This document shows positions 1 to 64,000 of a DNA stretch of 64,000 nucleotides, piece after piece; position 1 is the stretch's first letter; every line of letters starts with the position of its first letter. The notes beneath the pieces are model-generated. The model had not been told where the DNA came from, did not search any database, and saw only the letters and a program-made list of their open reading frames with translations. Made by a program: the position numbers and the translations under genes. The DNA comes from Lentimicrobium sp. (GTDB taxonomy: Bacteria > Bacteroidota > Bacteroidia > Bacteroidales > Lentimicrobiaceae), in assembly GCA_019429275.1 (NCBI GenBank), contig JAHYJC010000008.1, forward strand, positions 1 through 64,000, in the 5' to 3' direction.

Positions 1-125
1 TGGAAAACAGAATACCAGTTAACACTTTTCTAACAAACCGCCGTATACCGAACGGTACGTACGGTGGTGTGAGAGGTCGGAAAATAAAACAGGAGGAAAA
101 CTGTTTTATTTTCCTCCTACTCGAT
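1..125 (+). mobile_element. 3' end of a group II intron (domains V and VI)
   Basis: Positions 38-67 fold as a group II intron domain V: an 8-bp lower stem (CCGCCGTA with TACGGTGG, including a G-U pair), a 2-nt CG bulge on the 3' side, a 4-bp upper stem (TACC/GGTA) and a GAAC tetraloop. Domain VI follows, with a 12-bp stem (AAAATAAAACAG with CTGTTTTATTTT, about 81-112). The intron ends in the typical CTACTCGAT at 117-125. It lies on the plus strand, so the body and any reverse transcriptase/maturase gene would be to the left of the window. The 3' exon starts near 126, two bases before the stop codon of the opposite-strand lipoprotein gene, so that gene was not cut. The exact boundary is inferred from the usual 3' end. 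Confidence 0.85.
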
Positions 126-127
126 TT

Positions 128-1525
128 TTAGTTTGTTTTTAAACAACGAATAGCACGTCCATTACTAGCCGGATTAGGGACCAGAACAAGATGGTCATTA
201 GCCATACCACCCCCAGTCGAAAATGTCCAAAAAGAGCCCGTTTCTTCCGGGCTAATCGTCCACCAATAGGCTTTAAACCCGAGACTTGGGTGATAATGCC
301 CCGACATATATTCGCCTGTATGATGCCGAAAGCCGGTTGGTTGCGCCGAAAAGCCGGTGGAATTATTGCCCCGCAGATATGAAGGCCATTCATCGGAACC
401 GGTTCTGATGCTATTACCGCCAAAGTAAAACCAGGCAAAAGGATTTCCTTGTTGGTCGTAATAGCAATAATCCAGGCCAAAATGTTCACCAAAAGCATGA
501 ATATCATCTTTAGTTGGCAGGCGGTAACCGATAGGAGCAATGCCCCTCGCATCTAAAACAACCTGGAGGTTGTAAATTGCGCCCAAGCCCCGCCCGGCTC
601 TTGTTATGTCGTTATTATACCAGCAGTAATAAGGCTCAGCCTGTGAAGACCAGACCTCATCTTCCGGCGCATAAGTGATAGGATCGCCGTTATTAAAGTG
701 GGTGGTTTGCAGACTTTCGGTGAGCCAAACCTGGTTACCGATTTTTACCCCGTAATAGACGTTTCCGTCAGCATCAAGCACTTGTTCCTCAAAGGTAAAA
801 AAGTTAATTGGCGCGCCGTAAACGACTCCGACTTTGTTTCTGGCATAAGCCCGCACGATATAATCGGTTGAATTGTTCAGATTTTCGAGCCAGGCACTAT
901 ACTCACCTGGTTGGGGAGTAACCGTTACTTTATAGTCATTAATGTCGGGCATTCCGCTTAAAGCCCAACAAAAGCCGACTTCTAAAAGTTCACAGTAGCC
1001 GGTATCAAGCACACTGGCGGTAAAATGGGCACTGTTATGGGTTCGTTTTAAAATTTCACCGCTGGTTATTTCGGCCAGTTCCGGGTCGGGTGGCGGAGGA
1101 GGCGGAGGAGGCGGAGGAGGCACAGCAGAATCAGCATAAAACATCAGACTTTCGCCGTAAGTTAAGCCGACGGCATTTCTAGCAAAGGCTCTGACATGAT
1201 AAAAACCAGTTGGACTTAAGTTAAGCACAACCTGAAAGGTATCTTTTTTAGCGTAAACCGCTTTGCGTAGTCCGTAATAAACGGGAGTGGCTGTATCCAT
1301 TCGCCAGCAGATGCCGGCTTCAGAAATTTCGGCACCGCCGTCGCTTTTTATAAAGCAAACGATGGTGGCCAATTGGGGAGAGTTTTTTATTACTTTAACG
1401 GTGCTAACTTCGGGCACCACAGGAGTAATAACAGGTAGTCCGGGTTCATCGGGCTCACAGCCGATAAACTGCATGAAAGCGACACTGAGTGCAGCTAACA
1501 TCAAAAATCGGGTGAAGGTTTTCAT
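128..1525 (-). CDS. FISUMP-domain surface lipoprotein
   Basis: A 465-residue lipoprotein. The N-terminus has a short basic stretch, a hydrophobic core and a lipobox ending at Cys23, followed by acidic residues (EPDEP). Two similar beta-sandwich repeats follow (about 38-130 and 150-245), each ending in a pattern like VRAxARNxVGxxYG. Between them is a run of 11 prolines. The C-terminal ~200 residues form a FISUMP domain (Fibrobacter succinogenes major paralogous domain): it opens with DADGNVYYGVKIGNQVW and has the later motifs GYRLPTKDDI and AIRCLK. Family knowledge says FISUMP proteins are surface proteins of unclear function, perhaps adhesins. The gene stands alone, with its stop codon beside the group II intron end. 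The substrate cannot be read from the sequence. Confidence 0.85.
   Translation of the reverse strand: MKTFTRFLMLAALSVAFMQFIGCEPDEPGLPVITPVVPEVSTVKVIKNSPQLATIVCFIKSDGGAEISEAGICWRMDTATPVYYGLRKAVYAKKDTFQVVLNLSPTGFYHVRAFARNAVGLTYGESLMFYADSAVPPPPPPPPPPPDPELAEITSGEILKRTHNSAHFTASVLDTGYCELLEVGFCWALSGMPDINDYKVTVTPQPGEYSAWLENLNNSTDYIVRAYARNKVGVVYGAPINFFTFEEQVLDADGNVYYGVKIGNQVWLTESLQTTHFNNGDPITYAPEDEVWSSQAEPYYCWYNNDITRAGRGLGAIYNLQVVLDARGIAPIGYRLPTKDDIHAFGEHFGLDYCYYDQQGNPFAWFYFGGNSIRTGSDEWPSYLRGNNSTGFSAQPTGFRHHTGEYMSGHYHPSLGFKAYWWTISPEETGSFWTFSTGGGMANDHLVLVPNPASNGRAIRCLKTN
1087..1122. repeat. GGCGGAGGA-type minisatellite coding for a polyproline linker
   Basis: About three copies of a 9-bp unit (GGCGGAGGA on the plus strand) sit inside the FISUMP lipoprotein gene and encode 11 consecutive prolines between the two beta-sandwich repeats. 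Gain or loss of a unit would keep the frame and change linker length by three residues. Confidence 0.8.
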
Positions 1526-1682
1526 GGTATCGATATTTTTTTGTTAAATAACTATTTCCGCTATTTTTTATAGTACAATAATATTTTTATTTTGTAAAGT
1601 TGGGAAAAATATTTAAATAAAACCAATTGTTAGGTTATAAAATTTAGCTAAGCTGAATCAGATCAGGAACGACAGCATCTCA

Positions 1683-1790
1683 ATGCACGAACTGATGTCT
1701 GATACCGCCTTGCTCGAAAAATTCGGGAGAGAGAAATACCTGATGAAGAAAGATGATGAAGATCTGATTCTGATAGTAAAAGAGAAATAG
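1683..1790 (+). CDS. Small ORF of 35 codons, unknown; possible gene remnant
   Basis: An ATG-to-TAG frame of 35 residues, rich in charged residues (KFGREKYLMKKDDED followed by LILIVKEK). The same frame is open upstream of the ATG to about 1638, so this could be the C-terminal remnant of a longer lost gene. It ends 4 bp before the stop codon of the convergent holB. I recognise no family. The rest of the 1526-1794 gap is AT-rich and shows nothing else. Confidence 0.25.
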   Translation: MHELMSDTALLEKFGREKYLMKKDDEDLILIVKEK

Positions 1791-1794
1791 CAAA

Positions 1795-2928
1795 TTATTT
1801 TAGCTGCAGCCAGGAAATCATTTTCAGTGAAATATCAAAAAAAATAATGTTGGCCGACCCATTTCTTTCAATATGATAATGTGCTTCATCAAATGCTTTG
1901 ACTATCAGGCCTGAGTTTGAAGGTCTGAGAAAAGGTGAGAAATTCTGTATAAATATAAGCTCCTCCCCTTCTGCCCTTACCTGCTCACTGTTTTCATAAT
2001 GATGCAGGATGCCAAAACGGATTACTTTCATGCAATAGATAAAAAACCTCTTTTGCCTTTCCCTTCCAAGTCCATGAAAATCATTGCTCAGTTTCAGAAT
2101 CACTTTGATGTCCTTTTTAAAACACAGCCTCATCCAGGTTCTGAACAATTCAAAATCAGACTGATCGGATTCTCCTGATTCAACAATCTTTATTGCTTTG
2201 TTCAGGTTTCCCTCGGCCACATTTTTTACCTTATTGGCTTCTTCGTTAGAACATGAAATGTGTGAAACCAGCGCTTCCACTAGTTCCTGATTGTTTCTGG
2301 GGGTAAATTTAATCAGCTGAGTTCTCGACAAAATAGTCGGAAGTATAAGTTCGGATTGTTCAGCAATAAGAATAAACAAGGTTTTATCTGGTGGTTCTTC
2401 CAGTATTTTCAGAATTTTTGGAGCTGCAGAGTGAAACAGTTTTTCAACCATCCATATAATCATCACCTTATACTCGGATTCATAGGATTTATAACTGAGT
2501 GTCCTGATGATCTCGTTGCAGTCCTCGGCATTTATTATTCCCTGCTTGTTTTCGAGTCCAATTTTCTGATACCAGTCATTGAGATTAAATACTGCCCTAC
2601 GCTTCAATACGATTTCTCTCCATGATGCGATGAAAAGTTTGCTTAATGGCTTGTCTGTTATTTCTTTTGTTTTTGCAACAGGATAAATAAAATGGAGGTC
2701 TGGATGAACAAGTTTACCGTACTTTATGCATGAAGGACACTCACCGCATGAATCAGTTTCGGTTCGTTGAGTGCAATTGATATACTGGGCATAAGCCAGT
2801 GCCAGCGCCAGTTTACCCGAGCCTTCAGGCCCAAGAAAAAGCTGGGCATGACTGACCCTGTTGTCGCGGACAGATCGGATCAACCGGTCTTTGATTTCTT
2901 CACGCCCTTTAATATCACTGAACTTCAT
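1795..2928 (-). CDS. holB: DNA polymerase III delta' subunit
   Basis: A 377-residue AAA+ clamp-loader subunit of the replicative polymerase holoenzyme, which helps load the beta sliding clamp. Visible: a Walker A-like GPEGSGKL at 33-40, a zinc module with Cys52, Cys61, Cys64 and Cys67, an LRTLSYKSYESEYKVMII stretch before the Walker B region, and a sensor-type ILSRTQLIKF. The length fits delta' (about 330-390 residues). The start at MKFSDIKG has the usual N-terminal layout with the AHAQLF-type motif (SHAQLF at 26-31). It lies 51 bp downstream of the secreted peptidase gene on the same strand. A gamma/tau subunit is unlikely because of the short length and the divergent Walker A. Confidence 0.9.
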   Translation of the reverse strand: MKFSDIKGREEIKDRLIRSVRDNRVSHAQLFLGPEGSGKLALALAYAQYINCTQRTETDSCGECPSCIKYGKLVHPDLHFIYPVAKTKEITDKPLSKLFIASWREIVLKRRAVFNLNDWYQKIGLENKQGIINAEDCNEIIRTLSYKSYESEYKVMIIWMVEKLFHSAAPKILKILEEPPDKTLFILIAEQSELILPTILSRTQLIKFTPRNNQELVEALVSHISCSNEEANKVKNVAEGNLNKAIKIVESGESDQSDFELFRTWMRLCFKKDIKVILKLSNDFHGLGRERQKRFFIYCMKVIRFGILHHYENSEQVRAEGEELIFIQNFSPFLRPSNSGLIVKAFDEAHYHIERNGSANIIFFDISLKMISWLQLK

Positions 2929-2979
2929 CTGACGGTGTTAGATTGGGTTGCTAAATTAAGGGTTTTAAACAAATGCCCT

Positions 2980-5900
2980 TCATTGAATAATGAGTTTAGA
3001 CCACAGGATTTTATTATTGCTGTATATCCTGATGATGTAAAATCCTTTTTTTAACTGAGGTAGCGACAAATAAATACTTTGATCGCCTGATTGGATAAGC
3101 TGTTTAAAAACTTCCACTCCTTTCGAATCCAGAAGGCGGATCTCTGTATTTCCTTTGATCAATTCTGACTCAATAGTCACCTTGTCGTTGGCCGGATTTG
3201 GATAAATTTTCAAACTGTGTGCATTTAGTTCATTTATTCCCAGACATTCATTTACATGAATAATATCATCAATTACAAAAGTATTGTTCTCAGATCCATC
3301 GCTTACCGTTAAACTCACCGAATAAAAGCCGGGCGTATTGTATTGAATCTGAGGATCAGGGCCGTTCCAGGTATTGGGTGTACCCCCGGGGAATGTCCAC
3401 ATCCATGTTGCCGGTAGTCTGCTATAGTTGGATGTAAATGAAACGCTGTTGCCGGGGCATAGCTCTGTAGTTGATGGTTGGAAAGATGCACACAAAGATT
3501 CGGTTGGATAGTCCAGAAATTCCAGATATTTGCTAACCAGTTCTGGCCTTCCCGGACTGTCGAACATAAAAAAGCCTCCAAATTCAACAGAAGAGGAAAT
3601 GGTTTTATAATGGCCCGAATCCTGAACAACCACAAAATTCAACCCTGAATTTTTATCATATAGCCAGGGTTCAGCTGTGCCATTTGGAATCAGATTTTCG
3701 CCCCTGATATATTCACCCCTGTAATCGATTTTAAATTCCTGTGCTTCTGTATTTACATACCCCAGCAAAGTATCGGGCGGCGTCAGCCAGGCCTGGGTTG
3801 ATCCGGTAACACCAAGTTTACTCCTCAAAACAGTTGCCTGATCCTGCTTGAAAAAGGCACCTCCCTCAATATATAACTTCCCGCCCCGATTGAGGAAGCC
3901 AACCAACAAAGCATCTTCCTCCGGATTAAGTTTATAATTCTGATTAAAAAAGCCCAGAGATAAAAATAAGATCTTATAATCAAATAACAGGGAATCAATT
4001 GTTTCAAAGATGTTACAGGAAAGATAATTACTTTCAATAGCCCCTGCAATATGAACGGCTGAGTTATGATTGCTGTCTTTGTCAATCAAAGCGATTTCGG
4101 GAGATCCCAAAGCAAGGCGGTATGTTTCTTCGCTGATACCTGCCAATTCACTATTTACACTTAATGATAAATTTATGATCTTTCCTGAAGGAGTTCCTTC
4201 ATTTACCTGAACAGGGAAGCCAATCCTTTTTTTTGAGTATGGCCCAAGTTCACCAAATGAAATCGAGTGATTCCCACATAGCGCAGCATAAGGACTTTCA
4301 AGTGACAAGGTCACGGTAACATTTCCTGCAGTTGCGTTTCCCACATTGTAAATATCAAAAAACAAATCAACACTTTCGCCGGGATCAGCTATACCATTAT
4401 TTGAATCACTTACACCTGGCGGACCGAGAAGAAGAAGTGGTAAAGCAGACTCAAATGTTGCAAATGTTAAGATTTTAGTCTCTGCAAAGATCAATTCAGC
4501 CAGCACCCTAAGCGGCTGAACCGAACTTATACTATCAGGAATTTTTATACTGAATTTGTTATTGAAAAGAAGTGTTTCTCCAACCGGAATAGTAATTCCG
4601 GTTAATTCCGGTCCGACAATATTATGATTTGAAGAGGCAGACGACAATCTTAAACCAGCATTTTCGATTGTCTGATTGCCAAGGTTTCTGATTTTTACGG
4701 ATAAAGGAATTGTTGAACCCGGACTGAGCAAAAGAGACGAATCAGCGAGGCTTATGACAAGTTCAGGTCCGGTAGTCAATGTAATGATTTTATCCGCTTT
4801 TAGCCTGTTTTTATCGGTCACTGAGAGTCTGAATGTACCAAAAGTAAAACCTTCAGGAATCTGTATGTTTACCTCTCCCTCTGCATCGACTGAAGCATTT
4901 TCAACCGGAAATGAAGGAAAAAATCTTTTTATTTCTCCCTCAGCCGGAAAAGAGCTGTTGCCAGATGCAGGAATATAAGCCCTCGAAGTTCCGCTGCTTA
5001 TTCCCGCCAAAGGCAGAAGTGAATTCAGAGAGACCTCGCCATATTGAAACGAAATGGATCCATTGCGATTTAACTCAACTGAAAATTCAACAGATTGAGT
5101 TTCGAAGGCATTCGAAACTTTCCACCAGAATACTGCTTTATCATTTTTGATGTTGCATTTAAGAAAATCTGATGATCCGTTTAGCCCCAAATTCTTATTC
5201 ATAAAGGGTGCCACTGCCCGAATCTGGTTAAAATACAATTCATCAAAAAGCAGGTAATAGTATGGCATATCTGCCCGCTCAAACATTAGGTAGCCATTCA
5301 CGTGCATGAATACGGTATCATACTGCTGTCCGAAAAAATTAAAGCTAAAGGGCAGTGGCACTTCAGCAAACCCACTCTGATTGTTGCCTGGGATCAACTG
5401 CTGACCGTCCGGTTCAGGATATACAGACAAACTGTCGGCAGTATGGTAAATTGATTGAGTTTCCCATTCGAACGGAGCATTTCCGCCCGAGACGCTTGCT
5501 GAAAATGAATATCCGGTACCGGGAGTAACCAGATGAACATCAGTGGCAATTAGTAATGGAATATCTGTATTGTTTGTAATCACTGCCGACAAGAGTGTTC
5601 TCCCATTGTCGGTTATCACTGAGGGGACATCATTTCCTGAATAAAAAACAGGCTCCTGCCCGGAATAAGAAATCACCTGAAAATCTGAAATAAACCCTTC
5701 GGCTGAATGATTGGGATCAGTTTCATCAATGATCAGGAATATCCTGGCCTGATTATCTGATTCAATGAAAGATAAAAGCGGTGTAATGTCAAGGCCAAAT
5801 TCAAGGTTTTTACCATCAGGATGTGAACTTCCTGTCATATTAAAGTCACGGCCCTGAAAATTAAATATTGAAAAATCCATAGAATGTTCCGGAACAAACC

Positions 5901-6996
5901 GACTGGTATCACTGCTAATGCCTGCAGATATTTTAATACGTCCTCTTTTGTTATAGGTAATACTTGCTTTTATGGTCAGAAATGGTTGATATTCAATATC
6001 GGGAGTGATTACATGCACAGAATTATTCCAGATACCGCCTTGTCCGTATTTGATGGCCAGTGTTGAATAAAGCATATAACAGAAACCATCATTTCCCCAT
6101 CCGGGTCCATAGGAATTGACAAATTTCAGACCTCCTATTTCCCAGTCTTTCATGTCTACTACACCATCATTGTTAATATCAATATGGTTGGTAAATACAC
6201 CGTCACCATTTCTGTCGAATCGAATTGAGTCATTATATCCTACAATTGTCATGGCATGCGATGCTGTAGGTTGCCATTGAGTAATTACTGCTTTCCCTGC
6301 TTCAGGAGAGCCGGAAGGCAATTGCACCGGCGAGATAATTCCCGCATAAAAATTGGCAATGCCTCCGACATCAGAATTTTCGAGGTGGTTGTGCAACCAG
6401 TGCTTTAAAATTTCCAGGCCTTTGGGAGTACCAACCGGAATAGAGTTTACCCCTGAAATACGGTTGAACATAGCAGAATGGTATTTTTCATAGCCACTCA
6501 TCCAGTAATAAGAATCATCCATGGTGATAGGCCCGTAAACCGCTTCGGTGGGATTTCCGGCATCATAAAGGATATCAAAAGTGTGGAAATAGCTGACCCC
6601 TTCGCCATAATACGGCAATGTGCCGTTCATAAAATTCCAGGTGAAATGATCAGGGTAGGTGTTGGTGATGGTATCGGAGGAAATTTGCCTGAGTCTGTTG
6701 ATTTCGTAACAAAAATTATAAGCCACCGATGCGGCTTGTCCGCAGGATGCCCCTCGCTGCGAAAATACAGATCGAAGGTAAGGCTGACCGGAATTGTCAA
6801 CCACCGGAGGAAGAGAAACAGACCTGTTTATATCAGAAGATTTAAGCTGAGGATAATCATGAAATTGCACTCCGGGCTGAGAGGAACGTGCTAATCCTTT
6901 CAATGAAAGACCTGAGGTTTGTTTTTGTCTGGCCTTCTGACCAAAACTGCCCACCACCATTACAGTGATGAGCAGTAAAGTAAGCAGATATTTCAT
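2980..6996 (-). CDS. Papain-like (C1) secreted peptidase with T9SS type A sorting domain
   Basis: A 1338-residue secreted protein with a Sec signal peptide (about 1-19). The N-terminal catalytic domain is papain-like: putative nucleophile Cys85 in QRGASCGQA, His247 in SHAMTIVGYND, Asn294 in VNSYGPGWG. Between His and Asn is an insert with two calcium-loop-like motifs (DRNGDG and DINNDGVVD, about 261-281). Several beta-sandwich domains follow, then a PKD-like domain (about 1165-1245, with WMWTFPGG). The last ~80 residues form a type IX secretion sorting domain (LKIYPNPANDKVTIES, then a GFYIIRI motif). It should be exported by Sec, crossed over the outer membrane by T9SS, and released or anchored. 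The peptide substrate is unknown. The Cys motif deviates from papain's QGSCGSCW, so activity is likely but not certain. Confidence 0.85.
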   Translation of the reverse strand: MKYLLTLLLITVMVVGSFGQKARQKQTSGLSLKGLARSSQPGVQFHDYPQLKSSDINRSVSLPPVVDNSGQPYLRSVFSQRGASCGQAASVAYNFCYEINRLRQISSDTITNTYPDHFTWNFMNGTLPYYGEGVSYFHTFDILYDAGNPTEAVYGPITMDDSYYWMSGYEKYHSAMFNRISGVNSIPVGTPKGLEILKHWLHNHLENSDVGGIANFYAGIISPVQLPSGSPEAGKAVITQWQPTASHAMTIVGYNDSIRFDRNGDGVFTNHIDINNDGVVDMKDWEIGGLKFVNSYGPGWGNDGFCYMLYSTLAIKYGQGGIWNNSVHVITPDIEYQPFLTIKASITYNKRGRIKISAGISSDTSRFVPEHSMDFSIFNFQGRDFNMTGSSHPDGKNLEFGLDITPLLSFIESDNQARIFLIIDETDPNHSAEGFISDFQVISYSGQEPVFYSGNDVPSVITDNGRTLLSAVITNNTDIPLLIATDVHLVTPGTGYSFSASVSGGNAPFEWETQSIYHTADSLSVYPEPDGQQLIPGNNQSGFAEVPLPFSFNFFGQQYDTVFMHVNGYLMFERADMPYYYLLFDELYFNQIRAVAPFMNKNLGLNGSSDFLKCNIKNDKAVFWWKVSNAFETQSVEFSVELNRNGSISFQYGEVSLNSLLPLAGISSGTSRAYIPASGNSSFPAEGEIKRFFPSFPVENASVDAEGEVNIQIPEGFTFGTFRLSVTDKNRLKADKIITLTTGPELVISLADSSLLLSPGSTIPLSVKIRNLGNQTIENAGLRLSSASSNHNIVGPELTGITIPVGETLLFNNKFSIKIPDSISSVQPLRVLAELIFAETKILTFATFESALPLLLLGPPGVSDSNNGIADPGESVDLFFDIYNVGNATAGNVTVTLSLESPYAALCGNHSISFGELGPYSKKRIGFPVQVNEGTPSGKIINLSLSVNSELAGISEETYRLALGSPEIALIDKDSNHNSAVHIAGAIESNYLSCNIFETIDSLLFDYKILFLSLGFFNQNYKLNPEEDALLVGFLNRGGKLYIEGGAFFKQDQATVLRSKLGVTGSTQAWLTPPDTLLGYVNTEAQEFKIDYRGEYIRGENLIPNGTAEPWLYDKNSGLNFVVVQDSGHYKTISSSVEFGGFFMFDSPGRPELVSKYLEFLDYPTESLCASFQPSTTELCPGNSVSFTSNYSRLPATWMWTFPGGTPNTWNGPDPQIQYNTPGFYSVSLTVSDGSENNTFVIDDIIHVNECLGINELNAHSLKIYPNPANDKVTIESELIKGNTEIRLLDSKGVEVFKQLIQSGDQSIYLSLPQLKKGFYIIRIYSNNKILWSKLIIQ

Positions 6997-7035
6997 TTCA
7001 GAAAAAACTGTATGAGCCGGTAATAAGGTAAATGA

Positions 7036-7809
7036 TTAAAATCCGCCGGCACCAATTTTGACTTTCGGTGCACCGATTTTTGAACACAAAAATTCTCGGT
7101 TCATGCGTGCAATGTTGGTGATTGAAATTTCTTTCGGGCATTCTGCCTCACAGGCTCCGGTATTGGTGCAATTTCCAAAACCAAGCCGGTCCATTTCAGC
7201 AACCATTGCCTGAACCCTTTCTGCAGCTTCAACTTTTCCCTGAGGAAGCAGGGCAAACTGTGAAACTTTAGCAGAAACAAACAGCATGGCTGAAGCGTTT
7301 TTACAGGCAGCAACACATGCACCACAACCAATACAGGAAGCGGCATCCATCGAAAGATCGGCATTGATCTTAGGAATGGGAATTGCATTGGCATCGGGGA
7401 TTCCTCCGGTATTTACTGAAATATATCCTCCGGCCTGAATAATTTTATCGAAAGATGTCCGGTCAACAATAAGGTCTCTGAGCACAGGAAAAGGCCTGGC
7501 CCGCCATGGTTCTATAACTATGGTATCGCCATCTTTAAACCTCCTCATATGAAGCTGACAGGTAGTGATTGCTGCGTCGGGTCCGTGTGGCCTGCCATTG
7601 ATGTATAAACTGCAGGCGCCGCAGATGCCTTCACGGCAGTCGTGGTCAAAAGCAACAGGATCCTCTCCTTTCACTACCAGTGACTCATTGAGTATGTCCA
7701 TCATTTCGAGAAAAGAGCTGTTCGGAGAAATGTCATTTACCTTATAAGTGACAAATTTCCCTTTGCTTGAGGCGTTTTTCTGACGCCATATTTTGAGTGT
7801 TAAATCCAT
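7036..7809 (-). CDS. frdB: Succinate dehydrogenase/fumarate reductase iron-sulfur subunit
   Basis: A 257-residue iron-sulfur subunit that passes electrons between the flavoprotein and the membrane quinone site. All three cluster motifs are intact: [2Fe-2S] at Cys58, Cys63, Cys66 and Cys84; [4Fe-4S] at Cys159, Cys162, Cys165 and Cys169 ([12 protein letters not shown]); and [3Fe-4S] at Cys214, Cys220 and Cys224. It is the last gene of a frdC-frdA-frdB operon, 12 bp after frdA. In Bacteroidota this enzyme often works as a fumarate reductase in succinate production with menaquinone. Direction of catalysis cannot be told from sequence. Confidence 0.95.
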
Positions 7810-7821
7810 TTTCAGCGGTTT

Positions 7822-9762
7822 TTACTTGTAATTCCTCTGTTTAACTTCCACAAACTCGTAATTGAGCGGCTCTTTGTTCATTACAGGTTCTGAATTTTCT
7901 CCGGTGAATTCCCAGGCAGATACAAACATCAGATTCTGATCATCGCGCAGGGCCTCTCCTTCAGGAGTCTGATACTCTTCGCGGAAATGCCCGCCGCAGG
8001 ATTCATTCCGGCTAAGTGCATCCCTAGCAATAAGTTCTCCCAATTCGAGAAAATCGGCAACACGTCCGGCCTTTTCAAGTTCAGGATTAATTTCATTGAA
8101 ATCGCCTGTAACTTTCACATCTTTCCAGAACTCCTCACGCAGTGCTGCTATTTTTGGAATGGCTTTCTTTAATCCTTCTGCATTCCTACCCATTCCAACA
8201 TATTCCCACAAAATCATACCCAGCCGTTTATGGAAACTGTCAACCGTTTTTGTTCCCTTAACATTCATAAGTTTTTTCAGCCTTTCGGTTGCTTCGGTTT
8301 CGGTTTTCCTGAATTCAGGCAGATCGGGTGAGAAATTAGGTATTCTTATCTGATCGGAAAGATAATTCTGAATGGTATAAGGCAGTACAAAATAGCCGTC
8401 GGCCAGTCCCTGCATCAGGGCTGATGCGCCCAACCGATTGGCACCGTGATCGCTAAAGTTTGCTTCACCAATAACAAAAAGGCCTGGAATTGTTGTCATC
8501 AGCTCATAATCTACCCACAAGCCGCCCATAGTGTAATGCACCGCGGGATAGATCATCATGGGCGTTTTGTATGGATTCTCGTCAACGATTTTTTCATACA
8601 TCTGGAAAAGGTTTCCATACCGTTCTTCAATCACATTTTTACCAAGGCGGTTGATGGATTCGCTGAAGTCGAGATAAACGGCCAGTCCTGTTTCACCCAC
8701 ACCGTATCCGGCATCGCAACGTTCCTTGGCTGCCCTTGAAGCCACATCGCGTGGCACGAGATTTCCAAAGGCGGGATACCTGCGTTCAAGGTAATAGTCG
8801 CGGTCTTCTTCTGCTATCTGAATGGGTTTTAACTGTCCATGCCTTATTTTCTCGGCATCTTCCTTGTTTTTGGGAACCCAGATTCTTCCATCATTGCGGA
8901 GGCTTTCGCTCATAAGCGTCAGTTTTGACTGAAAATCGCCATGAACAGGAATACAGGTAGGGTGAATTTGTGTAAAACTCGGATTGCCAAACACTGCACC
9001 TCTTTTATATGCTTTCCAGATGGCGGTGGCATTCGATCCCATGGCATTGGTTGAGAGAAAGAAAACATTTCCGTAACCTCCGGTTGCCAGAACCACTGCA
9101 TGGGCTGCGTGACGTTCAATGGCGCCGGTAACCAGGTCTCTGACAATAATGCCCCGTGCACGGCCATCGACCAGCACAACATCAAGCATTTCGTGTCGGG
9201 TAAACAATTCAACATTTCCTTTTTTGACCTGTCGGCTCAGTGCACTGTATGCGCCTAAAAGAAGTTGCTGCCCGGTTTGCCCGCGTGCATAGAAGGTTCG
9301 TGAAACCTGAGCTCCGCCAAAAGAACGATTATCAAGCAATCCACCATATTCGCGGGCAAAAGGAACACCCTGAGCCACACATTGGTCGATAATGGCATTA
9401 CTCACTTCGGCCAGCCGATAAACGTTTGCTTCGCGCGAGCGGTAATCTCCGCCCTTTATGGTATCGTAAAACAAGCGGTAAACGCTATCACCGTCGTTCT
9501 GATAGTTTTTAGCTGCGTTTATCCCTCCCTGTGCCGCTATGCTGTGCGCTCGCCGGGGGCTGTCCTGGTAACAAAAATTCTTCACTTTAAAACCAAGTTC
9601 ACCCAGGCTTGCTGCTGCAGAGGCTCCCGCCAGTCCGGTCCCCACAACAATTATCTCAAGCCGTCGCTTATTGGAAGGATTCACCAGATTTGTGTGTGAC
9701 TTGTATTCAGTCCACTTCTGAGCCAATTCCCCTTTGGGTATTTTCGAATTTAATTCGGCCAT
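7822..9762 (-). CDS. frdA: Succinate dehydrogenase/fumarate reductase flavoprotein subunit
   Basis: A 646-residue catalytic subunit. It shows an FAD-binding GTGLAG at 41-46, the conserved HSIAAQGG with His73 as the likely covalent FAD attachment site, the later [15 protein letters not shown] and the C-terminal nucleotide-binding [20 protein letters not shown]. The length matches the B. subtilis/Wolinella-like family that pairs with a single five-helix cytochrome b subunit, which is what lies upstream. The operon order frdC-frdA-frdB with short gaps supports one membrane complex. Confidence 0.95.
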
Positions 9763-9788
9763 ATTGGAAAACTTTTTTCAGTGAATAA

Positions 9789-10451
9789 TTAACTTATATA
9801 AACCAGAACTGGAATCAGAATAAATCCTCCGGCAATGAGTATTGCCAGGACCCTGCTCAAACCAAAGGCAACCGGTGTGTATTTGCTGTGATTCAGTCCC
9901 AGAGACTGAAGCGCTGAATGAAAAGCATGATCAAGATGAAAACCCAAAAAAATCAGCCAGAAAACATAAATAAGAACAAAGGGCAAAGACCTGAATTTTT
10001 CAATAACAAGTATGCCCATATCTTCATAATGTTCTCCATTGATCATAACTGAAGGTATTTCTCCGAATTTCGCCTTGAAGAAAAAGTTTACCAGATGCAG
10101 CGCCAGAAGTGCAAGAATTACGATTCCGGTATGGATCATAAATTTGGAAAAAAATGAGGTGTGCGAATAGCCTTCAACTTTGTAACGTTTAGGCCGTGCC
10201 AGCCAGTTTTGGATTTGAAGAAGTATTCCTATAAGAATATGTAGAATAAATCCTCCGAATAGCACCCATTGAAAGGTCTGAATCAATGGGTTGGTGACCA
10301 TAAAATGTGCGGCCAGATTGAATGCTTCCCTATTGTCATTCTTAAGAATGAGTAAGTTGATGCTCAGATGGACAATCAGGAAGCTGATCAGGAACAGGCC
10401 TGCCAGCGCCATTATGACCTTTTTGGTAATGGATGAGTACTTCAATGCCAT
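9789..10451 (-). CDS. frdC: Succinate dehydrogenase/fumarate reductase cytochrome b subunit
   Basis: A 220-residue membrane anchor that binds heme b and menaquinone. It has five hydrophobic segments (about 12-34, 58-80, 104-127, 157-176, 197-219) with histidines in or next to them (IVHLSIN, FILHILIG, MIHTGIV, HLVNFFF, FHLDHAFHSALQ), typical of the diheme b558 family. First gene of the operon, 27 bp before frdA. The 184-bp gap to the divergent aminopeptidase start holds the promoter(s), but I see no clear -7 motif on this strand. Confidence 0.92.
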   Translation of the reverse strand: MALKYSSITKKVIMALAGLFLISFLIVHLSINLLILKNDNREAFNLAAHFMVTNPLIQTFQWVLFGGFILHILIGILLQIQNWLARPKRYKVEGYSHTSFFSKFMIHTGIVILALLALHLVNFFFKAKFGEIPSVMINGEHYEDMGILVIEKFRSLPFVLIYVFWLIFLGFHLDHAFHSALQSLGLNHSKYTPVAFGLSRVLAILIAGGFILIPVLVYIS

Positions 10452-10516
10452 GTGGTTTATGGTTTATTGTTAACGAAAAATTAAAATGTTTTAAAACCCG
10501 GCAACAAATATGTTAC

Positions 10517-10524
10517 TACATTTG
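10517..10524 (+). promoter_or_regulatory. Candidate -7 element for the aminopeptidase P gene
   Basis: TACATTTG fits the Bacteroidota -7 consensus TAnnTTTG. No good -33 TTG lies at the usual spacing. If used, transcription starts near 10531, which supports the ATG at 10636 over any upstream start. Confidence 0.35.
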
Positions 10525-10635
10525 CTTTTTGACGATATATCGATAATATTCGATGTATCAAGAAACAAATGTAAGCATTTACATGATTATCCCAAATCAA
10601 ACCTGCAAATTATAACCATTCTAAATAATCACCAC

Positions 10636-11919
10636 ATGCGTTATCATCAAATTAATTCCGGTCTATTCGCAAAAAACCGGATATATCTTGAGAAAAAACT
10701 TAAACCCAACTCACTGGCAATCATACATTCAAACGATGAGATGCCCCGGAATGGAGATCAAAGTTACCCCTTCAGGCAAAACAGCGATATGTTTTATCTT
10801 ACAGGCCTTGATCAGGAAAAATGTATTCTGACTCTTTTTCCAAATCATCCTGTTGAAGCTTTGCGTGAAATTATTTTCACCGTTAAAACGAATGATCACA
10901 TGGTAACCTGGTATGGACATAAATATACGCTGGAACAAGTAACCGAAATTTCAGGCATAACAACCGTAAAATGGCTTGATGATTTCGAGGGCACATTAAG
11001 AGATTTCATGTCGAGGGCTGAATATGTTTATCTGAATCTGAATGAAAATCCAAGATTTACTACAGAAGTACCTTCAAGAGACCTCAGATTTATGCAGCAA
11101 CTCAGAAATGATTATCCTTTGCATTCCTTTGAACGGCTTTCACCCCTGCTCACTGATTTGAGGATGGTTAAAGATGATGAAGAAATAAGGCTGTTGACCA
11201 GAGCTTGCGAAATTACCGGAGATGCTTTTGGCCGTGTGCTCAATTTTGTTAAGCCCGGCGTGATGGAATACGAAGTTGAAGCAGAAATTACACACGAATT
11301 TATCAGGAACGGAGCTTCGGGCCATTCTTATCCACCGATCATTGCTTCGGGTGTCAATAACTGCATTCTGCACTACAATCAGAATGATCAGGAATGCAAA
11401 AACGGTGATTTACTTTTACTTGATTTTGGCGCTGAATATGCAAATTATGCGGGTGATTGTTCTCGTACCATTCCGGTCAATGGAAAGTTTACTGCCCGGC
11501 AGAGACAGGTTTATGAAGCAGTGTTGAGGGTTTTAAGAAAAGCAACAAAAATGCTGGTGCCAGGCACAACCATTGATAAATATCACGCTGAAGTCTGCAA
11601 AATAATGGAAAACGAATTGATTGGATTAGGCCTTTTTACCGCTGAGAATGTTGAAAATCAGGATCCCGACAATCCATTGTATTTCAAATATTATATGCAT
11701 GGCACTTCACATTTTATCGGACTTGACGTACACGATGTCGGAAGCAAACAGCATCCCTTAACAAAAGGAATGGTTTTAAGTTGTGAGCCAGCCATTTATA
11801 TTCCCGAAGAGGGCTTTGGCATAAGGCTGGAGAATGACATACTTGTTGACGAGGAACCTGTAGATCTGATGGCTCACATACCCATTGAACCCGATGAAAT
11901 TGAAGCCCTCATGGCCTAG
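10636..11919 (+). CDS. Xaa-Pro aminopeptidase (aminopeptidase P, M24B), first copy
   Basis: A cytoplasmic 427-residue metallopeptidase that removes an N-terminal residue preceding proline. An N-terminal creatinase-like domain (SNDEMPRNGDQSYPFRQNSDMFYLTG) precedes the pita-bread domain. Predicted metal ligands are the Asp residues of LLLDFGAEYANYAGDCSRT, the His in HGTSHFIGLDVHDVG, Glu in LSCEPAIYIPEEG and Glu in GIRLENDIL. The frame is open upstream to 10510, but the extra 42 codons lack a conserved motif and family members begin near MRYHQINSGLF. Directly followed by a second, divergent copy. Confidence 0.9.
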   Translation: MRYHQINSGLFAKNRIYLEKKLKPNSLAIIHSNDEMPRNGDQSYPFRQNSDMFYLTGLDQEKCILTLFPNHPVEALREIIFTVKTNDHMVTWYGHKYTLEQVTEISGITTVKWLDDFEGTLRDFMSRAEYVYLNLNENPRFTTEVPSRDLRFMQQLRNDYPLHSFERLSPLLTDLRMVKDDEEIRLLTRACEITGDAFGRVLNFVKPGVMEYEVEAEITHEFIRNGASGHSYPPIIASGVNNCILHYNQNDQECKNGDLLLLDFGAEYANYAGDCSRTIPVNGKFTARQRQVYEAVLRVLRKATKMLVPGTTIDKYHAEVCKIMENELIGLGLFTAENVENQDPDNPLYFKYYMHGTSHFIGLDVHDVGSKQHPLTKGMVLSCEPAIYIPEEGFGIRLENDILVDEEPVDLMAHIPIEPDEIEALMA

Positions 11920-11956
11920 CCTGTGTATGAACTGACCGGAATTGAACCGAAAGTAT

Positions 11957-11964
11957 TAATTTTG
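11957..11964 (+). promoter_or_regulatory. Candidate -7 element for the second aminopeptidase P gene
   Basis: TAATTTTG matches TAnnTTTG and lies 37 bp before the ATG at 12002. A TTG at the ideal -33 position is missing, so the call is weak. Confidence 0.3.
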
Positions 11965-12001
11965 TCAATGCATTTTACAATATAAATCAAAACACATTCA
12001 T

Positions 12002-13393
12002 ATGTTTAATCCAGAAATCTACGCCAAAAGGCGTAAATCGCTTCACAATGAAATCAAAACCGGTGTTGCAATTTTTCCGGGAAACGGAGAAGTCGCGTTC
12101 AATTACCCGGCAAACACTTACCATTTCAGGCAGGACAGTACTTTTAGCTACTTTTTCGGAGTCAACCAGCCCGATTTGGCAGCAATCATTGATTTTGATA
12201 ATGACACCGATCATCTTTTCGGAAACGATGTGGATATGGACGACATCATCTGGATGGGGCCTCAACCTTCAATTGCCGAAAGAGGTAAACTGGTCGGAAT
12301 AACGAATACAGCGCAATTTGCCGGTTTCGAAGCCTTTGTGAAAGAGGCATTGGCCAAAGGCCGGAAAATTCACTTCCTTCCGCCATACCGTGGCGAAACC
12401 AAAATCATGCTTTCTGATTTACTTGGTATAGCCCCGGCACAACTCAAAGCCTCGGCATCAGAAGACTTGATACGCGGGGTTGTAAAGCTGAGAAGCATAA
12501 AATCAACCGAAGAGATTGCAGAAATAGAAAAAATGGTTGATGTGGCTTATCTAATGCACACTACTGCCATGAAAATGGCCCAACCCGGAAAAATTGAACA
12601 GGAGATTGCAGGTACCATCGAAGGCATTGCTCTGGCCAACGCCGGCCCTGTATCTTTTCCGGTAATATTAAGTATCAATGGGCAAACACTGCACAATCAC
12701 TACCACGGAAATACAATAACCGAAGGCAGAATGATGGTTGTGGATGCCGGTTGCGAGTCGCAAGAAACACTTTATTCCAGCGATATAACGCGCACTATTC
12801 CTGTCGGAGGAAAATTCAGTCAGCGACAGAGGGAGATTTACGATATTGTATTGAAGGCAAATCTGAATGCCATTGCGGCAATCAAACCGGGAATACCTTA
12901 CCGTGAAGTTCATTTACTGGCTGCAAAGACCATTGCTGAAGGCCTGAAACACATTGGCCTGATGAAAGGAGATACTGATGCGGCCGTGGCTGCAGGAGCA
13001 CACGCTTTGTTTTTCCCCCACGGACTCGGTCATATGATGGGAATGGATGTTCATGACATGGAAAACCTTGGCGAAAATTTTGTTGGCTATGATGAAGAAA
13101 CCATTCGTTCAAAACAATTCGGAACGGCATTCCTGCGTCTTGGACGTCGCCTGCAACCGGGATTTGTGATCACAGTTGAGCCGGGCATCTATTTTATTCC
13201 CGACCTGATTAAACAATGGAAAGCTGAAGGAAAATTCATTGAATTTATCAATTACGATAAAGTTGAATCCTATAAAGACTTTGGCGGAATACGAATTGAA
13301 GATGACATTCTGGTTACTGAGAGCGGCAACCGGGTACTGGGCAAACCCATACCAAAGACGGTTGAAGAAATTGAAGCCGTTATGAAGGGATAA
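12002..13393 (+). CDS. Xaa-Pro aminopeptidase (aminopeptidase P, M24B), second copy
   Basis: A 463-residue M24 metallopeptidase with the same two-domain layout as its upstream neighbour but clearly divergent. Metal-site motifs: VVDAGCESQETLYSSDITRT, HGLGHMMGMDVHDM, TVEPGIYFIP and GIRIEDDILV. An insertion near the C-terminus (IPDLIKQWKAEGKFIEFIN) is like that of longer bacterial aminopeptidase P proteins. It lies 82 bp after the first copy, with its own possible -7 element, and is followed by an intrinsic terminator. The two copies probably differ in substrate range; sequence alone does not say how. Confidence 0.92.
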   Translation: MFNPEIYAKRRKSLHNEIKTGVAIFPGNGEVAFNYPANTYHFRQDSTFSYFFGVNQPDLAAIIDFDNDTDHLFGNDVDMDDIIWMGPQPSIAERGKLVGITNTAQFAGFEAFVKEALAKGRKIHFLPPYRGETKIMLSDLLGIAPAQLKASASEDLIRGVVKLRSIKSTEEIAEIEKMVDVAYLMHTTAMKMAQPGKIEQEIAGTIEGIALANAGPVSFPVILSINGQTLHNHYHGNTITEGRMMVVDAGCESQETLYSSDITRTIPVGGKFSQRQREIYDIVLKANLNAIAAIKPGIPYREVHLLAAKTIAEGLKHIGLMKGDTDAAVAAGAHALFFPHGLGHMMGMDVHDMENLGENFVGYDEETIRSKQFGTAFLRLGRRLQPGFVITVEPGIYFIPDLIKQWKAEGKFIEFINYDKVESYKDFGGIRIEDDILVTESGNRVLGKPIPKTVEEIEAVMKG

Positions 13394-13419
13394 ATATTTC
13401 AAAAAAATCAGAAGTAAAT

Positions 13420-13456
13420 AAAACCCTGTCAGGATAAATGCCGGCAGGGTTTTTAT
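13420..13456 (+). terminator. Intrinsic terminator after the second aminopeptidase P gene
   Basis: AAACCCTG at 13421-13428 pairs with CAGGGTTT at 13445-13452, and the right arm runs into a T tract (TTTTTATTT). It starts 27 bp after the stop codon. Confidence 0.8.
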
Positions 13457-13543
13457 TTGCTGCTCTATTCCGGAATATGAATATCAGACGAAAATTCTTT
13501 ACGGAAAACCAAATTTTGAACTGATTATTCCGGCAAAAACGTG

Positions 13544-13551
13544 TAGGTTTG
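13544..13551 (+). promoter_or_regulatory. Candidate -7 element for gapA
   Basis: TAGGTTTG matches TAnnTTTG, 25 bp before the gapA start. The nearest TTTTG (13514-13518) is about 25 bp upstream, longer than the usual ~20, so this rests mainly on the -7 match and its position. Confidence 0.45.
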
Positions 13552-13576
13552 AAGCAAATTTTAACTTTAAAAGAAC

Positions 13577-14587
13577 ATGGCAAAAATAAGACTGGCCATC
13601 AATGGATTTGGCCGCATAGGCCGCATTACCCTCAGAGCACTCCTCAAGAAGAAGAATATTCAGGTTGTGGCCATCAACGATCTTACAGACCCGGCTACAC
13701 TTTCCCATTTGCTGAAATACGATTCCGTTCATGGGAATTTTCCGGGAGAGGTAACCTATGGAGAGGATTTCCTGATGGTTAACCGAAAAAAAATACAGAT
13801 TTTTTCAGTTTCACAGCCAGGTGGTGTCAATTGGGGAAATTTGAAAATTGATGTTGTCATTGAATCGACTGGCAATTTTACCGACAAGCCCTCAGCGCAG
13901 AAACACATTGATGCCGGAGCAAAAAAAGTGATCATTTCAGCACCTGCAAAGACTGATGATGATTCGGTTAAATATATAGTACTGGGTATCAATGACCACC
14001 TCATCGACAAAGACGACAAAATTATTTCAAATGCCTCATGTACAACCAATTGCGTGGCCCCAATGATCAAGGTGCTTGATGATTTATGGGGTATGGAAAA
14101 GGGATTTATCACCACCGTTCACTCATACACCCGTGATCAGAATCTGATAGATGCACCTCATACCGATCTGCGAAGAGCCAGAGCCGCAGCTTACAGCATA
14201 ATTCCAACCACAACCGGAGCTGCCAAAGCTGCAACCAAAATCTTTCCTCACCTGAAAAAAAACCTAGGGGGTGCAGGAATCCGTGTTCCGGTTCCCAATG
14301 GTTCACTGACAGACCTGACCTGCACATTGAAACACTCCACCAGTATTGAGGAAATTAATGCTGCATTCAAAGAAGCTTCAAACGGCTACCTGAAGGGGAT
14401 TATGCAATACACCGAAGATCCGATTGTTTCAATAGACATAATCGGAAATCCTCATTCGGCCATATTTGATGCAGGACTCACTGCTGTATTAGGTGATAAA
14501 AACAAATTGGTAAAAATTGTAGCCTGGTACGATAACGAGTGTGGATATGCACACCGACTTGCCGATCTGGTTGAAAAGTTTGTTTGA
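13577..14587 (+). CDS. gapA: Glyceraldehyde-3-phosphate dehydrogenase, type I
   Basis: A 336-residue glycolytic enzyme that oxidises glyceraldehyde 3-phosphate to 1,3-bisphosphoglycerate with NAD. It has the Rossmann motif INGFGRIGR at 8-16, an INDLTD stretch at 34-39 that suggests NAD preference, the catalytic Cys155 in SNASCTTNC, and the conserved end WYDNECGYAHRLADL. The length is standard. It is a single gene converging on ppk1. Confidence 0.97.
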   Translation: MAKIRLAINGFGRIGRITLRALLKKKNIQVVAINDLTDPATLSHLLKYDSVHGNFPGEVTYGEDFLMVNRKKIQIFSVSQPGGVNWGNLKIDVVIESTGNFTDKPSAQKHIDAGAKKVIISAPAKTDDDSVKYIVLGINDHLIDKDDKIISNASCTTNCVAPMIKVLDDLWGMEKGFITTVHSYTRDQNLIDAPHTDLRRARAAAYSIIPTTTGAAKAATKIFPHLKKNLGGAGIRVPVPNGSLTDLTCTLKHSTSIEEINAAFKEASNGYLKGIMQYTEDPIVSIDIIGNPHSAIFDAGLTAVLGDKNKLVKIVAWYDNECGYAHRLADLVEKFV

Positions 14588-14663
14588 TTTATTGAAGATA
14601 TCATTTCTCAAATCCGGGTTGAATACAAACCAGTCCTGATGACAAAGAGTCTGCAAAATAATT

Positions 14664-16715
14664 TCAGACACCCTTCAAATATGTGTAAATTTCCTCCTGC
14701 GACCTTATTTTTGGGAGTTTGTCCTTGTCTTTATATAAATTAGGTCCAGAATGATTTACAAGACGGGCTTTGGTATTGTCCTTCAATTGAATCAATAGCA
14801 TTGTTTTTAATTCCTGTTTAAGTTTCGGATCGTTTACCGGTGTAGCAACTTCAATCCGGTTATCAAGGTTTCTCACCATCCAGTCGGCTGAAGAAATATA
14901 GTATTTTTCATCACCGGCATTATGAAAAACAAAAACCCTGGAATGCTCCAGAAATTTATCAACAATGCTGATTACCTCAATATTCTCGCTCAAACCTTTA
15001 ACACCCGGAATCAGGGTGCAGGTGCCCCTGCAGATAATTCTGACTTTAACACCTTCCTTCCCGGCTACATAAAGTTTCTTAACAAGTTTTTCGTCAACCA
15101 GATTATTTAACTTTATGATGCACCAAGCCTCTTTTCCCTGACGGGCATTTTTTATTTCATTATTTATCAGTCTTGTAAAGAAATTTCGCATGTGAAAGGG
15201 CGAAACAATTAAACTTTTAAACTTAGGTGGATTGTATTTGCTTTCGATCAGGTGAAAAACAGAATTAACATCTTCAGTAATATTAGGATCGGCGGTGAGC
15301 AGGCTGTCATCGGCATAAATTCGTGCTGTTTCTTCATTAAAATTTCCGGTTCCAACATTGGCATAATATACATTTTTTGCTCCCTCTTTCCTGCGAATCA
15401 ATAAAAGCTTGCAGTGAACTTTAAAACCAGGAATTCCCTGAATCAGTTTAACTCCTTCTTCCTGAAGTTTCTCCGCCCAGTAAATGTTGGCCTCTTCATC
15501 AAACCGGGCCTGCAACTCCATAAAAACCGTTACGGCTTTTCCGTTACGTGCAGCATTTATCAATGCATTGATGACTTTTGAGTCTTTGGCTACCCTGTAA
15601 AGTGTCATCTTAATTGCTCTTACCCTTGGATCGATGGAAGCTTCACGCAACAAATCAATGATAAACTGAAATGACTGATAAGGAAGATGAATCATAATAT
15701 CCTGATCCCGGAGGATATTCAGAATACTCTCATTTCGGGGTAGTTTACGGTGCTCAAGCGGCTTCCATTGCGGGAAAAGCAAATCGAACCGGCCAATATC
15801 GGGAAATGCCATAAAATCTTTAAAATTATGATATCGCCCACTCTTTGACAGGGTATCGGTTTCAGTAATGTCAAGTTTGTTTTTGATCAACTTAAGCAAA
15901 TCTTCGGGCATTGTTTTATCGTAAATAAACCTGACAGCAGCACCCAGTTTTCTCTGTTTCAAGCTCTCAGTCATGATCTCAAGAAAACTCTTCGATACAT
16001 CATTATCAATATCCAGTTCAGCATCGCGTGTAAATTTGAAAGTATAAGACTCAAATCTGTCATAACCAAACATGGAGAAAACTTCGCCAAGACAGTATCT
16101 GATCACATCATCAAGCAGGATAATAAAAGTTTTATCGCCTTCAACAGGAAGAATTAAGAACCGGGAGAGTGGTTTTACCGGAACCCTGATTACTGCATAT
16201 TGCTTTTCAACGATTTGAGCAGTTGACTCAAGCTTCAAGGCCAGATAGATGGACTTATCAACCAAAGAGGATGACTTCAGATTGTTAAGCATAATGGGGA
16301 AAAGCAATGATCTGACATTCTCGCCGAAATATCGTCTGACAAATTCTCCCTGTTTCAATGATAGCGCTTTCTCATTTATAATGTGAATACTTTCATTTGC
16401 CAATTCTCTTACAATACTTCTGAAAATCCGGGAAAAATCCTTTTGCTGCTCCTTGTCTATCCTGCTGATTTCTTTCAGGGTTCGACGCGGATTGAAACCA
16501 ATGCCATCGCCAACCCGCTGGCTGTAATCGCTCATGCGGCTTAAAGTTGCCACTCTAACCCTATAAAATTCATCAAGGTTATTTGAAAAAATTCCCAGAA
16601 ATTTTAATCTTTCAAGCAGGGGTGTATTAATATCAGCTGCTTCCTGCAGTACTCTGCCGTTGAATTCAAGCCAACTAGTCTCTCTGTTAACAGTATATTT
16701 CGATATTTTGGCCAT
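14664..16715 (-). CDS. ppk1: Polyphosphate kinase 1
   Basis: A 683-residue enzyme that makes inorganic polyphosphate from ATP. The phospholipase D-like fold carries the autophosphorylated histidine in FKVHCKLLL (His434) and the second conserved histidine in EHSRVFVFHN (His591), almost the same numbering as in E. coli (435 and 592). The N-terminal domain opens with the typical NRETSWLEFNGRVLQEA, and YANVGTGNFNEETARIYAD is also family-typical. It is downstream of sixA on the same strand, 81 bp away, so the two may be co-transcribed. Confidence 0.96.
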   Translation of the reverse strand: MAKISKYTVNRETSWLEFNGRVLQEAADINTPLLERLKFLGIFSNNLDEFYRVRVATLSRMSDYSQRVGDGIGFNPRRTLKEISRIDKEQQKDFSRIFRSIVRELANESIHIINEKALSLKQGEFVRRYFGENVRSLLFPIMLNNLKSSSLVDKSIYLALKLESTAQIVEKQYAVIRVPVKPLSRFLILPVEGDKTFIILLDDVIRYCLGEVFSMFGYDRFESYTFKFTRDAELDIDNDVSKSFLEIMTESLKQRKLGAAVRFIYDKTMPEDLLKLIKNKLDITETDTLSKSGRYHNFKDFMAFPDIGRFDLLFPQWKPLEHRKLPRNESILNILRDQDIMIHLPYQSFQFIIDLLREASIDPRVRAIKMTLYRVAKDSKVINALINAARNGKAVTVFMELQARFDEEANIYWAEKLQEEGVKLIQGIPGFKVHCKLLLIRRKEGAKNVYYANVGTGNFNEETARIYADDSLLTADPNITEDVNSVFHLIESKYNPPKFKSLIVSPFHMRNFFTRLINNEIKNARQGKEAWCIIKLNNLVDEKLVKKLYVAGKEGVKVRIICRGTCTLIPGVKGLSENIEVISIVDKFLEHSRVFVFHNAGDEKYYISSADWMVRNLDNRIEVATPVNDPKLKQELKTMLLIQLKDNTKARLVNHSGPNLYKDKDKLPKIRSQEEIYTYLKGV

Positions 16716-16796
16716 AAGACCTGAAAAATAGGATAAAAAAAAATATTTCTACTAAGTTACATGCAAAGATTGATACAACCAAAAAGAATCGCTATG

Positions 16797-17291
16797 TCAA
16801 CCAATCATTTTTGGATAAATCATGAACCTGACTTTAAATGAAGAAACCGGCAAATCTTCCCAGCATTCTGCATCAAACTCAATACTTACAATGCCTGAAG
16901 TAGGCAAATAATCAATTTTTGGATTCAGGAAAAAATTGACAAAACCTGTCATTGCAGGATTGTGCCCCACAATCAATACGTGCGAAATCTCTTCCGGCAA
17001 GTCAAAACACACATCATAATATTCGCGTTCACTGCCAGGATAAATAGACTTTTCTTCCCCAAAATGCTTATCCTCAATACCAAAAGCGTGAGCCATAATT
17101 CTGGCTGTTTCCACTGCCCTTACGGCTGGACTGGTAAGCACATATTCAGGATTAAAACTGTTTTCTTTCAGATAATTTACAATCAAACGGGTACGATCAA
17201 GTCCCTTTTGCATTAATGGCCTTTCCAGATCGTGAAGCCACCCATCTTTCCAAGAAGATTTGGCATGCCTCATCAGACTAATTATTTTCAT
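16797..17291 (-). CDS. sixA: SixA-like phosphohistidine phosphatase
   Basis: A 164-residue histidine phosphatase. The active-site RH motif is LMRHAKSSW with His9, with the second conserved histidine in VGHNPAMTGF and the arginine region TSPAVRAVETARI. SixA in E. coli removes phosphate from histidine phosphotransfer proteins; in Bacteroidota the target is not known. It sits directly upstream of ppk1 on the same strand. The family also covers other small phosphatases, so the physiological role is open. Confidence 0.88.
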   Translation of the reverse strand: MKIISLMRHAKSSWKDGWLHDLERPLMQKGLDRTRLIVNYLKENSFNPEYVLTSPAVRAVETARIMAHAFGIEDKHFGEEKSIYPGSEREYYDVCFDLPEEISHVLIVGHNPAMTGFVNFFLNPKIDYLPTSGIVSIEFDAECWEDLPVSSFKVRFMIYPKMIG

Positions 17292-17432
17292 GCATTATGG
17301 TTAAGGACTTCAAAATTAAATAATTTGGAGCATTCTTAAATATTCAGACAAAAATTATTGATTTCTTAACCTTAATAACTCATACAAGTTGAGAAGGTTC
17401 ACAATTACATAAGCAGACAAGCGGATAATTCG

Positions 17433-17440
17433 TAAATTTG
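17433..17440 (+). promoter_or_regulatory. Candidate -7 element for xseA-xseB
   Basis: TAAATTTG matches TAnnTTTG, 33 bp before the xseA start. No clear -33 TTG is at the right distance. Confidence 0.35.
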
Positions 17441-17473
17441 GTACTGGAATCATGTTATAACCAGTGCTGAATT

Positions 17474-18868
17474 ATGGATACAATTCCGGTAACCACCCCC
17501 AACCGAAAAGTATTTTCATTGTATGAATTGACCGAAAGTATTTCCCGTATGTTCAGCAAGCATTATGCTTCGCCCTACTGGATCAGGGCCGAAATTTCGC
17601 GCTTGAACCTTTACCCTCACAGTGGACATTGCTATCCCGATCTGGTTGAACGGGCCCGGGGAAAAGTAAAATCTCAGGTCAAAGGCATTATTTGGCGCGA
17701 AGATTTATTTGCAATTGCCCGAAAATTTGAGGATGTAACCCGCGAGCCATTCAGGGAAGGCATTAATATCATGTTTCTTGCTTATGTTAAGTTTTCATCA
17801 GAATACGGACTTTCTCTTCAGATTATAGACATAGAACCATTGTTCACACTCGGCGAGCTGGCAAAGGAAAAAATGGAGACCATTGTGCAACTTAAGAACG
17901 AGGGTATTTTTCACAACAACAGGTTGCTTGAAATTCCGTTGTTGCCAAAACGCCTGGCAGTGATTTCGGCCGACACAAGCAAAGGATACAGCGATTTGTT
18001 GGTTACCCTGAATGGGAATCCTTATGGGTACAGGTTTCAGGTAAATTTGTTTCATGCTCTTTTACAAGGCGACGGGGCTATCGGATCAATTCTCAACCAA
18101 CTTGACGCAATTAAAAAAAATCGTTCTGCTTTTGATGTTGTACTTATAATACGTGGAGGTGGCGATGATGTAGGACTGGCATGTTACGACAGTTACAAAC
18201 TTTCCCGCGAAGTTGCTACTTTTCCATTGCCGATAATTTCGGGGATTGGACATTCAACCAACGAAACCGTGGTAGAGATGGTTGCCAGTGTCAATAAAAT
18301 AACACCTACCGATGTTGCTCATTACCTCCTGGGCAGTTTCCAGACTTTCGATCAGAGAATTTCGTCTTCCGGCCACCTGTTGGAAATGGCTTTACAAGTT
18401 CTGTTTGATACCCAAAATCAAAAATTCAGAAAGATTTCGGAGGATTTTATCTCGAAAAGCCAGGATTATACCCGCGACCAGAACTTAAAATTAAACCAAA
18501 AAGTTGCACTTATGCGCGATCAGGTAATTGCATCAGTATTTAATCACCGCATTGCACTGAGCAGATACGAAAATTCGTTACAGTATAATCCGGCCCGGTT
18601 ACTGTTTAAATTTGACGATAATGTAACTGAACAAACAAAATTGCTGGATTTTCACTCCAAACTACACCTTCAAAAGCAAACTACTACAATTGATAATTTT
18701 AATCAAAAAGTCAAAATTCTGGATCCGGTTGCCATATTAAAACGTGGCTTTTCCATTACCCGTTATCGGGGAAAGGCTTTACAAAAAGGTTTTATTCCGG
18801 AAAAAGGTGAAATGATTGAAACCGAAAATTTAACGGGAAAATTTAAAAGTATAATCACTGAAAATTAA
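17474..18868 (+). CDS. xseA: Exodeoxyribonuclease VII large subunit
   Basis: A 464-residue catalytic subunit of the exonuclease that degrades single-stranded DNA to oligonucleotides. The N-terminal OB-fold region (YWIRAEISRLNLYPHSGHCYPDLVE) leads to the catalytic domain, with VIRGGGDDVGLACYDSYKLSREVA and a conserved GIGHSTNETVVEMVA (positions about 225-278). A long coiled coil follows, ending in a C-terminal domain with LDPVAILKRGFSI. The GHSTNET motif varies from the usual GHETD. xseB starts 5 bp downstream. Confidence 0.93.
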   Translation: MDTIPVTTPNRKVFSLYELTESISRMFSKHYASPYWIRAEISRLNLYPHSGHCYPDLVERARGKVKSQVKGIIWREDLFAIARKFEDVTREPFREGINIMFLAYVKFSSEYGLSLQIIDIEPLFTLGELAKEKMETIVQLKNEGIFHNNRLLEIPLLPKRLAVISADTSKGYSDLLVTLNGNPYGYRFQVNLFHALLQGDGAIGSILNQLDAIKKNRSAFDVVLIIRGGGDDVGLACYDSYKLSREVATFPLPIISGIGHSTNETVVEMVASVNKITPTDVAHYLLGSFQTFDQRISSSGHLLEMALQVLFDTQNQKFRKISEDFISKSQDYTRDQNLKLNQKVALMRDQVIASVFNHRIALSRYENSLQYNPARLLFKFDDNVTEQTKLLDFHSKLHLQKQTTTIDNFNQKVKILDPVAILKRGFSITRYRGKALQKGFIPEKGEMIETENLTGKFKSIITEN

Positions 18869-18873
18869 TTCTG

Positions 18874-19101
18874 ATGAGCAAAAACATAAATTACGCCGAA
18901 GCGATTGTTGAATTGGAAAGTATTGTTTCTGAAATTGAAAATGCTTCAATTGGAGTAGATGAATTGTCAGAAAAAGTAAAAAGAGCAGCAGAGCTGGTTA
19001 AATTTTGCAGGAGCAAACTCACGTCTACCGAGAAAGAGGTTAATGGAATTCTGAGTAATCTTAATGCAACCGGGGAAAATGAGGATAAAATTAGTGTTTA
19101 A
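18874..19101 (+). CDS. xseB: Exodeoxyribonuclease VII small subunit
   Basis: A 75-residue helical protein that binds the large subunit's coiled coil. The pattern YAEAIVELESIVSEIE followed by LSEKVKRAAELVKFCRSKL is the standard XseB layout. It lies 5 bp downstream of xseA in the same operon, as in many bacteria. Confidence 0.92.
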   Translation: MSKNINYAEAIVELESIVSEIENASIGVDELSEKVKRAAELVKFCRSKLTSTEKEVNGILSNLNATGENEDKISV

Positions 19102-19160
19102 TATTTTTACAGTTCGTTCTTCAATTTATACTATCAAGAAGAAAAATTATTGACTGCCAA

Positions 19161-21290
19161 ATGAAAAAAAACAGGTCAAATACACTCCTGAATTTCGTTG
19201 TCGTAGGCGGAGTTTCCATATTATTATGGATTGTACTTGATTCTGGCAAAAATCTTGATAAACTCAGCCAGCAAACTTCACTGGCCAACCGCAACACAGG
19301 TATAGTAAACGCTTTTGACGTAATAAATTTTCATCATCCGCTTTCTCTTCTAATTCTTCAGATTCTTGTTATAATAGCGGCCTCAAGAATGTTAGGCTGG
19401 TTAATCTCATTGATAAATCAACCATCAGTTATTGGCGAGATACTGGCAGGAATCGCATTAGGCCCATCCTTACTTGGACTTTATTTTCCTGGCGCAACAG
19501 CTTTTCTTTTCCCGGCCATTTCACTTGATCACCTGGAGCTATTGAGCCAGGTTGGCCTAATCCTTTTTATGTTTATTATCGGCATGGAGCTTGACATCAA
19601 TATTTTGAAAAAGCGAGCAGGTTCATCCATGTTCATAAGCAATGTCAGCATTGTAGTACCATTTCTTATGGGAACTATTCTTTCGCTTTTTCTGTTCGAA
19701 AGGTTTGCCCCTGAAGGAACAAAATTTCTGCCCTTTGCTTTATTTATTGGAATTGCTTTAAGCATTACGGCTTTCCCTGTGCTTGCCCGGATTGTGCAGG
19801 AACGCGGCCTGACCAAATCTCCGCTTGGCATTACGGCCATAACCTGTGCTGCCATCAATGACATAACCGCCTGGGGAATTCTTGCCCTGGTTGTTGCCAT
19901 TGCCAATGCCGGTAGCATTGTGAGCGCACTGATTACAATTCTGCTTTCAGCTGTCTATGTTCTTATTATGTTACTTATAATCAGACCCTTGCTAGACGCT
20001 GTTGCAAAAAAATATACAGTCAGGGAAACCATAAGTAAGCATATCGTTGCTCTTGTACTCAGCACCCTGTTTTTATCAGCCTGGATAACGGAAGTTATTG
20101 GCATCCATGCTTTGTTCGGAGCTTTTATGGCAGGTGTAATCATCCCCGACAATGCCAGATTTAAAAGCATTATGGCTGAAAAAATTGAGGATGTAAGTAT
20201 CGTGTTATTGCTTCCTCTGTTTTTTGTTTATACCGGGCTAAGAACGCAGATTGGTTTGTTGAATGAACCGGATTTATGGCTCATTGCCGCCCTGGTAATA
20301 GCTTTTGCTGTGGTGGGTAAATTTGCCGGAACTGCCATTGCCGCGCGAATTACAGGCCAGACCTGGAAAGAAAGTCTGCTGTTGGGATCACTTATGAATA
20401 CCCGCGGATTGATTGAGCTTGTGGCTTTGAACATTGGTTACGACATTGGTGTACTTTCTCCGGAAATTTTTACCATTTTGGTGCTGGTTGCTATTGTCAC
20501 TACATTAATGACTGGGCCATTAATGTCATTTATAAATTACATTTTCCGGTCTAACGCGGATGAAAACATTGACAGTGGGCTGATAAATGTAATTGCAGCC
20601 TTTGGCCCTCCCGAAGCCGGAGGAAGGCTAACTTACCTGATCGATACTCTGTTAGGAAATCGAAAAAAAGGATTGAAAATTACCGCTTTGCATATGACTC
20701 CAAATACTGACATTTCAATAAAAAATGCCAAACGATATGAAGAAGAGGCTTTCAGTGAAGTGAAGAAAGTCAGTAAAAAGCTGGGAATTGAAGTAAAAAC
20801 TATTTACCGGACAGCAGAAAATGTAGCCAATGAAATTATTAAAACAACTAACCGAGGCAATTACGATTTGCTTATTGTCGGTAGCTCAAGGCCACTGCTC
20901 AGACAGGATGAGACCGGGGGAAAAGCCCGGTACTTTTTTGAAAATGCCCGTTGCAACGTTGGCTTATTTATTGACAAAGGATTCAAAGAAATCAAGAGAA
21001 TTCTTATACTCACTGAATCTGAAGATGAAAATTTTTTGTTTGATCTTTCTAAGAAATTCGAGTCAAATTGCATCATTGAAACTTCCTGTCTGATTCCGGA
21101 ATCAGTTCCTGTAAACCAATCAGTAAAATCAGTTTTTAATCAGAATCTTTCGGTAGAGCCCTGGAAAGATTATTCGGAAAACGATTTAATCATCTCAACA
21201 CTTGATTTTTACAGGTTGCAACGTGAGTCTGGGGCAACCTGGATTGATGGTAAAACATCGATATTGCTGATAAACAGGGGGAAAAATTAG
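19161..21290 (+). CDS. CPA2-family cation/proton antiporter with C-terminal USP-like domain
   Basis: A 709-residue membrane protein. The N-terminal ~460 residues contain about 13 hydrophobic segments of the Kef/NapA (CPA2) fold, with LINQPSVIGEILAGIALGPSL, a GLILFMFIIGMELD stretch, a core ITCAAINDITAWGIL holding the conserved Asp pair region, and SLMNTRGLIELVALNIG. The C-terminal ~220 residues (from about 490) resemble a universal stress protein domain (ITALHMTP, then LLIVGSSRPLL), probably cytoplasmic and regulatory. Transported ion is likely Na+ or K+ against H+. It starts 59 bp after xseB on the same strand but is functionally unrelated. Confidence 0.88.
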   Translation: MKKNRSNTLLNFVVVGGVSILLWIVLDSGKNLDKLSQQTSLANRNTGIVNAFDVINFHHPLSLLILQILVIIAASRMLGWLISLINQPSVIGEILAGIALGPSLLGLYFPGATAFLFPAISLDHLELLSQVGLILFMFIIGMELDINILKKRAGSSMFISNVSIVVPFLMGTILSLFLFERFAPEGTKFLPFALFIGIALSITAFPVLARIVQERGLTKSPLGITAITCAAINDITAWGILALVVAIANAGSIVSALITILLSAVYVLIMLLIIRPLLDAVAKKYTVRETISKHIVALVLSTLFLSAWITEVIGIHALFGAFMAGVIIPDNARFKSIMAEKIEDVSIVLLLPLFFVYTGLRTQIGLLNEPDLWLIAALVIAFAVVGKFAGTAIAARITGQTWKESLLLGSLMNTRGLIELVALNIGYDIGVLSPEIFTILVLVAIVTTLMTGPLMSFINYIFRSNADENIDSGLINVIAAFGPPEAGGRLTYLIDTLLGNRKKGLKITALHMTPNTDISIKNAKRYEEEAFSEVKKVSKKLGIEVKTIYRTAENVANEIIKTTNRGNYDLLIVGSSRPLLRQDETGGKARYFFENARCNVGLFIDKGFKEIKRILILTESEDENFLFDLSKKFESNCIIETSCLIPESVPVNQSVKSVFNQNLSVEPWKDYSENDLIISTLDFYRLQRESGATWIDGKTSILLINRGKN

Positions 21291-21432
21291 ACTACAATTG
21301 CTTTCCAGGCATAATTTGTATTTCAGCAATCCAAATACACAATTTTAATATTCAAGAGACTTAAATATTATTCGGGTTAAACAGGTTTTTTTGAATTACA
21401 TATATTCTGCAAAATCAAATCTCTGTATTTAT

Positions 21433-21459
21433 AAAAAAAGCCATCCTGCGAGGGATGGC
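21433..21459 (-). terminator. Intrinsic terminator of glyA
   Basis: The hairpin GCCATCC / GGATGGC (21440-21446 and 21453-21459) is followed on the minus strand by seven Ts (complement of 21433-21439). It lies just after the glyA stop codon and may also end the antiporter transcript in the other direction. Confidence 0.85.
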
Positions 21460-21483
21460 CAGATTCAAAATAGTTAATTGGGA

Positions 21484-22764
21484 CTACCATGCAAAAAGCG
21501 GAAATTCGCTCATCATATCATTCACTTTATCGCGAACAGCATCAATCACAGTCTGATCTTCAATATTGGCAAGTACCTCATCAATAAGATCGACAATTAC
21601 TCCCATGTGTTCCTCCTTAAGTCCACGGGTAGTTATTGCAGGTGTGCCAACCCGAATACCTGAAGTAGTAAAAGGAGAACGGCTGTCGAACGGAACCATA
21701 TTTTTATTGATGGTAATATCGGCCTTAACAAGTGTGTTCTCAGCAACTTTACCTGTCAAATCAGGGAATTTTGAGCGCAGGTCAATAAGCATCAGATGAT
21801 TGTCGGTGCCACCTGAAATTACATGATAACCTTTTGCAACAAAGGCCTGTGCCATGACCGTAGCATTTTTCTTAACCTGAATGATGTAATCCATAAACTC
21901 ATCTGACAATGCTTCGCCAAAAGCAACAGCTTTAGAAGCAATTACATGCTCCAACGGGCCACCCTGCACTCCTGGAAATACTGCAGAGTCGATCAGTGCT
22001 GACATCATTTTTGTTTCACCTTTCGGAGTTTTCAATCCCCATGGATTTTCAAAGTCTTTACCCATTAAAATGAGTCCGCCGCGCGGCCCTCGCAATGTTT
22101 TGTGCGTGGTGGTTGTTACAAAATGGCAGTAAGGAACCGGATCGTTAAGTAAACCTCGTGCAATCAGACCTGCAGGATGCGCTATATCCGCAAGAAGCAA
22201 GGCCCCGATTTTATCTGCAATTTTGCGCATGCGCTTATAATCCCAATCACGCGAATAAGCCGAAGCACCGGCAATGATTAGTTTAGGCCGGGTTTCCATG
22301 GCAACTGCCTCCATTTTATCGTAATTGATCATTCCGGTTTCCTCTTCAACGCCGTAAGCAACAGGTTTATAGAGTATTCCGGATGAATTTACCGGCGAGC
22401 CATGAGAGAGATGACCTCCATGCGCCAGGTTCAACCCCATAAAGGTATCACCTGGTTTTAAAACGGCCATTAAAACTGCCATATTTGCCTGAGCACCAGA
22501 GTGAGGCTGAACGTTTGCCCATTCTGCATTAAAGAGTGCTTTGGCACGGTCAATTGCCAACTGTTCGGTTTGGTCAACAATCTGGCAACCACCGTAATAC
22601 CGTTTTCCGGGATAACCTTCAGCGTATTTATTGGTCAGTACTGAACCCATGGCATCAAGTACCTGCTGGCTGACAAAATTCTCAGAAGCAATAAGTTCAA
22701 TGCCATGCATCTGGCGCTCTTTCTCCTGCTTAATGAGGTCAAAAATCTGTTTGTCTTTTTTCAT
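21484..22764 (-). CDS. glyA: Serine hydroxymethyltransferase
   Basis: A 426-residue PLP enzyme that interconverts serine and glycine while charging tetrahydrofolate with a one-carbon unit. It has the N-terminal [12 protein letters not shown] at 21-32, the [15 protein letters not shown] motif, PHSGAQAN at 88-95, and the PLP lysine Lys222 in [14 protein letters not shown]. It is a single-gene unit, with a promoter-like TTG-N21-TAnnTTTG upstream and an intrinsic terminator downstream. Confidence 0.97.
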
Positions 22765-22827
22765 TTCTGAAGAATATTATTGTTATTGTGTTGATTTCCA
22801 AATAAATATATGATAATAACCAGACTA

Positions 22828-22859
22828 CAAAGGTATGAAAAGAAATTCACCCAAAACAA
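22828..22859 (-). promoter_or_regulatory. Promoter of glyA
   Basis: On the minus strand TTG (complement of 22857-22859) is followed after 21 bp by TACCTTTG (complement of 22828-22835), fitting the Bacteroidota -33/-7 pattern. The -7 is about 64 bp before the glyA start. Confidence 0.5.
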
Positions 22860-22926
22860 CCTGAAGCCTTTTATAAAATTGTTTTGTTCTCATTCTTTAT
22901 TGAACGTCAAAGTATCCGTTTAAACA

Positions 22927-22959
22927 ACAAACGTGCTTCCGGGTAAGAAGCACGTTTGT
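22927..22959 (-). terminator. Terminator of the BACON-domain protein gene
   Basis: A perfect 13-bp stem (ACAAACGTGCTTC with GAAGCACGTTTGT) and a 7-nt loop, located 51 bp after the stop codon. The run after the hairpin on the minus strand is TGTTTAAACG, moderately T-rich; on the plus strand it is AAAAAA, so termination fits the minus strand. Confidence 0.75.
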
Positions 22960-23009
22960 AAAAAATCAGTAGTATTTCGGCCGTAGCCTGCAGCTAATTA
23001 CTAATCTTC

Positions 23010-26000
23010 TTAATTCATAATCAATATAATACGGTTGATCAGTTTATCACCTGAACGAATCCTGATCATATAAGACCCAGGCGTAACCGAACTTATATCT
23101 ATTGAATATTTACCTTTTCCAGAGCATTGTTTCGACAGAATTTCAGTTCCGGCAAGATTAAGTAACTGAACTTTAAAATCAGGAAATTCTGTTGGATTGA
23201 CCTCAATGATAAATTCATCTTTTGCAGGATTAGGATAAATTTTGAAAGACTCTGATTCGTTTTCGTCTATTCCCAGACCAAAACCCGATTGTAGCAACAC
23301 AACATTCTGAGATTCAACTCCTTCTCCGCTTACTGATATGGTTGCCGATCTCTCGGCGGTAACAGTATTTCCTTCATAGGTAGCCTTGAGAATTCCGTTT
23401 CCGATTCCCGAAGGTGTAACTTGAAGCCACTCTGAAAGGGCCTGTGCTGTCCAGTTTACATTTGATGATACGATAAAATCAACAAATCCTGCCTGGTAAG
23501 GGACCTCAACATATAACGGATCAATAAGCAGCGTGGCCATTGCCCCTTCCTGCGTCAGTGTAACGCTCACGGTTAAATTGCTTCCGGTAACAGAAATGAT
23601 GGCTGTTCGCGAAGAAGTTTCTGTATTTTGCTCATAATCAATGTGTAAAGTTACATTTCCGCTACCAGATGGTTGGTCTACCGAACACCACGGAGAATCT
23701 GACCCTGCACTCCATTCGAAATTAGAGGTAACCGAAATCTGTGTTGAACCAGCTGTGGCAGGCACCTGAATCACTTGAGGATCAAGCGTAAGGAAAGCCT
23801 CGGCAGGTTGCTGAATAACTGAAATGAAAACCGGTTCTGTATCCTGGGCAGTTAGTGTAATTGAGGCAATGCGGTTTGTTGCCCATGTGTTATCGGAATA
23901 ATCAATATCGATGCTTCCATCACCAAAACCTGCAATTGTTACAGTACACCATTCCGGGTTACTGCTTATAGCGGTCCACGAAGTATTTGAAGTAACAAAA
24001 GCCTGTACACTTCCTGCCATCACAGGCACATTGAGTTCAAGCGGAACAGCAAACAGGAAGGGCAGTGCACCGGCCTGAGTGAGAGTTACTACAATAGGAT
24101 CAAGATCATTTACGGTAACTGTAATTTGCGCCATGCGCTCAACCACAGTAAGATTGGCTTCATAGGCAACATTAATCATTCCGTTTCCATTGCCAGAAGG
24201 AGTTACCACACACCATGTTTCAGGAGTTTCGGCAGTCCAGGTGGTATTTGAAATAACTTCAAAAGATACCTCCCCGGCAGCATCATCAACGTTAATATTC
24301 AAAGGAGAAACTGCAAGTGTCGGAGGCGTTGTCATTGTGGTTGCCGAAGCACTCATGCCCATTGAATAATCATAATCCAGTGTATAGGAGAAAGCTTTAT
24401 AATGATAGCTTGTTGAACCCATGAGGCCTGTATGCAGGAATTCATTCAATAACCCTGTATAGATGACATTTCCACCGCCAGGCAAAACATCTCCGGGCTG
24501 ATAGGAAGTTCCCGGGACCGGCTGGCCGATGTTACCAAAGGACCAGGCAATCATTACATTGTCTCCTTCGGGGTTTTGGCTCCAATCCAGATTTATTTCT
24601 GTATCACTCACAGCCTCTGCAGTAAATGCCAGGGGATTATTTACAGGTGAAATACACGATATACTGGCAACCCAGCCAGGTGCAGTGGCAATATTATTGC
24701 TTTGGAAAACAAAGGTTAATGACCCTGTTGGATTGTCAGATACAATGGTTCCGGGAGGATTACTGACCCCGCACCATTTTCCAATTAATGGAGATGAAAC
24801 TGATGGGCCGTTGTAAATCGCAAGAAAATCGTTCAGGCAATTGGTGCTGGGTTCGATATTGAAATCGGAAAATACAACCATCAGCTGACTGCCCGGGTAG
24901 GTGGAATTTATTACTGTTGTGAAATTCTGATTGTTGGCATAATTTCCACCAGGGCCACCTGAATCATAAAAAGTACCATTACAGGTATTTATGGTGATAT
25001 TTCCCATATTAAATTCATTAGGCATTACAGTCACATAATCAGCGCGGGTCATGGTAATATCATCATTAATGATAAGTGATATTGTTTTTGTGCCCGTTGT
25101 TGTGTAGATAACTGTATGAAGGCCAGCTCCACTTGCTGTTTCTGGGCTGGCTCCTTCGCCAAAGTTCCATAGCCATGAAGTTACATCGCAGGTGGATTCA
25201 TCGGTAAAAACAATCGGATTATTGACAACTATAGATAAGGGCAATGCCGAAAAACCTGCATTTGCCGAATTCACACTGATGTAATCGGTTCTTGTGAGCG
25301 AATTCGGCCCCACATCATTGGTTGCTGAAAGTGTCACTGAATAAACGCCCAACGCATTGAACTGAATCGAAGGATTCTGTGAAGTATTGCTGGTTCCGTC
25401 AACAAATGAAACTGTATTCGGTGTAAAAGTCCACTCCCAGCTTATAGGGTCTCCTAAAGTCTGGTCGGTAAATGTCACAGTTTCATTCAAACAAGGCAGT
25501 TCATTACTTGCAATGAAAGCCGGAGCAGGCAAAGGCGGACCGAAACTGAAAGAAGCAATCCTTGTTCTCCGGCCGCCGCTGACATATTGATTTGTATACC
25601 AGAAAGTTTTGTCATCAGTAGGATCAACACTTATCAATGAATAATCGCCCCAACGGTTGGTGTTGGTTTGAGATGCTGTACCTTCCCATATCACGCCTTC
25701 TTCAATGTCCATAATTCCGCTGGCATTTACATATTCAACCGAACTCTGTCCGGTATATCTTATTCCCGGGTAAACAGTTCCACTGGAAATAGAATAACCC
25801 AAACCAATTTCGTTGCTTCCGTTGAGCGCGATGCTGGCCATCCATCGTGAATGCTCATCAGGCGCATAGGTTCCTTGCTGACGAATGGTCCAGTCTCCAT
25901 CTGTTTTTCGCAACTCATACCATCTCACGCCTGCATGATCGGTAGCATCGACATCCACAATATGGCAACAAACAATGGTTTGATGGCTTCCAAAATTCCT

Positions 26001-27116
26001 GTATTGAGGCACATTCATGATTACCTGGGGAATGGCATCAAGTTCACGGGTGGTTCCGGGTTGTTTTATATTATTCCAGTTGTTACCGAAATTACTGTCA
26101 AATGGTTCAACATTTAATTGCTGCACACGGGTAAAGGTTGAAGCCGAAGGTGTGGCCCAATTCACGGCAAGTTCGTAAATCCACAACTGATCGGCCGATC
26201 CACCGAAAGCATCATCCTGATGGGCAATAAAAATTCCGGGGGTTCCGGCCGGTGCAGCCGGACCGTCGTTATCAACCGGAGGAACCATCATAAATCCGTC
26301 AACAGAACCAGGCCGCCACGGATTATCAAATGCAACCATTTTAGGGCTTGTTCCGCCGGCAAGCATTACAGCTCTTTCAAAAACATAAATATCAGTATTG
26401 TTCCCGGTATTTGTGCCCATATAATATCCATCATGCCAGATCCCGAATTTTTCATAATCAGGCATTCCTCCCATAACAAAAGAGTACTGATACCAAATCC
26501 CTGTCGGATCATTGGTTGCTGACACTGCTACCAACATTCGGTCGGGACTGCCGCAAAGCGAAAATTCAGCGGCCATCCAACGGCCAGCCATTTCATCGTA
26601 AAGAATTATGGGATCTCCATCGTTGCAGCCAGCCCCGGGAACACTTCCGAACAACTGGTTCATGTTTGTAGGACCAGCCAACAAATCACCGGTTTTAGAA
26701 TAAATTGCATAAGTAGTGTTAACAGTCTGCATGTAATGGTTGGGACCTGCCACACCGTTCTCATCAGGTGGAAAATATGGTGAAGTCTGACCCTGAAAAT
26801 TTTCAATCGGCTCGCTCATGGCAGCCCTGTAGCGCCCCATAGTCTTCTGCCACACAGGGTCATCCCCCTTTGGATGGGCCGTTTCGGCAAACGGATAAGT
26901 ACGCGTCCGAAGTTTGGGATTGAGTAGTTTTTCATGAGCCTTGGCAACCATTTCGTCATACTCGGCCTGAGTAATAGGCGGAATATCTTTCAGTGGCGGT
27001 GTAATGCCAATCAAAGTTCCTGTGCCGGTATAACTCGGACTAACAATACTATCCTGAGCCAGAGCGCCTGAAAAGAACGAAAAAAGAATAAGTGCAAAAA
27101 AGTAACGTAAATTCAT
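23010..27116 (-). CDS. Giant T9SS-secreted protein with PKD, CUB, FN3-like and four BACON domains
   Basis: A 1368-residue secreted protein starting at MNLRYFFALILF, a good signal peptide; the open frame reaches 27185, but the added 23 codons precede the signal peptide. An N-terminal ~470-residue domain (opening YFPPDENGVAGPNHYMQ) looks like a beta-propeller. It is followed by two PKD-like domains (WEWTFTPN, WLWNFGEG), a CUB domain (INTCNGTFYDSGGPGGNY to GWVASISC) and an FN3-like module. Then come four BACON repeats (pattern SNTxWTA...WCxVTPSGxGNG...YExN...R.A.ITV). The C-terminal ~85 residues are a type A T9SS sorting domain (FKIYPNPAKDEFIIEV, SYMIRIRSG). BACON domains are thought to bind carbohydrate or mucin-like ligands. 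I see no catalytic motif, so a binding or adhesive role is more likely than an enzyme. Confidence 0.85.
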   Translation of the reverse strand: MNLRYFFALILFSFFSGALAQDSIVSPSYTGTGTLIGITPPLKDIPPITQAEYDEMVAKAHEKLLNPKLRTRTYPFAETAHPKGDDPVWQKTMGRYRAAMSEPIENFQGQTSPYFPPDENGVAGPNHYMQTVNTTYAIYSKTGDLLAGPTNMNQLFGSVPGAGCNDGDPIILYDEMAGRWMAAEFSLCGSPDRMLVAVSATNDPTGIWYQYSFVMGGMPDYEKFGIWHDGYYMGTNTGNNTDIYVFERAVMLAGGTSPKMVAFDNPWRPGSVDGFMMVPPVDNDGPAAPAGTPGIFIAHQDDAFGGSADQLWIYELAVNWATPSASTFTRVQQLNVEPFDSNFGNNWNNIKQPGTTRELDAIPQVIMNVPQYRNFGSHQTIVCCHIVDVDATDHAGVRWYELRKTDGDWTIRQQGTYAPDEHSRWMASIALNGSNEIGLGYSISSGTVYPGIRYTGQSSVEYVNASGIMDIEEGVIWEGTASQTNTNRWGDYSLISVDPTDDKTFWYTNQYVSGGRRTRIASFSFGPPLPAPAFIASNELPCLNETVTFTDQTLGDPISWEWTFTPNTVSFVDGTSNTSQNPSIQFNALGVYSVTLSATNDVGPNSLTRTDYISVNSANAGFSALPLSIVVNNPIVFTDESTCDVTSWLWNFGEGASPETASGAGLHTVIYTTTGTKTISLIINDDITMTRADYVTVMPNEFNMGNITINTCNGTFYDSGGPGGNYANNQNFTTVINSTYPGSQLMVVFSDFNIEPSTNCLNDFLAIYNGPSVSSPLIGKWCGVSNPPGTIVSDNPTGSLTFVFQSNNIATAPGWVASISCISPVNNPLAFTAEAVSDTEINLDWSQNPEGDNVMIAWSFGNIGQPVPGTSYQPGDVLPGGGNVIYTGLLNEFLHTGLMGSTSYHYKAFSYTLDYDYSMGMSASATTMTTPPTLAVSPLNINVDDAAGEVSFEVISNTTWTAETPETWCVVTPSGNGNGMINVAYEANLTVVERMAQITVTVNDLDPIVVTLTQAGALPFLFAVPLELNVPVMAGSVQAFVTSNTSWTAISSNPEWCTVTIAGFGDGSIDIDYSDNTWATNRIASITLTAQDTEPVFISVIQQPAEAFLTLDPQVIQVPATAGSTQISVTSNFEWSAGSDSPWCSVDQPSGSGNVTLHIDYEQNTETSSRTAIISVTGSNLTVSVTLTQEGAMATLLIDPLYVEVPYQAGFVDFIVSSNVNWTAQALSEWLQVTPSGIGNGILKATYEGNTVTAERSATISVSGEGVESQNVVLLQSGFGLGIDENESESFKIYPNPAKDEFIIEVNPTEFPDFKVQLLNLAGTEILSKQCSGKGKYSIDISSVTPGSYMIRIRSGDKLINRIILIMN

Positions 27117-27384
27117 GGAATTTAGATATTTGTGAATGAATAAGAAAAATCGTAGAAGGTATCTTCCCCCTTGATTAATTTCCAAAATTAAAATAATAAT
27201 ATATCAGCCTGACAATTATTAAATAAATTTATAAAGTAGGCAAGGAAATCCAATTTGGATTTTCCTGATTTATTTTGAACATAAAGGTCGCAAGCACCGA
27301 TAAAACCACGCATTGCGTCATAATAAAAATGAGTTATTTTTGTTATTCAAATCGAGGATCAATTCATTTTTGTATTTTTGAAAT

Positions 27385-29457
27385 ATGTTAAGAATTTCCT
27401 TCCAAAGGGCAAGCTGCACTCTTACTATTATTGTGCTGTTTATGACACAAATGGCCTTTAAAGCAAGCGCTGCCCCTCCTATACCTGAATTGTTAAGTCT
27501 TTCGGTTGAAGCTAACGGAAGCATTACTGCTGGTTGGATAATACCATCAGGTACTTTTGATGGTTTCAAGCTATATTACAGGCCTTCAGGCTCTACTGGC
27601 ACCCCCTCCCTCGTCGATTTTCCTGCATCCGCTATAAATGGATCCATCCCAGTTTCGGATGGAATGAATACCGGATATGAAGCGTATCTTGTAACTTATA
27701 TTGCATCGGAAGAATCAAATGCATCATCAACACTGCGAACCATCATGCTTACTGTTTCTAACAGTGGTACCGGTACAGGAATTGCCCGGCTGGACTGGAA
27801 CAGAATGAATCCAGGTGTGGCAGAATATTATAGCATACAACGTTCTATTGACAACGGCATTAGCTTTTCGCAGATTGGTGAGACCGGACTTCTGACGTAT
27901 TATGATACAATTCAAGAATATAATCCAAATAAAAAATTGTGCGACGATACAGAAATTTTTTACAGGGTATTTTGTGAAACATCAGTGCCACAGGCCGTTT
28001 CATCTGTTGCCAGTGGTATCTTCAGGGACGATAATCTTCCTGAAGACCCTGTTTTAAGTTATGTAACAATTGTTAACGGCTTCTCCGAAGTACACTGGAC
28101 ACACAGTCCTACCCAGGATGTAAATGGTTATGTAATCGGTTTGAATGAAGGAGGGACTTTTAATGATCATACAACCGTTGATTACACCGATTTTTTTACG
28201 GATGATTTAACCGGTCTTCCCACATACCACGATCCCTGCAACGAGGTGGTTACTTACGTTATCCGGGCTATTGATCAATGCAACAACTCCAGTTCTGGGG
28301 TTGTCAATTATAATAATCCACATCACACCATCCTTCTCAAGGGAGATATGGAAACTCTGTGCAACAGAAAGGCATCACTCAGCTGGAATGCTTATGATAA
28401 CATGAATCCAGCGGTAAACGAATACAAAGTGATGCGCTCTTTTAATGGAGATCCTGCCGCAGAGATTGGCTTAGGAATCTCTGTCGGAGATGGAAATTAT
28501 TCGTTTATTGATGATGAATTGCTCGTCCCGGGTGGTAACTACAGTTATTATATTCAAGCTGTGAATGCAGATAATTCCCTCAGTTCTGAAAGTTGCCATG
28601 TTCTTCTAACACCCGAACCTGAGGTTGTCGAGTCTTTCGAACTGGATAATATCACAGTTACAGATAACCTGTTTATTGACCTCACCATAAACGGAACTCC
28701 AATAAGCGCGATAGACAAGGTTGAAATCCTCAGATCTGCAGTAAATCCTTCTTCTCTTGCGCCAATTATTAGTTTTGACTGGAATAATCCCAATATGATT
28801 ATATCAGAAAATTCTGCCGATGTAAATTCCACATCCTATTATTATCAGCTCAGGGCTCTGGATGCCTGTGGCTTTGAAATAGCTACTTCTAAGGTTTTCA
28901 AAAGTATTTTCCTGCAGTTTTTTGATAGTGGAGATGGAGATGTAAGGCTCAACTGGAATGAGTTTGAAGGGTGGGAAATCTCCGGTTATAATGTATTTTG
29001 CCTGCTTAACGGACAACTTGTTGATGGATTTCCTAAGTTCCTGCCACCCGGGACCCTTGTTTTTAATGATCCTGATGCTCCTATAGAAAGCGGTATGATT
29101 ACATATTACGTCGAAGCAGTTCAAGACGATGACGATCAGGTTAACAGTCGCTCCAATGAGGTATTGCTGGTTGGAGAACCTGAGATAATAACGCCAACAG
29201 CCTTTTCGCCAAACGATGATGGCCTGAATGATCTGTTTAAGCCATACGCAAAAAACATTGATACAGGAAAATATCTTTTTACCATCTATAACCGCTGGGG
29301 ACAGCGTGTTTTTGAAACTAAAGCTTATCCGGGAGGATGGGACGGAACCATCAAAGGCGCTCCGGCTCCGCCAGGCATATACGGTTATATTATCGACTAT
29401 TCCGACTTTTACGGTTTCAGATTTTTCAAACGTGGCATTGTAAACCTGCTGAGATAG
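27385..29457 (+). CDS. Surface protein with CHU_C-type (T9SS type B) C-terminal domain
   Basis: A 690-residue secreted protein with a hydrophobic N-terminus (signal peptide about 1-30, ending near FKASAA). The body holds several fibronectin type III-like repeats (for example VARLDWNRMNPGVAEYYSIQ, SEVHWTHSPTQDVNGYVIG, ASLSWNAYDNMNPAVNEYKV). The C-terminal ~90 residues are the gliding motility-associated domain (TPTAFSPNDDGLNDLFKPY, then YNRWGQRVFETK and GWDGT), the type B sorting signal of T9SS. It stands alone and diverges from the BACON protein gene. Function is probably adhesion or surface structure; no enzyme motif is visible. Confidence 0.88.
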   Translation: MLRISFQRASCTLTIIVLFMTQMAFKASAAPPIPELLSLSVEANGSITAGWIIPSGTFDGFKLYYRPSGSTGTPSLVDFPASAINGSIPVSDGMNTGYEAYLVTYIASEESNASSTLRTIMLTVSNSGTGTGIARLDWNRMNPGVAEYYSIQRSIDNGISFSQIGETGLLTYYDTIQEYNPNKKLCDDTEIFYRVFCETSVPQAVSSVASGIFRDDNLPEDPVLSYVTIVNGFSEVHWTHSPTQDVNGYVIGLNEGGTFNDHTTVDYTDFFTDDLTGLPTYHDPCNEVVTYVIRAIDQCNNSSSGVVNYNNPHHTILLKGDMETLCNRKASLSWNAYDNMNPAVNEYKVMRSFNGDPAAEIGLGISVGDGNYSFIDDELLVPGGNYSYYIQAVNADNSLSSESCHVLLTPEPEVVESFELDNITVTDNLFIDLTINGTPISAIDKVEILRSAVNPSSLAPIISFDWNNPNMIISENSADVNSTSYYYQLRALDACGFEIATSKVFKSIFLQFFDSGDGDVRLNWNEFEGWEISGYNVFCLLNGQLVDGFPKFLPPGTLVFNDPDAPIESGMITYYVEAVQDDDDQVNSRSNEVLLVGEPEIITPTAFSPNDDGLNDLFKPYAKNIDTGKYLFTIYNRWGQRVFETKAYPGGWDGTIKGAPAPPGIYGYIIDYSDFYGFRFFKRGIVNLLR

Positions 29458-29560
29458 AATTCCTGCTCTATCGTTAAGTTTATTTAAGCAAAAATTTTGT
29501 TTGGCTGGATGGCGTTTGTAATTTTAATTAAGCAAGATTTGAATTCAGGAGTTTTGAACC

Positions 29561-32026
29561 TTATCTTCTGACTTTGGCACCACTCTGCTTTTCAAGCACC
29601 TCGGCCATATGATTCATAAACTTATCTATTTCCTTGTCAGTCAATGTTTTATTTTCATCCTGAAGTATAAAACTTAAGGCATAGGATTTTTTTCCTGCCT
29701 CAATCTTATCACCCTCATAAACATCAAAGAGATTAATTTTTTTAAGAAGATGTTTCCCGGTTTTAAAAGCCAGAGCTTCAAGATTGGCATATTTTACAGA
29801 TTTATCGAGTACCAGGGCAAGGTCGCGACGAACTTCAGGAAATTTGGAAACCTCGCGATAAGTAACCGTATGCTTTTTGATGACCTGCAAAAGATTATCC
29901 CAGTGAATTCCGGCATAAAAGACGGGTTGATTTATCCCGAATTGTTTCAGAAGTTTATCCTGAAGTTGTCCGATACAATATATGGCTTTGCCATTGAACT
30001 CATGAACCTCTCCGGATACAAAAAAAGGCGGAAGGTTTTCTGTCCTCTGCAATCGATTCAGTTCTATGCCGGTTTTTCTCAATGCACCGGCAACAAAGGA
30101 GTGCAATTGATAAAAATCCGATTTGCTGTCAATATTTTTCCAGCTTTCAGGAGCAGATTGTCCCGTGATAAATAAAGCAAGGATTTTCTGTTCGTGGTAG
30201 GTTTTATCTACATTGCCCTTCACTCTTTCATCTGTCAGCTCATATACAAATCCGAATTCATAAAACTTAAGGCTCAGTTGCCTGCGTTTCAGATTGTAAG
30301 CTATTGATTCCAGCCCACTGAAAAGAAGTGTCTGACGCATGACGTCAAGTTCCCGTGAAAGCGGATTCAGTATTTTTACATTCTTTTCAGGATTAAACCA
30401 GTCGCCACCTTCATAATAAGCTGAGCTGCTAAGCGAATTGGTCAGAATTTCGTTAAAGCCATTACTGCTCAGATAATCAGCCAGCATGTTTTGTACCTTT
30501 TCTTTGTCGGGGCGCTGATGATAGGAAAGGCTCGAATTTAGTTTTTCGCCGGCATTAATCTTGTTGTAGCCGTATATACGAAGAATCTCCTCAATAATGT
30601 CGGCGATTCCGGTAACATCTACCTTAAAAGGAGGCACATCCATGTCCAGCCCTTCTGCGGTTTCTTTTATGATTCCAATGCCTAAACCTCTGAGTATAAT
30701 TTTTATATCTTCAGCAGGAATTTCCTGCCCGATAAAACGGTTTACATATTCGTAAGAAAGACTGATTTTCCGATACTGAACCGGTACAGGATAAACATCC
30801 ACTAGGTCAGAAGAAATTTTTCCTCCGCAAATTTCACACATAAGCATTGCAGCTCTTTTGAGTGCTGTTACTGTAATTTCAGGATCAGTGCCACGCTCAA
30901 ACCTGAATGATGCATCTGTCTTCAGGGAGTGAAGTTTTGATGTTTTACGGACTGAAACCGGATTGAAGCAGGCACTCTCAAGAAAAACAGAGGTTGTGGA
31001 TTCGGTTACTCCTGATTTTGTGCCACCAAAAACCCCGGCAATACACATGGGCTCCTCTGCATTACAAATCATAAGATCGTCTGAACTAAGTTTGCGCTCA
31101 ACCTCATCAAGTGTAATAAAAAGAGTTCCGTCGGATAATTTTTTTACCACAACAGTATTACCTGAAATTGCAGCAGCATCAAAAGCGTGGAGCGGTTGTC
31201 CGTATTCAAACAACACGTAATTGGTAATGTCAACAACATTATTTATAGGACGCACGCCAATGGCCTTAAGACGATTGGCCAGCCATGATGGCGAAGGACC
31301 AACTTTTAACCCTGAAACTGTTAGTCCTGAATACCTGGGGCATGCCGTTGAATCTTCTACCTTAACCTGGACGGAAAGATCCTTGTTGCCAGTTTTAAAA
31401 TCACTAATATCAGGCATTTTAACTTTTGCAGGCTTTTCTTCAAGTCCGCGTGCAGTTATGGCTGCAGCAACATCTCGTGCTACTCCCAGGTGTGAGGCTG
31501 CATCGGCCCGGTTGGGTGTAAGACCTATTTCAAAAATTAAATCACTTGTAATTCCAAAATACTCTGAAGCAGGGATTCCAACCTTAACATCATCAGGTAA
31601 AACCATGATGCCATCGTGCGAATCGCCAAGGCCGAGTTCGTCTTCGGCACAAATCATTCCTTCTGAAAGCTCGCCTCGTATCTTTGATTTTTTTATTTCA
31701 AAAGACTCATCCCCCTTGTAAATCATGGTACCAATGGTTGCCACAACAACCTTTTGTCCGGCAGCCACATTGGGAGCACCACAGACGATATTCAGCAATT
31801 CCTCACCACCAATATCCACTCTGGTAAGACTTAGCTTATCGGCATTTGGGTGACGCTCACATGTAATTACTTCACCGGTTACCACACCTTTAAGCCCGCC
31901 TTTGAGAGACTCAAATTTCTCGACTGCCTCTACTTCTAGACCTATATCGGTCAATAAATGCGACAATTCTTCAATACTCAGTCTGGTATCAAGGTAATCT
32001 TTAAGCCAATTGCATGAAATCTTCAT
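29561..32026 (-). CDS. pheT: Phenylalanyl-tRNA synthetase beta subunit
   Basis: An 821-residue subunit of the alpha2-beta2 enzyme that charges tRNA-Phe. The start is placed at MKISCNWLKDYL, the conserved N-terminus; the open frame reaches 32083 without conserved sequence. Domains in order: N-terminal fold, OB-fold tRNA-binding domain (GVVTGEVITCERHPNADKLS), B3/B4 editing domain (AFDAAAISGNTVVVKK and later), B5 domain, catalytic-like core (SFRFERGTDPE), and a C-terminal anticodon-binding FDX-ACB domain (YREVSKFPEVRRDLAL). The alpha subunit gene pheS is not in the window. Confidence 0.96.
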   Translation of the reverse strand: MKISCNWLKDYLDTRLSIEELSHLLTDIGLEVEAVEKFESLKGGLKGVVTGEVITCERHPNADKLSLTRVDIGGEELLNIVCGAPNVAAGQKVVVATIGTMIYKGDESFEIKKSKIRGELSEGMICAEDELGLGDSHDGIMVLPDDVKVGIPASEYFGITSDLIFEIGLTPNRADAASHLGVARDVAAAITARGLEEKPAKVKMPDISDFKTGNKDLSVQVKVEDSTACPRYSGLTVSGLKVGPSPSWLANRLKAIGVRPINNVVDITNYVLFEYGQPLHAFDAAAISGNTVVVKKLSDGTLFITLDEVERKLSSDDLMICNAEEPMCIAGVFGGTKSGVTESTTSVFLESACFNPVSVRKTSKLHSLKTDASFRFERGTDPEITVTALKRAAMLMCEICGGKISSDLVDVYPVPVQYRKISLSYEYVNRFIGQEIPAEDIKIILRGLGIGIIKETAEGLDMDVPPFKVDVTGIADIIEEILRIYGYNKINAGEKLNSSLSYHQRPDKEKVQNMLADYLSSNGFNEILTNSLSSSAYYEGGDWFNPEKNVKILNPLSRELDVMRQTLLFSGLESIAYNLKRRQLSLKFYEFGFVYELTDERVKGNVDKTYHEQKILALFITGQSAPESWKNIDSKSDFYQLHSFVAGALRKTGIELNRLQRTENLPPFFVSGEVHEFNGKAIYCIGQLQDKLLKQFGINQPVFYAGIHWDNLLQVIKKHTVTYREVSKFPEVRRDLALVLDKSVKYANLEALAFKTGKHLLKKINLFDVYEGDKIEAGKKSYALSFILQDENKTLTDKEIDKFMNHMAEVLEKQSGAKVRR

Positions 32027-32199
32027 AGGGTAAAATTTTCTAGGCGGCAAATTTAAGGATAATTGAGGAATAAAATCGTACAAGAATGCATGCCAGCAGG
32101 ATTGGTGAATTTTGAACCCGTTGTTTGGGTTACCATAAAGCTTTTACTTCATGAAACCTTCAGTCATAGCATTGTAAAAAGTCTGATATCCGCTTACAT

Positions 32200-34296
32200 T
32201 TAACTGATTTTACCCCAATCGTACTCGCTGCGCTGAAGATATTTTACCATAGGCTGGTTTTCAGCTTTTTCGAGATGTGGATCTTCATCAAGCGTACGGT
32301 AAGCAAATTCTCTCGCTATTTTAAGCAATTTTTCATCTTTCACCAGACTGGCGAGTTTCAGACCAACAAGGCCGCTTTGCTGGGTTCCCTGCAGATCGCC
32401 CGGGCCTCTCAGGTGAAGGTCCACTTCGGCTATTTCAAAGCCATCGGTTGTGCGCACCATGGTTTCCAGGCGTTTCCGGCCATCGGAAGTGAGTTTATAA
32501 CTACTCATAAGTATGCAATGCGACTGATCGGCGCCCCGTCCCACTCTGCCCCGCAACTGATGCAACTGAGAAAGCCCGAAACGCTCAGCATTCTCAATCA
32601 CCATCACCGAAGCATTGGGCACATCAACCCCAACTTCAATAACGGTAGTGGCTACCATAATCTGAGTTTTCTTTTCGACAAAACGCTTCATCTCACTTTC
32701 CTTTTCACCCGCCTTAAGTTGCCCGTGAACAATGCTTATATGATACTGAGGGATTGGAAAATATCGCATTACATTGTCAATTCCTTCCTTCAGAGCCTGC
32801 AGTTCAAGCTTATCTGATTCATTAATGAGTGGATAAACCATGTAAACCTGGCGTCCCTGCTCAATCTGTTCCATCATAAAACGAAACACCCTAAATCTGT
32901 CCTTTTCGTAAAAATGATACGTTTTAACCGGTTTTCGTCCTGGTGGCAATTCATCGATAACCGAAATATCCAGATCACCATACAGCGTCATTGCCAGTGT
33001 TCGGGGAATAGGTGTTGCTGTCATTACAAGCACATGAGGTGGCACTTCACTCTTTTCCCAAAGTCTGGCACGCTGAGCCACACCAAAGCGATGCTGCTCA
33101 TCAATAACCACAAGGCCAAGATTGTGAAACTGCACCTTTTGCTCAAGCAAAGCATGGGTTCCTATTAAAATATGTAATTGGCCACTTTCAAGACGGTTAT
33201 GCAAATCAACCCTTGCCGCTTTGCGTGTAGAGCCCGTTAAAATTGAAACTTCTATAGGAAGACCATTCAGCATATTGCTAATGGTTTTATAATGCTGTGC
33301 TGCCAGAATTTCCGTCGGTGCCATCAGGCATGCCTGACAACCATTATCGAGAGCAATAAGCATTGACATGAGCGCTACCAGTGTTTTTCCACTGCCAACA
33401 TCGCCCTGCAAAAGCCGATTCATTTGTTTACCACTGCCCAAATCTGCCCTTATCTCCCTTACCACTTTCTTCTGTGCATTCGTCAGCTCAAAGGGGAGGT
33501 TTTTACGATAAAAGTCATTGAAATGATCGCCAATAGTTCCAAATATGCGGCTTTTAACCTTCTCCATCCGGATATACTTCAGCCTGAGAAGTTGTAACTG
33601 AATGAAAAATAATTCATCGAATTTGAGGCGCTCAAGTGCCTTTACCAATGACCTGGGATCACGGGGAAAGTGAATACTAATCAATGCTTCGGTCCTATTC
33701 ATCAGCCCAGCAGATTTAATAAGCTCCTGGCTGAGTGTTTCAGGTATAAACTTATGCACCTGGCTTATCAGAGTCCGCATGATACGAACAAAACTCTTTG
33801 GGGTAAAACCCCTGCTCTTTAATTTCTCAGAAGTTGAATAATATGGTTGAAGCGGTTCGTTCTGAACAATTAATTCCTCTTCTTCAGGTTCGATATCAGG
33901 ATGGGTAAAGTTGAAGCGCCCATTAAAAAGATTGGGTTTCCCAAAAATTATGTATTCTTTACCCAGTGCCACTTTTTCTTTGATCCATTTGATTCCCTGA
34001 AACCAGATAAGTTCAATTTCACCGGTCTGATCTTTGAATGTCATAACCAAACGGGCTGTGCGTCCGGCTCCAATGGTTTGTATTGATGTAATTTTGCCCT
34101 TTAGCTGAACCCAGGCAGCATCGGAATTGATATCACTGACATTGTAAAACTTACTCCGGTCAACATACCGGAAAGGATAATACTGCAGCATTTCGCCAAA
34201 AGTACTGACCTCAATTTCCTTTCGCAACATTTCAGCCCTGGAAGGACCAATGCCCTTCAGGTATTCAATCGGAGTGTCAAGAATATGCTGAACCAT
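32200..34296 (-). CDS. recG: ATP-dependent DNA helicase RecG
   Basis: A 698-residue superfamily 2 helicase that remodels stalled forks and branch-migrates junctions. The N-terminal wedge/OB domain (LKGIGPSRAEMLRKE, GRTARLVMTFKDQTG) precedes the motor: Walker A GDVGSGKT at 298-305, DEQH box, VMTATPIPRTLAMTLYGD, and the C-terminal QLHQLRGRVGRGADQSHC. The end has GDLQGTQQSGL, typical of RecG. It lies 173 bp before pheT on the same strand. Confidence 0.96.
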   Translation of the reverse strand: MVQHILDTPIEYLKGIGPSRAEMLRKEIEVSTFGEMLQYYPFRYVDRSKFYNVSDINSDAAWVQLKGKITSIQTIGAGRTARLVMTFKDQTGEIELIWFQGIKWIKEKVALGKEYIIFGKPNLFNGRFNFTHPDIEPEEEELIVQNEPLQPYYSTSEKLKSRGFTPKSFVRIMRTLISQVHKFIPETLSQELIKSAGLMNRTEALISIHFPRDPRSLVKALERLKFDELFFIQLQLLRLKYIRMEKVKSRIFGTIGDHFNDFYRKNLPFELTNAQKKVVREIRADLGSGKQMNRLLQGDVGSGKTLVALMSMLIALDNGCQACLMAPTEILAAQHYKTISNMLNGLPIEVSILTGSTRKAARVDLHNRLESGQLHILIGTHALLEQKVQFHNLGLVVIDEQHRFGVAQRARLWEKSEVPPHVLVMTATPIPRTLAMTLYGDLDISVIDELPPGRKPVKTYHFYEKDRFRVFRFMMEQIEQGRQVYMVYPLINESDKLELQALKEGIDNVMRYFPIPQYHISIVHGQLKAGEKESEMKRFVEKKTQIMVATTVIEVGVDVPNASVMVIENAERFGLSQLHQLRGRVGRGADQSHCILMSSYKLTSDGRKRLETMVRTTDGFEIAEVDLHLRGPGDLQGTQQSGLVGLKLASLVKDEKLLKIAREFAYRTLDEDPHLEKAENQPMVKYLQRSEYDWGKIS

Positions 34297-34361
34297 TTTA
34301 TTTCAGTTAAATCGGGTAGAACAAAGATACAATTTAACACATAAACTTTAACCAAAAACAA

Positions 34362-34388
34362 AGCGTCTTGTCGCAATGACAAGGCGCT
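34362..34388 (-). terminator. Terminator of the porP-gldKLMN operon
   Basis: An 11-bp stem (AGCGTCTTGTC with GACAAGGCGCT, one G-U type mismatch) and a 5-nt loop, followed on the minus strand by TTTGTTTTTGG. It starts 26 bp after the gldN stop codon. Confidence 0.75.
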
Positions 34389-34413
34389 CAGGTATTTCAA
34401 TTTTTTCGGATAA

Positions 34414-35271
34414 TCAGAATTCCCAGAGGTTATGTTCGAAATTAAACAGATCAGCTTTTATGCGTTCTGCTTCCATAAGGGCATCAACACCTGTTGCATA
34501 GTCCGAAATCCTTCTATCGTATACGTTGTCTTCCTTGTAGATATAGCTGGCAAACATTCTTTTCCAGAAGATATCATCATAGGTTTTACGTGCTGCGCTG
34601 TTATGTCGGTTAAAAACTTCGGCCTTGGCAAAAACCGGACGGGCTTCGGGGAAATATATCCAGAAAAGCGGATCGTAACCCCTGAAAATCCCCTTCTCGT
34701 CCATATTGTCGCGTACGGGACAAATTCCAAGAATCCTGACTTCCATAACCGAACGCTGCTTATCGAAGAACCAGTCTTCTTTTATCCTGAACCTTTTAAC
34801 ATCAGAAGGATTGAATTTCACAGAAATTATGGTATCATACCAGTCGTAAGGCGGGTAAGGTCTCTGCATGGTAGCAGAATCGCTTCTTTCGAGGCGGTTC
34901 ATAATTTCCGAATAGGTCAGAGGAACCAGAAATTCATCGGTAGTACTGGAAGCATCATATGCCGTGATGGCACCTTCCTTGAGTGCATCGAGCACAACCT
35001 GGGTAAGGCTTCTGAGATCGTTATGAGGAACCTCGGGATAATAAAACGGTTGATTCAGTTTCTCACGAAGATCAATTACACGCCAGATTCTTTTGCGCCA
35101 GACCACATCTGCCTCACGAACCCATGGATAAGTAATGGGTTTCTTTTCGAGAGTGGCGGTTTTATCATAAACACCATCGCGTGGAGGACTGTCGAGCACC
35201 TGAGCTTCAGAGGTTTTAGCAATACTGGACATTATTAATGCCAGTACAATGTAACCCAATAATTTTTTCAT
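34414..35271 (-). CDS. gldN: Type IX secretion / gliding motility protein GldN (PorN)
   Basis: A 285-residue periplasmic protein with a Sec signal peptide (about 1-23). Family knowledge: GldN/PorN joins GldK/PorK in the ring below the outer membrane and contacts GldM. It has the family-typical AITAYDASSTTDEFLVPLTYSE and the later KEDWFFDKQRSVMEVRILGICPV and DPLFWIYFPEARP. Last gene of the porP-gldK-gldL-gldM-gldN block, 122 bp after gldM and followed by an intrinsic terminator. Confidence 0.93.
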   Translation of the reverse strand: MKKLLGYIVLALIMSSIAKTSEAQVLDSPPRDGVYDKTATLEKKPITYPWVREADVVWRKRIWRVIDLREKLNQPFYYPEVPHNDLRSLTQVVLDALKEGAITAYDASSTTDEFLVPLTYSEIMNRLERSDSATMQRPYPPYDWYDTIISVKFNPSDVKRFRIKEDWFFDKQRSVMEVRILGICPVRDNMDEKGIFRGYDPLFWIYFPEARPVFAKAEVFNRHNSAARKTYDDIFWKRMFASYIYKEDNVYDRRISDYATGVDALMEAERIKADLFNFEHNLWEF

Positions 35272-35393
35272 CCGTTTACTTGCTTATTTTTAATTTTCTG
35301 AGGCGGATACAGGCTAAACATTTTTTTAAACTTCAGAGGGTTTAGAATTAAAGCCGTCTATGTTTCTTTAGCCTGAACGCAGTCAGTTGATAA

Positions 35394-36950
35394 TTATTGT
35401 ACTATAAGGCTGATGGTTCCTAACCTGCGGTTTCCATCCGGACCTTTTGCCAAAATATTCTCAAGCCATATTCTTTCGCCACGTTTCGAGTTGGAAATAA
35501 AATTCTGCATTTCCTGTGTCAGCATATTACCGTTACCAGGATACTGAATTATATCACCGCCTCGGATTCCAACAAAAGTATAGGAAACGATTTCAAAGCT
35601 CAGGTCAAAATCAAAATCATCGGGCATACGCGGAATAATTGCACGGGCAGCCAGTAACATATTTTTCTGAACCGGTCCTCCATCGGTATTGGCAATGTAT
35701 GCTTTGGGGTCTGGAACACGCTTGATTCTGAATTCTGCCGAACCCATTTTCCTTGATGTCTTACCATCGTTGTGAACTACCGAAATGGTGGCTTTATCGC
35801 CCAATGGCACTCTTACTACCCAGCCTTTGCCATCGCGGCGGACAGTGCCGGAAGTTATGGTTGGCTGAATCTGAGCTTCGGGAATACCCGAGGCAGAGAT
35901 GGAAATAGGATTATCGACATTAGCGTAAAAAACATTCATTTTGGTTGCAGCAACAGAAAGAGAAGGTGTCATAACAAAATAACTCTCTTCAAAGGAATAA
36001 TCTTTTGGCTCTCCATCGGGGCCAATTACTTTTATTGTTCCACGGTAGGTCTGAAGGCCTATTGCGCCGGCACTTGCAGTATATTTTGCAATACCACCGG
36101 ATGCGGGTATCTGCCTTCCGCCGATAAATACCTCTGGATTCTGCTTAGAGTCCAATGCAGCAACCATAATCTCAGCTTCGTAGGTATCGCCCTGGAATAC
36201 CAGTTTTGAATTAGGAATAACTTTTGGGGCTACCTGATCGAACTTATAATCATCGGCCGAAATAGAACTGTAAAGTGAAGTAACAATATCACTTTCTACG
36301 TTTCTTACATCAGCAATGAGTTTATTCAAAAAGGTAACATTAGCAGCGAGAATGACATGATAAAAGTTATGCTGCTCCCAGTTTTGTTTTTTGCCGCTGG
36401 CATCATAAAACGGACCTTCCAGATCCATTCCAATCTTTAGACTGCCCCTTTTGTTTTCATCGACCAGATTTAATACACTGGCTTTAAACTTTTCGATTTC
36501 TTTCCTTAACTCTCCTGCTTTACCTCTGGATCCATCCGGAGAACCCAGAAAAAAATAATTTGTTGAAACATCGTACTTATCGCGGGATTTAATTTTTCCA
36601 AGAGGAGTTTCACGAGCTTCCTCAATGGTTATTTTCTCTGATTTAGAAATCACTTCGTATTTAACGCCATCAATATATTTGATGATGTCATTTGAAAGTT
36701 GCCTGGCTTCCTGAGCTTTTTCCCAGAAAGGTCCGACTTTGGCTTCATTCAGCAGATGTTGCTGTTCAAATCTTGCATAGCTTTCTTCAATTTTTGATTG
36801 AAGGTTTTCGTTTGTATTGACAATACTATTATTCACCGAAACAAAAGCCTCAATAATCTCAACCGAAACGTTAAGGGCAAGCAGCGCAGTCAACACCAGG
36901 TACATCATCGCGATCATCTTTTGCCGCGGTGTCTCCTTGTATCCAGCCAT
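35394..36950 (-). CDS. gldM: Type IX secretion / gliding motor protein GldM (PorM)
   Basis: A 518-residue inner-membrane protein with one N-terminal transmembrane helix (about 12-35, MIAMMYLVLTALLALNVS) and a long periplasmic part. In the family, GldM dimers form a shaft that spans the periplasm and couples the GldL motor to the outer-membrane ring. The start MAGYKETPRQKMI is conserved. Later motifs include DLEGPFYDASGKKQNWEQH and KVIPNSKLVFQGDTYEAE. It follows gldL by 44 bp. Confidence 0.94.
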   Translation of the reverse strand: MAGYKETPRQKMIAMMYLVLTALLALNVSVEIIEAFVSVNNSIVNTNENLQSKIEESYARFEQQHLLNEAKVGPFWEKAQEARQLSNDIIKYIDGVKYEVISKSEKITIEEARETPLGKIKSRDKYDVSTNYFFLGSPDGSRGKAGELRKEIEKFKASVLNLVDENKRGSLKIGMDLEGPFYDASGKKQNWEQHNFYHVILAANVTFLNKLIADVRNVESDIVTSLYSSISADDYKFDQVAPKVIPNSKLVFQGDTYEAEIMVAALDSKQNPEVFIGGRQIPASGGIAKYTASAGAIGLQTYRGTIKVIGPDGEPKDYSFEESYFVMTPSLSVAATKMNVFYANVDNPISISASGIPEAQIQPTITSGTVRRDGKGWVVRVPLGDKATISVVHNDGKTSRKMGSAEFRIKRVPDPKAYIANTDGGPVQKNMLLAARAIIPRMPDDFDFDLSFEIVSYTFVGIRGGDIIQYPGNGNMLTQEMQNFISNSKRGERIWLENILAKGPDGNRRLGTISLIVQ

Positions 36951-36994
36951 ATTATTATTTTAATGTAATGTTATAGATTCAGTTTAAATTTGCC

Positions 36995-37843
36995 TTATCT
37001 CACGTTCATTGCAGCAAGCATGTTGCCATAAACGTTGTTGAGAGCAGCAACCTTCTTGGTTAAGGCATCAAGTTCCTGCCTGTACTTGCCCATATCTTCA
37101 CTTGAACTGTTGATATTGGCAAGATATTGCGAGATACCGGTATGCAGTTTATTAGTATCTTCAAGGTGTGCATTGGAAGTTTTCAGCTGAAGTTCGTAAA
37201 CACTATTTAGGGCAGCAAGATTGTTGCCGATTTTTTGCAGCTGCTCACTGTATGTCCTGTTGTCAAGTCCTGAAAAATCAAATTTTTCAACCGACTTAGC
37301 CAATGATTGAGCTGTTTGCTGATAGGCTGAAGCCAGTTGTCCGGTTGACTCGTTGGCTTTGGCAACATTGAGTGAAAGCTCATTTACTGATTTTGCAGCA
37401 TTGCTCAGGTTTCGGGTATATTCGTTGGTAGCAACGGCTGCACTCGAAAGGTCTGACATTTTGCTTGCATTTTCGCTGAGGCTTCGAAGTCCTGCTCCAA
37501 GGCTCTGTATCAATTCAGGACCTATTTTGGCTTTTTCAAGCATATTATCAAGCTCCTGAGTTGGGGTTTTGCCTGATTTAGGACTCTCACCACCGCCATG
37601 ATACATGCCTGCAAGTTCCGGGTAAACCAAACTCCAGTCAGGCTCAACGTGTGGAGGTTCAAAAGCAGAAAAGAAGAAAATGAGGGCTTCAGTTCCCAAA
37701 CCGACGATAAGCATTTCGTTGGCACCTGTATAGTGATTGATTTTAAAAAGTGCTCCAAGAATAACCACAGCAGCGCCCCATCCATATAGTTTGGCCATAA
37801 AGTTCCTGAATGCTTTCCCTCTGACTAAATTATTCAATCCCAT
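36995..37843 (-). CDS. gldL: Type IX secretion / gliding motor protein GldL (PorL)
   Basis: A 282-residue inner-membrane protein with two N-terminal transmembrane helices (about 19-38 and 43-62) and a long cytoplasmic coiled coil. Family knowledge: GldL with GldM is the proton-driven rotary motor. Lys34 in GALFKINH and Glu52 in GLGTEALIF align with the key Lys27 and Glu49 of the Flavobacterium johnsoniae protein, with a shorter loop between the helices. The cytoplasmic tail is longer than in F. johnsoniae and closer in length to PorL. It lies 75 bp after gldK. Confidence 0.94.
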   Translation of the reverse strand: MGLNNLVRGKAFRNFMAKLYGWGAAVVILGALFKINHYTGANEMLIVGLGTEALIFFFSAFEPPHVEPDWSLVYPELAGMYHGGGESPKSGKTPTQELDNMLEKAKIGPELIQSLGAGLRSLSENASKMSDLSSAAVATNEYTRNLSNAAKSVNELSLNVAKANESTGQLASAYQQTAQSLAKSVEKFDFSGLDNRTYSEQLQKIGNNLAALNSVYELQLKTSNAHLEDTNKLHTGISQYLANINSSSEDMGKYRQELDALTKKVAALNNVYGNMLAAMNVR

Positions 37844-37918
37844 GATAGTAAAGTGTTAATTGTTGAGTGATGAAAAGTTTGTTATTAATCTCGGATTAAT
37901 ATAAAAAACAAGTCCGTT

Positions 37919-39274
37919 TTAGTTATAAATTTTTGATGCTCTGGCCGGATTATCATCTTTTTGACGACCCATATAATTCTGAACACAACGGAAACCGATA
38001 TAAGATTTGGCTGTATCCTGAAATTCATAGGCACGTGAATTAACCTGCAGGTAATAGGAAATATCCTTCCATGAACCACCACGAACAACTTTTCTTTTCA
38101 AAGCAGGTGGATCACTGTCCTTGGCATTGTAACTGTAGGCAGGATTCATGTCCCAGGTAAAATGGTAAGCACTCTCATCGTATGCATCGTTGGTCCATTC
38201 AGCAACATTACCTGACATATCATACAATCCGAAATCGTTGGCGGGATAATGGGCAACAATTACCGGAGTAAGGCCTCCATCATCAACATAGTTACCACGT
38301 AAAGGTTTGAAGTTGGCAAGAAAACATCCATGGTCGTTGCGGGTGTAAGGGCCACCCCAGGGATAGGGACTAAAAGAATTGCCACCACGAGCAGCCCATT
38401 CCCATTCAGCTTCAGTTGGAAGCCTGAATTCATTCACCAAAGCATTGCCTTTGCTACTGAGGTAGGCACGCAACAACTCTGTTCGCCAGATGCTGAATGC
38501 TTTGGCCTGTTTCCAGTTTACACCAACAACCGGATAATTATCATAAGCCGGATGCCAGAAGTAGCGTTCGGTCATAGGATCGTTGTAGGAATAGGCATAA
38601 TCATGAATCCACGCAAGTGTATCAGGGTAAACGTTGATTATTTCTTTTCTGACGTAGAGTGAGCGGTCTTTCAATCCCTGTGGACGATTGGCAAGCCCTG
38701 CATTAACCGGATCTCCTCCTGAATAGTCTTTTCCGGCTGCTGCTTTAAAGTCAACCCAGTAATATTCGTAAAAAAGTTTACGGGTGTCTATCTCTTTGCG
38801 ACGGAAATAACGTTCGTGCTCTGGCAGGAACATATCTTCAAGTGCTTCGCGCTCTTCTTCTCCATTCCATTTGATATCAGTTTTCCAATTAAGAAACGGT
38901 GGATCGTAGGTTTCACCTGTTTTTTTGTTCTCTTCAACCAGATAATTCTCTGGTTTTACCTCTCCAAGTTTGCGGCGGGCGATAGAATCTCTGACCCAAA
39001 AAACGAATTGGCGGTATTCATTATTGGTAATTTCTGTTTCATCCATATAGAAAGCACTCACCGAAACTGTCCGCGGATCATTTATGTGCGCATAGGGAAC
39101 ATCCTGATCCCCAACACCCATGGTAAAACTTCCCATTGGTATGTAGGCCATCCCAAATGGATCGGGCTGATAAAATTTTTCACGCTTTGATACACCAACG
39201 AGTTCGCCATTTCCTGAATTTCCACAGCTACTCAGGATTAGGGCAGCAATGATGTAGTTGAAGAGTCTTTTCAT
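37919..39274 (-). CDS. gldK: Type IX secretion / gliding lipoprotein GldK (PorK)
   Basis: A 451-residue outer-membrane lipoprotein with lipobox LILSSC (Cys17). The fold is of the formylglycine-generating enzyme/sulfatase-modifying factor type, with YIPMGSFTMGVGDQDVPYAH near the N-terminus and LPTEAEWEWAARGG, YDMSGNVAEWTNDAYD and VRGGSWKD toward the C-terminus. In GldK/PorK the fold is structural, forming the periplasmic ring with GldN. Second gene of the operon, after porP. Confidence 0.94.
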   Translation of the reverse strand: MKRLFNYIIAALILSSCGNSGNGELVGVSKREKFYQPDPFGMAYIPMGSFTMGVGDQDVPYAHINDPRTVSVSAFYMDETEITNNEYRQFVFWVRDSIARRKLGEVKPENYLVEENKKTGETYDPPFLNWKTDIKWNGEEEREALEDMFLPEHERYFRRKEIDTRKLFYEYYWVDFKAAAGKDYSGGDPVNAGLANRPQGLKDRSLYVRKEIINVYPDTLAWIHDYAYSYNDPMTERYFWHPAYDNYPVVGVNWKQAKAFSIWRTELLRAYLSSKGNALVNEFRLPTEAEWEWAARGGNSFSPYPWGGPYTRNDHGCFLANFKPLRGNYVDDGGLTPVIVAHYPANDFGLYDMSGNVAEWTNDAYDESAYHFTWDMNPAYSYNAKDSDPPALKRKVVRGGSWKDISYYLQVNSRAYEFQDTAKSYIGFRCVQNYMGRQKDDNPARASKIYN

Positions 39275-39389
39275 GTTTGTTCCTGATTTTAATGCAAATA
39301 ACGGCTGTTAGATCTAATTATTATTTAATCCTCCGTTTTTTTAGAACGACAAAAATAACAATATAATTTCTTTCACGACAAATTTATTA

Positions 39390-40346
39390 TTACAGGAATC
39401 GTGTATTCCTGAAACTTCTTCTGGTTTTTTCAAGTTCAAGTTTAAAGCTGTAAACCACCATGATTTCATGGCTACCTGCGCCTCCTATCTTAGAAAGAGG
39501 GATGTCATAAGCATAACCAAAACTCAAATCTTTCACACTCATGCCAACCATAACTGCAACAGTTTCCTGAAAACGATAAGTCAGCCCGCCCCAAAATTTA
39601 TCATTATAAAGAAGGCGTGCATTCAAATCTACCTGAGCGGCTGCTCCATCATATTTTGCGAAAACTCCAGGTATAAAAACATAGGCCGGATTTCTGATCC
39701 AGGAGATGCGGTAACCTGCAGTGGCGTAATAGTGCCTACGCAGCTTAAACTCCGAACCTCCGGTTCCGAGTTGCCTGGAACCTTCAAGCAATTGTGTGGC
39801 TGATAGTCCCAAATACAGCCCATCAGGCTGAATATAAAAAGCACCAAAGGCCATATCTGTAAACATTGTGCTTTCTTGTCCTGATTTGATAATCGGATCA
39901 TCATCTACCGGCTTTAGCTTCCCATAATCCAGTGATTTATTCAGAAAGCCAACATTAAAGCCAATACCTAATTCTCCATCGCCCAATGACCGGTTATAAG
40001 CATAACCAAGCCGCACATAAATATCTTTGAAATAGCCGATTTTATCCTGCATTACTGTAGCTGAAACACCTCCTCTGAGAATTCTGACAGGCGCATCTCC
40101 TGAAACCACAAAGCTTTCAGGAGAAACTTTATTTCCTTCTGAGTCTTCAATTCCAATCCATTGCTGACGCATAAGTCCGGTCACTGTTATGGCATCGCGC
40201 AGACCAGCATAACCTGGATTTACAGCCATGTGATTAAACATATTCAGCGTGAACTGTGGCTCTTGCTGTGCAATTGCTTGTTTACCTGAAATTATAATCA
40301 TGGCAACAAGCCCCAGACCGAAATAAATCAGCTCAATCCTTCGCAT
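39390..40346 (-). CDS. porP: PorP/SprF-family type IX secretion outer-membrane protein
   Basis: A 318-residue outer-membrane beta-barrel protein with a signal peptide from MRRIELIYFGLG to about AIAQ. The open frame reaches 40382; the ATG at 40346 is preferred because it begins the signal peptide. The PorP/SprF family signature is clear: QPQFTLNMFNHMAVNPGYAGLRDAITVTG-like sequence (here QEPQFTLNMFNHMAVNPGYAG), RQQWIG, and the end FGYAYDIPLSKIG. PorP helps anchor or secrete T9SS products. First gene before gldK, the order known from Porphyromonas (porPKLMN). Confidence 0.92.
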   Translation of the reverse strand: MRRIELIYFGLGLVAMIIISGKQAIAQQEPQFTLNMFNHMAVNPGYAGLRDAITVTGLMRQQWIGIEDSEGNKVSPESFVVSGDAPVRILRGGVSATVMQDKIGYFKDIYVRLGYAYNRSLGDGELGIGFNVGFLNKSLDYGKLKPVDDDPIIKSGQESTMFTDMAFGAFYIQPDGLYLGLSATQLLEGSRQLGTGGSEFKLRRHYYATAGYRISWIRNPAYVFIPGVFAKYDGAAAQVDLNARLLYNDKFWGGLTYRFQETVAVMVGMSVKDLSFGYAYDIPLSKIGGAGSHEIMVVYSFKLELEKTRRSFRNTRFL

Positions 40347-40382
40347 AGAACCTGTTTTGCAAAAACTCAATTTAAAACTCAT

Positions 40383-40751
40383 TAATGAAACAATTTGTCC
40401 ATTTAAAAACCTGAGACTTCATTATTTAATACCGTCAAACCATTAAAATTCAATTAATTGAAATAAGAAACTTAGTCTTTCTGCACTTTGATTTATCAGA
40501 TCAGCAGACTTAATAACTGAAGAATCTGTTTAATATTATGCGACTGACTTACCTGAGTTAATCACATTAATCAGCAAAAGTAATATTTTCCGGTGTAAGT
40601 ATTTCTGCAGATAAAAATTATATGATGATATTAGTAAGAAAATGTACATTTTAAGATAAACTTTTAAAAGAATGACAAACATCATAAAAAACAACTTAGA
40701 TTTGCAAATTGTTTTTCAATTATGTATTTACCTAATAAACAATGAATTAAC
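40383..40751. other. Intergenic region between porP and the first YitT gene
   Basis: An AT-rich divergent spacer of about 370 bp. It should hold promoters in both directions. On the plus strand TAGATTTG (40697-40704) fits a -7 element; on the minus strand TACTTTTG (complement of 40575-40582) does, but would give a leader of about 190-220 nt to porP. No TTG sits at the right spacing for either. Nothing else recognisable. Confidence 0.5.
40697..40704 (+). promoter_or_regulatory. Candidate -7 element for the YitT pair
   Basis: TAGATTTG fits TAnnTTTG and lies 47 bp before the first YitT gene's start. No -33 match at the usual spacing. Confidence 0.4.
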
Positions 40752-41678
40752 ATGACTTTTGTTCAAAATGAAAAAGTTTTTACAAAAAAATGGTTCATTG
40801 CATATTCATTGATCATTGTGGGCTCCTTTATTCTGGCAGCTGGATTTGTTTTTTTTATTAACCCTTACAACATTGTTCCCGGCGGTGTTTATGGAATCGG
40901 AATCGTTGTTCACCATCTGACAAAAGGTGTTTTTTCTTTCTGGCCGACCGGTATCCCTGTCGGACTTTTCGGACTGGTATTGAACATTCCACTGACTATG
41001 ATAGGAATAAAGGTATTGGGACCTAGATTTGGTATAAAAACCGTGATTGGCTTCTTACTAACCTCAGTTTTTATGGATATGCTGACGATGTTCGTTGGTG
41101 AAAATGACCCTTTAGGCCTTTCGGAAGACATTCTCATGGCTTGTGTTTTTGGCGGAGTGCTCATAGGTTTCGGGCTGGGACTCATTTTTAAATCCAGGGC
41201 CACATCAGGCGGTTCAGACATTGTGGCAATGATTATTGCAAAATACACAAAGCTTCCATTGGGACAGTTAATGATATATGTAGATTCAGTTATTGTACTT
41301 TTTGGACTGGTTGTTTTTAAAGATTGGAAAATCCCCCTCTATTCCTGGATTGTTATATTTATCACCGGAAAAGTCATTGATATTACAATGCAGGGCGTTA
41401 GCTATGAAAAAACCTTATTTATTATTTCGAAAGAATTTGAACTTATCCGCGACAAAATCATCAACGATCTTAACCGTGGGGGAACCTTTATACCTGGAAA
41501 AGGGATGTTCAACAATTCTGATAAAACGATTATTTTTACCATAATGAACCGCCGGGAAATTGCAATTCTTGAGGAATACATCCATCAAATAGACCCAAAA
41601 GCCTTTGTTACTGTTATGGATGCCAACGAAATTCTGGGCGAAGGTTTTAAATCACTTCGCGATAAAGTTTCAGAATAA
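40752..41678 (+). CDS. YitT-family membrane protein, first copy
   Basis: A 308-residue inner-membrane protein with about six hydrophobic segments in the first 210 residues, then a cytoplasmic DUF2179 domain (EKTLFIISKEFELIRDKIINDLNRGGTF). Family motifs include NPYNIVPGGVYGIGIV and FKSRATSGGSDIVAMII. Proteins of this family are widespread; transport is suspected but the substrate is unknown. A second copy begins 52 bp downstream. Confidence 0.88.
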   Translation: MTFVQNEKVFTKKWFIAYSLIIVGSFILAAGFVFFINPYNIVPGGVYGIGIVVHHLTKGVFSFWPTGIPVGLFGLVLNIPLTMIGIKVLGPRFGIKTVIGFLLTSVFMDMLTMFVGENDPLGLSEDILMACVFGGVLIGFGLGLIFKSRATSGGSDIVAMIIAKYTKLPLGQLMIYVDSVIVLFGLVVFKDWKIPLYSWIVIFITGKVIDITMQGVSYEKTLFIISKEFELIRDKIINDLNRGGTFIPGKGMFNNSDKTIIFTIMNRREIAILEEYIHQIDPKAFVTVMDANEILGEGFKSLRDKVSE

Positions 41679-41730
41679 AATTTGCCGACCAACAAATTTT
41701 AATGCATCCATCCATTTAGCCAGCTAAACG

Positions 41731-42624
41731 ATGCCATTTCTTCAGAAAGAAAAAATTTTTACCCGAAAATGGTTCATTTCTTATGGATTAATCCTGACTG
41801 GTACTTTGCTTGTCTCCTTTGGTTATGTCTATTTTATTACACCTTTCAAAGTAGTACCAGGTGGAATATATGGTATTTCTATAGTGTTGCACCATCTCTT
41901 CGGCTTACCGGTTGGTCTCACTGCTCTGGCCTTCAACATACCCCTTACCATAATCGGGACTAAGGTACTGGGGCCCAGATTTGGCACAAAAACAGTTGCC
42001 GGCTTCGTTCTGACTTCTGTTTTTGTTGACCTGATGTCTTTCTTTTCCGGATTTAAACCTCTGGTTGAAAACGACCCCTTGCTTTCATCAATATTTGGAG
42101 GAGCTGTAATTGGCGTAGGTGTAGGACTTATTTTTAAATCCAAAGCTACTTCGGGCGGATCTGATGTAATTGCTATGATATTGGCACGCTCTACAAAATT
42201 ACCGCTGGGACAGTTGATGATTGGCGTTGATTCATTAATTGTGCTGATAGGATTTGTTGCTTTCAGAGACTGGCACATTCCGCTTTACTCCTGGATTACA
42301 ATTTTTGTGATGGGTAAGGTAATTGATGCAGTGTTGCAGGGCGTTTCCTACGAAAAAACAATTTTTATTGTTTCTGATCAGCATCAGGCTATCCGCGATA
42401 AAATCATCAATGACCTTCACAGAGGCGGAACATACCTGAATGCTGAAGGTATGTTTAATGGCAATCAGAAAAAGGTGATCTTCACCGTTGTAAATCGCAG
42501 GGAACTGGCTATGCTTGAAGAATTTATCAATAAGGTTGATCCTAAAGCTTTTCTTACCGTCATGGATGCCAACGAAATTCTCGGTAAAGGTTTTAAATCG
42601 CTGACCGACAAACTGGAAGATTAA
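41731..42624 (+). CDS. YitT-family membrane protein, second copy
   Basis: A 297-residue paralogue of the upstream gene, with the same topology and matching motifs (TPFKVVPGGIYGIS, FKSKATSGGSDVIAMIL, YEKTIFIVSDQHQAIRDKI, and the end TVMDANEILGKGFKSL). High similarity over the whole length points to a tandem duplication. The two may form a hetero-oligomer or have diverged in substrate; the sequence does not decide. Followed by the cobalamin riboswitch region. Confidence 0.88.
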   Translation: MPFLQKEKIFTRKWFISYGLILTGTLLVSFGYVYFITPFKVVPGGIYGISIVLHHLFGLPVGLTALAFNIPLTIIGTKVLGPRFGTKTVAGFVLTSVFVDLMSFFSGFKPLVENDPLLSSIFGGAVIGVGVGLIFKSKATSGGSDVIAMILARSTKLPLGQLMIGVDSLIVLIGFVAFRDWHIPLYSWITIFVMGKVIDAVLQGVSYEKTIFIVSDQHQAIRDKIINDLHRGGTYLNAEGMFNGNQKKVIFTVVNRRELAMLEEFINKVDPKAFLTVMDANEILGKGFKSLTDKLED

Positions 42625-42681
42625 ATATTGGTTTTTGGTCATAAATTCTATTGGCAATTTCCTAAAAACTTAACAAAAAAC

Positions 42682-42713
42682 TTGCTATCCTTAATCTAAA
42701 GTCATTACTTTTG
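42682..42713 (+). promoter_or_regulatory. Promoter of the cobalamin operon
   Basis: TTG at 42682-42684, a 21-bp spacer and TACTTTTG at 42706-42713 match the Bacteroidota -33/-7 pattern. The predicted start site near 42720 falls just before the riboswitch aptamer. Confidence 0.65.
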
Positions 42714-42721
42714 CAGCGCAT

Positions 42722-42890
42722 TGGTTCCGGCAACGGATAATAGGGAATGCCGTGTAATTCGGCTACAGTTCCCGCTGCTGTAAGCTCTTTAAAAGTTTCA
42801 ACTGATTGCCACTGTCCATCCTAAAACGTACGGGAAGGCGTTGAAAACAAATGGAGTAAGTCAGAAGACCTGCCAATGCCTCGTGGATTT
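42722..42890 (+). promoter_or_regulatory. Cobalamin (AdoCbl-type) riboswitch aptamer
   Basis: The conserved core is present in order: AATAGGGAATGCCGTG (42739-42754), the B12-box-type segment CTACAGTTCCCGCTGCTGTAAGC (split here as CTACAGTTCCCGCTGC and TGTAAGC, 42763-42785), GCCACTGTCC (42808-42817), GGGAAGGCG (42832-42840) and GTAAGTCAGAAGACCTGCC (42856-42874). It sits between a good promoter and the membrane-protein gene at 43024, and should repress the downstream uptake genes when cobalamin is abundant. Confidence 0.93.
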
Positions 42891-42920
42891 TGTAGTTTAC
42901 GGTGAATGAACTGCAAATCG

Positions 42921-42971
42921 AAAAACCTGGCCTGTTTCCCTTTTTTATCCGGCCTTTTTTATCAGGTTTTT
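42921..42971 (+). promoter_or_regulatory. Candidate riboswitch expression platform
   Basis: AAAAACCTG (42921-42929) can pair with CAGGTTTTT (42963-42971), and GGCC (42929-42932) with GGCC (42951-42954), which is followed by six Ts. The two pairings overlap and could be alternative or nested terminator/antiterminator arms. The inner stem is short, so this is tentative; control of translation is also possible. Confidence 0.35.
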
Positions 42972-43023
42972 CACTTTTGCTGCAGAATCCGCGCATTTAT
43001 TCATCAAAAAAAACGCAGCAATC

Positions 43024-43575
43024 ATGAAAAACAAAAAGATCATCCTTCCATTTTTTGTTATTACAATTATTATCTCTTTACTTGCCATAAGCCGGCTTTT
43101 GCCACACCCATTCAACTTTTCACCCATTGCAGCTCTGGCTTTGTTTGGCGGTGCACACTACCGAAACCGATTTGCAGCCTATCTTATACCGCTGGCAGCA
43201 TTATGGGTAAGCGATATTTTTCTGAATTTTGCCTTCTTCGGAAGTTTTGTTCCCTTTTATGAAGGCGCATTTTTTACTTATGCCGCTTTCGCTTTGATTG
43301 TTTTGCTGGGATCAAAGGCACTGCAAAAGTTCTCGACCAGAAACCTTTTGTTTTCAAGCCTTGCAGCTTCAGTAATTTTCTTTGTGGTTTCAAACTTCGG
43401 TGTCTGGGTTTCAGGAACCTTGTACCCGCTTAATGCAACCGGGCTTGTCGCCTGCTACTCAGCAGCCATCCCGTTCTTCCGCAACACCCTTGCCGGTGAC
43501 CTGATTTATTCATTTGCAGTCTTTTATGGATATGCATATGCACAATCGAGAATTTCAATCCTCAAAACCGCTTGA
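43024..43575 (+). CDS. Membrane protein, DUF6580 / ECF S-component-like, likely in cobalamin uptake
   Basis: A 183-residue inner-membrane protein with about six hydrophobic segments. It begins with a helix (IILPFFVITIIISLLAISRLL), then HPFNFSPIAALALFGGAHY, which resembles the N-terminal part of ECF-type substrate-binding membrane proteins, and later FFVVSNFGVWVSGTLYP and RNTLAGDLIYSFAVFYGYA. It is the first gene under the cobalamin riboswitch, which implies a role in cobalamin or cobalt/precursor transport. No ECF ATPase or T component is adjacent. The family name is recognised with moderate certainty; the substrate is inferred only from context. Confidence 0.75.
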   Translation: MKNKKIILPFFVITIIISLLAISRLLPHPFNFSPIAALALFGGAHYRNRFAAYLIPLAALWVSDIFLNFAFFGSFVPFYEGAFFTYAAFALIVLLGSKALQKFSTRNLLFSSLAASVIFFVVSNFGVWVSGTLYPLNATGLVACYSAAIPFFRNTLAGDLIYSFAVFYGYAYAQSRISILKTA

Positions 43576-43628
43576 TAAAAATCTCTTTTCCTGAAACGAC
43601 TTTTCTGAACCTCAAAAATCATTGCTTT

Positions 43629-45584
43629 ATGATCAAAAAATTACTTGCACTTTTACTGATTAGCGGATACACCTCTGTATTTGCGCAGGGACAGTTTCCT
43701 CCGGCAGCCGGCCAAACAGGAAGCACCGCCATTGCCAGAGATTCCAGCATCATTCAATCATGGGCCAGCGGAACTGAGCTGGTGCGCGGATACATACAGA
43801 TAAGCGATACCAGTGTTTACAGCTCAGGTTCCAACAAAGCTACATTCGGGCATCCATCCAACGCTTTGGGCATTGCTGAAGGCATTTCAACCGAAGTTGT
43901 TAGTCTGGGAGATGGCGGAATGGCAACGCTGACTTTCGATCGGCTGGTTGTTAACGGCCCCGGTGCTGATTTTGCGGTATTTGAAAATTCTTTCGGCGAT
44001 ACTTTTCTTGAACTTGCGTTTGTAGAGGTGAGCTCCGACGGCATCAACTTCAGCCGGTTCCCGTCCGTTTCCCTCACACAATCTGAGACTCAGATTGGTC
44101 CATGGGATGAGATTGATCCGACCCAGCTTCATAACCTTGCCGGAAAATACCGCCAGGGTTTCGGAACTCCATTCGACCTGAGCGATCTTGAATACAATCC
44201 ACTGGTTGACGTAAATGCAATCAGGTTTGTTCGGATTATTGATGTGGTCGGCAGCATCAACCCTGAATACGCAAGCATTGATTCCCAAGGAAATATCATA
44301 AACGACCCCTACCCTACACCATTCAATTCAGGAGGTTTTGATCTTGACGGTGTTGCCGTAATTAACTGCAACGTACCAAATACAGTTCTTAATTTCACCG
44401 AACTTCCACTGACCCAAAATTCATTTTTCCTGCCCGAAGAAAATGGCATGTTTTCATCCGGACCCTTAAACTTCATTTATGAAGCCGGATTTGGCTCATG
44501 GTCAGGTTTTTCATATTCAAACAGGGTAAGCCTTACCGGCGAATATACCAACGATCAGTTTGTGGCGGCAACCCTCGGCGGCATGGACGGAGATACCACA
44601 AATTTTGCAATATCTTATGTTTCATCCGACTGGATGTCAGGAACCTACGATCCGATTCCCAGCATAATAAATGTGGCCAATGGTCAGGATGTAAGCTTCA
44701 GCGGATTTTACGCAACCAACAGCCATATGGCTTATATCACTTTGCGTGATGGCACAATGTTTAACAAAAAATTCGGTGGTGTAACCGGCAACGACCCCGA
44801 TTGGTTCAGAATGAAAGTTTGGGGCGTTCGCGCTGATAATTCACTTACAGAAATTGTGGAGCATTACCTTGCTGATTTTCGTTTTGAAGATAACGGCCTT
44901 GACTACATTCAAAACGATTGGCGCTGGGTTGACCTGAGCAGCCTGGGTGAAGTAAAATCACTGAACTTTATTCTTGAATCAAGCGATTCGGGTGATTACG
45001 GGATGAATACCCCGGCTTATTTCTGCATGGATAACCTGACCATAATGGAAGTTCAGGGACCATTTATCGCGAATCCATTGGCCGACATGGTGGTGAGCGT
45101 AAATGCCGACCCAATCGACATCAATCTGGACAACCATTTTGCAGCATCCGGAGTAAACCCAACCTACGAAATTTCAAACAACAGCAACAGCAGTCTGGTT
45201 CTGGCAAGCATTACCGATTCGCAGCTTTCACTGATATTTGCATTGAATCAGACAGGTTCATCGGAAATAACAATCACTTCAACAGCCAATGGATTAGCAG
45301 TATCTGACACATTTATTGTAACGGTCAGCTCAAATGTTGGCATCGATCAAGTCGAAAAAATCATGTTAAAAACCTATCCGAACCCAGTGGTTCACAGCCT
45401 GACGCTGGAAGGCGCGAAAGACAGTGAAATGAAGATTTTTAACTCAACCGGAAGTCTGGTATTTGCCGGAAAAAGCACGGACGAAAAAACCATTTTGCCT
45501 ATGGATACCTATCCTGCAGGGATTTATCTGATTCAGGTTTCAGGCATGAATGGAAATTCAACCATCAAGGTTAGCAAGAAATAA
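43629..45584 (+). CDS. Two-module T9SS surface protein with DUF4465 domain, cobalamin-regulated
   Basis: A 651-residue secreted protein with a signal peptide from MIKKLLALLL to FAQ; the frame is open to 43572, overlapping the previous gene, but the ATG at 43629 starts the signal peptide. Module 1 (about 20-250) contains LGDGGMATLTFDRLVV, GPGADFAVFENSFGDTFLEL, EVSSDGINFSRFP, LAGKYRQGFGTPFDLSDL and SGGFDLDGVAVIN, a beta-sandwich family seen in surface proteins of several phyla. Module 2 (about 255-485) is a DUF4465 domain (FWRMKVWG-like region DWFRMKVWGVRADN and WRWVDLSSLGEVKSLNF). The last ~80 residues are a T9SS type A sorting domain (LKTYPNPVVHSLTLEG). DUF4465 proteins in B12 loci of gut Bacteroides (BtuH group) bind cobalamin at the cell surface as lipoproteins; from memory of that work I infer a similar role here. 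Confidence 0.8.
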   Translation: MIKKLLALLLISGYTSVFAQGQFPPAAGQTGSTAIARDSSIIQSWASGTELVRGYIQISDTSVYSSGSNKATFGHPSNALGIAEGISTEVVSLGDGGMATLTFDRLVVNGPGADFAVFENSFGDTFLELAFVEVSSDGINFSRFPSVSLTQSETQIGPWDEIDPTQLHNLAGKYRQGFGTPFDLSDLEYNPLVDVNAIRFVRIIDVVGSINPEYASIDSQGNIINDPYPTPFNSGGFDLDGVAVINCNVPNTVLNFTELPLTQNSFFLPEENGMFSSGPLNFIYEAGFGSWSGFSYSNRVSLTGEYTNDQFVAATLGGMDGDTTNFAISYVSSDWMSGTYDPIPSIINVANGQDVSFSGFYATNSHMAYITLRDGTMFNKKFGGVTGNDPDWFRMKVWGVRADNSLTEIVEHYLADFRFEDNGLDYIQNDWRWVDLSSLGEVKSLNFILESSDSGDYGMNTPAYFCMDNLTIMEVQGPFIANPLADMVVSVNADPIDINLDNHFAASGVNPTYEISNNSNSSLVLASITDSQLSLIFALNQTGSSEITITSTANGLAVSDTFIVTVSSNVGIDQVEKIMLKTYPNPVVHSLTLEGAKDSEMKIFNSTGSLVFAGKSTDEKTILPMDTYPAGIYLIQVSGMNGNSTIKVSKK

Positions 45585-45621
45585 TCCCGAAAGGCAAAAA
45601 CCCACAATCTTCAACTTCTGA

Positions 45622-47610
45622 ATGAAATCACTTGCGATAACCGGCTTATTAATTGGCTTCTGCTTTTCAGATGTTATTGCCCAGCAGCCGATTACCGACA
45701 CCATTACTATAAAAGGTGTAGAGGTGAAAACACGCAAAATTCATCAGAAAGAGAAGTCAGCATACCCGATACAAAGTCTTGCGGCAAAAGGAATTGAGTC
45801 CGTCGCGGGTACTTCGGTTGCCGAAGCCGTAAAGACTTTTTCGGGAGTAACCCTGCGCGATTACGGTGGTACAGGCGGGCTGAAAACCATCATGGTACGA
45901 AGCCTGGGCGCAAATCATACAGGAGTTTTTATCGATGGAGTTGCTTTTACTGACATAGCTTCAGGGCAGGTTGATCTGAGTAAACTTCCGCTTGAAGGGC
46001 TTGAAGAAGTTTCGCTCGAACTTGGAAATGCTTCACAACAATGTATTACTGCGCGTGCTCAGGCATCGGCAAGCCTGATCAACCTCAGAAGTAAAAACCC
46101 TGATTTCAGGAATCGCAAAACAAATGGCAATCTTTCACTGAAAGCGGGAATGTATGGACTGATTAATCCCACGCTTTCGCTGAACCAGAAAACCGGCAAA
46201 AAATCATGGATAGGGCTGAACCTGAATTACCTGCGGGCAGAAAGTGACTATCCGTATCTTGTGGATAACGGCCCGGCCGGCACACATCGCGAAACACGAA
46301 GTAATTCAGATATTACAGCACTTTCGGCAAACGCAGTTTACAATTTCAGTCCATCGGACAGTTCCGGTTTTCAGGCAAGGCTCAGAATTTATGAATCGGA
46401 ACGGGGTTTGCCGGGAGCCGTAATTTTTTATAATCCACATTCATCGCAACGTTTGACCAACAAAGATATGAGTGTGAACCTGCAATACCGTTCTAATAAA
46501 AAGAAAATCTCAACGCTGAGCAATGCGGGCTGGTCCAGGGCATGGCTTCGCTATGTTGATCCTGATTATCTGGGATATACGAGCAGCCTCGACAACAAAT
46601 ACCTTCAGCAGGAATACTACCTTTCGCAGGCATTTAGTGCTAAAACCGGGAAACATTTTACTGCATCTGCATCTACAGATCTGATTGTAAGTTCATTTTC
46701 ATCAAACCTATACAACAATAGTAACCCCAGGCGCTATAGTCTGCTGGTGTCAGGCGGATTGAGCCACCGCACGCGAACCACCGAAACTTCAGCCGGTTTG
46801 CTGCTCAGTGTGGTTGGCGATAAAAAAGATGGCGATGAAAAGATGAAAGACTTTTCACGGATTTCGCCATGGGCTAACTTCACAGTTCGGATAACAGATG
46901 ATCCGGCATTAAGATTCAGATTAATGTATAAGCAGATTTTCAGGTTGCCGAGCTTCAACGATTTGTATTACCATCTTGTTGGAAATCCAAGCCTGAAACC
47001 GGAAAATGCCGGACAAATCAATTCAGGTCTGCTTTTTTCGAAAAAAGTGATGGGTTCGACAGATGTAAACCTGCGAATTGATGCTTTTGGCAATCGCGTA
47101 AGCAACAAAATAATCGCAATACCTTCACAAAACCTGTTTGTTTGGTCGATGCGTAACATCGGGAAGGTGAGCACGCAGGGCATTGAATTACAGATAGAAA
47201 CCGAAAGCAAAATCAATGCTGAAATGTCAATCGGCATCAGCATGAACTACACCTATCAGCAAGCCCTTGACATGACTGACCAAAACTCAGCCAGTTATAA
47301 ACATCAGATTCCATACATTCCCTACGAAACATTTTCAGGAATGTATTTTATCAATTACCGGTCGTTTGCAGTAAATTACAATCTGTTGTTCAACGGATTC
47401 CGCTTTTCAGCCGGTGAAAATGTGCATGAAAACCTGCTTCCGGGTTGGTGGATCAGCGATGCCGGACTTTCATGGAAAACCGAAACAAACAGAATCACCT
47501 ACAGAATAAAAGGAGAAATAAGCAATCTCTTTAACAGGGAGTATGTTGTTATAAGGAGCTTTCCCATGCCTGGAAGAAGTTTTGCATTAACCGCCACCTT
47601 ACAATTTTGA
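45622..47610 (+). CDS. btuB: TonB-dependent receptor, BtuB-like
   Basis: A 662-residue outer-membrane receptor with a signal peptide (about 1-20), a likely TonB box near DTITIKGVEV, a plug domain (VAEAVKTFSGVTLRDYGG, IMVRSLGANHTGVFIDG) and a beta barrel ending in the terminal aromatic pattern ALTATLQF. It lacks the N-terminal carboxypeptidase-like domain of SusC proteins, and its ~660 residue length fits cobalamin/siderophore receptors. The BtuB call rests on its place in a riboswitch-controlled operon with DUF4465 and beta-propeller partners. Another corrinoid or metal complex remains possible. Confidence 0.85.
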   Translation: MKSLAITGLLIGFCFSDVIAQQPITDTITIKGVEVKTRKIHQKEKSAYPIQSLAAKGIESVAGTSVAEAVKTFSGVTLRDYGGTGGLKTIMVRSLGANHTGVFIDGVAFTDIASGQVDLSKLPLEGLEEVSLELGNASQQCITARAQASASLINLRSKNPDFRNRKTNGNLSLKAGMYGLINPTLSLNQKTGKKSWIGLNLNYLRAESDYPYLVDNGPAGTHRETRSNSDITALSANAVYNFSPSDSSGFQARLRIYESERGLPGAVIFYNPHSSQRLTNKDMSVNLQYRSNKKKISTLSNAGWSRAWLRYVDPDYLGYTSSLDNKYLQQEYYLSQAFSAKTGKHFTASASTDLIVSSFSSNLYNNSNPRRYSLLVSGGLSHRTRTTETSAGLLLSVVGDKKDGDEKMKDFSRISPWANFTVRITDDPALRFRLMYKQIFRLPSFNDLYYHLVGNPSLKPENAGQINSGLLFSKKVMGSTDVNLRIDAFGNRVSNKIIAIPSQNLFVWSMRNIGKVSTQGIELQIETESKINAEMSIGISMNYTYQQALDMTDQNSASYKHQIPYIPYETFSGMYFINYRSFAVNYNLLFNGFRFSAGENVHENLLPGWWISDAGLSWKTETNRITYRIKGEISNLFNREYVVIRSFPMPGRSFALTATLQF

Positions 47611-47675
47611 AAATGACCCATCCGAAAATATATCAGGTTGCTTTCGCAAAAAGCATATTTCAGTCACTTCGGAAC

Positions 47676-48749
47676 ATGAAGTGGATATTACTTTTCGGAA
47701 CAACACTACTTACAACTTCATGTAAAAAAGAGCCTTCAACACCCGAAATAAATCCAGCCGATTCAACAATTCGGACAACAGGCATTTTTGTTTTGAACGA
47801 AGGAGTTTTCAATGCCAACAATGCATCGCTTACCCGATTCAGCTTCAGCGATTCAACAGCAGAAACAGATTATTTCTTCAATAAAAACGGGCGGAAACTA
47901 GGCGATACCGGGAGCGACCTGGGAATTTACGGATCCAAAATGTATATAGTTGTAAATGTTTCAAGTCAGGTAGAGGTCGTGGATGCACTCACTTGCCTCA
48001 GTCTGAAACAGATACCTATGTTTGATGGCAACAAACCAAGGCAGCCGAGAAAAATTGCTTTTTACGGGAATCATGCATTTGTATGCAATTTTGATGGAAC
48101 TGTTGCTGTAATTGACACGACCAAACTTGAAACAGTGAAATTTATTCAGGGAGGCCGGAATCCGGATGGCATAACTGCTGCATATGGAAAAATATGGGTA
48201 ACCAACTCCGGTGGGCTTGGATTTCCGGATTACGACAATACCGTTTCGGTAATTGATCCGATAACTTTGAGTGAGATAAAAAAGCTTGAGTCAGGCATAA
48301 ATCCTTACACCATACATCCCGATAATCATGGCAACATCTTCCTGATTGCACGTGGGAACTATGGTGACATCAAGAGCCGGCTTCAGGTAATGGATGCCAC
48401 TTCCGGAGAAATGAAACATACATTCACGGACTTTGAAGCGCTCAATTTTATAATTTCGGGCGACTCGGCCTTTGTATATAATTACAATTGGAACGCAGGT
48501 ACAAGCAGCATAAGGGTAATAAATACCGTAACACTTGAAGTGGCAAACAATGCATTTATAAGCGATGGAACTGTGATTGAATCGGTTTATGGAATAGCTG
48601 CAGATCCTTTTACAGGAATAATCTACATCACAGATGCCGGAAATTTCACAGGCAGGGGAAAAGTACATGCCTTCTCCAAAAGCGGGAAAAAACTGTATTC
48701 GTTTGATGCAGGGATCAATCCGTCGGGAATTGTATTTGCGAATAAATAA
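47676..48749 (+). CDS. Beta-propeller surface lipoprotein, BtuG-like
   Basis: A 357-residue lipoprotein with a signal peptide from MKWILLFGTTLL and lipobox TTSC (Cys15), followed by KKE, which could act as a surface-export signal. The frame is open upstream to a TTG at 47607, but the signal peptide supports the ATG at 47676. The body is a YncE/DUF5074-type propeller: repeated blades such as VVNVSSQVEVVDALT, AFVCNFDGTVAVIDTTKL, GKIWVTNSGGLGFPDYDNTVSVIDP and YGIAADPFTGIIYITDAG. In gut Bacteroides, BtuG is a surface propeller that binds B12 very tightly and hands it to BtuB. Same operon position here makes that role likely; direct binding residues cannot be read. Confidence 0.85.
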   Translation: MKWILLFGTTLLTTSCKKEPSTPEINPADSTIRTTGIFVLNEGVFNANNASLTRFSFSDSTAETDYFFNKNGRKLGDTGSDLGIYGSKMYIVVNVSSQVEVVDALTCLSLKQIPMFDGNKPRQPRKIAFYGNHAFVCNFDGTVAVIDTTKLETVKFIQGGRNPDGITAAYGKIWVTNSGGLGFPDYDNTVSVIDPITLSEIKKLESGINPYTIHPDNHGNIFLIARGNYGDIKSRLQVMDATSGEMKHTFTDFEALNFIISGDSAFVYNYNWNAGTSSIRVINTVTLEVANNAFISDGTVIESVYGIAADPFTGIIYITDAGNFTGRGKVHAFSKSGKKLYSFDAGINPSGIVFANK

Positions 48750-48785
48750 GACATATCAACTTCCTGACCCGATACTTCGCGCCAA

Positions 48786-50801
48786 TCAGAATGCAATCTG
48801 ATTGGGGTTATTTACCGGGGCGTCACACACCGATCCTTTGCAGACATAAATCAGGGATTCACCTTTTTTAAACCTGTTGTTGAATATCGGAAGTTTACTT
48901 TCATTTTCAGCAGCTGCATAAATGGTGTATGATTTGTGTTTCCGGCGGAGTGCTTCTGAAAATTTCCTGGCCTGCGATCCTGTAGCAACCACAGTGTTAA
49001 CGCCATTTACCTGCATTGTAACCACCTGGGCCCAATGTGCATGAGAAGACGGGTAAGCCTGAATCCGGTTTTTCATATTCATCACCATATCTTCGGAATA
49101 TTTTAACCATTCATGTTTCTCAAAATAAAGTCCCAGAAGGAACAGACATTCAGCCATCACTGCATTTCCTGAAGGTTCAACACCATCAGTTACTTCCTTA
49201 ACCCTGACCAACGACAACTGCTCAGCCTGCTTTTGCGGAGTGAACCAAAACAAAGGTGAATAATCATCGTTGAAATCGTCGAATACCTTTTCGCAGAGCT
49301 GTTTTGCCCTGAAAAGCCAAACATCTTCATAATCAATCTGGTAAACCGAAATAAAAGCCCTTGCAGTAAAAGCATAATCATCAAGAAAACCAGAAATACC
49401 GGCTTTCTCCTTGCCGGGAGTCCGCAACAGGCTTCCATCGGGCTGCGTCATAAAATCTGCAATGTAGTTTGCTGCTTTTAGCGCAGCCTCCTTGCTGCTC
49501 TGATTGTATGCACTATGGAAAGAGTCAACCAAAGATTTAATCATCATTGCATTCCAAGAAACAATCATTTTATTGTCAAGTCCTGGCTTAATGCGGGTAT
49601 TCCTCTCCTTGAGTAAAATGGCTGATGACATTTTGATAAGCTGACGCAGTTCCTCTTCGCTCAGGTGTTGTCGCGATGCAAAAACAGCATCGGAAAGCGG
49701 GCGCAACAAAATGCTTATTCCTTTCTCCCATGCGCCCTCATGGCCCACACCAAAATAATCAGCCACCAGATCGCCATACTCGGGCAATTGCTGTTTGATC
49801 TGATCACGGTTCCATATGTAAAAGCGACCCTCTTCGCCTTCTGAGTCGGCATCGAGTGCAGAGTAAAAATATCCTTCTTCTGAAGTAAATTCGGTTTTAA
49901 TAAACGTCAGGGTTTTGTCAAGCGTATCTTTAAACTGTATATCACCGGTCAATGCATATGCTTTGGAATAAAGAGAAACCAGCTGTGCATTGTCGTAAAG
50001 CATCTTCTCAAAATGAGGTACTTTCCAGTATTTATCGGTGCTGTAGCGTGCAAAACCACCCCCAATCTGATCGAAAATACCGCCCATGGCCATTTTTCGC
50101 AAGGTAAGCGACAATTGATTCAGGGCTTCGGGCAATTTGTTCAACTGATAATATCCGGCAACAAACTCCCACACAACCGGCATCGGGAATTTTGGCGCAC
50201 CAATCATTCCGCCATAATCTGTATCAAAACGCAGCGAAAGCTGATTATAGGTTTCATTAAGAAAATCCATATCCGGAGCACTGGCATCTCCAGGTGGATC
50301 AATTATACTCATACCCTTGATGCCTTCTGTAATCCGATCGGCCTGATTTTCAATTTCAGAAACTTCGCGTTTGAAAAGCGAACTGATCTGATCAAGCAAT
50401 TCAATCCACTGAACCGGTCTGAAATAGGTACCTCCCCAAAATGGCCTTCCATCAGGTAAAGCAAAACAATTCAATGGCCATCCACCGCTGTTATGCAGAA
50501 ATTGCACGGCAGCCATAAAAACCTGATCAACATCAGGACGCTCTTCACGGTCAACCTTGATACAGACAAAATCACGATTCATGATTTCTGCAATTTCCGG
50601 ATTGCTAAAGGTTTCATGCTCCATAACATGGCACCAGTGACAGGCAGAATAACCAATACTGATCAGCAGCGGGCGGTTTGTGGCTTTGGACAGTTCCAGC
50701 GCTTCTGCTCCATAAGGATACCAGTCAACCGGATTATGTGCATGCTGCAAAAGATAAGGACTCGATTCGTTGATCAGTCGATTGGCTATATTATCAGGCA
50801 T
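48786..50801 (-). CDS. Thioredoxin-domain protein of the YyaL/DUF255 family
   Basis: A 671-residue cytoplasmic protein (no signal peptide). The N-terminal ~160 residues are a thioredoxin-like DUF255 domain with [11 protein letters not shown] (Cys54 and Cys57). The rest is an (alpha/alpha)6-type barrel similar to N-acylglucosamine epimerase or glycoside hydrolase families, with [28 protein letters not shown] and later [16 protein letters not shown]. The family (spermatogenesis-associated protein 20-like) is widespread, but its reaction is not established. It converges on the cobalamin operon with 36 bp between. Confidence 0.92.
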
Positions 50802-51166
50802 ATCAGTGGATTTAATGAATAAACAAGCATTTCTGATTTGTGTTGAATAAGCTTGAAAAGATATTTTTGTAATTTTAAAAGATCTCCTGCATTTACCTTT
50901 TTCTAATCATTTCATAACTTACTGTAAAACAAGTCATTCCATAAGAATCTGGAAGAGCAAAAACAAAATATTCTATCTTTTTTAAATTTTTTTTATCTGT
51001 TATTTAGATTTATTATATTTTAGCAAGCAAATTTCTGCTTTTAAATTCCAGATTGTCACACAGCAGAAAACAAACAAATCAGACTAAATCCAACCAACGA
51101 TTACAGTATTTTACACCAAATCAACCAGGATTTGTCTCAATCTTTATCAACTTTAATTTTAAAACC
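50802..51166. other. Intergenic region between the YyaL gene and the S8 protease gene
   Basis: An AT-rich divergent spacer of about 365 bp. A plus-strand frame is open from 51053, but it precedes the signal peptide and shows no conserved sequence. No clean TAnnTTTG was found on either strand; TAGATTTA near 51005 is the closest on the plus strand. No RNA gene or repeat seen. Confidence 0.4.
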
Positions 51167-54100
51167 ATGAGATTTTTTATTTTACTGCTTTCATTATTTA
51201 TCATCAATCAGGGTGTTGCACAAGACACTTACAGAGTTCAAAGAGGAGAAAGGCCCTCAATAGATCTTGATAATGTGCCGGAAAGCGCTTATCACAAAGG
51301 AATGATCAAAATCAAGCTTAATGAAAATTATGGCAGGCAGCTTGATGAATCTCCTGCAAAAATTACGAATGGAGTGGCTGTTTTTGGCATCGAAAATATC
51401 GACCGCCTGAACCGGTTTTATGGGATCAATAGTTTTAAAAAAACTTTCGAATCACCAGCATTTCAGGCAAAAATGACCGATCGTCACAGGGCATGGGGGT
51501 TCCATCTCTGGTATTATTTATATTTTGATGAGTCTGCCCATGTCATTGACATGGTTAAAAAATATGCTTCACTTCCTGATGTAATGATTGCAGAACCTGA
51601 ATATGTAAAAGTTCCGGTTTATAAAAACAATCCGGCAAATGCTCCTGAAGGCTTTAGCTTCAAAGGCCCCGATTGGACGCCTGACGATCCCCGTTTCAAT
51701 GAACAATGGCATTACCACAATACCGGTCAGCTAAATGGTGTGGCAGACAGTGACATTGATTTACCCGAAGCCTGGGAAATTGAAAAAGGCAATCCTGAGG
51801 TAATTGTCGCTATTATTGATCAGGGAGTTCAATTCAGCCATCCCGATCTGGCAGCCAATATGTGGTCGGGCATAGGATTTAATTTCACCAATAATTCACC
51901 CAACATTGTACCTGGCAATCACGGATCACATGTTGGGGGGACTGTATCGGGAGTTAACAATAATGGCCTCGGCATTGCAGGCGTTGCCGGAGGAACAGGC
52001 GCAGGAGACGGTGTCAGACTAATGTCCTGCCAGGTTTTTTCACCCACTACCAATGGAGGATTTCACCTTGCACCAGTATATGCAGCAGATAATGGCGCAT
52101 CCATATCACAGAATTCATGGGGATATACTATTGTGAATTACTACGATCAGAATGTGCTGGATGCCATTGATTATTTCAACATTAATGGTGGTGGAGATGC
52201 TCTGGCCGATGGCGGTATCACCATCTTTGCTGCAGGTAACGATGGCACTGAAGGCAACTGGTATCCAGGTGTTTACTCCGGGTGTTTCTCCGTGGCGGCA
52301 ACCAACAATCAGGATAAAAGATCATGGTATTCAAATTATGGAACATGGATTGATGTTTCCGCTCCCGGAGGTGAAACTCATCTTGTAAGTGCGAGAGGGG
52401 TTCTTAGCTGTTTTAGCAGCAACAATTATGGATTTTATCAGGGTACATCAATGGCATGTCCGCATGTTTCAGGAATTGCGGCTCTGATGATTTCAATGGC
52501 TTATGGCCAGCTAACACCGCCACAGGTAGCCGATATACTGCGAAACACAACCGATGATCATTATGCTGTAAATCCGGGCTATGTAGGTAAGTTGGGCACA
52601 GGAAGAGTTAATGCCTACAGTGCACTTGTTGAAACTATGAACCACATGTATGCGGTTAATAACCCTATATCCTTTAATGCCCTGCCGGCAACAAATGAAA
52701 TAATCAACCTTAACTGGGAGAAAAACGCAGAAAACAATGATGTGATGGTGGCCTGGAATACCACCGATACATTTGGTTCACCCGAAGATTCGGTAGTTTA
52801 TGAAAATGGTTCAGAACTTGAAGGAGGTGGGACAATTATTTTTGCCGGCAGCGAAAATGCAATCTCTCACGAAGGATTAAATAGCAATACAACCTATTAT
52901 TACAGAGCCTGGTCGTTTAACGATGATTATGAATATTCACCGGGAATCTCAACCAGTGGCACTACCCTAAAGGAACCTGTTGTTGATTTCCCATATCATC
53001 AAGGGTTCGAAGAAGAGGCATTCCCGCCTGCTTCATGGGAAAATATAAAGTTTTCGGGCACCGGAACCGGATTGTGGGACAGGCAGACAGAGGGAACCAG
53101 TCCGGTTTGCTCACCGTACAATGGCACTGCCATGGCCCGTTTCAACAGCAGAACTTTCACATCGGGCACTTCAGGATTATTGATTTCGCCTCCAATGATT
53201 TTTAACGACGATGACTACGAAATAAGTTTCTGGCTATACCGCGATGATGCTTATACCAACAATGCCGACAAAGTTGAAGTACTTGTAAATTTTACTCCAA
53301 CCACAGTTTTTGCCTCCAGCCTGGGAACAATTCACCGTTCAATCACCATGAATCCTTCAACTTCCGAAACCGGTTGGCACCAATACAGTTTTGTTCTGCC
53401 CGAAACATACAAAAACAACCTGGCTTTCGTCATACTTAAAGGTACCAGTGCCAGAGGAAACAACTTATTTGTGGATGATTTCCTTATTGAAGTTCCGGCT
53501 ACCTGTTTCCCTCCTGAAAACATAGAAGTATCAGGCATAACATCAACCACAGCTCACCTGAACTGGACAGCTGTTGATCCTGCCGAAGCCTGGGATATTG
53601 AGGTCGGCCTCTCAGGATTTGAGGTCGGTTCCGGAATAAGAATTACCGGAATAGCTCAAACCAGTCTTACCCTGAGCGGACTTGAAGCCAACACCATTTA
53701 TGACGTTTACCTGAGAGGTGACTGCGAGGCCGATGATCAAAGTATCTGGTCAGAACCTTTAACATTCACAACCCTTTGCTTTTCCGGCAGCCCCTGGGAG
53801 GAAAATTTTGAAAATCAGGATATAAATAAATTTGATTGCTGGCAGGTGATGCACAATACGACTGAAGATGGCGGGCTTAACGGCAACAATTTGCAGGTTG
53901 TAAATTTGCACACGTGGTTCGTTTGCACCCCTGAATCCTTCAACAACAACGGATCTGATTACATTTTTTCAGGCACACAATCGGCTGCCATTGAAAATAC
54001 TGCAACCGGATTCAACTGGTTGATTTCCGGAGAGCTTCTGATTCCAGAAACAGGAAAAAATGACCTCGCTTTTCGCATTAAATATCAGAGTGAAGAGACA

Positions 54101-55825
54101 ATCACCACTCACTTTCATATCAATATTTTATCCGGAGAAAACTGGAGTACCCTGAAATCGTGGACCAATGTTTCCGAAAATAATGATTATCAGGTTCCTG
54201 TATACATCAATCTGGATGAATACAACGGACAGATCGTGAGACTTGCTTTTGTTTATGAGGCCAACAATGGCAATGCACTTGCCATAGATGACATTTCGTT
54301 GCAAACAGCCCAAAACTACTGGCTGGGTGCTGATGACAAAAACTGGGACAACGACTTAAACTGGAGGCTTTCGGCCCCTGAACCTGCCTCTGATGAGTTT
54401 ATCGAAATTCTTCCGGCCGTAAACCAGCCTGAAATTAGCAGTCAGAAGCGCATCGGAGGAATTCACATTCATCCGGGAGCAAGCCTCACCCTTCTGCCCG
54501 ATGCAAATGTTACCGTAAGCGGGATGTTAACAAACAATTCCGGAGCTGATAATCTGATCCTTAAGGCATCAGATGGCATGCAGGCATTACTCTTTCTGAG
54601 TCAGGAAAGCGTTCCGGCTACTGTTGAATTTATTGTCAATGCCTCTTCAAATCTTCATGACGGCATTCTTTTTTCTTCTCCGGTTTCAGGGCAGGAAATT
54701 GCCCCAATGTTTGCAGGAATCAATGATCATCTCTTAAAGTGGGATGCTATTTCTGCTTCATGGATCAGCTTAAAAGTTGAAGGCGGTACATGGAATCCGG
54801 CATTTGAAACCGAATTTCAGCCAGGAATTGGTTATTTTGCACGATTTGGGGAACAGGGAACCCGTTTATTCTCAGGAAATCTTACCGGAAGCAGCGCTGA
54901 AGTAAACCTGCCGGCAACGTCAGGCTGGCACCTGCTTGGTAATCCTTTCTCTACATCGGTTAAATGGCAAGGCAGTAACACCAGTTTCTCTGCAATTATA
55001 AAAATGTACAATATTGACAAAGGTTCCTTTGAAGATATAGCTCCATTGGCAGTACTTCCCACAATGACAGGCTTCTTTGTTTCGGCTGAACCCGGCACTA
55101 CTCCTGATTATGCATTTGAGCCCTGGCATCGCACGCATGAAGAACCGGGTTCAACTCCCATTCAGGGTGAAGGAATTACCCTTTCTGTATCAGAAACAAC
55201 TTTAAATACTACCCAGCATGCAAGAATTATTGTTGATATTGCGGCCACCAATGACTACGACCACTATCTCGATTCGCGCTTTCTTGCCGGATTTGCACCT
55301 CATCTCTACAGCATTGCCGGCGACGAAATACTTTCACTGAACAGAATTCCTTCGGTTGCTTCCGGAACTGTTATTCAACTGGGATTTGTAAAAAATGAAG
55401 CCAGCGATTATACCATTGCAATTGATGCCGATGAACTTTTCCCCGGCATGGTTCTATATCTGAATGACAAAAAAACAGGCAATATTCAGGACGTGAACGG
55501 TCAGACAACCTACACATTTACTGCTGAAGAAGGCGATGATGCAAACCGTTTTGAACTTATCTTCGGTACTCTTGGTATTGATGGTTCTGACAAAACCAGT
55601 GATTTCATGGTATTTGCAAACAACGGAATCATTGAAATACGCTCTACCACCTCAATTACAGGAGATATTAAAATCACCGGTCTTGATGGTCGCACTGCCA
55701 TCAGTCTGCAGGGTAATGGTTCGAACAACATGAAGATTGATGCAGGAAAACTTGCAAACGGAATTTATGTTGTTAGTCTAATGAACAGCAATGGCATCAC
55801 AACCCGCAAAGTAATGGTAAAATAA
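51167..55825 (+). CDS. Subtilisin-like (S8) serine protease with T9SS type A sorting domain
   Basis: A 1552-residue secreted protease starting at MRFFILLLSLF (signal peptide to about GVAQ). After a propeptide-like region, the S8 domain has Asp218 in VAIIDQGVQFSHPD, His252 in NHGSHVGGTV, oxyanion Asn358-region AAGNDG and Ser428 in GTSMACPHVSG. Then come an FN3-like module, a MAM/cleaved-adhesin-like domain (FPYHQGFEEEAFPPASW), a second FN3 (TTAHLNWTAVDPAEAWDIEV), a second cleaved-adhesin-like domain (SPWEENFENQDINKFDCW) and beta-rich regions. The C-terminus is a type A sorting domain (GNGSNNMKIDAGKLANGIYV end). It should act at or beyond the cell surface. Complete catalytic triad suggests it is active. 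Confidence 0.93.
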   Translation: MRFFILLLSLFIINQGVAQDTYRVQRGERPSIDLDNVPESAYHKGMIKIKLNENYGRQLDESPAKITNGVAVFGIENIDRLNRFYGINSFKKTFESPAFQAKMTDRHRAWGFHLWYYLYFDESAHVIDMVKKYASLPDVMIAEPEYVKVPVYKNNPANAPEGFSFKGPDWTPDDPRFNEQWHYHNTGQLNGVADSDIDLPEAWEIEKGNPEVIVAIIDQGVQFSHPDLAANMWSGIGFNFTNNSPNIVPGNHGSHVGGTVSGVNNNGLGIAGVAGGTGAGDGVRLMSCQVFSPTTNGGFHLAPVYAADNGASISQNSWGYTIVNYYDQNVLDAIDYFNINGGGDALADGGITIFAAGNDGTEGNWYPGVYSGCFSVAATNNQDKRSWYSNYGTWIDVSAPGGETHLVSARGVLSCFSSNNYGFYQGTSMACPHVSGIAALMISMAYGQLTPPQVADILRNTTDDHYAVNPGYVGKLGTGRVNAYSALVETMNHMYAVNNPISFNALPATNEIINLNWEKNAENNDVMVAWNTTDTFGSPEDSVVYENGSELEGGGTIIFAGSENAISHEGLNSNTTYYYRAWSFNDDYEYSPGISTSGTTLKEPVVDFPYHQGFEEEAFPPASWENIKFSGTGTGLWDRQTEGTSPVCSPYNGTAMARFNSRTFTSGTSGLLISPPMIFNDDDYEISFWLYRDDAYTNNADKVEVLVNFTPTTVFASSLGTIHRSITMNPSTSETGWHQYSFVLPETYKNNLAFVILKGTSARGNNLFVDDFLIEVPATCFPPENIEVSGITSTTAHLNWTAVDPAEAWDIEVGLSGFEVGSGIRITGIAQTSLTLSGLEANTIYDVYLRGDCEADDQSIWSEPLTFTTLCFSGSPWEENFENQDINKFDCWQVMHNTTEDGGLNGNNLQVVNLHTWFVCTPESFNNNGSDYIFSGTQSAAIENTATGFNWLISGELLIPETGKNDLAFRIKYQSEETITTHFHINILSGENWSTLKSWTNVSENNDYQVPVYINLDEYNGQIVRLAFVYEANNGNALAIDDISLQTAQNYWLGADDKNWDNDLNWRLSAPEPASDEFIEILPAVNQPEISSQKRIGGIHIHPGASLTLLPDANVTVSGMLTNNSGADNLILKASDGMQALLFLSQESVPATVEFIVNASSNLHDGILFSSPVSGQEIAPMFAGINDHLLKWDAISASWISLKVEGGTWNPAFETEFQPGIGYFARFGEQGTRLFSGNLTGSSAEVNLPATSGWHLLGNPFSTSVKWQGSNTSFSAIIKMYNIDKGSFEDIAPLAVLPTMTGFFVSAEPGTTPDYAFEPWHRTHEEPGSTPIQGEGITLSVSETTLNTTQHARIIVDIAATNDYDHYLDSRFLAGFAPHLYSIAGDEILSLNRIPSVASGTVIQLGFVKNEASDYTIAIDADELFPGMVLYLNDKKTGNIQDVNGQTTYTFTAEEGDDANRFELIFGTLGIDGSDKTSDFMVFANNGIIEIRSTTSITGDIKITGLDGRTAISLQGNGSNNMKIDAGKLANGIYVVSLMNSNGITTRKVMVK

Positions 55826-55860
55826 ACCGACTGCAATTGCATTGATTTTTCTTACATACA

Positions 55861-55904
55861 AACACAACAAAGGCCTGAATTCGCATTCAGGCCTTTGTTG
55901 TGTT
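55861..55904. terminator. Bidirectional intrinsic terminator between the S8 protease gene and rhlE
   Basis: A perfect 20-bp inverted repeat with loop TCGC; arms at 55861-55880 and 55885-55904. It lies 36 bp after the S8 stop codon and 20 bp after the rhlE stop codon on the other strand. The arm outer ends are A/T rich so it can end transcription in both directions. Confidence 0.9.
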
Positions 55905-55923
55905 TCAGATTTTCTGTTCTGGT

Positions 55924-57168
55924 TTACCGTTTTCTTCTGAATGAGCCTTTGCCCATTCCGGCGTTTGCTGATGGACGGAAGTTTGAACGAGGTCTTTCAC
56001 TTCTTTCGGTTGAAGCCATTTCGGGCATCCTTACCTGCGGTACAAAACCAGGCATATTTCTTACTTCAATTGAGTGAGGCAGAAGTTTGTTGATGTCTTT
56101 CAGACTTCCTCTTTCCTCGGCAGCACAAAATGAAATGGCCGTTCCTGATTCGCCGGCACGTGCGGTACGCCCGATACGGTGAACATAGGTTTCAGGAACT
56201 TCGGGAAGTTCAAAGTTGATCACATGCGAAAGCTTGTCAACATCAATTCCGCGTGAAGCGATATCGGTAGCAACCAAAACTTTAATTGATCTGTCTTTAA
56301 ATCCTGCCAGAGCTTTCTGACGGGCATTCTGTGATTTGTTGCCGTGAATGGCTACTGCCGAAATTCCGATTTTAATCAGCTCGCGGGTGACTTTATCAGC
56401 ACCGTGTTTGGTCCGGGTAAAAATAAGTGCTGTTTCAATCTCTTCCGATTCAAAAACCTGCTGAAGCATGGCCCGTTTGTCAGCTTTCTCAACATAGTAA
56501 ACCGATTGATTCACCATTTCGGCAGGGGCAGAAACAGGGGCAACATGAATCATGACAGGATTACGTAGCAAACTGTCAGCCAGCGCTCTGATTTCATTTG
56601 GAATGGTTGCTGTAAAGAAACCGGTTTGTTTGCTGGCAGGTAACTTTGCAATAATACGTTTGATGTCGGGTGCAAAACCCATGTCAAGCATACGATCGGC
56701 TTCATCAAGTATAAAAAACTCAATGGTGTCGAGTCGTATAAAGCCCTGATTCATAAGGTCGAGCAAACGACCTGGTGTAGCAATCAGTATGTCAATTCCC
56801 TTGCGGAGTATGGTAGTCTGCGGATTTTGAGATACGCCGCCATAAACAACGGTATGCCTTAATTTCAAGCCTTTGCTGTAATCGCTAAAACTTTCACTGA
56901 TTTGTATAGCCAGTTCACGGGTAGGTGCAAGCACCAGTGCTCTGATACCGGCGGTTTTACGGTCGGCACGGGCTTCGTACAGTTTTTGAAGAATGGGAAT
57001 GGCAAATGCGGCAGTTTTGCCGGTTCCGGTCTGGGCAGTTCCGAAAACATCGGAGCCTTTTAACAGATGTGGTATTGCTTTTTCCTGAATGGGTGTTGGT
57101 TCAATGTAACCCATTTGTTTCAGCGCCTGGGTAATGGGCGCAATGATGTTCAGATTTTCGAATGTCAT
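55924..57168 (-). CDS. rhlE: DEAD-box RNA helicase, RhlE-like
   Basis: A 414-residue ATP-dependent RNA helicase, probably in ribosome assembly or RNA decay. The Q motif (GYIEPTPIQ), Walker A AQTGTGKT at 45-52, PTRELAIQ, DEAD in FFILDEADRMLDMG, and the C-terminal ATDIASRGIDVD and HRIGRTARAGESG are all present. Motif III reads TAT (FFTATIPNE) rather than the common SAT. The tail is short and basic, ending RRKR. Single-gene unit ended by the bidirectional terminator. Confidence 0.93.
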   Translation of the reverse strand: MTFENLNIIAPITQALKQMGYIEPTPIQEKAIPHLLKGSDVFGTAQTGTGKTAAFAIPILQKLYEARADRKTAGIRALVLAPTRELAIQISESFSDYSKGLKLRHTVVYGGVSQNPQTTILRKGIDILIATPGRLLDLMNQGFIRLDTIEFFILDEADRMLDMGFAPDIKRIIAKLPASKQTGFFTATIPNEIRALADSLLRNPVMIHVAPVSAPAEMVNQSVYYVEKADKRAMLQQVFESEEIETALIFTRTKHGADKVTRELIKIGISAVAIHGNKSQNARQKALAGFKDRSIKVLVATDIASRGIDVDKLSHVINFELPEVPETYVHRIGRTARAGESGTAISFCAAEERGSLKDINKLLPHSIEVRNMPGFVPQVRMPEMASTERSERPRSNFRPSANAGMGKGSFRRKR

Positions 57169-57463
57169 ATAAATAATAAAAAGTAATCGCAGCCGGCAAA
57201 CAACCGTGGCTTTTCGGGTAGTCCTGAGTTAAGTTCTGAAAGAATCGGGAATTAACGAAGGTTCGATGGGCAGGAAAGGATATAAACCTATAAATGAGTA
57301 TCAGCTACTTTAATGAGCTGCAAAGATAAACTTATTAATCGGATTTACAATGAATTATTTTTATTGCGTTGATTTACAGATTCAAAGATAGTCAAAACAA
57401 TTAAAAAGTCTGCAGTTCAAGCAACTGCAGACTTTAGTTTTAAATTGTTTGAAAAGTCAAACC
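57169..57463. other. Intergenic region between rhlE and the tricorn-like protease gene
   Basis: About 295 bp. It contains the terminator of the tricorn-like gene (57405-57435) and presumably the rhlE promoter and leader. I see no ORF or RNA gene. Confidence 0.4.
57405..57435 (-). terminator. Terminator of the tricorn-like protease gene
   Basis: A 13-bp perfect stem (AAAGTCTGCAGTT with AACTGCAGACTTT) and a 5-nt loop, followed on the minus strand by TTTAATTG. It begins 28 bp after the stop codon. Confidence 0.8.
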
Positions 57464-60400
57464 TTACCTGATTTCCTTTTCAATCCAACCCGAACGATCG
57501 GGAGGAAGAGGAGGCACAACCTTTTTAACAGGATTGGCTTCTAGTTCTTTCAATAATACCTCCACCGCTTTTTCGATACCCGGATCAATGCCTTTGGCCA
57601 GTTGTTCAGGACGATCAACCACTTCAATATCAGGATAAACGCCAATACCTTCAATGATCCATTCACTGTTTTCATCATAAATTCCAAAGCGGGGAACCGA
57701 AATATATCCGCCATCCACCATACGTGCATTGCCCGAGATACCAACCAATCCGCCCCAGGTGCGGGTTCCTATCAGTTTGCCAAGTCCCATTTTCTTAAAG
57801 AAATAAGGGAAAGCATCACCACCCGAAGATGAATAACCATTGATAAGCATGACCTTCGGACCATCGTGGGCAATGCCGGGTGCTTTGTTAGGCATCATTC
57901 CATTTCTGTGCCAGTAAGTTAGTGTTTTGCGGTCAAGCAAATCTGCCATTCGGTCAGGAATAAAACCACCACCGTTATACCTATCATCAATAATCAGTGC
58001 TTCTTTATCGTGATAAGTGTAGATGCCGCGATAGAGCTCACGGTTACCATCAAAAGAAGTGTTGGGCACATATATGTAACCTATTCTTCCGTTCGATAGT
58101 TTGTCAACCATTGCACGGCGTTCTTCCACCCAATTGAAATGTTTCAATTCAATCTCACTTTCAATGGGTTTAATGGTATATGTCTGAGCTCCTGATGCTT
58201 CCTGATTTGAATTTACAGCAATCTCAACCGGAATACCAGCCATGTTTTCGAGGAAAAGGTATGGATTATCCTTGCCTGTAATTTCTTTGCCGTTTATGCT
58301 GATCAGGTAATCGCCTTCCTTCACATTCACACCTTGCCCGGTAAGTGGCGAACGGCGAGATTCGTTCCAGTTTTCACCTTTGTAGATTTTCATGATGCGA
58401 TATCTGTTCGCAGCAGCGTCAAGTTCAAGCTCAGCGCCGAGCAGACCGGTATTTACGCGTTTTACACGTTTAATATCGCCCCTGTCCACATAAGCATGGC
58501 CTGTGTTGGTTTCTGAAACAATTTCATTCAGTATGTAATCGAGGTCGAAGCGACTGCCAACAAATGGCAATAGCTCTCCATATCGCTGCCTGAGACCTGT
58601 CCAGTCAACGCCATGCAGGTTTTCCACATAAAAATAATCGCGGAAAATGCGCCATCCATCTGTATAAATCTGAATCCATTCGCTGCGTGGATCAATCTTC
58701 ATTTCCATGCGGTCGAGATCGAGCTTACCGTTGCCGGCTTTCTGTCCGGGAGCAACTTTGGCAATGCCATAATCACTTCCTGAACGGTATAGGAACATTT
58801 TTCCATCGGCTGTTGGCACAACTCCGGATGCCCTTTGCATAATCTCCTCGGTTTTTTCATCCACAGGATTGTAGCGCATTAGTTTTCCTTCGCTTGAGTA
58901 AAGCAGACCGCCATCAACGGGACCAATAATCCGGTAATTTCCTGAAGAAACCGGCAAGGCTTCCACACGGTTGTTGATACCTTCAAAATCAATGATGACT
59001 TTTGCTTTATCATCTTTCTTCTCCGGCTCATCCTTTAATTTTGATTTACTTTCTTTGATTGAAGCTTCAGATTTTTTTTCTTCTTTTACCGGCTCTATAT
59101 CATTTTTGATTTTGAAGAGTTTCGATCCGTCGTTTTTGAGAGCAATTGCATATATCCTTGACGCCTTATTATAGAGGTAATCAAATTCAAAACTCGAAAA
59201 CTCAAGGTTGAAATCGCGGTTTGATACAAAGAAAATGAACTTACCGCATTTCCCGAAAACGGGCGTAAAATCGCTGAAACGATCATCAGTCATTTGGGTG
59301 GCTTTTGCTGAGGAGATGTGATAAACCCAAACTGCCGCCATTCCGTTGCTGCTCTCTTTGTGATAGGTAATCCATTCTGAATCAGGCGAAAACGAATAAG
59401 AACGAATCTCACTCATGGTAGCTTTATCCACTTCGGTTTGTTTGCCTGATTCAACATCCATCAGCCAGAGTTTCATGGTGCGGTCGCTGTATACCAGGTA
59501 GCGACTATCGGGCGACCATTCGGCTTCGTATTTCCAGGCAGCAGAATTTGTGGTCAGCTGCCGTGGCTTTGCACCTTTTTTGTTTTCAAGAAGATAAACT
59601 TCATACTCACCCGTAGCATCGGAGTAATAAGAAATGTACTTCCCGTTTGGCGACCACAAAGGGTAAATCTCCCGGGCTTCGGGGGTTTGTGTCAGATTTT
59701 CGATCACACCATTTTCGGCGGGAACTGAAAAAATATCGCCACGGGCATCAAAAAGGGCACGTTTCCCGGTGGGGGAAACCGAAAAGCTGTGGATATCGTC
59801 TTTTACATTTTTGTAATACGAAACCAGATTTGGATTGTCGAAATTCAGGTTCACTGTAATTTTTTCGGAACGTCCGGTTGCGATATCAAGTTTATAAAGG
59901 AAGCCGCCATTTTCGTAAACGATTTGTCCGTTTTCGCCGGAAGGCCACATTACATCAAAATCTTTATGAAAAGTAAGCTGGGTTGTCTGTTTGCTCGCTG
60001 TGTTGTAGCGATAAAGATTCAGGCGCAGGTCGCGGTCCGAAGCAAACACAATATCATTTCCCCACCATGTCGGCCACTGATCAGAGCCGGCGAAATCTGT
60101 AATCTGTTCAGCTACATCATTTTCAAGATCATAAGTCCAGAGTTCGGTGGCACGTCCGCCTTTGTAGCGTTTCCAGGTACGAAATTCCCGGTCAACCGGG
60201 GTAAAGGCCAGTTTTTTGCCATTGGGTGAAAAGTTTGCAAATCCTCCATTTACAATCTGAAGAGGTTTTTCCAGTCCCCCATCGAGGCTAACCAGAAAAT
60301 ACTTTCCGTTTCGCTCACCAAAAGTGGTGCGGTTGGCCCTGATAAGAATTTCCTTGCTGTCGGGAGTCCAATCGAGCACCACATTGTCATAACCACCGCG

Positions 60401-60739
60401 GGGAGGCATAACTCCCACAGAGTTGTAATATGTTAGCTGACGGGCCGATCCACCGGCTGAAGGCATCACCCAAATCTGCTGGCTGCCTGAGTATTCAGCT
60501 GAAAATGCAATCCACTTGCCATCGGGCGAAATCTTTGGAAACAATTCAAGCCCTTCGTGCGAGGTAAGGCGTTTGGCCTCTCCTCCGCTGGCATTTACAG
60601 TCCATATATCGCCGGCATAAACAAAGGCGACAAGGTTTTTATTGATATCGGGAAAGCGCAGCAGACGGGCATCGTCCATGGCGTTCACCATCACTGACAG
60701 ACTGACTGCCAGCACGATAAGTAAAACTCTCTTAATCAT
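57464..60739 (-). CDS. Tricorn-like protease (S41 family) with propeller and PDZ domains
   Basis: A 1091-residue exported peptidase starting at MIKRVLLIVLAVSLS (signal peptide to about VNA); the frame is open to 60796 without conserved sequence. The N-terminal ~600 residues are PD40/TolB-like propeller blades (FPKISPDGKWIAFSAEYSG, FSPNGKKLAF, SPDSRYLVYSD). A lysine/glutamate-rich linker (KEEKKSEASIKESKSKLKDE) separates these from a core domain, a PDZ-like domain (VKEGDYLISINGKEITGKDN) and the C-terminal S41 serine protease domain with the nucleophile in GYSSSGGDAFPY. The family degrades oligopeptides left by other proteases. The start lies 66 bp from an IS630 element. Confidence 0.92.
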   Translation of the reverse strand: MIKRVLLIVLAVSLSVMVNAMDDARLLRFPDINKNLVAFVYAGDIWTVNASGGEAKRLTSHEGLELFPKISPDGKWIAFSAEYSGSQQIWVMPSAGGSARQLTYYNSVGVMPPRGGYDNVVLDWTPDSKEILIRANRTTFGERNGKYFLVSLDGGLEKPLQIVNGGFANFSPNGKKLAFTPVDREFRTWKRYKGGRATELWTYDLENDVAEQITDFAGSDQWPTWWGNDIVFASDRDLRLNLYRYNTASKQTTQLTFHKDFDVMWPSGENGQIVYENGGFLYKLDIATGRSEKITVNLNFDNPNLVSYYKNVKDDIHSFSVSPTGKRALFDARGDIFSVPAENGVIENLTQTPEAREIYPLWSPNGKYISYYSDATGEYEVYLLENKKGAKPRQLTTNSAAWKYEAEWSPDSRYLVYSDRTMKLWLMDVESGKQTEVDKATMSEIRSYSFSPDSEWITYHKESSNGMAAVWVYHISSAKATQMTDDRFSDFTPVFGKCGKFIFFVSNRDFNLEFSSFEFDYLYNKASRIYAIALKNDGSKLFKIKNDIEPVKEEKKSEASIKESKSKLKDEPEKKDDKAKVIIDFEGINNRVEALPVSSGNYRIIGPVDGGLLYSSEGKLMRYNPVDEKTEEIMQRASGVVPTADGKMFLYRSGSDYGIAKVAPGQKAGNGKLDLDRMEMKIDPRSEWIQIYTDGWRIFRDYFYVENLHGVDWTGLRQRYGELLPFVGSRFDLDYILNEIVSETNTGHAYVDRGDIKRVKRVNTGLLGAELELDAAANRYRIMKIYKGENWNESRRSPLTGQGVNVKEGDYLISINGKEITGKDNPYLFLENMAGIPVEIAVNSNQEASGAQTYTIKPIESEIELKHFNWVEERRAMVDKLSNGRIGYIYVPNTSFDGNRELYRGIYTYHDKEALIIDDRYNGGGFIPDRMADLLDRKTLTYWHRNGMMPNKAPGIAHDGPKVMLINGYSSSGGDAFPYFFKKMGLGKLIGTRTWGGLVGISGNARMVDGGYISVPRFGIYDENSEWIIEGIGVYPDIEVVDRPEQLAKGIDPGIEKAVEVLLKELEANPVKKVVPPLPPDRSGWIEKEIR

Positions 60740-60859
60740 GGTCAATTGGTTTGGTGAGTTAATTTTTAGAGTTGCTAAAGTAAGAATTATTGGCAAATCA
60801 AACTAGTGTCATGTCATCTTGATTATGTCTGTTTATTTTGTATATTGCAGGCAAAAACG

Positions 60860-61318
60860 ATGGTAAAATACAAGATTACGTTAACAAAAGATGAGCGTGA
60901 ACAACTGCAATCTGTTATGGGTAAAGGAAAGCATACTTCTCAGCAATATCGGAATGCCTGTATTCTGCTCAATTCAGATGAAGGCCCCAAGGGCCAACGG
61001 TTGTCAAACGAACAAATTGCACAGGTGTTACATATTAACACCAAGACAGTGGAACGAGTAAAGCAACGTTTTGTAGAGGATGGCTTTGATGAATGTATGG
61101 ACCGAAAGCCTTATCCAAAGAAGGGACCTAAAAAAGCAGATGGCGATTTTGAGGCTCATTTAATAGCACTTAGTTGCAGCGAAGCCCCTGAAGGATTCGC
61201 ACGTTGGTCACTGCGCCTGCTAGCTGACAAAATGGTAGAGATGAAATTTACCGACAACGTTTCGCATGAAACGGTACGTCGGGTTTTAAAAAAAACGAAA
61301 TCAAGCCATGGAAAGTGA
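60860..61318 (+). CDS. IS630 transposase, first frame (orfA, DNA-binding part)
   Basis: A 152-residue frame starting at MVKYKITLTKDE. It holds the N-terminal helix-turn-helix region (LSNEQIAQVLHINTKTVERVKQRF) and a second part (HETVRRVLKKTK) that normally runs straight on into the catalytic domain. The natural product is probably made by a -1 shift at the A8 run at 61288-61295 (heptamer A AAA AAA), which joins VLKK to the second frame. The upstream in-frame ATG at 60806 lies inside the terminal repeat and is less likely. Confidence 0.85.
   Translation: MVKYKITLTKDEREQLQSVMGKGKHTSQQYRNACILLNSDEGPKGQRLSNEQIAQVLHINTKTVERVKQRFVEDGFDECMDRKPYPKKGPKKADGDFEAHLIALSCSEAPEGFARWSLRLLADKMVEMKFTDNVSHETVRRVLKKTKSSHGK
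61288..61295 (+). other. Programmed -1 frameshift site in the IS630 transposase
   Basis: A run of eight As. Reading one A twice turns VLKKTKSSHGK-stop into VLKKNEIKPWKVKGW, the usual IS630 transposase sequence. The first frame stops at 61318. Confidence 0.75.
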
Positions 61319-61992
61319 AAGGATGGGTGATTCCTCCACTTGAAAACAGTGATTTTGTAGCACATATGGAATTGGTGCTTGACGTTTACAAAGCCCTTTA
61401 CGATGAAGCATTTCCTGTTGTGTGTATGGATGAATCACCCAAGCAACTTATAAAACAAACTCGTATCCCCATTGCCCGAAAACCGGCACAGGATGCAAGA
61501 GAAGATTATGAATACGAAAGGAAAGGTGTGGCAAATATTTTCATGGCCAATGAACCATTAAAGGGCAAACGTTACGTAAAAGTATTAACAAGCAAAACAA
61601 AAAAAGATTGGGCTGGATTTATAAAAGAAATTGCTGACAAACATTATCCTGAAGCTAAAAAAATCAGGCTCGTTATGGACAATTTGAACACACATAAGCC
61701 ATCAGCATTATATGAAACATTTCCGCCAGCAGAAGCAAAACGAATATGGGATCGGTTTGAGTTTATTTATACTCCAAAGCATGGCAGTTGGTTGAATATG
61801 GCTGAAATAGAATTAAACGTGCTGATGGGCCAATGTCTGAACCGGAGAATTGACAGCATAACAAAAATAAGAAAAGAGGTAAATGCTTGGCAGCAAAACA
61901 GAAACAATAAGAAATCAGTAATAAACTGGCAATTCAAAACCGATGATGCCAGGGTGAAGTTAAAGAGACTTTATCCGACATTATTATGTTGA
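61315..61992 (+). CDS. IS630 transposase, second frame (orfB, DDE catalytic part)
   Basis: A 225-residue frame with the DDE catalytic residues: Asp in VVCMDESPKQ, Asp in LVMDNLNTHKP, and Glu in HGSWLNMAEIELNV. It overlaps the first frame by 4 bp and is most likely expressed as the C-terminal part of the frameshifted fusion (true junction about 61296), not from its own ATG. No internal stop or truncation is visible, so the element may be active. Confidence 0.88.
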   Translation: MKGWVIPPLENSDFVAHMELVLDVYKALYDEAFPVVCMDESPKQLIKQTRIPIARKPAQDAREDYEYERKGVANIFMANEPLKGKRYVKVLTSKTKKDWAGFIKEIADKHYPEAKKIRLVMDNLNTHKPSALYETFPPAEAKRIWDRFEFIYTPKHGSWLNMAEIELNVLMGQCLNRRIDSITKIRKEVNAWQQNRNNKKSVINWQFKTDDARVKLKRLYPTLLC

Positions 61993-62262
61993 CATGACAC
62001 TAGGATTGCTCGTTTTTATCTGCTGAAAATCAAGATAAAGCATGGATTAGCAATAAAGTATTATTTACACTTCAGTTTTAACTTATCCGAATTACTTGTT
62101 TTAGTATAAAAGGTGAAAACTGCTATACTGAAATTTCATACAAATTAAATAATACAAAATAAATCACGTTATTTGACTATCGATAATCAGATACCACTTA
62201 TTGGCCTGAAAGTCTCTATATATAATCAGCATGCTTTATTTATAATTCAAAAATCCAATATC

Positions 62263-64000
62263 ATGAGAGCTATTCTTCCGATTTCACTGATTTTTACGAT
62301 TCTTATTTCATGTTCAACTCAAACCAAACTTCCTCAGGAACTCAAAGGGAACTGGTTAAATGCCAATGATTCCATTGAATGGGTTATCAGCCTGCAACCC
62401 GAATTTGCAGTTTATGACAATAAATTCTGGGATTACAAGTCCATCAGTGGCAACAAAAATAAATTCGTGATTAAGTTAACTGAAGGGACTCAAACAATAA
62501 ATCTGAAGGTTGAACTTGAAGATAGCCTTAGCCTGAAAATTACCGATAACAATAATATTGATAAACGCCTCACCCGAAAGAAAGCTGCCAGACCCGATTT
62601 CCGGAATTATGACATGCAGGGTTTTGCAGAGCTTCATATGGTGGATGATACTGTTACCATAAGGGGATTTATTGAAGATTATGATCCTGATATTTATGAT
62701 GGCACCGGAAGTGTTTATCATCGGAACGTGTTTTCGAACATTTTGGAAGAAGAAGAAACAAAGTTCAATATAGATACAACCGGAAGATTTGAAGCCAGGT
62801 TCAAGGCATATAATCTTCAGATTATTTATCTGTCAATAGAAGGAAGCACTCAAACAAGCATTATCATTCAACCAGGGCATTCAGCTATGATCGGGTTTAA
62901 CAATCTTTTACTTGAAGTCACCATTGATGCACGAAAGTGGGAAACCCTGACTGATTGGCAGATCAACCATTATATGGGTGAATATGGCCTGCTTTCGGAA
63001 GAGCTTATCATACTTTTACACCATTTATACCACTACTCCAATACATCACCTTTAAAGAAACTTGATGCCATAGATGAAATGTCTCAGATGGAATACATCG
63101 GTTGGCGAAAAGAAGTCCATAGTCAGGAACAATTAATGATGGATTCTCTGATTCTTGAGATGAGAAACAGTAAAAAATCGGAGCAATGCGTTCATGGAAT
63201 CCTCCAAATGGAATTGCTACATCATCTATATCATTATCAGATTTCCGGGACACGATTTCAATATCTGACAACTCCATATTTTGGACAAATTCCCGAAATG
63301 CATGCTTCATCGTTGAATTTTATTAATACGGACTTCCTGAGTTATCTCAACTACCTGAACATTTTCTACAGACAGCAACCACTGAGTAATATATCGGAGG
63401 ATATTGCAAAATATCGCCTGCAATTTATGCTCAGCCAAAGCAAAAGCACTGAAGAACAGAAATTGATAAAAGAATTGATAGAAGCTCCGGCAATAACTGA
63501 AGAACTAATGAATCAGGGGAATATTTATCCGCTTGAAAGCTCTGATTATGACCTTTTCTTAAATAAAAGAGTTGCGGCACTTCGGAAACCTTATAATGAA
63601 TTGTGGAGTAAGTATTGGGAAAAGATCCCTGACAGCATCCACCTTCACGCCCTCCTAAAAGAGCTTGACTTTGTATTGGATAAGCATAACAAAAATCTCA
63701 TTTCACAATTGTATGCGGCTTATTGTATAAATAGATTTTACGAAAATAATTCTCCCGGTCCGGAATTAAATTTATGGATAACAAACAACATTGATGATCC
63801 GATAATTAAGAAGTTATTACTTGAATACCACAAAAAGGAAGCAGAAGCTATATCGGAATTTGCTGATTACGCTGAAAACACTTTTTTCATCAGCCAGATA
63901 AAAAACGCGGACGAAGGTGATGCATTTTTCAATAAAATTCTTCAGCAATTCAGGGGTAAGGTTATATATATTGACTTCTGGGCTGATTGGTGTTCCCCTT
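62263..64000 (+). CDS. TlpA-type thioredoxin lipoprotein, truncated by the window edge
   Basis: A partial gene with 579 codons visible and no stop before the window ends. It starts at MRAILPISLIFTIL with a lipobox ending at Cys17 (LISC), so it is a lipoprotein. The visible part is a long N-terminal region with beta-rich and then helix-rich segments. At the very edge is a thioredoxin-fold start, FRGKVIYIDFWADWCSP, where the redox CxxC would continue (WCSPC expected). Such proteins are common in Bacteroidota and may act in periplasmic thiol redox or cytochrome maturation. It begins 260 bp after the IS element; that gap is AT-rich with no other feature seen. Confidence 0.85.
   Translation, partial: MRAILPISLIFTILISCSTQTKLPQELKGNWLNANDSIEWVISLQPEFAVYDNKFWDYKSISGNKNKFVIKLTEGTQTINLKVELEDSLSLKITDNNNIDKRLTRKKAARPDFRNYDMQGFAELHMVDDTVTIRGFIEDYDPDIYDGTGSVYHRNVFSNILEEEETKFNIDTTGRFEARFKAYNLQIIYLSIEGSTQTSIIIQPGHSAMIGFNNLLLEVTIDARKWETLTDWQINHYMGEYGLLSEELIILLHHLYHYSNTSPLKKLDAIDEMSQMEYIGWRKEVHSQEQLMMDSLILEMRNSKKSEQCVHGILQMELLHHLYHYQISGTRFQYLTTPYFGQIPEMHASSLNFINTDFLSYLNYLNIFYRQQPLSNISEDIAKYRLQFMLSQSKSTEEQKLIKELIEAPAITEELMNQGNIYPLESSDYDLFLNKRVAALRKPYNELWSKYWEKIPDSIHLHALLKELDFVLDKHNKNLISQLYAAYCINRFYENNSPGPELNLWITNNIDDPIIKKLLLEYHKKEAEAISEFADYAENTFFISQIKNADEGDAFFNKILQQFRGKVIYIDFWADWCSP

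Follow-up and report, generated by a model that had tools for sequence, protein, structure and literature searches.

Results

A riboswitch-led operon with the outer parts of a B12 uptake system

The window, a stretch of 64,000 nucleotides of a Lentimicrobium sp. assembly (GCA_019429275.1, contig JAHYJC010000008.1, positions 1 to 64,000, forward strand), contains a cobalamin riboswitch aptamer and, downstream of it, an intact 183-residue ORF of the Pfam family DUF6580 that heads a run of B12 uptake genes with BtuJ-like, BtuB1-like, and BtuG-like products (Table 1). The aptamer match (gathering score 31.5; cmscan of the window) covers positions 1-189 of 189 and is the only cobalamin riboswitch found in the assembly. 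The first-pass annotation had described a small membrane protein directly under a cobalamin riboswitch, first in its operon and without ECF or BtuCDF partners nearby, and this description holds: the ORF starts 132 bases after the aptamer on the same strand, it leads the BtuJ-like, BtuB, BtuG-like series, and a Pfam scan of the seven genes between 40752 and 50801 shows neither an ECF nor a BtuCDF gene. A terminator-like hairpin seen by eye after the aptamer was discarded, its fold being no better than that of shuffled sequences (z -0.80) and the hairpin being unlisted in the scan.

Table 1. Features of the riboswitch-led operon (positions refer to the window)
Feature	Position	Strand	Evidence or remark
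Cobalamin riboswitch aptamer, RF00174	42705-42891	+	cmscan, 103.7 bits
DUF6580 protein, 183 aa	43024-43575	+	Pfam PF20221; predicted solitary S-component-like corrinoid importer
Codon of Cys144, sole cysteine of the DUF6580 protein, outer loop 5	43453-43455	+	Alignment
T9SS-sorted DUF4465 protein, BtuJ-like, probable corrinoid binder	43629-45584	+	Pfam DUF4465, 1e-45; Por_Secre_tail
BtuB-type TonB-dependent corrinoid receptor	45622-47610	+	PDB 8blw_A (BtuB1), E 2e-119
BtuG-like surface beta-propeller, DUF5074	47607-48749	+	PDB 8blw_B, E 1.1e-74; Pfam DUF5074

The DUF4465 protein also matches the DUF4465 chain 9qpm of the PDB (1.3e-18) and carries MNTPAY at residues 459-464; BtuJ1 and BtuJ2, of the same family, are described in PMC12751083 as binding cobalamin, with the binding motif MNTPSY. 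The receptor additionally matches the NCBIfam model TonB-B12 at 2.6e-27, under that model's cut-off, and the chain matched by the propeller, 8blw_B, is annotated in the PDB as a YncE family protein solved with BtuB1, which we read as BtuG1. The arrangement thus recalls the BtuB-BtuG-BtuFCD system of Bacteroides thetaiotaomicron, as presented in PMC12751083: counterparts of BtuB1, of the propeller that pairs with it, and of BtuJ (DUF4465) lie under a cobalamin riboswitch. BtuF and BtuC, by contrast, were not found in the Lentimicrobium genome, and the operon has DUF6580 in their place. Because Bacteroides-type outer parts are present and BtuFCD is not, the locus appears as an outer B12 uptake set without an inner pump. 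Two tandem YitT/DUF2179 membrane proteins (40752-42624) lie immediately before the riboswitch, and a type IX secretion cluster (GldN, GldM, GldL, GldK, PorP/SprF) occupies the minus strand upstream of the operon at 34414-40382; the second gene of the operon carries a T9SS tail. A group II intron match of 44.9 bits is located at 36-125, close to the window edge.

Searches for known inner-membrane routes in the genome

Searches of the assembly (4.19 Mb in 108 contigs and 96.5% complete, so that absences from it are not proof) gave no match to EcfT (CbiQ, PF02361), BtuF (Peripla_BP_2, PF01497), SbmA/BacA, or GATase_3 (CobB/CobQ), and no FecCD (BtuC) match over the cut-off; these searches represented the ECF module by EcfT and BtuCDF by BtuF and BtuC, and a mycobacterial-type BacA (PMC10960864) would be a further route. 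The single FecCD match below the cut-off was ruled out as BtuC, since it is an ABC-3 permease next to an ABC ATPase. The first-pass annotation had called for such a genome-wide check and had counted a complete BtuCDF system under the same signal elsewhere as evidence against its proposal; no such system was found in this assembly. Among relatives of the window protein, L002, L003, and L004 have 95, 66, and 67% identity, respectively; FecCD reaches 1.6e-5 in the genome of L002, below the cut-off, and 3.4e-6 in that of L003, just above it and over positions 102-302 only, and gives no hit in that of L004. The assembly encodes two proteins with a B12-binding domain over the cut-off and two more below it, the former two being, on our reading of their sequences, probably a methylmalonyl-CoA mutase and an IcmF-like fused mutase.

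The DUF6580 family

The 183-residue protein matches DUF6580 with 174.8 bits against a cut-off of 27. Pfam assigns no function to this family, and our literature search returned no paper using the name "DUF6580", with no title or abstract among the matches listed naming the protein. We take the NCBI label for such proteins to be "DUF6580 family putative transport protein". In a family alignment of 137 rows (134 distinct sequences, the window protein being present twice), Arg24 is kept in 135 rows and Asp64 in 136, Tyr86 is found in 130 of the 137, and His28 in 108. The column of Cys144, in L5, holds a cysteine in 111 rows and another residue or a gap in the remaining 26. The helix-1 AxxxA motif, which according to PMC11109136 serves docking on EcfT, occurs in 22 of the 137 rows and is missing from the window protein; of 45 family members, two gave weak matches to the Pfam family ECF_trnsprt, the better one at 2.6e-4.

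Cys144 might be a cobalt ligand. A requirement for it was rejected on two counts, namely that a riboswitch also precedes 6 of 25 survey genes that lack it (versus 22 of 63 that have it) and that alanine takes its place in four of the six DUF6580 proteins of gammaproteobacterial riboswitch loci (L239, L257, L259, and L276), the cysteine being kept in the other two (L289 and L290). The same genome carries a second DUF6580 gene (G000:C27:4398-4895, L129), with alanine at the Cys144 position; the 12.9 kb of sequence retrieved with it shows no cobalamin riboswitch, and another intron piece lies at the edge of that contig (L129:1-47).

Predicted fold and comparison with BtuM

A six-helix protein resembling an S-component had been guessed from the sequence in the first-pass annotation, which had also suggested a structural comparison with CbrT and BtuM. 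An AlphaFold (AF2) model, computed from the window protein aligned with 44 relatives from L002-L048, has a mean pLDDT of 94.8 and a pTM of 0.89 and shows six long helices and, in the last outer loop, an additional short helix (residues 138-147). With VIA-align, BtuM came first (8ovv, Z 14.6; 8c7p, Z 14.5), at or slightly above the Z of ~13 or 14 that helical models can reach without a clear relative, followed by FolT, RibU, BioY, ThiT, and other S-components (Z 13.9-9.4); MreD gave Z 8.7 and CbrT Z 7.7. We take the best 20 VIA-align rows (Z 14.6 to 9.4), in part from their titles, to be S-components throughout. Foldseek against the PDB listed BtuM, ThiT, and RibU in its best seven rows (E 0.1 to 0.46, probability 0.89-1.00), with no row at E 0.001 or better. 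The model therefore supports an S-component fold for the DUF6580 protein and, with it, the earlier guess; a shared fold by itself shows no function.

Conserved residues are found where helices 1 and 5 end, where helix 4 begins, and within helix 3 and loop 5. Because both ends of the modelled chain are on the same side of the membrane and the loops there are positively charged, these residues are predicted to face the periplasm.

BtuM is described in PMC6072759 as an importer working without an ECF module; that study tested it by growth of E. coli deprived of BtuFCD and reliant on B12 import, a host described there as having no ECF module. The resemblance of DUF6580 to the Thiobacillus denitrificans protein (8c7p, 8ovv) extends beyond the six-helix S-component fold (Z 14.6): both are of ~180-200 residues, both are found beside cobalamin riboswitches, and both occur in genomes without an ECF module (for DUF6580, no PF02361 match here and 77 of 81 genomes in the survey below). 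At the sequence level, HMMER profiles of DUF6580 (45-row and 88-row) found no match up to E 10 among PDB sequences. In hhalign, the 88-row profile gave a full-length alignment of 164 columns with eight BtuM sequences (E 1.2e-4, probability 54.6), and the 45-row profile one of 168 columns (E 0.0016, probability 15.8), these E-values being those of single comparisons; a CobS control of seven rows aligned over 22 and 16 columns only (probability 0.1). The BtuM set was a protein cluster from gammaproteobacterial riboswitch loci matching PDB 8c7p at 6.6e-19. The alignment pairs Arg24 and Asp64 of DUF6580 with the invariant Arg24 and Asp66 of the set (BtuM from L262) and leaves the histidines of DUF6580 (His28) and BtuM unpaired. 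PMC6072759 reports His28, Asp67, Tyr85, and Arg153 as conserved and mutated in BtuM (Asp67 in the T. denitrificans protein) and gives as the hallmark of the family a cobalt-ligating cysteine that is invariant in L3. That cysteine (Cys80) sets the two families apart: in the DUF6580 alignment, the L3 columns are free of cysteine in all 137 rows, and most rows carry Cys144 in L5 instead. Because the defining L3 cysteine is absent, we do not file DUF6580 as BtuM; on present evidence, we favour that it works like BtuM, of which it is perhaps a distant relative.

Riboswitch linkage

Among 88 DUF6580 genes surveyed in 198 Bacteroidota genomes, 28, that of the window included, are preceded on their own strand by a cobalamin riboswitch at no more than 6 kb (nhmmer search from 31 riboswitches), when fewer than 2 would be expected by chance even at nine riboswitches per genome, the maximum seen, in a 1.6-Mb genome (our arithmetic). 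A BtuB-cluster gene lies within three genes of 24 of these 28; BtuB without a riboswitch is seen for two further genes, and the other 58 are near neither a riboswitch nor a BtuB-cluster gene. Family f23 contributes 23 of its 26 genes to these 58, and families f21, f22, f24, f28, and f32 contribute all of theirs. The 58 genes suggest either that the members do not all share one role or that the gene is often unlinked, and some DUF6580 members may move another substrate. In the 49 loci L002-L050, a riboswitch was found within 8 kb upstream in 9, elsewhere in the locus in 4, and nowhere in 36.

The reverse comparison started from riboswitches. In the class of the gammaproteobacterial genome G233, 185 genomes were searched and 131 had a match; 60 loci were taken from the best-scoring ones, one per genome, a few lower-scoring or contig-end loci being passed over. 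These 60 hold BtuM in 10 cases, FecCD/BtuC in 9, DUF6580 in 6 (the riboswitch being confirmed by Rfam in all six), and none of the three in 35. Twenty Bacteroidota loci, half of the 40 planned, hold DUF6580 in 4, FecCD/BtuC in 3, and none in 13; these were hand-picked at one to three per family and include the window and three known DUF6580 loci, so that only the 60 are unbiased in this respect. Across all 80 loci, DUF6580 (10), BtuM (10), and FecCD/BtuC (12) never occur two together, and 48 loci have none. For the 60 alone, ~3.4 overlaps would be expected under independence (our arithmetic) and none is seen, so that mutual exclusion in this set is suggestive only. Gene position varies, with one of the 10 DUF6580 genes (L296) on the opposite strand and several FecCD genes upstream of the riboswitch.

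Exchange with FecCD permeases across genomes

The same 198 Bacteroidota genomes were searched for DUF6580, FecCD, and CbiQ. DUF6580 exceeds its cut-off in 81 genomes, one match below the cut-off (G062) being uncounted, and a strong FecCD match, defined as a best E of 1.2e-63 or better, occurs in 130; 12 genomes with weak matches only did not count as strong, namely that of the window and 11 others (best E 2.5e-5 to 1.2e-14), the latter excluded without inspection. On this basis, 67 genomes have DUF6580 only, 116 strong FecCD only, 14 both, and 1 neither (Fisher's p 1.7e-37, kinship ignored). DUF6580 and strong FecCD thus replace each other across this sample of the phylum, with strong FecCD also present in 14 of the 81 DUF6580 genomes. 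The pattern recurs at the level of the 40 families, the majority state being DUF6580 only in 19, FecCD only in 20, both in one (f35), and neither in none. Because families f2 and f23 each contain DUF6580-only and FecCD-only genomes, the swap has probably taken place more than once. In the 49 genomes behind L002-L050, mostly metagenome-assembled genomes of unknown completeness and with at least two also in the survey of 198, strong FecCD is present in 12 and absent from 37. As FecCD proteins also move siderophores and haem, their presence alone does not amount to B12 transport, a caution also expressed in PMC2667541. EcfT is encoded in 52 of the 198 genomes, of which 4 have DUF6580, leaving 77 of the 81 DUF6580 genomes without it.

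Discussion

Our bioinformatics analyses suggest that the DUF6580 protein quite probably carries out the inner-membrane step of corrinoid uptake without an ATPase module, in the manner of BtuM but as a separate family. Corrinoid would be caught at the surface by the BtuJ-like and BtuG-like proteins, pass into the periplasm via BtuB, and be bound by DUF6580 in a periplasm-facing pocket whose walls are formed by conserved residues from helices 1 and 3 and from the outer loops. The protein would then turn or topple, releasing its cargo inside, where adenosylation and binding to B12-dependent mutases may pull the equilibrium inward, and plentiful corrinoid would lower expression of the operon through the riboswitch. 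The first-pass annotation had left it undecided whether the protein acts alone or shares a module encoded elsewhere. The second option is disfavoured because the genome has no EcfT match, the protein lacks AxxxA, and most DUF6580 genomes are without EcfT; from gene content and motifs, we favour that it acts alone. The missing helix-1 motif favours transport without an ECF module.

Other roles can be envisaged for a riboswitch-controlled protein of this fold. S-components carry many small vitamins, and uptake of alpha-ribazole by a protein of S-component type is known for CblT; the riboswitch would equally control a gene for import of a B12-related small molecule, be it cobalt or a precursor of the lower ligand (alpha-ribazole, for example), with another protein carrying the corrinoid. 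We consider this unlikely, since DUF6580 exchanges with FecCD/BtuC and with BtuM, its nearest solved fold is BtuM, the next genes of the operon resemble binders and importers of whole corrinoids, and the genome is without a GATase_3 match. Less probable still is a true ECF S-component borrowing an ECF-like motor encoded elsewhere, which could be a divergent EcfT or an ABC ATPase of classical type: the fold, the few weak ECF_trnsprt matches, and the four DUF6580 genomes with EcfT would fit such an arrangement, but the EcfT counts and the missing AxxxA motif speak against it. A corrinoid sensor or an accessory membrane protein that transports nothing seems just as improbable as a borrowed motor. 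PMC11109136 also places the S-component fold in receptors, and MreD shares it at Z 8.7, yet the 183 residues include no added signalling domain, and an accessory protein would hardly be expected to exchange with permeases.

The DUF6580 protein differs from the ECF-CbrT system (PDB 6fnp; PMC5997447), with which it has the S-component fold in common and, for DUF6580 by prediction only, the cobalamin substrate: CbrT scores only Z 7.7 against the model, the window's genome has no EcfT match, and solitary CbrT is reported in PMC5997447 to give no growth without the ECF module. Among solitary B12 importers that resemble S-components, BtuM is the known precedent, and DUF6580 is widely distributed. 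How solitary S-components transport without an ECF module is still unclear according to PMC11109136, and a second such family, if confirmed, would offer a new handle on the process. A study cited in PMC8123684 predicts B12 synthesis in few members of the phylum (0.6%), and a strong FecCD permease is missing from 68 of the 198 survey genomes; identifying the last uptake step in FecCD-less genomes would put B12 predictions right for a large number of them.

We lean, by a narrower measure than for the window protein itself, towards a broader reading in which DUF6580 proteins form an unnamed and widespread group of one-protein corrinoid importers, taking the place of BtuCDF in roughly half the families sampled in the phylum and in some gammaproteobacteria, as a sister of BtuM in which cobalt contact is solved differently, through a cysteine of loop 5 or through none, and handing their cargo in some genomes to a cytosolic BtuF-like neighbour. 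The gene after DUF6580 is BtuF-like in 13 of the 137 loci (e.g. L168:8704-9637), some of them in gammaproteobacterial metagenome-assembled genomes, with PF01497 confirmed for two of the 13. These neighbours seem, from their sequences, to start at the mature domain without a signal peptide and could act as receivers in the genomes that have one, the window genome being without PF01497. DUF71 relatives lie within three genes of DUF6580 in 11 loci, the one checked being Diphthami_syn_2; their family is predicted in PMC3541065 to act in B12 salvage.
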